Part shown: positions 1 through 44,002 of the stretch, piece after piece
Numbering within the stretch: position 1 is the stretch's first letter
Layout of the letters: each line of letters opens with the position of its first letter
DNA from: an uncultured Erysipelotrichaceae bacterium
GTDB taxonomy: Bacteria > Bacillota_I > Bacilli_A > RFN20 > CAG-826
DNA: 44,002 bases
NCBI GenBank assembly: GCA_902800355.1
Contig: CADCEE010000014.1
Location: 1 to 44,002, forward strand
Direction of reading: 5' to 3'
The notes under the pieces: generated by a model
Database searches by the model: none
Seen by the model: only the letters and a program-made list of their open reading frames with translations
What the model was told of the DNA's origin: nothing
Position numbers and translations under genes: made by a program

Positions 1-72
1 TGGACTAGATGTATAGGTGGCACACCTACTGCGTTATTATCATCACATAGTATAGCGAAAATAATTAAATAA
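1..72 (+). CDS. C-terminal tail of an unidentified protein (truncated by window edge)
   Basis: Frame 1 is open from the first base to a TAA at 70-72 and would encode 23 residues ending SHSIAKIIK. The composition looks like the end of a real protein (GGTPTALLSS stretch), and a terminator hairpin follows directly. Too little is left to name a family. It could also be chance, since 23 codons is short. Confidence 0.4.
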   Translation, partial: WTRCIGGTPTALLSSHSIAKIIK

Positions 73-74
73 AA

Positions 75-102
75 AGAGAGCTCATAGATAAGCCCTCTAA
101 TT
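75..102 (-). terminator. Rho-independent terminator after the 120-779 gene
   Basis: On the minus strand AGAGGGCT and AGCTCTCT form a stem with an 8-nt loop, followed by TTTTTA. It lies 18 bases beyond the stop of the minus-strand membrane protein gene. Confidence 0.6.
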
Positions 103-119
103 TGATAAAGATCTTTTTG

Positions 120-779
120 TTATTCTTCGAGCATTTTAGTGGCGCGGTGTAAATAGAAGATTGTCGCCACAAAGACAATGATTTCAAGTACGGTCGCAAT
201 AACACCGAAGATCGAAAGAGTAAATCTCCAACCAGTATTAACAACATAAACGTTAAAACCAGGCAAAAAGCCAAATAGTAAGGAGATAATATAAAGAAGA
301 ATGATATAGAACGCTAATCTACGACCATCTTCTTCCATTTCACTATAACCAAGTTGACTGGCTAAAGTAGAAATACCAAATAAGATACAAATAATGACTA
401 CAAAGTCAGCAATAGCGGCAACTGTATCTAATATCGCAAACACCACTACTGGTAATCCTTTGGTGGCTTCAACAGAACTTAAAATAACAGAAACAACACT
501 AGCGGCAATACCAACAAAGGTCACCCATAAACCAATACGGAATTCTCTAGAATCTTTTGCTCCAAAAAACAAACCGCAAAGTTGAATCACAAATACAACA
601 ATAGAGGCAATACCACTAATTAAAACAAGAACGGCAGCTGGAGTAGTTAATTCTCCATTACCGGAAATGATAATAGGGGTAAATATTGCAGCAACTAATG
701 CAACAAAAGCAGAAACAATAGAAACAAGTTCTGCTATAAAAATTAATTTAACACCACGATGAGCGTGTGGAAATCTCAT
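120..779 (-). CDS. Multi-pass membrane protein of unknown function
   Basis: 219 residues, very hydrophobic, with about six predicted membrane segments (roughly residues 12-38, 48-72, 82-102, 108-136, 152-172 and 186-212) and short charged loops such as GYSEMEEDGRR near residue 145. The start at 779 is well supported by a strong AAGGAGGG ribosome binding site 7 bases upstream. The gene stands alone between a terminator and the divergent acyltransferase gene. I do not recognise a family; there are no catalytic motifs and no signal for transport of a particular substrate. Confidence 0.75.
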   Translation of the reverse strand: MRFPHAHRGVKLIFIAELVSIVSAFVALVAAIFTPIIISGNGELTTPAAVLVLISGIASIVVFVIQLCGLFFGAKDSREFRIGLWVTFVGIAASVVSVILSSVEATKGLPVVVFAILDTVAAIADFVVIICILFGISTLASQLGYSEMEEDGRRLAFYIILLYIISLLFGFLPGFNVYVVNTGWRFTLSIFGVIATVLEIIVFVATIFYLHRATKMLEE

Positions 780-897
780 AAATTTCCCTCCTTATTTTCA
801 TTAGATATTTTAAGATTATTTCTTAATAAATTAAACATAAATTTCTATAAAGAAAAAATAAGGCTTATTAATATAATTAACATTTCGCTTAAATTGA

Positions 898-903
898 TAT
901 AAT
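898..903 (+). promoter_or_regulatory. -10 box of a probably leaderless promoter
   Basis: TATAAT lies only 9 bases before the ATG at 913, so transcription should start at or within a few bases of the start codon. There is no purine-rich ribosome binding site. The only -35 candidate (TTAACA at 877-882) has short 15-bp spacing. Confidence 0.5.
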
Positions 904-912
904 AAATGTAAG

Positions 913-1971
913 ATGGGTGACAGAAATAGAACCATTGATATCTGTAAATGTTTTGCGATGACATTTATCATTTTGATCCATGTCTTGCAAAGAACGACTC
1001 TAGGTTTTAATCAATCTTTTGTGGGCTCTTTCTTTGTGGTTTTAGGAGTGCCAATATTCTTCTTTTTAAGCGGGATATCTCTTTCTTATAGAAAACAACT
1101 TAAACCTGCTGGATTTTTCTTTGACATTATTAGAAGAGGGTTTAACTATATGTGGCCAGTTGTCTTCTTCCTCATCTTAAGAGTGGCCTTATATAATCAA
1201 TGGGTTGATGTTCCTAAGGCCTTTGAAGAATTTTGGGAGTTCCCAGTCATGGGCTTATGGTTTTTGTGGGTTTTATTGTGGATTAATCTAGCCTCTGATA
1301 TTGGTTTATTTATTGCTTCTATATTCCCTAAATATAAAAAATTATGTGTCTTTTTTGTGGTTTTAATCTCTTACGCCTTAATTGTGATTTTAAGACAACA
1401 AAATATAATCCACTCCAACACCTTTATTGGTTATGACTATTTTATCGCTTATGTTCCTATATTCTTATTTGGATATTTATTCGGAGATAAATTATTTAGA
1501 TTTATCAATAAATGGGTGTCTTTAACTAGCTTAGTAATTGGTTTAACCGTTACTATCTTAATTATTCATTATTCTAGAGGTTTGGTGGTTGTTGATTTAC
1601 CTACTAATATTCCTTTATTCTATATCGCTTCAATATTTGCTTTCTTGTCGATATATGGCCTAGCGACTTTATTAGAACAGTATAAATTCTCTAAAGTTAT
1701 TGCTTTTATGGGTAGATTTACTTTAGAAGCTTATTTCTTACATCTAATGTTAATTAAGAATTGGTCGAATATGGGCTTAGCTGATAATGGATTAGCTACT
1801 GGCTACACGATTGGCTTATTCTTACTATGTGTAGTGAACACAGTAGGTGTTGTAACAGTAACTTATTTTATTCCTTTTGGCCATTTATTAATGTTTGGCA
1901 AAAGTTATAGTTCCTATAAATTTGAAAAAGACTTCTTTAATAAGATAAAACAAATAGTCTATTCCCACTAA
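913..1971 (+). CDS. Acyltransferase family 3 (OafA/WecH-like) membrane protein
   Basis: 352 residues with about ten membrane helices. The N terminus has the family signature: an RNxxIDICKCFAM segment followed by a helix containing the essential His (IILIHVLQ, about residue 24), then FFFLSGISLSYR at about residue 52. Family members move acyl (often acetyl) groups across the membrane onto surface glycans, lipids or peptides. The substrate cannot be read from the sequence, but several glycan genes lie in this window. Length is normal for the family. The start is preceded by a -10 box rather than a ribosome binding site. Transcribed away from the neighbouring membrane protein. Confidence 0.85.
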   Translation: MGDRNRTIDICKCFAMTFIILIHVLQRTTLGFNQSFVGSFFVVLGVPIFFFLSGISLSYRKQLKPAGFFFDIIRRGFNYMWPVVFFLILRVALYNQWVDVPKAFEEFWEFPVMGLWFLWVLLWINLASDIGLFIASIFPKYKKLCVFFVVLISYALIVILRQQNIIHSNTFIGYDYFIAYVPIFLFGYLFGDKLFRFINKWVSLTSLVIGLTVTILIIHYSRGLVVVDLPTNIPLFYIASIFAFLSIYGLATLLEQYKFSKVIAFMGRFTLEAYFLHLMLIKNWSNMGLADNGLATGYTIGLFLLCVVNTVGVVTVTYFIPFGHLLMFGKSYSSYKFEKDFFNKIKQIVYSH

Positions 1972-2084
1972 ATAATTATTTTTCTAAGCGGGACTTTAAG
2001 AAATCTTATGATTTCACTAAAGTGGGATACAATCTTTCTACAGAAGAAACAATTAAATTCATTAATCCACATAATAGACATTAG
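1971..2084 (+). pseudogene. Possible decayed C-terminal coding fragment
   Basis: Directly after the acyltransferase stop, one frame stays open to a TAG at 2082-2084 and has protein-like composition (KKSYDFTKVGY, then STEETIKFINPHNRH). There is no start codon or ribosome binding site of its own. It may be the end of a lost gene left beside the mobile element. The family is not recognised and chance cannot be excluded. Confidence 0.22.
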
Positions 2085-2157
2085 TGTAAGTGGTTTTCCC
2101 CAACTCAACTAATAGGTGGTCGATTTCAACTTGGTTAAAGCAAAGTTATTTTAGAAA

Positions 2158-2181
2158 TAAAAAATCCTGATTAATTCAGGA
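2158..2181 (-). terminator. Terminator downstream of the tRNA-like remnant
   Basis: On the minus strand TCCTGA-ATTAA-TCAGGA is followed by TTTTTTATT. The hairpin resembles the one at 3716-3740, downstream of the intact tRNA-Ala, which suggests the two tRNA-3'-end-plus-terminator units share an origin. Confidence 0.6.
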
Positions 2182-2195
2182 CAATTTTACAATTT

Positions 2196-2287
2196 TGGTG
2201 GATCCGAAGGGTTACAAAGAAAACCCGCTACCTCTACCTTTTTCGTGTCAGGACAACTTGCTGCCACGTTTTTATTTCAGGTTCCAC
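2196..2287 (-). other. tRNA-Ala-like 3' remnant / structured tRNA-like sequence
   Basis: The 12 bases at 2196-2207 are identical to the 3' end of tRNA-Ala at 3811-3822, including the CCA. A T-arm-like hairpin follows (GGGTT, 8-nt loop, AACCC on the minus strand), then a second match (CGCTACCTC on the plus strand). The acceptor-like segment 2198-2208 can pair with 2276-2287 (GGATCCAC with GTGGAACC, one mismatch, plus TTC with GAA). No normal D-arm or anticodon arm is visible, so it is not a functional tRNA. It is read as a duplicated and decayed tRNA end, perhaps an attachment-site copy. Confidence 0.45.
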
Positions 2288-2419
2288 TTCTATTAATAAT
2301 TCAATTGCTCTTAAAAATTGTCTTAAAACAAAAAGAAAACTAGTATTTTATGCTAGTTTCTCAAAATATTTTTAGTTTTTTGCATCTTATATTGGCTTTT
2401 CAAATTTTTTTGTAAAAAC

Positions 2420-2430
2420 GGGGCAGCAAA
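2420..2430 (+). repeat. 11-bp direct repeat, left copy (flanks endonuclease gene)
   Basis: CGGGGCAGCAA occurs here, 28 bp downstream of the endonuclease stop codon, and again at 3704-3714, 51 bp upstream of its start. The two copies bracket the gene in the same orientation, as a duplicated target or recombination site would. Confidence 0.45.
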
Positions 2431-2458
2431 CTTTGATTACCAGTATCATAGAGGCATA

Positions 2459-3652
2459 TTAATGCTCAACATACTCCCAACCGAATCCATAAGCACTCTT
2501 TTTTGTTCCATGTCCTGGTATCTTTTTCTTCTTACATACATCGCAAATTGTTGAAGATGGGTTGCTACCTTTTGTATATCCATTATCAATAAGCCAGATA
2601 GCAGCATCCTTAGGTGTATAGAAAGTTCTGATTGTCTTGCCTGTTTTTAAATCTATCATCGCAACACCTTTTTGTTTTTTTCTTCTTCCTTCTAATCGCC
2701 TGGCTTGATTCTCTTTTTGCTCTTCTGGATGGTTTTTAATCCACTCTTTTATTGAATCGCTGTGTTTTTTCTTTGATTCTAAGCTTGCTAAAGCCTTTTT
2801 TCTATTTTCTTCCCATACCGCCAACTCGTCAGGATGTTCGTTCTTCCATTTCTGTAGGCTTTCTTTTCTTTTTGCTTTAGAGTTTGGGTCATTAATTGAT
2901 TGTCTATTCTTTTCTCTAGCGACTCTATATCCTTCAGGGTCTCGCTCTTTCCATTTTTTAATTCTTTCCCGAGACATTTCTTTGTAATAATTAGAAGACA
3001 TTTTCTCTTTAATCTTAAGACTTCTTTGTCTTATTTTCTCTTCATCAAAATTACGGGTTGCGTTAAGCATGGCCTCATATCTTTCTGGATGTTCTTTCAT
3101 ATATTGGCTTTGTTTATCTTTCCTGTATTGAGATACTGGAGCAGCAGATATTCCACCACCACCTTGAATTTTATTCAAACAGAAAGGGTCTTTGAGTAAT
3201 TCTTTATTTACTATTCTTGCCTCGATCTCCTCTGTTTCTTTTTCAGAATCACAAACGAATAAATAATAACGGGCATATCTATCACTATGTTTTTTGTATT
3301 TCGCTTTAAAAACCACACCACTTCCTGCATAGTTTTTAACTTCTCTCCAGCTCTGTCTATTAACTTTTCCTATGTAATATTCTCCAGAGTTGTAATCAAT
3401 TTGAATATAGATTGCGTGGTATTTACCGTCGGTTCCTTTGTGACGATAAAACTTAGAAACAGACACAACGTGATATTCTGCGCCTTGAATAAATATTTTC
3501 TTATCGCTTTCAAGAGGTGGTAGCCAAGTGCTTTGCTCTGGAAGTTGCAATACACTTGATTTTGATTCCAAAGGTAAAGGATTGACAGCAAACATCTTTG
3601 AAACGTCAATTCCATCATCAATAGATAAATAATCACTGAACTTTATAACCAT
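2459..3652 (-). CDS. GIY-YIG homing endonuclease with NUMOD1 DNA-binding tail
   Basis: 397 residues. Residues about 78-170 form a GIY-YIG nuclease: YIQ...GEYYIGKV is the diverged GIY/YIG pair, followed by NYAGSG, a Glu-rich segment (ETEEIEARIV) and a closing LNKIQGGGG like the NLxxGG end of the family. A long Lys/Arg/Glu-rich helical linker (residues 175-330) contains repeated KKWKERDPE/KKWKNEHPDE/KEWIKNHPEE modules resembling NUMOD-type DNA contacts. The C terminus (about 332-397) is a NUMOD1-like module: FYTPKDAAIWL, then YGFGWEYVE. Such proteins cut a specific site and promote copying of their own gene. No host intron is recognisable; it looks free-standing. A TATACT box 9 bases before the ATG may drive a leaderless transcript. 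Flanking direct repeats and the adjacent tRNA-Ala suggest acquired DNA. Confidence 0.85.
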   Translation of the reverse strand: MVIKFSDYLSIDDGIDVSKMFAVNPLPLESKSSVLQLPEQSTWLPPLESDKKIFIQGAEYHVVSVSKFYRHKGTDGKYHAIYIQIDYNSGEYYIGKVNRQSWREVKNYAGSGVVFKAKYKKHSDRYARYYLFVCDSEKETEEIEARIVNKELLKDPFCLNKIQGGGGISAAPVSQYRKDKQSQYMKEHPERYEAMLNATRNFDEEKIRQRSLKIKEKMSSNYYKEMSRERIKKWKERDPEGYRVAREKNRQSINDPNSKAKRKESLQKWKNEHPDELAVWEENRKKALASLESKKKHSDSIKEWIKNHPEEQKENQARRLEGRRKKQKGVAMIDLKTGKTIRTFYTPKDAAIWLIDNGYTKGSNPSSTICDVCKKKKIPGHGTKKSAYGFGWEYVEH

Positions 3653-3703
3653 TCTGTATAAAGTATATCACTTGTAATGTACCCTTCGAAAACCACGTTT
3701 TTT

Positions 3704-3714
3704 CGGGGCAGCAA
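3704..3714 (+). repeat. 11-bp direct repeat, right copy (flanks endonuclease gene)
   Basis: CGGGGCAGCAA, identical to 2420-2430. The preceding CCACGTTTTT also recurs at about 2266-2275, so repeat-derived pieces lie on both sides of the endonuclease gene. Confidence 0.45.
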
Positions 3715-3715
3715 T

Positions 3716-3740
3716 GAAAAAGCCCTGATTTTTCAGGACT
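3716..3740 (-). terminator. Terminator hairpin in the tRNA-Ala / endonuclease spacer
   Basis: On the minus strand TCCTGA-AAAA-TCAGGG is followed by CTTTTTCATT. It lies downstream of tRNA-Ala and upstream of the endonuclease gene, so it should insulate them. Confidence 0.55.
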
Positions 3741-3767
3741 TCTTCAGTTTTTATTTTGTCTATTTTT

Positions 3768-3798
3768 ACCCATTTCCTTATTGTTAAGGCTTATGGGT
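3768..3798 (-). terminator. Hairpin just downstream of tRNA-Ala, probable terminator
   Basis: ACCCAT (3768-3773) pairs with ATGGGT (3793-3798), with an inner CCTTA/TTAAGG helix. On the minus strand it is followed by AAAAATAG rather than a T tract, so termination may rely on the next hairpin (3716-3740). It could also guide tRNA 3' processing. Confidence 0.4.
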
Positions 3799-3810
3799 AG
3801 CGGGTATTTA

Positions 3811-3886
3811 TGGTGGATCCGACGAGGATCGAACTCGCTACCTCCTCCATGCCATGGAGGCGCTCTCCCAGGTGAGCTACGGACCC
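3811..3886 (-). tRNA. tRNA-Ala (anticodon GGC)
   Basis: 76 bases including an encoded CCA. All four arms can be drawn: acceptor GGGTCCG with CGGATCC, which contains the G3:U70 pair that marks alanine tRNAs; anticodon loop ATGGCAT giving GGC; T loop TTCGATC. Its own promoter lies upstream (3897-3926). Its last 12 bases recur at 2196-2207. Confidence 0.95.
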
Positions 3887-3896
3887 AGCGCTATAA

Positions 3897-3926
3897 ATTA
3901 TATATATAATGAGATTAAAATATCAA
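3897..3926 (-). promoter_or_regulatory. Promoter of tRNA-Ala
   Basis: On the minus strand TTGATA (3921-3926) and TATAAT (3897-3902) are separated by 18 bases, and the tRNA begins 10 bases after the -10 box. Confidence 0.65.
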
Positions 3927-3938
3927 TAAGATTGTTGA

Positions 3939-4763
3939 TTATTTGTCTTTGGCTAGAGCATATTCTTTCATATTGGAAAAGGAGTAACCATTTTCTTTTA
4001 AAACTTCAATCATCTTTTGAATAGAATCTAAATATACATCTCTATTTTTAGTTAAATATTTTTTCTGAACTTGTAATATTCCTCTTTTAGGAACAGGCAA
4101 ATATCCTTTATGAATTTCAAATGGATGAAAATAAATCATAAAAGTATCATGATTTTTAATATGCTTATGTAACACTTTAGACATCGATGTTCCTTTTAGG
4201 AAACGATAAAATCCTCCTCCAGAAAGTAGCACTGTTTTAAATGGGAACTTCCAAATATTAGGGGCGAATTCATACATGCCGTTTCTTATATAAATATAGC
4301 CAAATTCTTTTTTAAAGGACTTATTAGGTTTAATAACACTAGAGTCATAAATAAACCCTTCTTCTAATAGAACATCAAATAACTCCTTTTTATATTCCCA
4401 TCTAGGAAAGCGAAATCCTACTGGGATGACCCCTAATTCTTCTAAAATAATTCTTTTGGCTTCCACTAATTCTTTTCTAAAATCTTCTTTAGTGAAATTT
4501 TTATAACTTTGATGAGTCAAACAGTGAAGAGCGATTTCATGACCTAATTTAATCGCTTCTAATAAATATTCTTTACAGTATTTGATAAAATCAACAGTGA
4601 CAAAAAATGTGCCTTTAATATTGTTTTTTGTTAAAAACTTTGCATACGTTAAAACTTCTTCAGCGCAGTTATATTTTTGGTCGATTTCAATATCCGTATT
4701 TTTTAAACAGGATGTATCAAAATAACTCTCTACATCCATTGTTAAAAACGCTAATTTATTCAT
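3939..4763 (-). CDS. Polysaccharide deacetylase (NodB-type) family protein
   Basis: 274 residues without signal peptide. NodB motif 1 is TMDVES (residues 8-13), motif 2 is HEIALHCLTHQS (about residue 75) with the metal-binding His-x3-His, and motif 3 contains GFRFPRWEY (about 117). The C-terminal YFHPFEIH supplies the final His motif. Family members remove acetyl groups from N-acetylated sugars using a divalent metal. This form resembles those found with exopolysaccharide clusters rather than secreted peptidoglycan deacetylases, because it lacks an export signal. It follows the alpha/beta hydrolase gene with a one-base overlap, implying one transcript. The substrate is unknown. Confidence 0.85.
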   Translation of the reverse strand: MNKLAFLTMDVESYFDTSCLKNTDIEIDQKYNCAEEVLTYAKFLTKNNIKGTFFVTVDFIKYCKEYLLEAIKLGHEIALHCLTHQSYKNFTKEDFRKELVEAKRIILEELGVIPVGFRFPRWEYKKELFDVLLEEGFIYDSSVIKPNKSFKKEFGYIYIRNGMYEFAPNIWKFPFKTVLLSGGGFYRFLKGTSMSKVLHKHIKNHDTFMIYFHPFEIHKGYLPVPKRGILQVQKKYLTKNRDVYLDSIQKMIEVLKENGYSFSNMKEYALAKDK

Positions 4764-5701
4764 TAATAAAATTCCTTTAAGAATCTTTCAATCGCTCCAT
4801 CATATTCTTTGGTGTTATGGAAGCGGATATGAGAATGTTCTCCCACTGGGAACCACTCCAAATGTTTAGGAGCGTTAACTTTGTTAAATAGTTTCATTGA
4901 TTGATCAGGTTTAGCAAAGCTATCTTGTTTACTATATAAGAATAAAACCGGCACTTTAACTTTATCAATTTCTCTAATTGGGCTATTTCTTCTAAGCGAT
5001 TTGCCTGCTCTAAGAGATACTAAAGCTAGTACTTCAAAAGTATGAGGGAAGGTTGGTTTATTTCTCTTTCTTAATTGGTTATCAAATAATTCCTTAAAGG
5101 TGGTATATGTTCCTTCACAGGTAATGCCTTTTAAATTAGATGGATAATCTTTTTGTGCCAATAGATGTATACCGGTAGCACTGCCAATGCAAATGCCATG
5201 GATATGAACATGCTTAATGCCGAATTCTTTTTCTAAGAACATGGCCCAGTTAGCAACATCCTTATATTCTTTTAAACCTAAGGTGTTATATTTGCCTTCA
5301 CTTAACCCGTGGCAGCGGTTATCAATCGCTAAAACGTTGTAGCCACTTCTTTTATATGGCTCAGAGAAATAATAAGAATAAGTACCAGATTCACTTCTTC
5401 CAGGAATCACTATTACCGCTTTATCAAAGCCAAAATCAAAATATTCCCCAACAAGATGGAAACCACATGAATCTATTTCCACATGCTTACGATATTTTTC
5501 GTTTTCTTCTCCCCATTTTTTACCTTCATCAAACATAGTTTGAAGTTCTTTATCAGGCCAAGATACACTTCTAGACCATTTTTCAGGAGAGGTACGAACA
5601 AATAATTTTGTATAAATAATGCAAGAAATAATAAAAGTTAAAAGGAAATACATAAATATACTTCCTCCAACAAGTCCAACAATAAGCCAAATCCACCACA
5701 T
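4763..5701 (-). CDS. Membrane-anchored alpha/beta hydrolase with Cys at the nucleophile elbow
   Basis: 312 residues. One N-terminal membrane helix (about 3-30), then an alpha/beta-hydrolase fold: oxyanion region VIPGRSESG (about 98), AIDNRCHGLSEG (about 126), nucleophile elbow HGICIGSATG (about 169), acid loop YSKQDSFAKPDQS (about 260) and catalytic His in GEHSHIRF (about 288). The elbow reads G-I-C-I-G where Ser is usual, which I confirmed in the codons (GGC ATT TGC ATT GGC). Cys nucleophiles are known in dienelactone-hydrolase relatives. The substrate is unknown. It abuts fakA upstream and overlaps the deacetylase by one base, so probably one operon. Confidence 0.85.
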   Translation of the reverse strand: MWWIWLIVGLVGGSIFMYFLLTFIISCIIYTKLFVRTSPEKWSRSVSWPDKELQTMFDEGKKWGEENEKYRKHVEIDSCGFHLVGEYFDFGFDKAVIVIPGRSESGTYSYYFSEPYKRSGYNVLAIDNRCHGLSEGKYNTLGLKEYKDVANWAMFLEKEFGIKHVHIHGICIGSATGIHLLAQKDYPSNLKGITCEGTYTTFKELFDNQLRKRNKPTFPHTFEVLALVSLRAGKSLRRNSPIREIDKVKVPVLFLYSKQDSFAKPDQSMKLFNKVNAPKHLEWFPVGEHSHIRFHNTKEYDGAIERFLKEFY

Positions 5702-5702
5702 A

Positions 5703-7337
5703 TTAGAATAATCCTATTAGGACATCGTAAATCTCTTGTCCGCCCTTCATGATTTGATATTCGATACCGTCTAAATTAGAAACAAAATCACTTAGTTTCG
5801 CTTCTAATTCATCATCAGCTTCATTAGATAAATAAATTAGCATTCCTGTTTTTTCTTCTAAGTTAATAGTTTTAATAGCCATATCTAGACAATCAATAAG
5901 GTCATTTGAGGCTGCAACTACTTCATCATCAATTAAGGCAATTTTGTCGTTAATTTTACAGCAAATCCCGTCTTTTTCGTAATTTTTGGTCGCTTTTGTT
6001 AAGCCAATTGTAGTGGCTAAATGTATATTAGAATTAAAGCCATTGATTCTGCTATTGGAATCATCATCTGGCATATCCATTTGAAGTGCTACAATACCTT
6101 CAACCATGTTTTTAGTTGGTACAATAAAGACACGATCTTTGGCTCTAGCTAACTCAATTGCCTGGTTAGCTGAACCAGTAGTGTTTTTATTATTTGGGAA
6201 GATAACTATCTTTTTAGCATTAATCGATTCAATCGCATCTAAGAATTCACTGCTAGAAGCATTCATATTTCCAGAAGCACTAATAACGTAGTCACATCCT
6301 AACTCACGATAAACATTTTCTAATTCTTTGCCGTTAACTACAGCAATAATACCTAATTCTTTCGCGTTTTTATCATCTAAGCGTTTTACAACTGAAAATT
6401 CATTATGTTGTAACTGCATATTCTCTAGCTTGAAATTAATAAACTCACCATATTCTTTAGCGAGGTCAATTACTGGAGATGGGTTTAAAGTGTGGATATG
6501 AACTTTAACAATACTGCCTTCTTTAAGACAAACAATAGAAGAGCCCAATTCTTTTAATCTTTCAATAAATACATTTATTGAGAACTCGTTGATATTAATT
6601 CGACTAGCTAATAATTGGAGCAAAAACTCCATGCAGTAACCTTCGATAAATTTACTATTCTCATCAAAGTATAGGGGTTTAGTTTGTAAAGGTAGTTCAA
6701 TAGACGAATCCTCTTTTTCTTCGATTGCTTCTCCAGCAAGATATTTATACATCCCTTCAATAATGACAATATAGCCATAAGCGCCACTATCTAAGACATT
6801 TGATTCTTTTAAGACTTCTAGTTTCTCAGGAGTTCTTTGCAAAGAACGGTACATCGCTTCTAAATATAATTTAATAGAGTCTTCTAAAGAAATGTTGCCT
6901 TTAATAAGACCCTTAATCTCTTCAATACCTTCTCTAGCGACAGTTAAAATTGTTCCTTCTACAGGATTAACCACTGCTTTATAAGCAGTTTTATATCCTA
7001 AAATGAAAGCGTCTCTTAATTCGCCTGGATTTACTATACCTTTTCTTTCTAAGGAAATAGACATTCCTTTAAATAACTGCGATAAAATAACTCCAGAGTT
7101 TCCTCTAGCGCCTAAAAGCATTCCGGCGGCCAAGTCTTTTAAATATAAGCCTAAGTGCCTAGTTTGTGAGGCTCTTTTAAATCCGTTTTCTAAAGTTAAA
7201 CGCATATTCGTTCCAGTATCTCCATCCGCCACAGGAAAAACATTCATACTATTAACGCGTTGTTCGGCTAATCGAATGTTATTAAGCCCATTTTGGACCA
7301 TTAATTGAAAGTCGTATCCGTTTATTCTTTGTCTCAT
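5703..7337 (-). CDS. fakA: Fatty acid kinase subunit FakA (DhaL/YloV family)
   Basis: 544 residues, close to the usual ~550. The N-terminal DhaL/Dak2 kinase domain (residues 1-200) contains NVFPVADGDTGTNM with the Asp residues that bind Mg-ATP, and LGARGNSGVILSQ. The middle and C-terminal parts are the FakA domains that dock the fatty-acid carrier. FakA phosphorylates a fatty acid presented by a FakB (DegV) protein to give acyl phosphate for phospholipid synthesis. Its ATG overlaps the stop of the upstream fakB-like gene (TAATG), so the two are translationally coupled, and plsC precedes both. The set is typical of bacteria that scavenge host or dietary fatty acids. Confidence 0.92.
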   Translation of the reverse strand: MRQRINGYDFQLMVQNGLNNIRLAEQRVNSMNVFPVADGDTGTNMRLTLENGFKRASQTRHLGLYLKDLAAGMLLGARGNSGVILSQLFKGMSISLERKGIVNPGELRDAFILGYKTAYKAVVNPVEGTILTVAREGIEEIKGLIKGNISLEDSIKLYLEAMYRSLQRTPEKLEVLKESNVLDSGAYGYIVIIEGMYKYLAGEAIEEKEDSSIELPLQTKPLYFDENSKFIEGYCMEFLLQLLASRININEFSINVFIERLKELGSSIVCLKEGSIVKVHIHTLNPSPVIDLAKEYGEFINFKLENMQLQHNEFSVVKRLDDKNAKELGIIAVVNGKELENVYRELGCDYVISASGNMNASSSEFLDAIESINAKKIVIFPNNKNTTGSANQAIELARAKDRVFIVPTKNMVEGIVALQMDMPDDDSNSRINGFNSNIHLATTIGLTKATKNYEKDGICCKINDKIALIDDEVVAASNDLIDCLDMAIKTINLEEKTGMLIYLSNEADDELEAKLSDFVSNLDGIEYQIMKGGQEIYDVLIGLF

Positions 7338-8269
7338 TATTTTGCTAATAATTCTTTCATCACAGCGCTTTCTTCAACTAAACCTTCAGAAATAGGTTTG
7401 CCGTAATAATACGCTGCCATTAAGCCTGGTCCGACATTAATTCCACAGTTGGAGTATACATCACAAACATATGCTCCTTTTGGATGGAATTTATTAATAA
7501 TTAATTCTTTAAATTTCTCGGCTTGTTTATGTTCGTTACTAGTAGCAATAAAGATTAATTGCTTCTCAGGTTCTTCAATATGTCTAGCCATATATTCTAG
7601 AAGAATATTCATGGTCTTATCTTCGCCTTTTCCTTTGCCAATAACAGTAGTCATGCCGTTATAGTCAAATTCTCCAATTGGCTTCACTCCAATTAAAGAG
7701 CCAAAGAACGCTTTTGCGTGGGTGATTCTACCTTTTTTAGCAACAAAGCTAAGATCATCCATCCAGCCAGTTTGATGGAATCTATTTTTATTTTCTTCTA
7801 TCCAGTCAAATGCTTCTTTAGCGGATTTACCTTCTTTTCTTAATTCGGATAGATAAATACACATAAGTCCACATACCGGACCAAATCTTCTAGAATCACA
7901 AACATAAATTTCCGCGTCTGGAATTTCTTTTAACACTAATTCTTTAGCAGAAACCATAAAGGAATATGTCCCGCTTAACGCGCTCGATAAACAAACAGCA
8001 ATCATTGCTTCTTTATTTTCAGCGTGCTTTTTAAACACTAAGCGATATTCTTCTACACTAGCAGGAGAACTTTGGAATCCAGCAGGATTCTTTTTTAGTT
8101 CTTTATAAAAATCTTCTCTATTAAATTCATCCCAGCTACAATCGCCAACATGTTCTTTCCCATCTGGAGTAGTAAAATGACCAGGAATTAATTCAATGTC
8201 ATATTCTTTTCTAAATCCTTTAGATATGTCACAGGTGACATCTGCTAAGATAATAAATTTTTTATTCAT
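7337..8269 (-). CDS. DegV family fatty-acid-binding protein (FakB-like)
   Basis: 310 residues from the ATG at 8269, chosen over an in-frame ATG ten codons upstream because AAGAAGGAA lies just before it and the family starts with MxxKxxILADVTCD. DegV signatures: residues LADVTCDISKG at the N terminus, CLSSALSGTY (about 94) that contacts the fatty acid carboxylate, and FVAKKGRI (about 177). It presents fatty acids to FakA, whose gene follows with overlapping stop and start. A second DegV gene lies at 38101-38949, so two carriers with different chain preferences are possible, as is known for FakB1/FakB2 (inference). Confidence 0.88.
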   Translation of the reverse strand: MNKKFIILADVTCDISKGFRKEYDIELIPGHFTTPDGKEHVGDCSWDEFNREDFYKELKKNPAGFQSSPASVEEYRLVFKKHAENKEAMIAVCLSSALSGTYSFMVSAKELVLKEIPDAEIYVCDSRRFGPVCGLMCIYLSELRKEGKSAKEAFDWIEENKNRFHQTGWMDDLSFVAKKGRITHAKAFFGSLIGVKPIGEFDYNGMTTVIGKGKGEDKTMNILLEYMARHIEEPEKQLIFIATSNEHKQAEKFKELIINKFHPKGAYVCDVYSNCGINVGPGLMAAYYYGKPISEGLVEESAVMKELLAK

Positions 8270-8304
8270 ATTTTTTCCTTCTTTAATTGATGAAAACAAT
8301 AAAA

Positions 8305-8961
8305 TTATGCTCTATTTCGATAATTAGAGCAAAGAATTTCTAATTCTTTTTCTTTCTTTTCTAACTCTAAGGCTACTTCTTTTACGGTATTAGTGTTTAA
8401 TACTTTATTACCTAGATACTCTTTAACAAAAAATTCTTCTCCGACATATAGCCTTAATCTAGAGTACCAGTGTTTTCTTTTTTCTAGATACACAGGCCTA
8501 ATAGCAACATTAGCCTTATAGGCCATCATCACCACTCCACCTTTAAATGGATTTAACTCATCTTGTTCGACATTAATATGTCCTTCTGGAAACATAGAAA
8601 CCATATTTCCTCTTTCTAAATGGGTAGTGATCTCTTTAAAAGATGACATAGAAAATTTTTCTCTATTAATCTCAATACATAAGAAACAAGTTTTAAATAA
8701 AAACCTTCTCCACTTAGTGGAGCAAACTTCATTGGTGGTTACAAAATGATGTCTTCTTCTAAATAAACAGGCAATAAGATAAAAAGGATCTTTTAAACTG
8801 TTATGATTAGCCATAAAAATAAAGCCACCTTTAAAACCATTTTTAGCAGCCTTAGAAATATAAATCTTTTTTGGTCTAAAAAATATTAAAAGTGGCCAAC
8901 CAGTTAACCTAACAAAATCATAGAAGAAATATCTAAACGAAATTAATGGTGCCTTTTTCAT
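8305..8961 (-). CDS. plsC: 1-acyl-sn-glycerol-3-phosphate acyltransferase (PlsC family)
   Basis: 218 residues. Acyltransferase block I NHNSLKDPF (about residue 53, the NHx4D catalytic pair) and block III FPEGH (about 125) are intact, with a hydrophobic N terminus (about 10-28) that would hold it at the membrane. It adds the second acyl chain to lysophosphatidate to make phosphatidate. It is the first gene of the plsC-fakB-fakA operon, so fatty acid activation and use are transcribed together. A perfect 14-bp palindrome lies 16 bp upstream of the start codon and may be an operator. Confidence 0.88.
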   Translation of the reverse strand: MKKAPLISFRYFFYDFVRLTGWPLLIFFRPKKIYISKAAKNGFKGGFIFMANHNSLKDPFYLIACLFRRRHHFVTTNEVCSTKWRRFLFKTCFLCIEINREKFSMSSFKEITTHLERGNMVSMFPEGHINVEQDELNPFKGGVVMMAYKANVAIRPVYLEKRKHWYSRLRLYVGEEFFVKEYLGNKVLNTNTVKEVALELEKKEKELEILCSNYRNRA

Positions 8962-8976
8962 TTGTTTAATACTTTA

Positions 8977-8990
8977 TCACATTAATGTGA
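8977..8990. promoter_or_regulatory. Palindromic operator candidate upstream of plsC-fakB-fakA
   Basis: TCACATTAATGTGA is a perfect 14-bp palindrome between the tRNA-Arg terminator and plsC. It would overlap the plsC promoter (a TATTAA box sits at 8966-8971). A dimeric regulator responding to lipid state is a reasonable guess, but no regulator gene is in the window and the sequence is not the FapR consensus. Confidence 0.4.
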
Positions 8991-9008
8991 AAATGTACTA
9001 AAGATATA

Positions 9009-9032
9009 TAAAAAGCCTCGAATTACGAGGCT
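9009..9032 (-). terminator. Terminator after tRNA-Arg
   Basis: On the minus strand AGCCTCG-TAATT-CGAGGCT is followed by TTTTTATAT. It ends the gatCAB-galE-tRNA-Arg transcript. Confidence 0.85.
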
Positions 9033-9044
9033 ATAAATACGCGT

Positions 9045-9121
9045 TGGCGCGCTTGAGGCGATTCGAACGTCCGACTTTCACCTTAGGAGGGTGACACTCT
9101 ATCCAGCTGAGTTACAAGCGC
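9045..9121 (-). tRNA. tRNA-Arg (anticodon CCT)
   Basis: 77 bases with encoded CCA. The acceptor stem GCGCTTG pairs with CAAGCGC, the anticodon loop CTCCTAA gives CCT (reads AGG), and the T loop is TTCGAAT. It begins 9 bases after the galE stop with no promoter between, so it is probably processed from the gat-galE transcript. Confidence 0.94.
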
Positions 9122-9130
9122 AGCAATAGA

Positions 9131-10147
9131 CTACTTATCGTAGCCTTTTGGATTGTTCTTTTGCCAATTCCAACTATCGCGACAAGCATCAACGATATCT
9201 AATTCCGCTTTCCAGCCCATTTCTTTATAAGCTTTAGATGCGTCAGCGTAGTTTTCATCAATATCTCCTGGACGCCTATCTTTAATTTCGTATTTGATTT
9301 CTAAATTATTAGCCTTTTCAAAAGCATGCACCAACTCTAAAACAGAGGTTCCTTTTCCAGTACCTAAGTTATAGATAACTAGGCCTGGTTTTTGTTCTAA
9401 TTTCTTTAAGGCCGCTAAATGACCTTTAGCAAGGTCCACTACGTGGATATAATCTCTCACTCCAGTTCCATCAGGAGTGTTATAGTCATCACCAAAAACA
9501 TTTAAGAATGGTCTTTTTCCAACTGCAACTTGAGTGATATAAGGCATTAAATTATTTGGGATGCCTTGAGGATCTTCTCCAATTAATCCAGATGCATGAG
9601 CACCGATAGGATTGAAATATCTTAAAATAGCAATATTGGCATCTTTATTTTCGTTAGCGAAATCATAAAGCATATATTCAATTTCTAATTTAGTTTGTCC
9701 ATATGGATTTGTGCAACCACCAATTTTGTCATCTTCCTTAAGTGGAACATGATCAGGAACGCCGTAAACAGTCGCACTAGAAGAGAAAACAATGTTATGA
9801 ACACCAAATTCTTTCATTAAATTGAGTAAGACAATACTAGATCCAATATTATTTCTAATATAAAGCCCTGGTTTTTGGGTAGATTCGCCTACACTTTTTA
9901 GTCCAGCAAAGTGAATGATATCGGTAATCTTTTCTTTTTTGAAAACTTCCCTCATTTTATCTTCGTTGCAGACATCCACCTCATAAAATCTAGGGGTTTT
10001 GCCGGTAATTTTGTTAATTCTAGCTAAAACTTCAGGTTTAGAGTTTACATAGTTATCAACGATGACAACATCGTAATTTTTGTTTAAAAGTTCTACAACA
10101 GTGTGGCTTCCAATATATCCAGTACCACCAGTAACTAAAATCGCCAT
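9131..10147 (-). CDS. galE: UDP-glucose 4-epimerase
   Basis: 338 residues, the normal length. The Rossmann NAD motif TGGTGYIGSH is at residues 6-15, the catalytic Ser/Tyr/Lys appear as SSSATVYG (about 124) and YGQTK (about 149-153), and the sugar-binding region contains RYFNPIGAH (about 177). It interconverts UDP-glucose and UDP-galactose, supplying galactose donors for glycans such as those made by the 27.6-36.6 kb cluster. It starts 2 bases after the gatB frame ends and is followed by tRNA-Arg. An unusual partner for gatCAB, but spacing implies one operon. Confidence 0.95.
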   Translation of the reverse strand: MAILVTGGTGYIGSHTVVELLNKNYDVVIVDNYVNSKPEVLARINKITGKTPRFYEVDVCNEDKMREVFKKEKITDIIHFAGLKSVGESTQKPGLYIRNNIGSSIVLLNLMKEFGVHNIVFSSSATVYGVPDHVPLKEDDKIGGCTNPYGQTKLEIEYMLYDFANENKDANIAILRYFNPIGAHASGLIGEDPQGIPNNLMPYITQVAVGKRPFLNVFGDDYNTPDGTGVRDYIHVVDLAKGHLAALKKLEQKPGLVIYNLGTGKGTSVLELVHAFEKANNLEIKYEIKDRRPGDIDENYADASKAYKEMGWKAELDIVDACRDSWNWQKNNPKGYDK

Positions 10148-10149
10148 AA

Positions 10150-11459
10150 TTATCTCCTTTTGATTTCTTCTAAGACTAGTTTAGACGCTAAACCAGGGTT
10201 TGCTTTACCTTGTGTTTTCTTCATAATTTGGCCAACAATAAAGCCAAGGGCTCTATCTTTGCCGTTTTTATAATCGATAACAGATTGTTCGTTAGCGTCC
10301 ACTACTTCTTTAACAATCGCTTTTAAAGTATCTTCATCACTAATTAAACTTGTTCCAGATTCTTCTAATAACTTCTTAGGAGAAATAGGATTTTCGAGCA
10401 TCTTAGCAAACATTTCTCTAGCTTGTTTATTAGAAACTTTGCCTTGTTCAATTAGTAAAACTAATTCCGCTAATAAGTTAGGACCTACTTTGAACTCTTT
10501 GATCGAGATCCCTTCTTTATTTAAAACAGATTGAATATCACCAATCACCCAGTTAGCTAATAGCTTTGGATTAGCACCACTCTTACTAGCCTCATCAAAA
10601 TAATTAGAGACATCTTTATCTGCAATTAATAATGATGAATCATAATCATTTAAACCAAGTTTTTTATATCTTTCTAGTTTCACTTCTGCTAATTCTGGAG
10701 AAGTATTAATCGCTTCATTAATAAACTCTTTAGAAAGCTTAATAGGAGCGATATTTGGCTCAGTGAAATATTTATAGTCAACCGCGTCAGTTTTTACACG
10801 CATTAACACTGTTTCTTTAGAACCTTCATCAAATCTTCTGGTCTCTTGTTCGATGACTCCACCAAAATCTAAGATAATTGACTGTCTAGAGATTTCAAAA
10901 TCAATAGCCTTTTGGATATTAGCAATACTATTTAGGTTTTTAATTTCTACTTTTGTACCAAATTTTTCTGTACCTTTTTCTCTAAGAGAAATATTAACGT
11001 CACAACGCAAAGATCCTTCTTCCATTTTGCCATCACTGACTTCAGCAGAGAGAAATCCCAGGAATGGAGCTGTTTACATGTATCTTCTTCCATATGCAAA
11101 CGTTCAATGCCAATTTTTCTTTCGCCAAGAGATGTATTTATTAATAAATACCCATTACTTCCAATTGGCCTAAATTGTTGAGTAATTTGATACCCTTTAG
11201 GAAGGTCGCTATAAAAATAATTCTTTCTTTCAAACATCACAACATCATCAATAGACATATGTAAAGCGTGAGACACTCTTATTGCATTTATAACAGCTTG
11301 TTTATTTACCACTGGCATTACTCCAGGGAAGCCCATATCCACAATATTTACTTTAGTATTAGGATCTTCACCATAACTTACAGGGCCACTAGAAAACATT
11401 TTGGACTTTGTTTTCATCTCAACGTGGATTTCTAAACCAATAACAGCTTCAAATTCCAT
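10150..11459 (-). pseudogene. gatB: gatB, Asp/Glu-tRNA amidotransferase subunit B, disrupted by internal deletion and frameshift
   Basis: The N-terminal frame (11459 to about 11065) encodes a good GatB start (FEAVIGLEIHVEMKTKSKMFSS, YFYSDLPKGYQITQ, RLHMEEDTCKQLHS), then runs out of frame. The homology resumes in another frame at about 11050 (VSDGKMEEGSLRCDVNISL) and continues to 10150, including the tail helices and YqeY-like end. About 40 residues that should lie between (the conserved YSLVDYNRTGVPLIEIVS region) are missing, and 436 codons remain of the usual ~477. GatB binds the tRNA and transfers ammonia to Glu- or Asp-tRNA with GatA and GatC. Because gatA and gatC are intact, a sequencing or assembly error, or a strain-level mutation, must be considered. 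Confidence 0.85.
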
Positions 11460-11460
11460 A

Positions 11461-12918
11461 TTATTCGCCCTCCTTTGCTACTAAATCCTTTAATCCAGTT
11501 AAATTTTCTATCGTTTTTGCAATAGCTAAAACACCTGATTCATCAAACGGTTTTCCCGTCAAATTCCCACCAAATGGGAGGTTATCATCAAATCCAAGAG
11601 GCACTGTAATAGAAGGGAATCCACCCATATTAGCAAATGCCATAAAATTATCCGCAATTAAGTATTCATCGCTTAAAGTATCACTACTTCCACGAATAAG
11701 TGGAGCAGAGGTTGGTGAAGCAGGGCAATATATTGCATCATATTTTTCAAAAATCTTATTAAAAGCGTTAACAATCAACCTTCGACATTTTTGAGCACGT
11801 AAGAATAACTCTTCTTGGTTTTCTCTAAGCAATGAATATCCACCGATAACAAATCTACGTTTGATTAATCTAGAGAATCCTTTTGTTCTGGTGTTTGTCA
11901 TAATTTCTTCAAAGGATTCACCTGGTTCTCTTGGACCAAAATTTACACCATCTAAATTAGCGTTATTGCTAGTAGATTCAGCACAAGAAATTAAGATATA
12001 TGTAGGATAGATTGCTTTAAGTAATTTAATGTCGATACTGACACCTTCAACAATCGCGCCTTGATTTATTAAAGCGGTGATATTTTTATTGAACGCTTGT
12101 TTAATAGAGACGTTAGAAATTGATTCAACAATCTCTTTAATGACCGCTATCTTTTTGCCTTTGACGGATTCATTTAATCTAGCGGTATAGTCTTCAACTG
12201 GTTTAAAAGAAGATGAGAAGTCTTTATCATCTCTACCAGCTAAAACATTTAACACAATTGCGCTATCTTCTACGTTTCTTGTGAAATAAGCAACATGGTC
12301 TAAAGATGTAGCAAATGGGAATAATCCAAATCTAGATATTCTTCCCCAGGATGGTTTAAAGCCAACTAAGCCTCCATAGCTAGCTGGTTTTCTCACCGAG
12401 TCACCAGTGTCACTACCAATAGAGAATGGAACAATACCAGCTGCAACACTAGATGCACTACCAGCAGAAGATCCACCAATAAGGTGAGTTTTAGATTTAT
12501 CCCAAGGATTATATGTAGTACCTAAGTGACCAGTAGTTCCAGTTCCACCCATTGCCAGCTCATCCATAGTAGCTTTAGCAACTACAATGGCGCCTGCTTT
12601 TTCTAAACGTAAAACAACTTCGCTTGAGAAGATTGGGACATAGCCATTTAATATATTGCTACTTCCAGTAGTAGGAATATCTTTTGTGGAATAATTATCT
12701 TTGATAACAACTGGAACGCCATACAATAAACTGTCTTTTTTAGATGGATCAAGGTGACTAACTTTTTCAAAAGCTTCTTTTTCACAAATATACTCGAAAG
12801 AATTGTTATCATCTTTCTTACAAGATTCGATAGCTTCTTTAACTAACTCTATAGGAGTGACTTCGCCCTTAATAATAGCGTTATGGATTTCTTTGATGCT
12901 TAAATTCATATACTTCAT
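11461..12918 (-). CDS. gatA: Asp-tRNA(Asn)/Glu-tRNA(Gln) amidotransferase subunit A
   Basis: 485 residues from the ATG at 12918, which sits one base after the gatC stop; upstream in-frame codons overlap gatC and lack homology. Amidase-signature catalytic residues are present: Lys in VVIKDNY (about 62), GGSSAGSASSVAAG (about 137) and Ser in GSDTGDSVRKPAS (about 156). The second Gly of the usual GSDTGGS is Asp here, next to the nucleophile. It releases ammonia from glutamine for GatB. Lies between gatC and the broken gatB. Confidence 0.95.
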   Translation of the reverse strand: MKYMNLSIKEIHNAIIKGEVTPIELVKEAIESCKKDDNNSFEYICEKEAFEKVSHLDPSKKDSLLYGVPVVIKDNYSTKDIPTTGSSNILNGYVPIFSSEVVLRLEKAGAIVVAKATMDELAMGGTGTTGHLGTTYNPWDKSKTHLIGGSSAGSASSVAAGIVPFSIGSDTGDSVRKPASYGGLVGFKPSWGRISRFGLFPFATSLDHVAYFTRNVEDSAIVLNVLAGRDDKDFSSSFKPVEDYTARLNESVKGKKIAVIKEIVESISNVSIKQAFNKNITALINQGAIVEGVSIDIKLLKAIYPTYILISCAESTSNNANLDGVNFGPREPGESFEEIMTNTRTKGFSRLIKRRFVIGGYSLLRENQEELFLRAQKCRRLIVNAFNKIFEKYDAIYCPASPTSAPLIRGSSDTLSDEYLIADNFMAFANMGGFPSITVPLGFDDNLPFGGNLTGKPFDESGVLAIAKTIENLTGLKDLVAKEGE

Positions 12919-12919
12919 A

Positions 12920-13216
12920 CTATTTAACCACCTTAGGTAAACGAATTTGTCCATCCACAACATCTGCAGCATTTCTTAAAACTTCATCCTTATTTTCAGG
13001 AAGAGTTGCGACATCATCTCGTAAATAGTCATTAGTGACATCGAAAGGGAAGGTCATAGGTTCTGCAGTATCTACGCCTTCAATCTCACCAATCAAATTC
13101 ATCTGTTTGATTAAGATGTCAAATTCTTCAACGAGTTGATCGTATTGTTCATCTGACATATCGAACATTAATTTGTTAGCGGTCGACTTTAATACATCTT
13201 TAGTAACAGTTTTCAT
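12920..13216 (-). CDS. gatC: Asp-tRNA(Asn)/Glu-tRNA(Gln) amidotransferase subunit C
   Basis: 98 residues, normal size. The N-terminal helices (ANKLMFDMSDEQ) are followed by the family segment GVDTAEPMTFPFDVTNDYLRDD (about residues 47-68) and the C-terminal NAADVVDGQIRLPKVV that wraps GatA. It stabilises the GatA-GatB pair. First gene of the gatCAB-galE operon; a terminator for the upstream pcrA-ligA transcript lies before it, so it has its own promoter in 13217-13275 (TAAAAT box about 20 bases upstream of the ATG). Confidence 0.93.
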   Translation of the reverse strand: MKTVTKDVLKSTANKLMFDMSDEQYDQLVEEFDILIKQMNLIGEIEGVDTAEPMTFPFDVTNDYLRDDVATLPENKDEVLRNAADVVDGQIRLPKVVK

Positions 13217-13275
13217 ATTTCAATTTCCAATTAGGTATTTTATCAAAGATAAGTTTTTAATTAAACCATAAATAT

Positions 13276-13306
13276 AAAAAACTCACCAGGTATAATCCGA
13301 TGAGTT
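13276..13306 (-). terminator. Terminator after ligA
   Basis: On the minus strand AACTCATC and GGTGAGTT form a stem followed by TTTTTTATATTT. It separates pcrA-ligA from gatCAB. Confidence 0.75.
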
Positions 13307-13328
13307 AGTAAATAAATATAAATGTGGG

Positions 13329-17551
<4,223 letters not shown>

Positions 17552-17557
17552 AGCAAT

Positions 17558-17586
17558 ATACTAACACAAATACCTGTTTGATTCAA
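17558..17586 (-). promoter_or_regulatory. Promoter of pcrA-ligA, probably leaderless
   Basis: On the minus strand TTGAAT (17581-17586) and TAGTAT (17558-17563) have ideal 17-bp spacing, and the ATG begins 6 bases after the -10 box, where transcription should start. Confidence 0.6.
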
Positions 17587-17606
17587 TTTTATTAATTTAT
17601 TTTTAA

Positions 17607-18020
17607 TCAAATTGAAATAAAGCTTATTATTTGCTCTTTTCCGACATAATAATTATCGACTTTATGATCTTTGAATTCTACTAAAAATGGTGTTCCAAAA
17701 ATATAAAATTCATCTACATTATCAATTCCTGTTAAATCCGATTTTGGACCAAGAATAACTTCATAGTCTGTACACACAAAATACATAGCCGTAATGGATT
17801 TAAAATAATAATTTAAAATGTCTTGCTTAATATCGTTACAGTGGCCACATCTTTCCGAATAAAAATATATTTGATAATAATCCTCACTTGGTTCAAATAT
17901 CTGGTTCCAGTTTAATAAACGATCTTTAATCTCGTGATAATTATGCTTTATAGGTTCTTCAATTGATCCGCAAGAACTTATAATTAAGGAAAACGCCAGT
18001 AGCTTAAATAATTTAGACAT
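17607..18020 (-). CDS. Thioredoxin-like lipoprotein
   Basis: 137 residues from the ATG at 18020, chosen because AGGAGGAC lies 5-12 bases upstream; a further in-frame ATG ten codons earlier has no such site. The N terminus is a lipoprotein signal (MSKLFKLLAFSLIISSC, Cys at residue 17). The mature part has a CxxC motif in SERCGHCND (about 62), then IFGTPFLVEF with the cis-Pro of thioredoxin folds (about 108). It should be tethered to the outer face of the membrane and act as a disulfide reductase or oxidase. Divergent from the membrane-protein operon at 18101. Confidence 0.75.
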   Translation of the reverse strand: MSKLFKLLAFSLIISSCGSIEEPIKHNYHEIKDRLLNWNQIFEPSEDYYQIYFYSERCGHCNDIKQDILNYYFKSITAMYFVCTDYEVILGPKSDLTGIDNVDEFYIFGTPFLVEFKDHKVDNYYVGKEQIISFISI

Positions 18021-18088
18021 AAAATGTCCTCCTATATTATATAGACTCAAAAAATGACCAAATTTGTGAAAAAATATTTATTTTTTGT

Positions 18089-18094
18089 TAAAAT
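18089..18094 (+). promoter_or_regulatory. -10 box before the 18101 gene, probably leaderless
   Basis: TAAAAT lies 6 bases before the ATG at 18101; TTGTGA at 18064-18069 is a possible -35 with long (19 bp) spacing. No ribosome binding site is present. Confidence 0.4.
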
Positions 18095-18100
18095 GCCTCT

Positions 18101-18938
18101 ATGGAATTATTTAGAAAAAGAGAAACAGTAGTCCAAAACATCGCTTACATGGCTATCATGTCTGCGATTAACATTATCTTTGTATTACTGCAAAAAAAGA
18201 TATTACCCAGTATATGCAATCGTAACTTTAGGTTTGTGTTTTGCAGTTGCGGGAGCGTTTAGTATTTTTGACGCTCTTATTTATGTATTCCCATCTTTAA
18301 TCGTAGGTTTTGTTTTTGGCTACTCCTTTGAAAAAAAGCTACCATCAATTTTAATAATTGTGGGGGCGACAATTGTTCAATTTGGTCTAACTTACTTAAC
18401 CTATTTCATTTTAACAAAAGTTATAACAAACTTTGATATCATGTACGGCATCATAAAAATATTTGGTATGTCCGACTTCCCATATTTAGAAGCATTTATC
18501 GTGATTTTCGTTTATATAATTTCTCTTATTCAAATTGTTCTATCATATATCTTTATAAAATTGGAAATTAAAAAGTTTGGAATAGATATTAACCTAGATT
18601 GTCAACACAGATATTTATTATATTTAGTGACAATTATCTCTACAGGATTAAGTGTATTAGCTTATTTCTTCTTTGCAAATTGGTCTATCGTTTTTGTTTT
18701 GATTCCACTACCAATTTATATTTATGAAACACTTCAATTAATACTAAAAAGAAGAGTTTTAAATTATGTCTTTGTCGGAGTAGCTCACTTAGCGTTTATC
18801 TTCATTTTTGCCTTTTTATATAGATACGTTTCGTCCCCAAATCAGCTAATTTTAATCTCCGCTTTACTTGGATTAGTGACAATAATTGACTTTTTGGACA
18901 ATTATTGTTTTATTCAAGAATCTAATAATCTAAAATAG
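18101..18938 (+). pseudogene. Membrane protein resembling an ECF transporter S component, frameshifted at an A7 tract
   Basis: From the ATG at 18101 the frame encodes MELFRKRETVVQNIAYMAIM and a first helix, then loses the frame at seven A residues (18192-18198). In the next frame a continuous hydrophobic protein runs to 18938 (RYYPVYAIVTLGL onward, about 7 further helices). Removing one A joins them into a 278-residue protein whose N terminus (NIAYMAIMSAINIIFVLL) is typical of ECF vitamin-transporter S components; the substrate is unknown and the assignment tentative. Without repair the larger part could only start at a TTG at 18180 with no ribosome binding site. A real frameshift, slippage, or a sequencing error are all possible. 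Confidence 0.65.
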
Positions 18939-18942
18939 ATTC

Positions 18943-19305
18943 ATGATCTCATTCATCAAAGGCATTTTAAAAGGTTTATTCTACGTCATATTTTTACCAT
19001 TCGGACTACTGGCGATTTGTTTATACGCTATTTTTGGGGTATTTGTTTTTATCTATCGCTTAATAAAACTAGCGATTTTATTCTTCACAGGGAGAAATCT
19101 TAAGAACGAACTTCCAGAAGATGAAGAAGTTAAAAAGATTTTAGAAGGCGCTAATGAAGAGGAACAATCTCAAGAGCCTGCTTTAAATCTATATCCTAGT
19201 GATCAAGAAATGTATAAAACCAACGAATATATCTCCCCTTCTTTTGAAGAAAGCAAAATAGAAGAAGAACCAGCATCACTAGAGGAGGAAAATAAAGATG
19301 AATAA
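18943..19305 (+). CDS. Small membrane protein with acidic tail
   Basis: 120 residues. Residues 5-50 form one or two membrane helices (GLFYVIFLPFGLLAICL, then FGVFVFIYRLIKLAILFF). Residues 58-120 are a Glu-rich hydrophilic tail (DEEVKKILEGANEEEQ, SLEEENKDE). It begins 4 bases after the previous gene's stop and overlaps the next start by 8 bases, so the three genes are one operon. No family recognised. Confidence 0.65.
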   Translation: MISFIKGILKGLFYVIFLPFGLLAICLYAIFGVFVFIYRLIKLAILFFTGRNLKNELPEDEEVKKILEGANEEEQSQEPALNLYPSDQEMYKTNEYISPSFEESKIEEEPASLEEENKDE

Positions 19306-19939
19306 CATCTTAATTTCGTTATCTGATGGTGATAAAAGATTAATCTTTGCGCTTCTTTTGATTTTCATTATTATTCTTGTTTTTATTGGTTTATTAGGAT
19401 TTGTCCTAATGAGAATAATGAAATTCCAATCTAAAAAGATGGATACATTAGTTCATGACGCTGTAGTTACTAAAGTAATTAAAGATAAAAAACACTTTAT
19501 TAGATATGGTCGTAATAAGAACTGGGCTTATTTCTTTAAACAAGCTTATATCCCTATGATTATCATTGTGGTTGGTTTTATTGTTTTAATTATTCATAAC
19601 TCAGTGAACAATTATTGGGGCTATAACCCATTCTCTACTTATGACGGCTTTGGAACATTATTCTTCACTTGGAAATTGTCTGGAGATTATACCGGCGGTT
19701 CATTAATTAGATTTGCAAAACTGGTTTTAGATAACACTCCTCACTTCACCGTTATTGCGTGGTGCGGTTATATTTTTGGACCATGTATTTTAGTAGGTGG
19801 AACGTGGTATTTAGTAGCGGTTAGTTCTTTATTAGCAAGAACTGTCATGCTATATAAACGAAGCAAAACTATATTTGAAAAAAGCCTCGATGGTTATAAC
19901 CAAAACGAAGCTTTAAATAACACTAATACAAATAATTAA
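19298..19939 (+). CDS. Membrane protein of unknown function
   Basis: 213 residues with about four membrane helices (residues 15-42, 80-105, 115-135 and 150-180), a basic segment KVIKDKKHFIRYGRNKN between the first two and an Asn-rich C terminus. A clear GAGGAGG site precedes the ATG, inside the end of the 18943 gene. It ends the three-gene operon and converges with the asnS operon. Not recognised. Confidence 0.7.
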   Translation: MNNILISLSDGDKRLIFALLLIFIIILVFIGLLGFVLMRIMKFQSKKMDTLVHDAVVTKVIKDKKHFIRYGRNKNWAYFFKQAYIPMIIIVVGFIVLIIHNSVNNYWGYNPFSTYDGFGTLFFTWKLSGDYTGGSLIRFAKLVLDNTPHFTVIAWCGYIFGPCILVGGTWYLVAVSSLLARTVMLYKRSKTIFEKSLDGYNQNEALNNTNTNN

Positions 19940-20086
19940 TTATTTGTTGTTCAACATCATTATCACTTGAATAAAAATATAAGCAATTAATAAAACGTTA
20001 AATACAATAAGAAACCAGAAGGTGCGACGTCTAGCAACTTCTTTTCTTTTTTCTTTTTCCTCAGGTGATACTTTATAAGCCTTCAT
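19940..20086 (-). CDS. 48-residue single-helix membrane peptide downstream of asnS
   Basis: The ATG at 20086 begins one base after the asnS stop codon, so it is probably translated by coupling. The peptide has a charged N terminus (SPEEKEKRKEVARRRT) and one hydrophobic helix (WFLIVFNVLLIAYIFIQVI, about 24-42), a positive-inside arrangement with the N terminus in the cytosol. It ends just at the convergent 19298-19939 gene. Conservation is untested; the composition and tight placement suggest a real gene. Confidence 0.6.
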   Translation of the reverse strand: MKAYKVSPEEKEKRKEVARRRTFWFLIVFNVLLIAYIFIQVIMMLNNK

Positions 20087-20087
20087 A

Positions 20088-21482
20088 TTAATATTTTATT
20101 GAACCGCTTGTACGTGGATATGGTTGCACATCTCTAATATTTTGCATACCAGTAACATACATTAATAATCTATCAAATCCAATTCCAAATCCAGAGTGGA
20201 CACATCCACCGTATTTACGAGTGTCTAAATACCACTCTAAGCCTTGAGTTAATCCTAATTTATCCATTTTGGCTTTTAATAAGTCATAATTTTCTTCTCT
20301 TTGAGAGCCACCAACAAGTTCTCCAACAGCAGGAACTAATAAATCACATGCTGCCACAGTCTTTTTATCAGGGTTAAGTTTCATATAGAAAGCTTTAATT
20401 TCTTCTGGATAATCAATTAAGAATAATGGACCGTTCACTATCTTTTCAGTTAAATAACGTTCATGTTCGGACTGTAAATCCATACCCCATTCAATATTGC
20501 TATTATCGAATTTCACGCCATTTTTGACGGCATTTTTAAGGATTTCCACCCCTTCTGTATATGTCATCTTCTTAAACTCAGAATTCACAACATGATTTAA
20601 TCTATCCATTAAAGTTGGATCAATCATGGTGTTAAAGAATTTCATTTCTTCAGGGCAGGCTTGCATCACATAATTTATGCAGTATTTAATGCAGTCCTCA
20701 ATAACAGACATGTTACCGCTTAAATCACAAAATGCCATTTCTGGTTCAATCATCCAGAATTCAGAGGCATGTCTAACTGTGTTAGAGTGTTCTGCTCTAA
20801 AAACAGGACCAAATGTATAAACATTTCTAAACGCCAAAGCAAATGGTTCAACATGAAGTTGACCAGTAACAGTTAAATTAACCTTTCTACCATAGAATTC
20901 AAATGGATCTTTTGTGTCGTGAGTAGTAACATCAAAGACATTTCCTGCACCTTCTCCATCATTGGTAGTAATTTCAGGAGTGTGGACATATAAGAATCCT
21001 CTTTCTTGGAAGAATTGATGGATAGCAAAACTTAATACGCTTCTCACTCTAAAGATAGCTTGGAAAGTATTTCCTCTAGGTCTAATATGAGCAATTTCTC
21101 TAAGAAATTCAAAGGAATGTCTTTTCTTTTGAAGAGGATAATCTTCATCACAATCTCCTAATAATTCTGTAGAAGCTAATTCGATTTCAAATGGTTGTTT
21201 ATTTTCAGGAGTTAATTTCACCTTGCCAACAACTTTGATTGCGCAGCCATTTCTAAAAGAAGAAGCTAATTCATAACAGCTAGATTCTTTTAAATACACT
21301 AATTGAACGTTTTTAAAATAGGTACCATCATTAAATTCAATAAATCCAATTTGGCCATTCGCTCTATTAGTGCGAACCCAGCCTTCTAATTGAACTTCAT
21401 TAGAAAGTAGTTCATTTAATTCTTCTTGGTCTCCATTAAGGACAATATCGAATAATTCAAAGTTTGTGATATTTTTGCTCAT
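20088..21482 (-). CDS. asnS: Asparaginyl-tRNA synthetase
   Basis: 464 residues. An N-terminal OB-fold anticodon-binding domain (LEGWVRTNRANGQIGFIEFN) is followed by the class II core: motif 2 FRAEHSNTVRHASEFWMIE (about 226-244) and motif 3 GFGIGFDRLLMY (about 436). It charges tRNA-Asn directly, so GatCAB would mainly be needed for Gln-tRNA here (inference). The second ATG (21482) is preferred to the one 6 bases upstream because CGAGGAA lies at proper distance from it. It follows tsaD by about 58 bases in the same orientation. Confidence 0.95.
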   Translation of the reverse strand: MSKNITNFELFDIVLNGDQEELNELLSNEVQLEGWVRTNRANGQIGFIEFNDGTYFKNVQLVYLKESSCYELASSFRNGCAIKVVGKVKLTPENKQPFEIELASTELLGDCDEDYPLQKKRHSFEFLREIAHIRPRGNTFQAIFRVRSVLSFAIHQFFQERGFLYVHTPEITTNDGEGAGNVFDVTTHDTKDPFEFYGRKVNLTVTGQLHVEPFALAFRNVYTFGPVFRAEHSNTVRHASEFWMIEPEMAFCDLSGNMSVIEDCIKYCINYVMQACPEEMKFFNTMIDPTLMDRLNHVVNSEFKKMTYTEGVEILKNAVKNGVKFDNSNIEWGMDLQSEHERYLTEKIVNGPLFLIDYPEEIKAFYMKLNPDKKTVAACDLLVPAVGELVGGSQREENYDLLKAKMDKLGLTQGLEWYLDTRKYGGCVHSGFGIGFDRLLMYVTGMQNIRDVQPYPRTSGSIKY

Positions 21483-21540
21483 AATCATTTCCTCGTATTA
21501 AGTATTATATCTAATCTTGTGAAATCATTTAATAAAGATT

Positions 21541-22554
21541 TCAAAATTTATTCCATTCATCAATTTTCCAGTTTGGATCAACTCCTAAATCTAAAGGAGC
21601 GAATACTTTCAAATCGTATAATCTAGTGGCAACTTTAGCAATCATCGCCGCATTATCTGTACAACACCACATAGGCGGTATTTTAATCTCAACATTAAGT
21701 TTATTCATTTCTTTAGTCATCTCTTCTCTTAAATAAGAGTTCGCAGATACTCCACCTGCTAAGATGACTTGATTAACTTTATATTCTTTAACAGCCTTAA
21801 TTGTTCTATCAATCACTAGTCCTACTGCGACATCTTGGAAGGATTTACACATATCAGGAACATTAACTTTTTCCCCTTTTTGTTCTAGGTTATGCACTAA
21901 GTTGATAACGTTAGTCTTTAATCCAGAATAAGAGAGATTAAGTGTCTTCACTCCTTTTAAAGGAGTAGGTAAGTCGTATGTATGTTTTCCTTCTTTAGCA
22001 AGTTTATCAATAGGAATTCCTCCAGGATAAGGAAGACCTAACACTCTAGCAACTTTGTCATAGCATTCCCCAATCGCATCATCAACAGTCTCAGCGATAA
22101 TTTCAAAATCCATATGATCTTTCATCAATACTAATTCAGTATTTCCGCCAGATACCACTACCGCTAACATCGGGAATTTAAATTCAGACACATATTCATT
22201 AGCGTATATATGTCCCGCTAAATGATGAACTGGAATTAAAGGAATGTTATATAACATAGAAATAGTCTTAGCAGCTTGTAAACCAACATGAAGCGCACCA
22301 ATTAAACCTGGTCCTCTAGTAACAGCAACTGCGTCAAGTTCTTCAAAAGAAGTTTTGGCTTCTTCCATTGCCTCTTTAATCACAATAGATATATTTTCAG
22401 CGTGTAATCTAGAAGCAATTTCCGGCATCACTCCACCATATTTACGATGTACATCGATTTGAGTGGAAACAATATTACTTAAAAGAACACCATTATCAAT
22501 AACGGATGCTGCAGTTTCATCACAACTACTTTCAATCGCTAGTATCTTAGCCAT
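21541..22554 (-). CDS. tsaD: tRNA N6-threonylcarbamoyltransferase TsaD
   Basis: 337 residues, normal for bacterial TsaD. ASKHA-fold motifs: ESSCDETAA (about 7-15), the metal-binding HHLAGH (about 109-114), VVSGGNTEL (about 134) and LAGGVSANSYLRE (about 267). TsaD transfers the threonylcarbamoyl group to A37 of ANN-reading tRNAs, in complex with TsaB and TsaE, whose genes precede it. Its start overlaps rimI by 8 bases. It ends with TGA, one of the few TGA stops here, which shows TGA is a stop in this genome. Confidence 0.97.
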   Translation of the reverse strand: MAKILAIESSCDETAASVIDNGVLLSNIVSTQIDVHRKYGGVMPEIASRLHAENISIVIKEAMEEAKTSFEELDAVAVTRGPGLIGALHVGLQAAKTISMLYNIPLIPVHHLAGHIYANEYVSEFKFPMLAVVVSGGNTELVLMKDHMDFEIIAETVDDAIGECYDKVARVLGLPYPGGIPIDKLAKEGKHTYDLPTPLKGVKTLNLSYSGLKTNVINLVHNLEQKGEKVNVPDMCKSFQDVAVGLVIDRTIKAVKEYKVNQVILAGGVSANSYLREEMTKEMNKLNVEIKIPPMWCCTDNAAMIAKVATRLYDLKVFAPLDLGVDPNWKIDEWNKF

Positions 22555-23002
22555 TAAGTTCCACTCCTTTCATCATATATATTGCATTTTCACCATTGGA
22601 ATAATAATTTGGTTTAACTAAAAATTGATTAAACCCGTGTTTAGTGTAGAAATTAATTCCTTTGGAATTAGATTCTCTAACTTCTAAAGTAATAGTTAAA
22701 ACTTTTTTCGCATAACAATCTTTAAAAACTTCCTGTAATAATTTAGAACCAATAGCTTGTCTATGGTAATTTGGATGAACCGCAATTTGACAAATTGTGG
22801 CGCTATCAAATGTCACCCAATAATCAACATAGCCAACAACTTCATTATTAATTGTAGCGACTAATAAAGTCGCAAATTGATTATTAGTAAGTTCTCTAAT
22901 AATGTCTTCCTTTTTCCACGGAGCGACAAAACAGAGATTTTCGATCTCCATCACTTTATCTAAATCTGTTTCTACAAGGTCTCTAATTTCCACTAAAAAC
23001 AT
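22547..23002 (-). CDS. rimI: Ribosomal-protein-alanine N-acetyltransferase (GNAT family)
   Basis: 151 residues. A GNAT fold with the acetyl-CoA pyrophosphate loop QIAVHPNYHRQAIGSKLL (about 90-107), preceded by the family start LVETDLDKVMEIENLCFVAPWKKED. The C terminus carries the NFYTKHGFNQF element. It acetylates the N terminus of ribosomal protein S18 or related substrates. The tsaB-rimI-tsaD order is common in Firmicutes. It overlaps tsaD and lies 2 bases after tsaB. Confidence 0.92.
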   Translation of the reverse strand: MFLVEIRDLVETDLDKVMEIENLCFVAPWKKEDIIRELTNNQFATLLVATINNEVVGYVDYWVTFDSATICQIAVHPNYHRQAIGSKLLQEVFKDCYAKKVLTITLEVRESNSKGINFYTKHGFNQFLVKPNYYSNGENAIYMMKGVELNG

Positions 23003-23004
23003 AA

Positions 23005-23589
23005 CTAATCCTTTAGATAAACTGGTTTTAACGCTAAAGCGTTCTCACATGGTTTTATAACATTTAACAAGCTCACCATTTGCAAACAAATGTTAGAGTC
23101 TAAATTATTAAATCCTAAATAAGATACATTCCCACAAACGGAGTAGTCAGGATGTTCTTTAATATATTCAAGAACTTCATCGTTTGTCTTAATGGTGTCA
23201 CAAACTAACACCTTATCTTTATGATAAACACCAAAATAGCTTCTATTACTTCTCGCATTAATTAAACAAATTGATGGTTTATCGTTATCTTTAAGCACTC
23301 TTAAAGAAGAAACAGGATAGACAGGTACATCTAAACATAGAGCAATAACTTTAGCGATTGTTAAAGAGATTCTAACCCCAGTATATGAACCAGGGCCAAT
23401 AGAAGTCAAAACTCCTGTAATATCTTTTCTAGATAAAGAATATTTCTTTAATAAAGCATCAATCTCGGGAATCATATGTTCGGATTGCTCTTGCCATGCC
23501 TCATAAGAAGTATAGCCTAAAAGTTCACCGTTAGATTCCACTCCAACAGATAAAGATGTATTTGAACTATCAAGTAATAATGTCGCCAT
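23005..23589 (-). CDS. tsaB: tRNA threonylcarbamoyladenosine biosynthesis protein TsaB
   Basis: 194 residues, somewhat short for TsaB (about 220-230), with the C-terminal part reduced. It has the ASKHA N-terminal half: LLLDSSNTSLSVGVES (about 4-19), EHMIPEID (about 37) and the strongly conserved GPGSYTGVRISLTIAK (about 65-80). TsaB is the inactive paralogue that dimerises with TsaD. Follows tsaE by one base. Confidence 0.93.
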   Translation of the reverse strand: MATLLLDSSNTSLSVGVESNGELLGYTSYEAWQEQSEHMIPEIDALLKKYSLSRKDITGVLTSIGPGSYTGVRISLTIAKVIALCLDVPVYPVSSLRVLKDNDKPSICLINARSNRSYFGVYHKDKVLVCDTIKTNDEVLEYIKEHPDYSVCGNVSYLGFNNLDSNICLQMVSLLNVIKPCENALALKPVYLKD

Positions 23590-23590
23590 T

Positions 23591-24031
23591 TTATTTAATA
23601 ACCTCTAATAAATTAGAGTCTTTTGAATAGACTTTAATATGTCTAGCATTTTCTCCAGTAATACTAATCTCAATATATAAAGTATTTGCGGGTAATAAAC
23701 TAGATATAAATTGAGGCCACTCAATCATTGTTAAACCGGTTTCATAACCAATATATTCATCTAAACCAATATCAGTATTTAAATCTGCAAGTCGATAAGC
23801 ATCAATATGGATTAATGGTCTATCTCCTTTTAAATATAATTTCATGATGTTAAATGTTGGAGATTGAACCACTTCATCGATATTTAATCCTTTAGCGACA
23901 CTTCTTACTAAAGTAGTCTTTCCCGCACCTAAATCACCTAATAACGCTACAACGGTACCATTAGGTAATTTAGAGGCTAATTTAAGGCCAAATTCATGCA
24001 TTTGTTCACAGTTAAAAACATCAAATTCCAT
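23591..24031 (-). CDS. tsaE: tRNA threonylcarbamoyladenosine biosynthesis ATPase TsaE
   Basis: 146 residues. Walker A is GDLGAGKTTLVR (about 33-44), followed by VQSPTFNIMKLY and HIDAYRL (about 75-81), then MIEWPQF (about 98), all typical of TsaE. It hydrolyses ATP to reset the TsaBD complex. Part of the minus-strand run 25584-19940. Confidence 0.95.
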   Translation of the reverse strand: MEFDVFNCEQMHEFGLKLASKLPNGTVVALLGDLGAGKTTLVRSVAKGLNIDEVVQSPTFNIMKLYLKGDRPLIHIDAYRLADLNTDIGLDEYIGYETGLTMIEWPQFISSLLPANTLYIEISITGENARHIKVYSKDSNLLEVIK

Positions 24032-24041
24032 ATATTTACAA

Positions 24042-24575
24042 CTATTTGTCCTTATTTAATTGATTTAAGAACTTATCATAGTAAGTTCTAATTCTTTCAT
24101 CGTTAAATGGAAATTCTCTTTTTTCCATTTTGGCTACCACTAGCTTAATAGAATATCTTAAAACCTTATCAAGGTCATCAGTATATTTATATGTTTCTTT
24201 ATGTCTTAAATATTCTTTCTCGTCTAAGATTTTAATATCTCCACTAGGGAATAATTTAGCATCTAAATCATAATCGATATATTTAATCATCCTGGAATTA
24301 ATTAAGGCAGGTGACGCAATGTTACAGTAATAACAAATTCCATCTTCTTTAAGCATACAGATAACATTCCACCACTCTTTTTTTGAGAAGATAGTGACTG
24401 CTGGTTCTTTGGTAAACCAACGTCTTCCGTTATATTCCACAACTTTCGCTTTTTTAGTGGCGATTACTATAAAGTCATCGTTATTAGCCAATACTAAACC
24501 ACGATCCCAACAGCGGTGTAAGGATCCATCATGTTTATAACATTGAATAGCTAACCAATGACCAAATAATCCCAT
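24042..24575 (-). CDS. DUF402 / NTDP-type nucleoside phosphatase
   Basis: 177 residues matching the DUF402 pattern: paired Trp near residues 60-68 (RRWFTKEPAVTIF), KKEWWNVICMLKEDGICYYCNIASP (about 65-90), YIDYDLDAKLFPSGD (about 99) and LDEKEYLRH. Relatives in Gram-positive bacteria hydrolyse nucleoside tri- and diphosphates with a divalent metal bound by the Asp/Glu cluster. It sits directly before tsaE. Exact substrate not determinable from sequence. Confidence 0.85.
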   Translation of the reverse strand: MGLFGHWLAIQCYKHDGSLHRCWDRGLVLANNDDFIVIATKKAKVVEYNGRRWFTKEPAVTIFSKKEWWNVICMLKEDGICYYCNIASPALINSRMIKYIDYDLDAKLFPSGDIKILDEKEYLRHKETYKYTDDLDKVLRYSIKLVVAKMEKREFPFNDERIRTYYDKFLNQLNKDK

Positions 24576-24576
24576 A

Positions 24577-25584
24577 TTATTTCTCTAATAAGATATCCAA
24601 GATATCGTAAATGTTTTTCTTTAATTGTTGATAAGAAGCAGCATTAAGTTTCTTATCTAAAGGAATAGCCACGATTGAATCATCATAAGATAAATAAACC
24701 GCAGTGTGTCCTGCCCAAACAACAATATTGATATTAAGTAAAGCGCCAGTACAATCTAAAGATAATAAGTTATTAACAACATCTTTACCTAAATCCTTAG
24801 TGAAATTAGCCCCGTCTTTACCATATACTGCAAAGTTATTTTGTTCTTTTAGTACAACTAAATCATCAAAATCGGTTGGTAAATCAACTTTTTCTTTTTT
24901 ATGAATATTAATAATATAGCGATCTTCAAAATGTAAATCGTTAGCAAAAGAGAGATAACGACCTACGAAGAGTAATTGTTTTTGATGTTTTCTTTCTCCT
25001 GCTTTATATAAGGCAGCTTCACCCATTTGAACAGCATGTTCTTTATAGTTGAAATCAACAATATTTCTACTAGCAATATCCACGACATCTTTATAAACTC
25101 TATCAGGTAAAAATTCACTTACCGCATATCTCTTTTTAAAGAGTAAACGAGGTTCTTTAACTTCTTGTTTACTAACTAAATATTTGTTCGATGAAATAGC
25201 GAAGTTTTTTAAATAATCCTGAGACTTTCCTGGTAGTTTATTTCTAGTGAAAATATAAAAGGCTAACATGCCCACTAAAGTGATACCAATAATCACACCA
25301 CCAACAATCTTTCCCCAAGATTCCTTAACAGCTAAAAACAAAACAAATGATCCAGCCATAATTAATCCCACGATTGGAATTAATAAGTTAGAAATCTTTC
25401 TTTGCTTACTAAATGTCTTATAAAAATCATCTCTACTATTTTCTATTCCTTGAGAAAATGATTCTAGAGTCTCATTTTGTTCTAAATGAATAACATCTAA
25501 ACTAGCTTCTAATTTTGCTTTTTCTTGTTCTTCTGTTAATGGTTCATCCACCACTACAACTTTTGCTTTTTCTTTTTTTGCCAT
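24577..25584 (-). CDS. Two-helix membrane protein of unknown function
   Basis: 335 residues from the ATG at 25584, chosen because GATGAGG sits before it and the frame upstream has no such site. The N terminus is rich in Lys and Glu (MAKKEKAKVVVVDEP), then a helical segment, two membrane helices (about 67-86 and 91-111) and a large cytosolic C-terminal domain of about 220 residues (FKKRYAVSEFLPDRVYKDVVD, HEDRYIINIHKKEK-like region). No family recognised. First gene of the long operon, transcribed divergently from the TPP-riboswitch-controlled gene. Confidence 0.7.
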   Translation of the reverse strand: MAKKEKAKVVVVDEPLTEEQEKAKLEASLDVIHLEQNETLESFSQGIENSRDDFYKTFSKQRKISNLLIPIVGLIMAGSFVLFLAVKESWGKIVGGVIIGITLVGMLAFYIFTRNKLPGKSQDYLKNFAISSNKYLVSKQEVKEPRLLFKKRYAVSEFLPDRVYKDVVDIASRNIVDFNYKEHAVQMGEAALYKAGERKHQKQLLFVGRYLSFANDLHFEDRYIINIHKKEKVDLPTDFDDLVVLKEQNNFAVYGKDGANFTKDLGKDVVNNLLSLDCTGALLNINIVVWAGHTAVYLSYDDSIVAIPLDKKLNAASYQQLKKNIYDILDILLEK

Positions 25585-25670
25585 TACGCTAACCTCATCA
25601 TTGCTAATTATCATAACATAATATCTCACTAAGTGAGTATAATTATGCAAATATAATTGAGATATTTTTA

Positions 25671-25698
25671 TTGTTCAAATCAAATACTAGACTATAAT
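25671..25698 (+). promoter_or_regulatory. Promoter of the TPP riboswitch transcript
   Basis: TTGTTC (25671-25676) and TATAAT (25693-25698) with 16-bp spacing lie directly before the aptamer, giving a start site near 25705. Confidence 0.6.
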
Positions 25699-25699
25699 T

Positions 25700-25785
25700 A
25701 TTTTCGGGAGCTAGGTGAACCTGGCTGAGAGGATTCTGATTCGAATCGACCGTACCTGATCTAGGTAATGCTAGCGGAGGAAATG
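25700..25785 (+). promoter_or_regulatory. TPP (thiamine pyrophosphate) riboswitch aptamer
   Basis: The THI-box core is clear: GGGAGCTAGG...CTGAGAGGA for the pyrimidine-sensing arm, then ACCGTACCTGATCTAGGTAA for the pyrophosphate arm, and GCTAGCGGAGGAA closing P1. The CGGAGGAAAT at its 3' end is complementary to ATTTCTCCG at the start of the terminator hairpin, giving an antiterminator. Expected logic: TPP bound gives P1 and the terminator, and the transporter is off; without TPP the antiterminator forms. Confidence 0.93.
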
Positions 25786-25801
25786 TTATTATTAGCTATT
25801 T

Positions 25802-25827
25802 CTCCGTTTGCACACGGAGTTTTTTAT
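25802..25827 (+). terminator. TPP-controlled intrinsic terminator
   Basis: CTCCGT-TTGCAC-ACGGAG followed by TTTTTT, 12 bases before the start codon. Its left arm competes with the aptamer 3' strand. Confidence 0.9.
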
Positions 25828-25839
25828 TGGAGATAGATT

Positions 25840-26937
25840 ATGAGAAATAGAAGTTTAACAAGAATAATATGTGAAGTAGCAATATTTGCCGCGGTTGGAT
25901 TTGTACTTGACGAAATTCAAGGAGCGTTATCCGTTTCTTTCACTGGTGGAGGAAGTATTGGTATTGCGATGGTTGCAGTACTAATTGTGGCCTATAGAAG
26001 AGGATTATTACCTGCTTTAGCAACTGGTTTAATTATGGGTGCTTTAGATATCGCCACTAAGGCTTATATTCTTCATCCTCTACAAGTATTTTTAGATTAT
26101 ATTTTCCCTTACGCTTTAGTAAGTGTTGCAGGATTATTCAAACCTCTATTTGATAAATCAAATAATCATAAATATTTATGGTTAATTATAGGCACTGTTA
26201 TTGGAGGAATTTTAAAATTCTTCTCGCACTATTTCGCTGGCCTATTTTATTGGAACGTTCCAGATAAATTTGCTTGGAATCTATCATATATGTCTCCTGC
26301 CTTATATAGTTTTGTCTATAACTTAGCCTATGTTGGACCATGCGTAGTATTAAGCGTATTGGTTTTAGTGATTCTATTTAAGAGAGCCCCTCAAGTATTA
26401 GAGGTTCATGAAGAAAGAATTAAAGAAGAAGTTAAAAAGCCTATAACCACTGAAAAGTTTGTTAATTTTATGTTGGTGGGTACTTTATTCACAATTGGAA
26501 CAATCTTGTTTGTTGTATTCTTTGTTAGATATGTACTAACTCACACATACGATGAATATACTTGGATATATGGGTATGAAATTGACAGCTATTTTGATGG
26601 AGATTGTATGGTAAAGTGGTTATCAGGACTTGCTTTAATCGGAATCGGAGTAAATCATGTTGTAATGACTATCAAAAATAAGATTAGATATGAGGTTCTT
26701 TGCTTAGTTAGCAGCATTTCCATTCTTGCAGTAACTGGATATGCGGCTAGCAGAATCATAAAAATGTATTTTGATGTCTATATTGAAGGAAAAGATCCAA
26801 GTCGCATCAACAATGCTTATTGGATCTGGTTCGTCGCTTTATTAATAGTCGGACTAAATATCTTATCTTTAGCTATTTATTTATATAAAAGAAAACAAAA
26901 AAAGAGGCCGTTATTTCAGCCAATTAATCGGTTTTAA
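25840..26937 (+). CDS. thiT: ThiT thiamine transporter S component fused to an extra membrane domain
   Basis: 365 residues. Residues 1-190 match ThiT, the thiamine-binding subunit of an ECF transporter: GGGSIGIAMVAVLIVAYRRG (about 36-55), HPLQVFLDYIFPYAL (about 78) and KFFSHYFAGLFYW with YSFVYNLAYVGP (about 127-168) are the thiamine-site segments. The TPP riboswitch upstream independently supports thiamine. ThiT is normally about 190 residues. Here a charged linker (HEERIKEEVKKPITTEK) leads to about 175 more residues with four predicted helices (about 208-232, 256-275, 287-303 and 330-352) that I do not recognise. The GGAG site lies just after the terminator. The 3' end overlaps the convergent ung by 27 bases. 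Confidence 0.9.
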   Translation: MRNRSLTRIICEVAIFAAVGFVLDEIQGALSVSFTGGGSIGIAMVAVLIVAYRRGLLPALATGLIMGALDIATKAYILHPLQVFLDYIFPYALVSVAGLFKPLFDKSNNHKYLWLIIGTVIGGILKFFSHYFAGLFYWNVPDKFAWNLSYMSPALYSFVYNLAYVGPCVVLSVLVLVILFKRAPQVLEVHEERIKEEVKKPITTEKFVNFMLVGTLFTIGTILFVVFFVRYVLTHTYDEYTWIYGYEIDSYFDGDCMVKWLSGLALIGIGVNHVVMTIKNKIRYEVLCLVSSISILAVTGYAASRIIKMYFDVYIEGKDPSRINNAYWIWFVALLIVGLNILSLAIYLYKRKQKKRPLFQPINRF

Positions 26938-27567
26938 ACCGTTTTTGACGAGAAATTCATTCGTTAAACGGAAGTGATTGCAATTAAACCAACCACCATG
27001 ATTAGCGCCAAGCGGACTAGGATGAGTCGCTGTTAAAATCAGGTGGTTTTTATTTGTTAAATGTTTAGCTAAAATCTTCGCATTTCCTCCCCAGAGAAGG
27101 AAAACGATTGGTTGATCAACACTATTTAAGGTAGAAATGATATCTTGCATGAACAAATTGTATTCTTTGATGTTATGAGATAAAGGTAAAGCCTCTCTAA
27201 CGGTCAAAATCGTATTTAAAAGTAGGACTCCTTGCTTAGCTAGATAGGTTAAGTCACCACCTCGATTGATAAATTGAGCGTGATATTCCATTTCAATCTC
27301 TTTATAAATATTCACTAATGAAGGTGGAATCTTAATATTATCAGGAACTGAAAAAGATAATCCCATAGCCTGACCTTCTTCATGATATGGGTCTTGACCA
27401 AATATCACAACTTTCACTTCTTCTAAAGGAGTAAGTTTAAAGGCGTTAAACATCATTTCTCTAGGAGGATAGATTTTATAATTCTTATATTCCTCATCTA
27501 AGAACTTATTTAACTTAACCGCGTAGTCTTTTGATTTAATCTGTTCAAATACTTCGTTCCAAGTCAT
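26911..27567 (-). CDS. ung: Uracil-DNA glycosylase (family 1)
   Basis: 218 residues. The catalytic water-activating loop GQDPYHEEGQAMGLSFSV (about 57-74), the Ser-Pro loop IPPSLVNIYKEI (about 84) and the Leu-intercalation loop HPSPLGANHGG (about 185) are intact. It removes uracil from DNA. It overlaps the ThiT gene 3' end tail to tail and lies divergent from the glycosyltransferase gene. A TAAAAT box ends 6 bases before its ATG, so a leaderless mRNA is likely. Confidence 0.96.
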   Translation of the reverse strand: MTWNEVFEQIKSKDYAVKLNKFLDEEYKNYKIYPPREMMFNAFKLTPLEEVKVVIFGQDPYHEEGQAMGLSFSVPDNIKIPPSLVNIYKEIEMEYHAQFINRGGDLTYLAKQGVLLLNTILTVREALPLSHNIKEYNLFMQDIISTLNSVDQPIVFLLWGGNAKILAKHLTNKNHLILTATHPSPLGANHGGWFNCNHFRLTNEFLVKNGLKPINWLK

Positions 27568-27573
27568 GAAATG

Positions 27574-27579
27574 ATTTTA
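27574..27579 (-). promoter_or_regulatory. -10 box of ung, probably leaderless
   Basis: TAAAAT on the minus strand, 6 bases before the ung ATG. No ribosome binding site in between. Confidence 0.4.
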
Positions 27580-27612
27580 TCATTTTTAATGGCAAAGATA
27601 AACTTCGATAGA

Positions 27613-27618
27613 TATAAT
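27613..27618 (+). promoter_or_regulatory. -10 box of the first glycosyltransferase gene, probably leaderless
   Basis: TATAAT, 6 bases before the ATG at 27625. It decides the start: an upstream in-frame ATG at 27571 would lie before this promoter and inside the ung control region. Confidence 0.5.
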
Positions 27619-27624
27619 GTCTAT

Positions 27625-28707
27625 ATGCGAGTATTGATTATATTTAATCATCCAGCCCCATATAAAGTTAACGCTTTTAACGAGCTATCAAAGTATGTCG
27701 ATTTAACTGTTCTTTTTGAAAGAACAAAAGCTAAAGATCGTCCTGATTCTTTTTATAGTTCTAATAACTACCAATTTAACTATATCTTTTTAAAAGACGG
27801 ATATATCGGTAAAGAAGGTTCTATTTCTAATAACGTCAAAAAATATATTAAAAATTTACACCATGAATATGACGTCATTCTTATGAATGGCTACTCACAT
27901 TTAGCAGAGTTAAAAGCTATTAAATATATGGCGAAACATAATATAAAATTTGGCCTATTAATTAATGGAGGAGTCATCAAGAAAGAAAGTTGCTTTAAAA
28001 GAAGATATAAAACTAAATATATTTCAAAAGCTTCATTCTATTTATCTCCATCAAAAGCCTCTAATGAATATCTTAGATATTATGGGGCTAAAGGAGAGAT
28101 TTATAACTATCCTTACTGCAATATTTCTTCTAAGGAAATTATTAAGCCATCAAAAGAAGAAAGAATCGAAGTTAGAAATAAATACAATTTACCATTAGAT
28201 AAAAACATTTTTATTAACGCCTCTCAATTTATTGAGAGAAAGAATAATATTGAGTTACTCTCCTTATTTAAAGATAGAGAAGATCATCTCGTATTAGTGG
28301 GTGATGGACCATTAAAAGAGAAATATCAAAGTTATATAACTGAAAATAAGCTAGATAACGTACATATTCTCCCTTACTTAAATAAAGAAGAATTATTTGC
28401 TTTATATCGAGCGTGTGATGTCCATATTTCTTTAAGTAAACAAGATATTTTTGGACACACTATTTTAGAAGCTTTAGTCTGCTCCTTGCCTGTAGTGGCC
28501 AGTAAAAACATTGTCTCTGCTTTAGAATATATTAAAGATAATGAAAATGGATATGTAGTCGATATAAATGATATTGAAGGTATCAAAGAATCGATGGATA
28601 AAGCAGTTAAGTTATCTAAAGATAAAGCAAGAGAATCTATCAAAGATAACACTTTTGAAAAATCAGCAGAATCAATCTATAACATTTTGAAAGGTTTATA
28701 TGAGTAA
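27625..28707 (+). CDS. Glycosyltransferase family 4-type
   Basis: 360 residues starting MRVLIIFNHPAPYKVNAF, the usual GT4 opening. The GT-B C-terminal half has VGDGPLKEKYQSYI (about 227), HILPYLNKEELFALYRACD (about 250) and DIFGHTILEALVCSLPVVAS (about 277) with the conserved Glu that positions the nucleotide sugar. No signal or membrane segment: a cytosolic or membrane-associated sugar transferase. It overlaps the next glycosyltransferase gene by 8 bases and opens the glycan cluster. Donor and acceptor unknown. Confidence 0.9.
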   Translation: MRVLIIFNHPAPYKVNAFNELSKYVDLTVLFERTKAKDRPDSFYSSNNYQFNYIFLKDGYIGKEGSISNNVKKYIKNLHHEYDVILMNGYSHLAELKAIKYMAKHNIKFGLLINGGVIKKESCFKRRYKTKYISKASFYLSPSKASNEYLRYYGAKGEIYNYPYCNISSKEIIKPSKEERIEVRNKYNLPLDKNIFINASQFIERKNNIELLSLFKDREDHLVLVGDGPLKEKYQSYITENKLDNVHILPYLNKEELFALYRACDVHISLSKQDIFGHTILEALVCSLPVVASKNIVSALEYIKDNENGYVVDINDIEGIKESMDKAVKLSKDKARESIKDNTFEKSAESIYNILKGLYE

Positions 28708-29839
28708 AGTCATTTATTTTACTAACGCTGTTAGTCAAACGATGTTCGTAGATTATTTAAAAAAATGGAGAGTCTCTCCTAATTTAAGTAACCAAAATTT
28801 TCATAATAAACTTATAAAAGCTATTTCAAAATATGATCAAGTCGATGTAGTTTCTATTAGACCAATTAACGCTAATTTTGAATCTAAAAAATTGCCTCAA
28901 CTCGTAGAAGATGAGTTTAATATCTCTTGGAGATATCCAAAGGTCTCCACTAGTAGAGTGGCTAAACTTTTATTTTTAAATAAACATATTAAAAAAGTAT
29001 TACCTATTAAAGAGAAGTATGATGCGATATTTGTAGATACATTAAATCTATCATTATTAAAATCAGCGATTAAAGTTGCTAAAAAATATAACTGCAAAGT
29101 TTATGGCATCTGTACTGATAATCCAAATAACATATCATTCACTACTGAAAGTTATAAAAAGAAATTAATTAAACTAGGACAATCCTTAGATGGATATATA
29201 TCTTTAACTAAGGCAATCACTGATTTATATAATAAAGACAAGAAACCATTTATCCAGATAGATGGAGTGTCTGAAGAATATGAGTCTAGTTCAAAACCAT
29301 TAATTGAGGGCAAATATATTTATTTCGGTGGTTCATTAATGGAAGAATATGGAGTCTTCTCTTTAATTGAAGCTTATAAAGATATTGATCCAAAAGACAT
29401 AAAACTTGTTTTATGTGGTCACCACGTTAACATCAATCAATTAAACGCTGCTATAAAAGATAATCAAAATATTATTTATCTTGGCCCAGTTAACTATGAA
29501 GATAATCTTAACTTAGTTAAGCACTCCTTATTCTCAGTCAACCCTAGACCAATAAATCCAAAAATTGATGAATATTCTATTCCTAGTAAAACTTTAGAAT
29601 GTATCTCTTTAGGTGTCATTAATGTCACAGTAGATAATCGTTTATTAAAAGAACATTATGAAGACTGTATTATCTGGTCTAAATCATCTTCTAAAGAAGA
29701 TTTAAAAGAAGCATTAAATAAAGCGCTATATTTAGACAAAGAAACAAAAGAAAGATTAATTAAAAAAGCAAAAGAAAAAGTCATGGAGAGAACTTCTTTA
29801 GAAGTTATAGGTAAACAAATCCACGACTTAATTATTTAA
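28700..29839 (+). CDS. Glycosyltransferase, GT-B type
   Basis: 379 residues with two Rossmann halves: N-terminal VIYFTNAVSQTMFVDYLKK and YGICTDNPNNISF (about 140), C-terminal YIYFGGSLMEEYGVFSLIEA (about 211), IIYLGPVNYEDNL (about 253) and YSIPSKTLECISLGVINVTV (about 293). The family pattern is that of glycan-cluster transferases; the sugar is unknown. Translation is coupled to the upstream transferase by an 8-base overlap. Converges with the minus-strand transferase, overlapping its end by 8 bases. Confidence 0.85.
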   Translation: MSKVIYFTNAVSQTMFVDYLKKWRVSPNLSNQNFHNKLIKAISKYDQVDVVSIRPINANFESKKLPQLVEDEFNISWRYPKVSTSRVAKLLFLNKHIKKVLPIKEKYDAIFVDTLNLSLLKSAIKVAKKYNCKVYGICTDNPNNISFTTESYKKKLIKLGQSLDGYISLTKAITDLYNKDKKPFIQIDGVSEEYESSSKPLIEGKYIYFGGSLMEEYGVFSLIEAYKDIDPKDIKLVLCGHHVNINQLNAAIKDNQNIIYLGPVNYEDNLNLVKHSLFSVNPRPINPKIDEYSIPSKTLECISLGVINVTVDNRLLKEHYEDCIIWSKSSSKEDLKEALNKALYLDKETKERLIKKAKEKVMERTSLEVIGKQIHDLII

Positions 29840-31007
29840 ATTCTTTTTCAATAAGATCAGTCACAGTTCTTAAAGAGAAATGTGAATCATAATACATCTT
29901 ATTAAGCTTGCCTAGGCGAGCTTTTTCTTTTTCACTCAAATTAGAAATTGCCAGTAAAGCGTTTTTCACTGATTCAGGATTATCATCCGCTAAGAAAGCG
30001 CCACCAGATTCTTCTAAAACGTCTTTACCATCCCCTTTAAGTACACCAACAATTGGTCTAGCAAACGTTAAAGACATCATTAATTTACTAGGAATAGTCT
30101 TTCCCACTGTTCCTTCTGCTTTTAAAGAGATATATAAAGCATCTGCGCGTTTAAAATATGCCGCCGCAAGCTTAGCAACAATTGGCCCATGATATATAAT
30201 CTTATTTTCTAACCCTCTTTCTTTAATTGAATTAATCAAATAATCGGTCATTGGTCCCATTCCAATGATATGGAAATAGATATCTTCATCCTTAAGTAGG
30301 CTCATCGCCTCTACAATAAGAGGAATTTGCTGAATTAAACCAAGGTTGCCACAATATAAAATATGTGTGCCTTTACCATAATCAAACGCTGCAATATCAC
30401 TATCCTCAACTAAAGAACATTGAGGAACATATTTGATGTTATTTACCGGCAATTTGAGGGTGTTTTGAAAATAATCTTTAAAACTTGGCGAGGAAATTAA
30501 GATCTTATCTGCCTTGGAATAAATTGATCTACTCCAGCGATAAAGTTGACGATAAACAAAGGAATTTTTACGTACTGCATGAGTAACAATTGTACTCTCA
30601 GGCCATAAATCTAAACAGTGAATAATATGCTTCACATGATGTTTTTTAGCGTATAAATTACCCGCGCAACATATTGTAACAGGAGATAAACTCATTGAAT
30701 AAACATAGTCAAACTCTAATTTTGTTTTTCTAACCCACTTTTTTGAGTTTCTCCAGAAAGATAAATAGTTCCTAACAATTGATAATCTACTTTTTTTACG
30801 AGGATATAGCTTCACACGATGGACATTCACTCCATTAAGCATCTCTTCGCTAATATTTTTATAAGCAGGAAGAATATAACCATATCCATAGTTTGGTTTC
30901 CCAGTTAAAACATGAACTTCATGTCCATCAGCAGCCATTTGTTCGGCGATTTTGGTAATAATAAAGTTCTCTGGATAATAAAACTGACAAACTACTAATA
31001 TCTTCAT
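29832..31007 (-). CDS. Glycosyltransferase family 4 (WbuB-like)
   Basis: 391 residues starting MKILVVCQFYYPENFIITKI, with DGHEVHVLTGKPNYGYG (about 28), an N-terminal acceptor domain, then GNLGLIQQIPLIVEAM (about 221), HIIGMGPM (about 248) and KTIPSKLMMSLTFARPIVGV (about 307). This is the pattern of the WbuB/WcaI-like transferases that build repeat units of surface polysaccharides. The opposite strand from its two neighbours indicates a separate promoter. Confidence 0.88.
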   Translation of the reverse strand: MKILVVCQFYYPENFIITKIAEQMAADGHEVHVLTGKPNYGYGYILPAYKNISEEMLNGVNVHRVKLYPRKKSRLSIVRNYLSFWRNSKKWVRKTKLEFDYVYSMSLSPVTICCAGNLYAKKHHVKHIIHCLDLWPESTIVTHAVRKNSFVYRQLYRWSRSIYSKADKILISSPSFKDYFQNTLKLPVNNIKYVPQCSLVEDSDIAAFDYGKGTHILYCGNLGLIQQIPLIVEAMSLLKDEDIYFHIIGMGPMTDYLINSIKERGLENKIIYHGPIVAKLAAAYFKRADALYISLKAEGTVGKTIPSKLMMSLTFARPIVGVLKGDGKDVLEESGGAFLADDNPESVKNALLAISNLSEKEKARLGKLNKMYYDSHFSLRTVTDLIEKEFK

Positions 31008-31048
31008 ATGTTAATAATATTAACAAAAATAAATATGTTTATAAATAA

Positions 31049-31846
31049 TTAGAATTGAATACAATCTAGAAGCATCATTAACACAAAGCCGATAATAAAT
31101 GCCCATACACCAAAGTGATCATGTTCATTTTCTTTGATCTCAGGAATCATTTCTTCCGCAACAACATAAATCATACAGCCTGCCGCAAAGCTTAATGCCC
31201 AAGGCATAACTTCTTGAATTTGCATTGCAAAGAATAAACCAATAACCGCAGCGATTGGTTCTACTATTCCAGAAAACATTCCAAATAAGAATGCTTTGGT
31301 AGATTTACCTGTATCGGCTTTAATAGGCAAAGATACCGCAGCACCTTCGGTGATATTTTGAATACCAATTCCAACTGCCAAAAATAAAGCACCCATTAAT
31401 AAAGTGTGATTACCTGGATTAGCTAAAGCGACTCCAAAGGCGACACCAACTGATAATCCTTCTGGAATATTATGAATTGTAACCGCTAAAAACATCTTTT
31501 GGTCTTTATTTAAGTGCCGTGTTCTAATACCTTCTTCTTTATTGTTAGAAGAATGAATATGAGGAACTAATTTATCAATACCCCACAAAAACAACGCCCC
31601 AGCTACAACAGATATACCTGCAATGACAGAAGGTGGCATATAAGTAACATTAGATTCAAAAATGGCAGGTTTTAATAAACCAAAGAAAGATGCTGATAGC
31701 ATCACACCAGAAGCAAACCCTGTAAATACACGGGCAATTGTTTTCGTTAATCCAGCTTTATGAAAAAAGAAAACTAAAGCAGAACCTAGAGTTGTGGCAC
31801 CAAAGATAATAGCAGTGCCTATAATCGCATAAACATAATCAGGCAT
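31049..31846 (-). CDS. ZIP family divalent metal transporter
   Basis: 265 residues, about eight membrane helices. The metal pathway in helix 4 is HNIPEGLSVGVAFG (about 136-149) and in helix 5 GIQNITEGAAVSLP (about 160), where Gln-Asn stands where many ZIPs have His. A His-bearing loop (HIHSSNNKEEG, about 95) precedes helix 4. ZupT-like ZIP proteins import zinc, iron or manganese. It sits alone on the minus strand inside the glycan cluster, with no visible metal-regulator site. Confidence 0.9.
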   Translation of the reverse strand: MPDYVYAIIGTAIIFGATTLGSALVFFFHKAGLTKTIARVFTGFASGVMLSASFFGLLKPAIFESNVTYMPPSVIAGISVVAGALFLWGIDKLVPHIHSSNNKEEGIRTRHLNKDQKMFLAVTIHNIPEGLSVGVAFGVALANPGNHTLLMGALFLAVGIGIQNITEGAAVSLPIKADTGKSTKAFLFGMFSGIVEPIAAVIGLFFAMQIQEVMPWALSFAAGCMIYVVAEEMIPEIKENEHDHFGVWAFIIGFVLMMLLDCIQF

Positions 31847-31904
31847 AAATAAATACCTCGCTGTATATTATATAGTAGACTACTACTTATTTGAAAAATT
31901 TATT

Positions 31905-31933
31905 TTCAAAACTCATAGTATCAAGTTTATAAT
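31905..31933 (+). promoter_or_regulatory. Promoter of the flippase gene, probably leaderless
   Basis: TTCAAA (31905-31910), 17 bp, TATAAT (31928-31933); the ATG follows after 7 bases. Confidence 0.55.
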
Positions 31934-31940
31934 AGAACAC

Positions 31941-33455
31941 ATGAACGATCGTACGCGTACTAACGTCATCATTAATATCTCACGTACTTTAGTGTTGACG
32001 ATATTATCTTTCATGACATTCCCATGGGTATGTCGTTATTTAGGGTCTGCCCAAGTTGGTATATATACTTGGTGTAATACTTTCGTTTTATATTTCTTAG
32101 TTTTAGCTAAGGTTGGTGTTCCTAATCTTGCTATTAGAGAATGTGTCAAAGTTAAAGATGATAAAGAGAAATTATCTAACAAAGTTCAGACATTCTTTTT
32201 AATTCAAATGATAGCTACATTATTATCGTTTGGATTTATGTGTTCTTTAGTCTTTACTATTCCGGATTTAAAAAACAATAACGAAGTTATCTTCCTCTTA
32301 TCTATTAATTTCCTTTCAGGAGCGTTCTCTTTTGAATGGCTATTTATCGCTTTAGAAAAACAGTTCTATATGTCTGTTAGAAGTATTGCGGTTTTGGCTT
32401 TATCAACCTTATTAATCATTATCTTTGTTACTAATCCTAGCGATATCTATATCTACGCTTTAATTACTGCTTCTGTTACTTTAGTAACAACAGTAGCGAA
32501 CTTACTCTATTCTAGGAAATTCATATCCTATAAAAAAACTATGCCTTATGAGTTTAAGCAGTATATTAAACCACTACTTATTCTATTCTCCATTACCTTA
32601 ATCATTTCTTTCTATAATCAAACCGATACTTTTATTTTAGGTTTCATTGATAAAGGTAAGGGTGAAGTTGCTTCTTATTCTGTAGGAGTTAAGGGGATTG
32701 ACATTATTATTGGTATTATTACTGCTTTAAGTACGGTTTTTATTCCTCGAGCCGCTATATGTTATGCTCAAGAAGATAAGAAGTACTTTAATAGGCTAAA
32801 TAAGTATTCTGTTAATATCTGTTTATTTATCGTCTTGCCTGCTATAGCCACTATGACAATGCTAGCCTCTCCTATTACCGCTTTAATATCTGGTAACTAT
32901 GATTTCGCGGAAGGTTTGGGATATGTTAACGCTCCAGCAGTATTAATCATTCTTTGCAGTATGATGGTCACCTACTCTATAAGCGACATCATTTACGGAC
33001 AGATTTTACTTCCAATGAAAAAAGAGAAATATTATCTTTACGCTTTACTTGGAGGCACCATACTTAATATTGCTTTATCAATTATATTTGGTGCGGTTAT
33101 CTTAAAAGATAAACCTGCTATTGGAGTGGCCATTGGCACTGCTATTACTGACTTATTTATTTTAGTTTATTTACTAGCGGTTACTTGGAAATGGATTTCT
33201 AAAGCAGTCTTTAACTTTAATTCATTAAAGATTTTGCTCGCTACTGCATTAATTTTAATGATGACATTTATTATTAGAGATCCAATGCATAACTTATTAG
33301 TGGGTAAAGGATTAAGTTTAGCCACAAGTTATATCATTGAATTAGTAGCGATAGTTCTTATCGACGCCATTATATATATAGGTGTTTTAGTTTTATTAAA
33401 AGAAGACTTAGTAAGTTCTTTTTCAAGAAAAAGGAGACAAGTTAATAATGGCTAA
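31941..33455 (+). CDS. Oligosaccharide flippase (Wzx / polysaccharide biosynthesis family)
   Basis: 504 residues, about 14 membrane helices. The N terminus TRTNVIINISRTLVLTILSF and the helix-1/2 segment CRYLGSAQVGIYTWCNTFV fit the MATE-like polysaccharide export family; the middle FYNQTDTFILGFIDKGKGEVASYSVG pattern is typical of Wzx proteins. It would flip lipid-linked glycan units to the outer face. The next gene (TupA-like) starts 8 bases before it ends, so both are on one transcript. With the nearby glycosyltransferases and the polymerase-like protein it forms a Wzx/Wzy-type set. Confidence 0.9.
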   Translation: MNDRTRTNVIINISRTLVLTILSFMTFPWVCRYLGSAQVGIYTWCNTFVLYFLVLAKVGVPNLAIRECVKVKDDKEKLSNKVQTFFLIQMIATLLSFGFMCSLVFTIPDLKNNNEVIFLLSINFLSGAFSFEWLFIALEKQFYMSVRSIAVLALSTLLIIIFVTNPSDIYIYALITASVTLVTTVANLLYSRKFISYKKTMPYEFKQYIKPLLILFSITLIISFYNQTDTFILGFIDKGKGEVASYSVGVKGIDIIIGIITALSTVFIPRAAICYAQEDKKYFNRLNKYSVNICLFIVLPAIATMTMLASPITALISGNYDFAEGLGYVNAPAVLIILCSMMVTYSISDIIYGQILLPMKKEKYYLYALLGGTILNIALSIIFGAVILKDKPAIGVAIGTAITDLFILVYLLAVTWKWISKAVFNFNSLKILLATALILMMTFIIRDPMHNLLVGKGLSLATSYIIELVAIVLIDAIIYIGVLVLLKEDLVSSFSRKRRQVNNG

Positions 33456-34353
33456 TCCTAACTTAAAAGAGAATAAATTTAAACGCGCATTAGTCTCTCC
33501 TTTTAGAGGCTTAGTTAAATGTGTTTCTAAAAAAGCCTATATCTCTTATCAATATAAATATATCACCCATCATAAACTAGACTGGAAAGGTCTAAAAAGA
33601 TATACCGAAAAACTCCAATATCTTCGTTTATATGTCTATCCAAAAGATGACTTGGTCTCTAAATGTGCGGGTCGCGTAGGAGTAAGAGAATACGTAAAAG
33701 AGAGGGGTTTTGAGCAAAATTTAATCAAAATCTATGGGATTTTCGATAGATTTGAAGATATTGATTTTGCAAAACTTCCAAATCAATTTGCGATGAAATG
33801 TTCTCATGGCTGTGCGATGAATTATATCTGCTATGATAAAAGTAAAATCAACTATGAAGAATTAAAAAAGAAATTCAATAAATGGCTTAAAACAAACTAT
33901 GGCAAAAAAACAGTGGAACTACACTACGCCAAAATCAAACCACAAATTATTGTTGAAGAATTAATGCTAGAAGACGGCAAGCTTCCAACTGAATATAAAA
34001 TCCATGTCTTTAATGGAGTAGCAAAAAATCTATATGTCGTTACCTCTAGAGGGATTAATATTAGATATAATAACTATTATATCGATTGGACCCCATTTGA
34101 TGGATCACAATTTAATGGATGGAAAAAGACCGACTATCCATTAAAAAAACCATCTAATTTTATTGAGATGGTCAAGATTGCCGAATCCTTAGCGGATAAA
34201 TTCCCATTTGTCCGTGTCGACTTATATAACATTAATGGAAAAATATATTTTTCCGAGATGACTTTCACCCCTGCTAAAGGCACTTTAATCTTAGATGATG
34301 ATAAATGTGACTTTGAAATGGGTGAATGGTTAGATATATCTAAATATCGTTAG
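33448..34353 (+). CDS. TupA-like ATP-grasp protein
   Basis: 301 residues. Characteristic segments: KWLSGLK-type opening replaced here by DWKGLKRYTEKLQYLRLY (about 47), CAGRVGVREYVKERG (about 71), LPNQFAMKCSHGCAMNYI (about 109), IVEELMLEDGKLPTEYKIHVFNG (about 169) and RVDLYNINGKIYFSEMTFTP (about 252), with the Asp and Glu that bind Mg-ATP. The family is named for a teichuronopeptide gene and is frequent in capsule clusters, where it probably joins an amino acid or peptide to sugars (inference). It overlaps the flippase gene upstream and ends 4 bases into the convergent lipoprotein gene. Confidence 0.85.
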   Translation: MANPNLKENKFKRALVSPFRGLVKCVSKKAYISYQYKYITHHKLDWKGLKRYTEKLQYLRLYVYPKDDLVSKCAGRVGVREYVKERGFEQNLIKIYGIFDRFEDIDFAKLPNQFAMKCSHGCAMNYICYDKSKINYEELKKKFNKWLKTNYGKKTVELHYAKIKPQIIVEELMLEDGKLPTEYKIHVFNGVAKNLYVVTSRGINIRYNNYYIDWTPFDGSQFNGWKKTDYPLKKPSNFIEMVKIAESLADKFPFVRVDLYNINGKIYFSEMTFTPAKGTLILDDDKCDFEMGEWLDISKYR

Positions 34354-35270
34354 TTCCAACTTGTATAAGGGAAGAACATTTCATATAAGAATAAGGCGTA
34401 ATCGTCATAACTAACGTCTTCGACACCCATATCTTTGTTATAATCAATTAACTCGTCGCTTAATACTTTATATGTCACAGATACACCCACTAATCTAGTG
34501 AAGGAGAATGTATCTGTTTTATATTTGGTCAAATCAAAAGCCACAAAAGTGTAATGTGCTCCTACATTTGTGGATTTTTTATCAAAATCAACATTGATAG
34601 TAAATGGATATCCCACAATCCCTTCATTATTCTTTAAGAATAAAGTGACTGTAAGAGCGATACTTGAATCATGGTATAAAGCATTATCTGGTTGTTTTTT
34701 GTATTCAGTTCCACCAACAGTGTAATATTCTCTGGTATTATCAGTAGATGCTTTAAACTGTATTGCAAAATAATGTAATTCATTACTCTCTTTAGAAAAT
34801 CTAATTGAGAAACCAGATTCTGAGGTTTGTACACGACCTTTTTGGTATGTGTAGTCAGGTCTACCATCTTTGCCGTCCATTCCATTTTGCGCACCACAAA
34901 CCATTTGTCCGTCATATAACTTAGATTGATATCCATATCTAAATGAATCATCAACAGCACCCATTTTAAATTCTTTGCCGTATTCTTCAATAAGTGGTTC
35001 GCTATCAAAGTAGTTTGGATCAATTATTCCAAATTCGGGTAAAGCTGCAATAGAGGAATAGCCATAATCATAGATATAAGCTTCATCAGTAACATCAAGT
35101 GGATCAAATTTAGTCGACTTCTTTAATTCTTCGTCCCAGTGCTTATAATAATTTTCTTTAAAGTTAGCGGAAGTATATTTATCGCCTTCCACAAAATAAG
35201 AAGTGCTATAACCGCAAGAAACAATCGCTACTACAGGCAAAAGTAATAAGTATTTAAATCTTTTATGCAT
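34350..35270 (-). CDS. Lipoprotein of unknown function
   Basis: 306 residues. The N terminus MHKRFKYLLLLPVVAIVSC is a lipoprotein signal with the Cys at residue 19. The mature part is hydrophilic, Tyr- and Asp-rich, with likely beta structure (SGFSIRFSKESNELHYFAIQF) and no recognised domain. Its start overlaps the end of the 12-helix membrane protein by 8 bases, so the two are co-translated and likely act together at the cell surface, perhaps in glycan assembly. Confidence 0.7.
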   Translation of the reverse strand: MHKRFKYLLLLPVVAIVSCGYSTSYFVEGDKYTSANFKENYYKHWDEELKKSTKFDPLDVTDEAYIYDYGYSSIAALPEFGIIDPNYFDSEPLIEEYGKEFKMGAVDDSFRYGYQSKLYDGQMVCGAQNGMDGKDGRPDYTYQKGRVQTSESGFSIRFSKESNELHYFAIQFKASTDNTREYYTVGGTEYKKQPDNALYHDSSIALTVTLFLKNNEGIVGYPFTINVDFDKKSTNVGAHYTFVAFDLTKYKTDTFSFTRLVGVSVTYKVLSDELIDYNKDMGVEDVSYDDYALFLYEMFFPYTSWN

Positions 35271-36645
35271 TAGTTACTTCCTCCTTCTTTTCTTCGACCA
35301 CTGCTACATCCACTCTAGTTTTACAAATGACATAAGAGAACATAAAGACCATAAGGGTAAATGGAGAGGTCAAATAGATTGGCTTATAAAGTTTATAGTA
35401 AAGCGCATAATCAACATCATTAAAGAATGCGCTATAAGCGACAAATACTATTAACAATAATAGTATTGTGGCCTGTAACCTAAATTCATCTTTATGAGAA
35501 TAGAAGTATTTTTTAAATGAAACAAAACCTAAGAAGACAAAGGCAAAGATTGCAACTGTTCCTATCACACCACTAGTCATAAATGTATCAAAGATAAAGA
35601 ATCCAGTTGGATAAGCTACTTCATAATATGGATAATAATTCACTGGCCAAGAAGCAAATCCTAAGAACTTCGCACTTGAGAAAATACCTTCTAAGTTTGG
35701 ATTAATAATCGCAGAGAATCTATTGCTTACAAATAATCTATTTAAGATTCCAGTAAAGGAATTACTAATTCCAGTCGCCACAACAATCACATAGAATAGA
35801 TAGCCTAGTAAGAATAAAGCCACTAAAGCAATTAAGATAAACTTAAAGACAGTTCTTGTTTTAACAAATGTTTTTCCTAAATAAATAACTAGTACAAGAA
35901 TAGCCACCGCGGCTAATCCGCCTAAAGATAAAGTAGATGGAATAAATGTTAAAGCAAAGATCGCTAAAACAGTAAATACCAAGAAGGAATAGAAATATCC
36001 TTTCTCCTTTTTAGGAGAAGTGAATAAAAGCATCACACTACTAGCGGATAATAATAAAGGATATAAGACGTAATGAGACATCTTCACTTCAATAAATTTG
36101 AATCCTTCTAGTACATAAGCCATTTTACTAACAGGAACTTCACTCTTAATGCCATCATAATATAAATAGAAATTCTTATAGAACAATGGGTAGAATGCAC
36201 CAAAACTAATTAAGTTATAAACAAAGTTTATAAGGACATAAACCGCTAAAGCGGAGAATACGACCATAATAAATGTTTTAAGTTTGAAATTCTTATCAAT
36301 ACTTAATAAATATCCATTGAAGGCCATTGGTAATAATCCTAATGGAATAAAGACAGTTTCTGCCCAAGAGAAATCTCCTGCTTGAGTATGAGCAATGTTA
36401 TAATTACCAACCGCTGTCAATAAAGTAAATAAAAATAGAGGGATAAAGAATAAGGCAACATTGGATAATCCCTTACTTTTAATTTCTCCGATATTAAATA
36501 AGATTAATAAAATACAAAGCGCTAAAGATAACGCCCCAAATAAAACAAAGCTACCACTATAGTTAAAAGCAATTAAAGCAAAAAACTCAAATGCTAAAAA
36601 TGTTACAGCAGCGCTATATCTATTAAGAAGCTTTAATTTATTCAT
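35263..36645 (-). CDS. Multi-pass membrane protein, candidate glycan polymerase/ligase (Wzy-like topology)
   Basis: 460 residues, about 12 membrane helices and one larger outside loop (about residues 290-350) that contains SNRFSAIINPNLEGIFSSAK, as expected for O-antigen polymerase or ligase proteins. These families diverge so much that topology is the main guide, so this is a guess. It lies at the end of the glycan cluster, co-transcribed with the lipoprotein gene. The C terminus is charged (VVEEKKEEVTNA). Confidence 0.6.
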   Translation of the reverse strand: MNKLKLLNRYSAAVTFLAFEFFALIAFNYSGSFVLFGALSLALCILLILFNIGEIKSKGLSNVALFFIPLFLFTLLTAVGNYNIAHTQAGDFSWAETVFIPLGLLPMAFNGYLLSIDKNFKLKTFIMVVFSALAVYVLINFVYNLISFGAFYPLFYKNFYLYYDGIKSEVPVSKMAYVLEGFKFIEVKMSHYVLYPLLLSASSVMLLFTSPKKEKGYFYSFLVFTVLAIFALTFIPSTLSLGGLAAVAILVLVIYLGKTFVKTRTVFKFILIALVALFLLGYLFYVIVVATGISNSFTGILNRLFVSNRFSAIINPNLEGIFSSAKFLGFASWPVNYYPYYEVAYPTGFFIFDTFMTSGVIGTVAIFAFVFLGFVSFKKYFYSHKDEFRLQATILLLLIVFVAYSAFFNDVDYALYYKLYKPIYLTSPFTLMVFMFSYVICKTRVDVAVVEEKKEEVTNA

Positions 36646-36674
36646 ATGAATAATGATAATACATTTTTAAATAA

Positions 36675-36701
36675 ATAAAAATAGCGAACAATTCGCTATT
36701 T
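36675..36701 (-). terminator. Terminator after the small acidic protein gene
   Basis: A 10-bp perfect stem (AAATAGCGAA with TTCGCTATTT, 3-nt loop) followed on the minus strand by TTATTTATTT, directly after the stop codon at 36702. Confidence 0.8.
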
Positions 36702-36848
36702 CTAGACTAATAAGTCATCGAGATCAATTATTTCATCTACATCATCGAGATCGGAATAACCATCGTAGTTTTCAATGACTTCAACTAATTCAACAGTTTC
36801 TTCATCATCATGCATCACTTTGTCATTAGGCCCTAAATATAGATTCAT
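36702..36848 (-). CDS. 48-residue acidic protein
   Basis: Starts at the ATG at 36848 with TAGGGGT 4-10 bases upstream and ends at a TAG directly before a strong terminator, so it looks like a single-gene transcript. Glu and Asp are about a third of the protein (HDDEETVELVEVIENYDG, then DLDDVDEIIDLDDLLV), giving a strongly negative charge. No transmembrane helix. Function unknown; highly acidic small proteins may mimic nucleic acid or bind a basic partner, but nothing here tests that. Confidence 0.65.
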   Translation of the reverse strand: MNLYLGPNDKVMHDDEETVELVEVIENYDGYSDLDDVDEIIDLDDLLV

Positions 36849-36892
36849 AATTACCCCTATGCCGAAAAGGATACCATATTTATATTAATATA

Positions 36893-36953
36893 AAAAAACT
36901 GTTTTTCTCAATTATTGGACACTGTCCAAATAATGTGGAAAACTCAGTTTTTC
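36893..36953 (-). terminator. Long inverted-repeat terminator after the 36972-38015 gene
   Basis: AAAAACTG (36894-36901) pairs with CAGTTTTT (36945-36952), enclosing an inner perfect stem ATTATTGGACA / TCCAAATAAT (36911-36934). On the minus strand the outer arm ends in TTTTTTTATATT. Confidence 0.75.
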
Positions 36954-36971
36954 TATTTCTAAATAAAGTAA

Positions 36972-38015
36972 TTATTCAGCTTTTGATTCTTCGGCTTTTG
37001 GAGCAGCAGCTTTGCCAGAGATAATCTTGTTGGCAATTGCAGCACCTAAGGCTAAGGCACCAAAGACCATGGCAACGATCGCACCAGCACCCATTCCAAT
37101 ACTATTACTTGAAAGTGGAATGACGATTAAAAGGAAACCAACAACCATAAATCCAAACATTAAAGCGGATTTAACGATTGAAGATTTTTCATAATCAACT
37201 TTCTTTTCTTCATCAATGAGGTAGCCATTGCTAATAACAGACTTGGCAAAGCCAAGAGAGACAAGAACGATAACCATACCCATGATAGCAAGAACTAATC
37301 CAAAGACGACTTTACCTTCTGGAGCAACTCCACTAGTCATATTTTGAATGAATAGGAACACAGTGGTGAAAATACCAGTTGTGCTATCGCTAGGCAATGT
37401 CATAGTGGCTGCGAGGCCAACGACGAGTGCGACGATTGCGCATGTTGCAGATGCAAAACCAAGAATCTTGTTAACAAGTTTTCTATCATCTTTAGTGGCA
37501 ACACGGTAAACACCAGGAATGACTAAAGCCATTAAGCCACCGGATAACATCATTTCAGAACCAGATCCTAAAGTGACACTTTGATGTTCAGAACCAGAAT
37601 AAATGACGCCTAAGAGTAAGCCAATGTAAATAACGACGATAACACCAAAACCAATTAAGGATTTTAATAATGGGTTTAATTCGCCTTTACCAGACATACC
37701 TTTGATTGTTTTAATCAATAAGATGATTCCTTTGACAATAGCAATAATGCCAAAGACGACTGTGAAAACGATAACAATAATAATCATCATAAGTGGTGCG
37801 ATTTGTTGTAATGCGCCTTCACCCATTTCTGGGAGTGCTTTAGCCATATCAATAAAATTCTTGATGTAGTCATAAATGTTTGCGGAAGCAACGACTTTGC
37901 CATCAGTAAGATTAGATTGTAAAGGTAAGGCTAAAACACCAACGACAACTAAAGCGATTGCAACAAAAGTAGCAACACTTAAAATAATTCTCATTACTTT
38001 GTTTGTTTTTTCCAT
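36972..38015 (-). CDS. Multi-pass membrane protein of unknown function
   Basis: 347 residues with about nine hydrophobic segments and small, Gly/Ala/Val-rich loops (residues about 9-32, 73-98, 116-136, 152-170, 181-205, 213-230, 240-262, 280-305 and 312-333). The C-terminal tail is Ala/Lys/Glu-rich (SGKAAAPKAEESKAE), a flexible end often seen in proteins with cytosolic tails. The start is weakly supported by AAAGGAA 13 bases upstream. Monocistronic, between two terminators. Not recognised. Confidence 0.75.
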   Translation of the reverse strand: MEKTNKVMRIILSVATFVAIALVVVGVLALPLQSNLTDGKVVASANIYDYIKNFIDMAKALPEMGEGALQQIAPLMMIIIVIVFTVVFGIIAIVKGIILLIKTIKGMSGKGELNPLLKSLIGFGVIVVIYIGLLLGVIYSGSEHQSVTLGSGSEMMLSGGLMALVIPGVYRVATKDDRKLVNKILGFASATCAIVALVVGLAATMTLPSDSTTGIFTTVFLFIQNMTSGVAPEGKVVFGLVLAIMGMVIVLVSLGFAKSVISNGYLIDEEKKVDYEKSSIVKSALMFGFMVVGFLLIVIPLSSNSIGMGAGAIVAMVFGALALGAAIANKIISGKAAAPKAEESKAE

Positions 38016-38050
38016 AAAAATCTTATAAATTCCTTTCTGCTTATAATAAT

Positions 38051-38082
38051 AAAAAAAATAGCGGTCTTATTCAACCACTATT
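38051..38082 (-). terminator. Terminator after the DegV gene
   Basis: On the minus strand AATAGTGGT and ACCGCTATT form a stem (one G-T pair) followed by TTTTTTTATT, 19 bases after the stop codon. Confidence 0.8.
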
Positions 38083-38100
38083 ATATTTGGATGTAGTATA

Positions 38101-38949
38101 TTATCTTTTATCCCCATCATTGAAATATAAAATTCCAATGCATTTAGGACCGCAATGCGAAGATATAGTTGCACCAGCTGTGGTGACGATAATACGCTTA
38201 AACCCTCTAGCCTCACATTCTTTTTTACAGGCTTCAACCATTTCAGGAGTGGCCATCGAGTGGGTTACAAATACCAGGCTCTTATCAGGATTATTAAATT
38301 GATCTAATGTATCTTTAGCGTAGCTTTCAACACAACCGAGTTGTTTGCCCATATATTTCTTTCCTGGGCTCATCTTACCTTCGGCCATAATAATTTGCGG
38401 TCTAATTCTAAATAATAACGCTCCTAATTTAGCTAAGCCTGAGCATCTTCCACCTTTATGTAAATAATCAACTGTAGCTAAAACGAAACTGGTTTGATTA
38501 TATGGAATTCTCTCTTCAACTTTCTTAACAATCTCTTCTGGAGTTAAGCCTTGTTTAGCAAGCTCAGAAGCATATATTGCTTCTAGAGCAATACCAGTAG
38601 ATAAGCTTAAAGAATCAACAACATAAACACCTTTCATGTTTTTAGCAGCGTTAATGGCGTTATTACACGCACTAGAAATACCACTACTTAAGGCAAAGTG
38701 AATAACCACGTCATATTCTTTTAATAAACCAGCAAAATATTCTTCATATTGCATTTCGTTGATCGCACTGGTTCTTGGAAGAACTCCAGTTTTATCAACA
38801 TAATCAAAAATTTCATTTGGAGTAATAACTCCGTCAAATTTAGGATCGGCACCTAATAAGACAGTAAAAGGTATAGTATGAATACCAAATTCTTCAAGTT
38901 GTTCTTTTTGTAAATCAATTGTGCTTTCTGCAGAGATAGCAATTTTCAT
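38101..38949 (-). CDS. DegV family fatty-acid-binding protein (second copy, FakB-like)
   Basis: 282 residues from the ATG at 38949, which has AAGGAGA just upstream; a longer frame would run into the tmRNA. DegV motifs: ISAESTIDL at the N terminus, FALSSGISSACNNA (about 88-101), VDYLHKGGRCSGLAKL (about 158) and SSHCGPKCIGILYF (about 262), the fatty-acid site. It would hand a fatty acid to FakA (5703-7337). It differs clearly from the first copy, so the two probably bind different acyl chains. No terminator separates it from the tmRNA 45 bases upstream, so read-through expression is possible. Confidence 0.9.
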   Translation of the reverse strand: MKIAISAESTIDLQKEQLEEFGIHTIPFTVLLGADPKFDGVITPNEIFDYVDKTGVLPRTSAINEMQYEEYFAGLLKEYDVVIHFALSSGISSACNNAINAAKNMKGVYVVDSLSLSTGIALEAIYASELAKQGLTPEEIVKKVEERIPYNQTSFVLATVDYLHKGGRCSGLAKLGALLFRIRPQIIMAEGKMSPGKKYMGKQLGCVESYAKDTLDQFNNPDKSLVFVTHSMATPEMVEACKKECEARGFKRIIVTTAGATISSHCGPKCIGILYFNDGDKR

Positions 38950-38994
38950 AAAAATCTCCTTAATGTTTATATATAAATAAGATAATAGATGATT

Positions 38995-39383
38995 TGGTGG
39001 AGCCGGTGGTGTCGAAACCACGTCCGAAGATGGCCATACAATAACGTCTACAGCTTAGACGATATTTATATTTAACATAGTTTTGTATATCGACAAACTA
39101 GTCTATGCGAGACAGGCAAGATTTCATGAATAAGTAACATGTCCACTCTTATCCACTATTCTTTTGTTATGACACTTACTTTAAGCGTGAAAGAACTAAA
39201 ACCTTAAAGAGCGCTCTGCCCCAACGATTGTCGGGACCCTATATCGGGTAAATTAAGCTAAGCAGAGAGATTGAGCTCTAGGAGCTCTCATATAACTGTT
39301 GTCAGTTATTTTGTTTTTGGTTTAAGGTTACCAACCGCTGCAATTAATGCCCTGCACATCTCCGTCGAATCCAATACGACCCC
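38995..39383 (-). ncRNA. ssrA: tmRNA (transfer-messenger RNA)
   Basis: 389 bases. The tRNA-like ends are complete: 5' GGGGTCG pairs with 3' CGGCTCC, including a G3:U70 alanine marker, and CCA is encoded; TGGATTCGACGG and GTGTCGAAACCA-type elements are present. The most likely tag frame lies at about 39319-39253 and ends SLCLA then TAA; it includes KNKITDNSYMRA, so the degradation tag would be about 20 residues ending in LA. The stem GAGCTC..GAGCTC overlaps the tag. Pseudoknot-forming G/C-rich segments fill 39060-39240. It frees stalled ribosomes with SmpB. Confidence 0.95.
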
Positions 39384-39410
39384 ATGTACGCTCCCTAGAA
39401 GAGCAAAAAA

Positions 39411-39438
39411 ATTGTATCACAGGTTATATAATTGTCAA
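39411..39438 (-). promoter_or_regulatory. Promoter of tmRNA
   Basis: A consensus TTGACA (39433-39438), 16-bp spacer and TACAAT (39411-39416) on the minus strand; start about 20 bases before the mature 5' end. Confidence 0.75.
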
Positions 39439-39529
39439 ATTATATCGGCCTGAAAGACGAAAACTTTTTTAATTTATTTTCACAAAAAATCAAAAAAATC
39501 GAGTCTATATATAGTAAAAGGAGATCCAT

Positions 39530-39913
39530 ATGAACTTTACAAAATATAATGGGAAACGCAAATATCACTGTCGTTATTATCGTAAGACTGGTAATCACCC
39601 TTTTCTAGTAATCATAGTCACTGAAGAAAAAGAAAAGAATGGGAAGATACTTATATCAGGTTTTAACATCACACATTCCACTATGATGGTTTCCAGAAAA
39701 CCAAATCGATACATAAAACTTAAAAAGAACCCAAACCCAAAAGATAATAAAGATAGTTTCGTTTGTATTAATCTTGTTAAAGATATTGATGCAAAATATT
39801 TCACCTCTCCAATTTTTGGCTGGGATATAAGTAAAGAAGATGAAAACGTTATTGATGATGTGCTATCAAAAAAATACCCATTAATTCACAAAAAACTAAA
39901 AAAAGAGGGCTAG
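39530..39913 (+). CDS. Orphan 127-residue basic protein
   Basis: A strong AAAGGAGA site precedes the ATG, and a TATATA box lies about 20 bases further up. The protein is Lys-rich and seems beta-rich (HPFLVIIVTEEKEKNGKILI, then FVCINLVKDIDAKYF) with a helical end (DENVIDDVLSKKYPLIHKKL). The layout vaguely recalls small SH3-barrel RNase toxins of the MazF/PemK type, but no catalytic motif can be pointed to and no antitoxin gene is adjacent, so I leave it unnamed. Its stop codon lies in the loop of a bidirectional terminator, and a structured RNA runs toward it from the other strand. Confidence 0.7.
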   Translation: MNFTKYNGKRKYHCRYYRKTGNHPFLVIIVTEEKEKNGKILISGFNITHSTMMVSRKPNRYIKLKKNPNPKDNKDSFVCINLVKDIDAKYFTSPIFGWDISKEDENVIDDVLSKKYPLIHKKLKKEG

Positions 39914-40053
39914 CCTCTCTTTTTTCGTAAATCCTCCGCCTATCCTAATAGGCATGGACGGGTGCCGTGAATACTCTCTTGGACGAATTACCATGTGGGC
40001 GAACTAAATAGGAGTCTCCCTTAATCAGAGATGGAGTATCACCCCTGAACGAT
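39895..40053 (-). ncRNA. Unidentified structured small RNA, about 160 nt (6S-like size)
   Basis: A near-consensus promoter upstream and the shared terminator downstream bound a transcript with extended pairing: end helix TAAATC (40056-40051) with GATTTA (39933-39928); GGGTG with CACCC and ATACTC with GAGTAT building a long interrupted stem; and a perfect 6-bp hairpin GCCTAT/ATAGGC near 39938-39953. No ORF or ribosome binding site. A long interrupted rod with a small hairpin on the 3' side is reminiscent of 6S RNA, but I cannot match conserved bases. Signal-recognition-particle RNA, RNase P RNA and T-box motifs are absent. Confidence 0.6.
39898..39925. terminator. Bidirectional terminator between the orphan gene and the structured RNA
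   Basis: AGAGG-GCTAG-CCTCT with T runs on both strands: CTTTTTT on the plus side and a run of seven T on the minus side. The orphan gene's TAG stop is inside the loop. Confidence 0.8.
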
Positions 40054-40057
40054 TTAT

Positions 40058-40086
40058 AGTATACAAATTGTTGATTCTAGTATCAA
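40058..40086 (-). promoter_or_regulatory. Promoter of the unidentified small RNA
   Basis: TTGATA (40081-40086), exactly 17 bp, TATACT (40058-40063) on the minus strand; one of the best promoters in the window. Confidence 0.7.
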
Positions 40087-40104
40087 TAATAAATTTAATT
40101 GAAA

Positions 40105-40329
40105 CTAATAAAGTCTACTTGCGGTTTGCTTGATATTCTCAATTAATGTCTTGCTTAAAATGTTAAGCTCCATATCATCTTGCGGGAAAGAGAATGATGG
40201 AAGTTGACCTAATTGTTTATATAGTTGAGCAAACAAAGGAATATTAAGTTCACTTATTTTTGCTTCTTTTCCTTTATAGCGATACCAAACTGATCCGTCG
40301 TCTTTTTTAAATAATTCAATTTTATCCAT
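40105..40329 (-). CDS. 74-residue protein coupled to the large surface protein gene
   Basis: Starts 2 bases after the stop of the surface protein gene, so it is very likely translated from the same mRNA. Soluble, no signal peptide: MDKIELFKKDDGSVWYRY looks like a small beta hairpin and the C-terminal half is helical (ILSKTLIENIKQTASRLY). Not recognised. A cytosolic partner for the surface protein's short cytosolic tail is possible but untested. Confidence 0.6.
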   Translation of the reverse strand: MDKIELFKKDDGSVWYRYKGKEAKISELNIPLFAQLYKQLGQLPSFSFPQDDMELNILSKTLIENIKQTASRLY

Positions 40330-40331
40330 GA

Positions 40332-43300
40332 TTAATTTTCCTTCTTTTTACGGAAATAGAAATATCCACCGATAGCGATTACACTTAACGCGGAAACCAC
40401 AACAATAATAATAGTTGTAGAACTATTCTTTACACTTACTTGAAGTGGACTGATAGATATCCTAGATAGAGTTACTAATTCTGACATAAACGGAGTTTGT
40501 CCATGCTTTTGAACACATACCTCATATGTCTTCATCATTCTTTCAATACATGCTTCTCCAGAATCATCAGTGTATTGTTTAGTGGCATTGGCAATTAAGC
40601 TCTTCGCATACGCTGCTTCAGTTTCTCCTAAAGCATTAGCTTCACTTAAGAATGTATCATATGCGTCACTACAAGTTGACCACGCACCAGCTAAATTAGT
40701 GGTGCAACCACTAGTGGCTTCCATGGCAGTATTAAATGCTTTAGCGAATTTGACCGCTACTCTTTGAGCAGCAATATGATCAACGTTATTAGAAATAACA
40801 GTCGCACTACCAGGTACATTATTAACAACCACTACTGATTTACAGTAGATAGCTTTTACAGCTGCAGAAGCTTTATAAATACGAACAACAATTTGCCCTG
40901 CGCTTGCTGTTCCGGTAAAGGTTTTATCACTAGCAGTCGCATTGAAAGATTGAACTTCTCCAAAAGGATTGCCACCAACAGTAACAGAAACACTACCGGT
41001 AACTCCAGAAGCACCAGAAGCATTAACAACTACTTGAGTAATTGTTCCAGTTGTAAATGAATTTGATACTAATTGAATATATTCGACTGCAGCACTTCCT
41101 GTGCCATAATGAATGCCTTTTGTGGAATCAAAAGTTGATTCTGCGGCATCCGATGTGACTGTCCAAGTTTCGCCATGATCTGCAGTGCCACTTCCACCAC
41201 ACGCAGCGGTGAATGTTAAATTTGATGTTACTTCAGATGGTTCACTAGTTTTGGTGATTGTATTAACGCTTTGAGTTACTTGCACTGCGCTTGAAGCACT
41301 TGTAGTTAATGAATTATATGTAGCGGTTAATGTCTTTCCATCATCACTTGCACTCCAAGTATGTGGAATAGAAATAGTTGTACCGCCTAATTTAACTGTT
41401 AATTGAGAATAAGTTAATACTGTTTGATGTCCTGCTCCATCATTATATGTAACAGCCCAGGCATTTACATCGCTTCCACTTAATGTGGATCCTGAATAAA
41501 CATTAATAGTTGGTGCAGTCCAGCTAATTGATGGGCTAGCGGTAACTGTAATTGTATAATCAGCAGTCTTTGTAACATCATTTTCAGTATATGTAACTGT
41601 AACAGTTTTATTTCCAGTAGTGGCCGTGCTTGGAGTAGAAACACTACTTGGAGTAACTGTCTTTGAAGATGAATCAGTATAGTGAGCGGTAACTACTAAA
41701 CCGGTATAGTTAAATGTATCTCCAACACTAAATGTGGTTTGTACATTGGTCGTATCTAAAGATATAGAAGATAAAGAGGCTGGTGGAGTATAAGTATAGT
41801 TAACCACTACAGAAGTACCACCTATAGTTCCTCCATGAACTCCATAGAATTCTTGAGACCCATTTGTTGGTGTAATGGTAACTGTTGTAGAGGGAGCAGA
41901 AGCTGTAGCATTTGTCCAAGTTGAATTCTTTAATGCAGTAGCATAAGTAGATGAAGTAGCCGTAAAAACTACACTTGTAATTGCATAATTTGTCGCAGGA
42001 ACAAAACGCATCGTATTTCCTGTATAAAACCTAGATGATGTTCTAGCATTAGAATCACCGCCTAAATAACTGTTAGCAGCATTTTTTTTGCTATCAGTTC
42101 GTTCCGCTGTCAATGTTGCACAATCGCTAGACCAAGTAACTAAATCAGCAGATGTTGGTGTCTCATAGGATGCAATTGATAAATCCCATGTGTATGAACC
42201 TGTCTCAGATCCACCACTTTCAAGGACGTTAATAGTATATGAAGCAGTTTTTGTAGTTCCACTATATGTATAAGAAACAGTGATAGTCTTTTCTCCAGCA
42301 GTAGACATATCTGGAGTAGAAACAGTTGCACTTGAAGAAACAACATCACTAGAAGAATCGCTAAAGTTAGCGGTAACTACTAAGTTGTCAAAGTCAAATT
42401 CATCATCCACATAAAATGATTTTTTAACATTATCAGTATTTATTGTAATTGAAGATAGAGTCTTCATTGCAGAAACAGTTATAGACTGTGTACAAGTTTT
42501 ACCGCCATAAGAGATTGTGACGGATGTGTCAGTAGTTTGTAAGTTATCTGCTGGATCAAATTCGAATAAATCCTCGTTATCCTCATATGAAATATCCTCA
42601 GTAGATGAATCACTATAAGTTGCTGTAATAACTAAGCCAGCAGGAGCAAATCCATCTCCAACAGTATAAGTTACTTTTGATGGAGCAGTTTTAACTGCAA
42701 TAGAAGAAAGGGTTACAGTAGAGCCACTATTAGAATATGTTGCTACCCAAGAAACGCTTTTTAAAGCGATATTTCCGTTACCCTTGGTAACATATGTAAT
42801 TTTAAAGCCAGTACATCCCTCTAATCCCGAGGTGATGGTAAATGTTTTTGTTGTAACTGTCGAACTAGAAAAATCACTAATACTAAGTGGGGTCCCATAT
42901 GCTCCATTGACGTAAGGGGTAATACTCATAGTATTGTTTGCTTGAGTTCCAGTTCCTGAATTCCATTTATATTCAAGTGTAACTTCAAGTTTTGTCATGC
43001 CAGAGACAACCATGCCAGAAAAAATGTCTGTCTTGTAAGTATAATCCCCAGCTGTATCAAATTTCATTGACCCGTCAGTATATGAACCAGTACCACTGTT
43101 AGTCCATCCTTCTAAATTGCCATTAGCCGCTTCAACACTGCCCTCTTCAGTTCCACTCGCACTTTGCATCACAGTAATATTATATGTAGTAGATTTATTA
43201 CCATAGGTAACAGTTACAGTTTGGTTACCTGCAGTACTTAAATCATATCCAGAAAATTCAGCATCAGAAGTAACATTAGCCGATCCAGAAGGCGAGAAGT

Positions 43301-44002
43301 TTGCGGTAACTGTGCCACCAAAAACGAAATCGTCACCAGTTTCAAAAGCAGTGGTTTGTCCACTAACAGTAATAGACGAGATTGTTTTAACTGTTACTGT
43401 ACAGCTTGCGGTATAGCCGCCGTCTTTTGTAGTAACAGTTATAGTAGCGCTACCTGCTGATTGACCAGTAACAATACCATCACTAACAGTAGCAACTGAT
43501 GTATTACTGCTTGACCAAGTAACACCTTTATTGGTGGCGTTACTAGGAGCAATTGTTGGAGCAAGGGTAATTGTTGCACCAACTCCAGTTGTTGCACTCG
43601 CTTTATCTAATGTAACACCTGTAACTTCTACAGTTGATCCACCACTATTGTAGCCGTTGATTGTGTCGCTACTTGGGGTGGCATAACCGGTTGGATCGGT
43701 ACTATGAGAAATATAAGTACTTCCAAGAGATGCAACACCAATAGATTTTGCATATTGTTCTCCTTTTTCATCACTAACTTCTTCTTTTAAAAATAAATCT
43801 ATTTTATTAGCTACAATACCTTTAATACAATTTTTTAATCCAATTTGAGTATCTACCTCCGATATCCAAGATTCTAAATCCTCAAAAGATTTTAAATTTG
43901 TTATATCATATACAAATATTACTATTCTTGAATTTTTATAAAATAATTTATTAATTGATTTAAGAGATTCTTGTCCTATGGTATCCCATAAATCTATATT
44001 AT
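40332..44002 (-). CDS. Large Ig-like-domain surface protein, in frame with a Rab-type GTPase segment at the window edge (5' end missing)
   Basis: One frame is open from the window edge to 40332, at least 1222 residues. Residues 1-88 (44000-43737) are a small-GTPase piece: WDTIGQE (switch II, 5-11), FVYDITNLKSFEDLESWI (29-46) and NKID (65-68). From about residue 89 the sequence becomes a bacterial surface protein: a segment like a signal-peptide end (IGVASLGSTYIS), a Big_2 domain (about 43618-43390), then four or more Big_3-type modules (patterns TYTVGDGFAPAGLVITATYSD, SFYVDDEFDFDNLVVTANFSD and TFSVGDTFNYTGLVVTAHYTD) with Ser/Thr-rich spacers. The C terminus is one helix, IIIVVVSALSVIAIGGYFYF, followed by RKKKEN, a membrane anchor without LPxTG. 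An adhesin or structural surface role is likely. The GTPase part is probably a chimeric join (see findings). Confidence 0.8.
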   Translation of the reverse strand, partial: NIDLWDTIGQESLKSINKLFYKNSRIVIFVYDITNLKSFEDLESWISEVDTQIGLKNCIKGIVANKIDLFLKEEVSDEKGEQYAKSIGVASLGSTYISHSTDPTGYATPSSDTINGYNSGGSTVEVTGVTLDKASATTGVGATITLAPTIAPSNATNKGVTWSSSNTSVATVSDGIVTGQSAGSATITVTTKDGGYTASCTVTVKTISSITVSGQTTAFETGDDFVFGGTVTANFSPSGSANVTSDAEFSGYDLSTAGNQTVTVTYGNKSTTYNITVMQSASGTEEGSVEAANGNLEGWTNSGTGSYTDGSMKFDTAGDYTYKTDIFSGMVVSGMTKLEVTLEYKWNSGTGTQANNTMSITPYVNGAYGTPLSISDFSSSTVTTKTFTITSGLEGCTGFKITYVTKGNGNIALKSVSWVATYSNSGSTVTLSSIAVKTAPSKVTYTVGDGFAPAGLVITATYSDSSTEDISYEDNEDLFEFDPADNLQTTDTSVTISYGGKTCTQSITVSAMKTLSSITINTDNVKKSFYVDDEFDFDNLVVTANFSDSSSDVVSSSATVSTPDMSTAGEKTITVSYTYSGTTKTASYTINVLESGGSETGSYTWDLSIASYETPTSADLVTWSSDCATLTAERTDSKKNAANSYLGGDSNARTSSRFYTGNTMRFVPATNYAITSVVFTATSSTYATALKNSTWTNATASAPSTTVTITPTNGSQEFYGVHGGTIGGTSVVVNYTYTPPASLSSISLDTTNVQTTFSVGDTFNYTGLVVTAHYTDSSSKTVTPSSVSTPSTATTGNKTVTVTYTENDVTKTADYTITVTASPSISWTAPTINVYSGSTLSGSDVNAWAVTYNDGAGHQTVLTYSQLTVKLGGTTISIPHTWSASDDGKTLTATYNSLTTSASSAVQVTQSVNTITKTSEPSEVTSNLTFTAACGGSGTADHGETWTVTSDAAESTFDSTKGIHYGTGSAAVEYIQLVSNSFTTGTITQVVVNASGASGVTGSVSVTVGGNPFGEVQSFNATASDKTFTGTASAGQIVVRIYKASAAVKAIYCKSVVVVNNVPGSATVISNNVDHIAAQRVAVKFAKAFNTAMEATSGCTTNLAGAWSTCSDAYDTFLSEANALGETEAAYAKSLIANATKQYTDDSGEACIERMMKTYEVCVQKHGQTPFMSELVTLSRISISPLQVSVKNSSTTIIIVVVSALSVIAIGGYFYFRKKKEN

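Follow-up and report, generated by a model that had tools for sequence, protein, structure and literature searches.

An RNA gene of about 157 nt and a convergent gene for a 127-aa protein share a small cassette in the window (the whole stretch of 44,002 nt analysed here, from an uncultured Erysipelotrichaceae bacterium), and the RNA is probably the antitoxin of a two-part toxin–antitoxin module, in which it binds and silences a MazF-fold ribonuclease. We favour this reading because the RNA has a covarying fold, the two genes keep a constant convergent partnership and form a cassette, the protein has a predicted toxin fold, and the decay of the module is one-sided. The features, in window coordinates, are listed below.

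39447–40101, no strand: cassette of RNA and MazF-fold gene, 0.65 kb; the whole unit is absent from G001 and G011
39530–39913, plus strand: gene for the 127-aa protein of predicted MazF/Kid fold, a presumed ribonuclease toxin (AlphaFold2 model and structural matches)
39895–40051, minus strand: RNA gene, about 157 nt including the terminator, supported by conservation in congeners and by covariance model R2
39926–40051, minus strand: structured body of the RNA, the part with the conserved, covarying fold
40058–40086, minus strand: predicted RNA promoter, TTGATA-17-TATACT
39898–39924, both strands: bidirectional terminator common to the RNA and the convergent gene, terminator-like read either way
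40025–40048, minus strand: helix P1 (40048–40040 with 40033–40025), compensatory changes in 5 of 7 modelled pairs
39997–40020, minus strand: hairpin P2 (40020–40014 with 40004–39997), compensatory changes in 7 of 7 pairs
40012–40009, minus strand: kissing bases CCUA of P2, complementary to the P3b loop
39927–39991, minus strand: stem P3, around P3b (39991–39981 with 39937–39927), compensatory changes in 8 of 8 modelled pairs
39938–39953, minus strand: hairpin P3b (39953–39948 with 39943–39938), loop complementary to that of P2
39947–39944, minus strand: P3b loop UAGG, pairing with the P2 loop

The RNA gene and its fold

The start of the RNA is predicted near 40051 on the minus strand. Its promoter matches the sigma-A-type consensus at 10 of 12 positions, which taken alone is at chance level in this AT-rich sequence (9 promoter-like sites in 3 kb, 10.9 expected); the identical −35/−10 pair is found with unchanged spacing upstream of this RNA in the related species G003 and G008. 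No ORF of at least 40 aa was found inside the RNA stretch. The RNA and the 127-aa ORF overlap by about 19 nt (39895–39913), in the terminator only, and the stop codon of the ORF falls within this shared terminator. An earlier sequence-only reading had described the promoter, the bidirectional terminator, an RNA free of ORFs and its convergence on the 127-residue gene, and all four descriptions were borne out. When distant homologs were compared with control genes, a closed stem with a U-run was seen in 41 of 50 against 24 of 59 and a promoter in 22 of 50 against 19 of 59, only a moderate difference, to which we gave no weight.

A blastn search located the RNA at 86–94% identity in three congeners. 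A first covariance model, built from four sequences, revealed divergent copies, each adjoining a homolog of the 127-aa ORF on the opposite strand, and the second model, R2, matched 34 places in 27 of the 224 genomes of the bacterial family. The R2 matches in G224, G242 and at L175:5285 were dismissed as chance. Contig ends truncate G014 and G004, and the locus counts leave out the RNA matches G011:C27 and G170:C11. The class of RNA seems to be confined to this one family of uncultured gut Bacilli, since R2 found no new copy in 120 genomes spread across the class; the family itself is known as metagenome-assembled genomes, mostly from ruminants and horse faeces.

The fold supported by covariation comprises the hairpins P1 and P2, the long stem P3 enclosing the hairpin P3b, and a loop–loop contact between P2 and P3b. 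In a MAFFT alignment of 16 copies built independently of any structure, 89.6% of the cells were paired; both partners had changed in 22 of 32 pairs, and covariation scored 0.489, compared with 0.11–0.13 when the partners were slid by one to three columns. Across 31 model-aligned rows, an alignment fitted to the model and hence biased towards the structure, 92.2% of the cells in the four helices paired and the score was 0.550; compensatory changes, whose absence among relatives was to count against the helices in the earlier reading, occurred at 25 of the 28 pairs. The excess of G-U over A-C cells showed a modest strand asymmetry (26 versus 9). The window RNA alone folds slightly, and not significantly, better than shuffled sequences (z = −1.65), and the rod of closing and central helices previously drawn from the single sequence gives way to P1, P2 and P3/P3b. 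An RNAalifold structure derived from the first four, near-identical sequences likewise proved partly wrong and was replaced after the distant copies were found. Judged by this comparison of sequences, the RNA of the window is real and structured; it is presumably also transcribed.

In 30 of the 31 rows the loops of P3b and P2 were exactly complementary, and the single exception was taken as a chance match, leaving 30 genuine copies. Complementarity was kept through five types of P3b loop (CAGG, UAGG, UGGG, UGAG and UGGA) and lies far above that of loops shuffled among rows (mean 8.2 and maximum 17 in 2000 trials), which is strong evidence for a P2–P3b kissing loop. In RNAs beside other homologs (groups L042/L046–L050, L043–L045 and L041) the two loops differ in sequence and remain complementary, according to a less rigorous comparison by eye. 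The window holds one kissing-loop unit of about 125 nt and other loci hold two or three; at several of them a second unit lies behind the first with its own complementary pair of 5–8 nt. At about half of the loci the RNA begins a short distance downstream of a tRNA gene; the gap is often too small for a promoter, suggesting co-transcription with the tRNA at these loci.

The predicted MazF-fold protein and its cassette

The 127-aa protein matched no family in Pfam, NCBIfam or PADLOC and gained no identity from PDB sequences; PHROGs gave one weak match only. Its AlphaFold2 model was confident (pLDDT 91.9, pTM 0.85), and the best twelve Foldseek matches of this model were all MazF toxins, the top one with a probability of 1.00 and an E-value of only 0.012. 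Structural alignment gave a Z-score of 9.6 with MazF-mt3 over 101 residues at 15% identity, about 8 with CcdB and 7.5 with the type III toxin CptN; a homolog with about 27% identity, when modelled, likewise matched MazF (Z 9.4). The protein is thus confidently predicted to have a MazF/Kid toxin fold with no detectable sequence similarity to that family. The link to MazF is by fold alone, since profile comparison (hhalign) with five PemK proteins of the order yielded nothing; PF02452 had no match above the curated Pfam cut-off in the window's genome. Such a lack of similarity is no objection, because the known type III toxins also diverge while keeping the fold, CptN sharing less than 15% identity with the ToxNs and retaining a Kid-like fold (PMC4627078).

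Seven residues of the protein are invariant (R15, H23, P24, T48, N67, P68 and D104). The His-Pro and Thr lie at nearly the same spacing as Arg-Pro and Thr do in the order's MazF relatives, and may form the active site. The presumed RNase activity is not guaranteed, since the invariant His-Pro (H23-P24) replaces that Arg-Pro. The protein resembles type II MazF/PemK toxins (PF02452) in its fold over the whole chain and in the His-Pro/Thr spacing, and differs from them in having no Pfam match, no profile similarity and no visible MazE-like partner. More distant homologs occur in tandem copies at L065 (three toxins) and L091, the latter also with RNA-like units, each about 70 nt long and carrying U-runs, in tandem.

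The cassette sits between the promoter of ssrA (tmRNA) and a 74-aa ORF. In the sister species G001 and G011 the flanks run from 40102/40097 (74-aa ORF) to 39446 (ssrA promoter), with short unrelated DNA between them; because the RNA and the gene are both missing at the same site, by this comparison they come and go as a unit. RNA models built without the protein locate copies that adjoin protein homologs, always on the opposite strand. Conversely, all 23 full-length homologs in the family (L036–L058) are faced at their 3′ end by a convergent RNA-like stretch with a terminator as its boundary; 11 of these stretches were identified by the covariance model, nine through two other aligned groups and three by eye. 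Two copies, in G183 and G185, are seemingly divergent, and the one in G183 faces a remnant of a second gene copy. The gene had been called a convergent orphan; convergence stands, whereas with the RNA as a constant partner of every full-length homolog it is no orphan.

Decay of the module is one-sided. Where the sequence behind the RNA is long enough, at 26 loci, the toxin is intact in 12, a remnant in seven and absent in seven, and no full-length toxin without the RNA was found, although the species are related, so that the counts are not independent events, and the small numbers limit their weight. RNA that outlives its toxin is the pattern an antitoxin predicts, which argues for that role here.

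The toxin ORF is also far more variable than its surroundings. Between the window's genome and G008, DNA identity is 62% in the toxin ORF, 86% in the RNA and 93–99.5% in the flanks. The ORF (39530–39913) is hypervariable in the comparison with G003 as well, at 61–62% for the two species, with 94–99.5% in the tmRNA flank. Because the ORF is so diverged between far better conserved flanks, it appears from these alignments that the toxin is diversifying or being exchanged, in the manner of fast-evolving conflict genes.

The antitoxin model and competing explanations

In the mechanism that we propose, the RNA would be made from its own sigma-A promoter, or, in many relatives, probably as a co-transcript of the tRNA gene directly upstream, and would fold into a compact body fixed by the kissing loop. 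The folded RNA would then bind the MazF-fold protein and block its RNA-cutting site. The protein gene would be read towards the RNA from the opposite strand, one shared terminator ending both transcripts. If the supply of RNA fell, because the cassette was lost or a phage shut off transcription, the toxin would be set free to cut cellular RNA. Antitoxin activity, RNA–protein binding and neutralisation are what we infer from comparative data. More tentatively, and with some reserve, the module may represent a separate RNA–protein toxin–antitoxin class of uncultured gut Bacilli, in which MazF-fold toxins are faced by kissing-loop RNAs, and arrays of these RNAs behind tRNA genes outlive the toxin and may give RNA immunity against related toxins.

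The constant partnership and the covarying fold would also fit if the RNA were a guide, scaffold or activator in a ribonucleoprotein with the MazF-fold protein, and inhibitor and cofactor are not directly distinguished. We nevertheless consider a functional partner of this kind unlikely: RNA units are retained where the protein gene is dead or missing, which is unexpected for an obligate cofactor, and the known MazF/Kid-fold proteins with RNA partners are toxins (PMC4627078). Type I-like antisense control, with the RNA pairing to the toxin mRNA at its 3′ end and promoting decay of the message as RatA does for txpA, would explain the convergent layout, which is shared with the Bacillus subtilis pairs txpA/RatA and bsrE/SR5. 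In those pairs, however, the 3′ overlap between antitoxin and toxin mRNA is about 114–120 nt (PMC8464778) and the toxins are small membrane peptides, whereas in the window the overlap with the ORF is confined to the short terminator, the conserved and covarying part (39926–40051) lies outside the ORF, and the toxin is a soluble predicted MazF-fold protein. Solitary RNA units and toxin-less arrays are, moreover, kept, and we judge antisense control quite improbable. An ordinary type II module, with a small unrecognised protein antitoxin and an RNA of unrelated role on the same mobile cassette, would agree with the situation in G017 and G135, where a 61-aa ORF upstream of the toxin could encode a protein antitoxin; the window has no such ORF, its cassette has room for the RNA and the toxin only, and this arrangement is very unlikely.

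The least credible explanation, to which we give almost no probability, is that the RNA is 6S or another housekeeping RNA adjoining the gene by accident; the sequence-only reading had suggested 6S from the size and rod-like shape. The size class, the sigma-A-type promoter and the position beside ssrA do recall 6S RNA, but sequence, structure and distribution are all unmatched. RF00013 had no match at E ≤ 10 in 35 genomes of the bacterial family, while it does recover 6S RNAs from other families within the order; the covarying P1, P2 and P3/P3b layout lacks the long rod and central bubble of 6S; and the RNA is patchy (8 of 19 genomes of the genus) and gained and lost together with the gene. By layout and distribution the 6S assignment is already refuted. 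The same reading had recognised no family for the RNA, and this agrees with the Rfam search it had proposed, which gave no match at the gathering score and nothing sensible at E < 10. As a separate observation, the 6S RNAs of other families in the order (L031, L032 and L034) score 43.8–46.5 bits, right around the Rfam cut-off of 46.4, so that 6S is, on these scores, under-called in this lineage.

Relation to known systems and neighbouring elements

The definition of a type III system calls for an operon in which RNA repeats come before the toxin gene and a terminator separates the two (PMC5086642). The window module resembles the type III systems ToxIN, CptIN and TenpIN in pairing a small protein of (here predicted) Kid/MazF fold and a structured, pseudoknotted RNA encoded next to it, in the presence of CptN among the structural matches, and in the tandem RNA units of some relatives. 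It differs in that RNA and gene are convergent, on opposite strands and with separate promoters, and that no sequence family is shared; the RNA is one loop–loop unit of about 125 nt in place of 34–50-nt H-type repeats (the two or three units at other loci are longer than such repeats as well), so that the pseudoknot typical of type III takes the form of a covarying loop–loop pairing that is not H-type. Because the operon with upstream repeats is absent, we do not file the module under type III, yet it probably works like one. In AbiF/RCd22, a toxic protein is neutralised by direct binding of a repeat-containing ncRNA (PMC12373285). The window module would share with this and other Abi_2 ncRNA systems an RNA-neutralised toxic protein, although their protein family is unrelated and their RNA lies upstream in the same operon.

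No arrangement like that of the window is described in the family libraries and literature searched, most subscription papers lying outside that literature. To our knowledge, few families of RNA antitoxins that bind protein toxins exist, and they are described with the RNA upstream in the toxin operon. If our reading is true, searches by the operon rule miss a sizeable group, given the convergent layout and different RNA fold, and RNA antitoxins may have become paired with MazF-fold toxins on more than one occasion. The module also gives a likely function to an RNA without an Rfam family and a protein family without a Pfam entry, and is small, with one sharp structural prediction, the kissing bases.

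Among viral contigs the window protein had no match and the RNA had one, in the IMG/VR contig L175, where an RNA array and a toxin remnant (about 2750–3210) lie among restriction-modification-like genes with two m5C methylases; from these neighbours, the setting is a defence island. Plasmid and phage collections searched with one distant homolog gave no match. L137 and L138 have, between the homolog of the 74-aa ORF and the ssrA side, another region rich in hairpins and with a U-run (GGTCATTCC...GACCC...); the window lacks this region, which is possibly a further RNA unit. The window also carries a TPP riboswitch (25694–25799, plus strand, 64.1 bits). At about 15 loci (L042–L048, L050–L052 and L054–L058), the 5′ leader of the MazF-fold gene contains the Rfam element RF02941 (COG3943 RNA), behind which come a closing stem and a U-run. 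DUF1016/YhcG-like and RhuM-like genes have this leader too, also in the window's genome (G000:C3:57686-57798), and it seems to be an attenuator that selfish or defence genes have in common.
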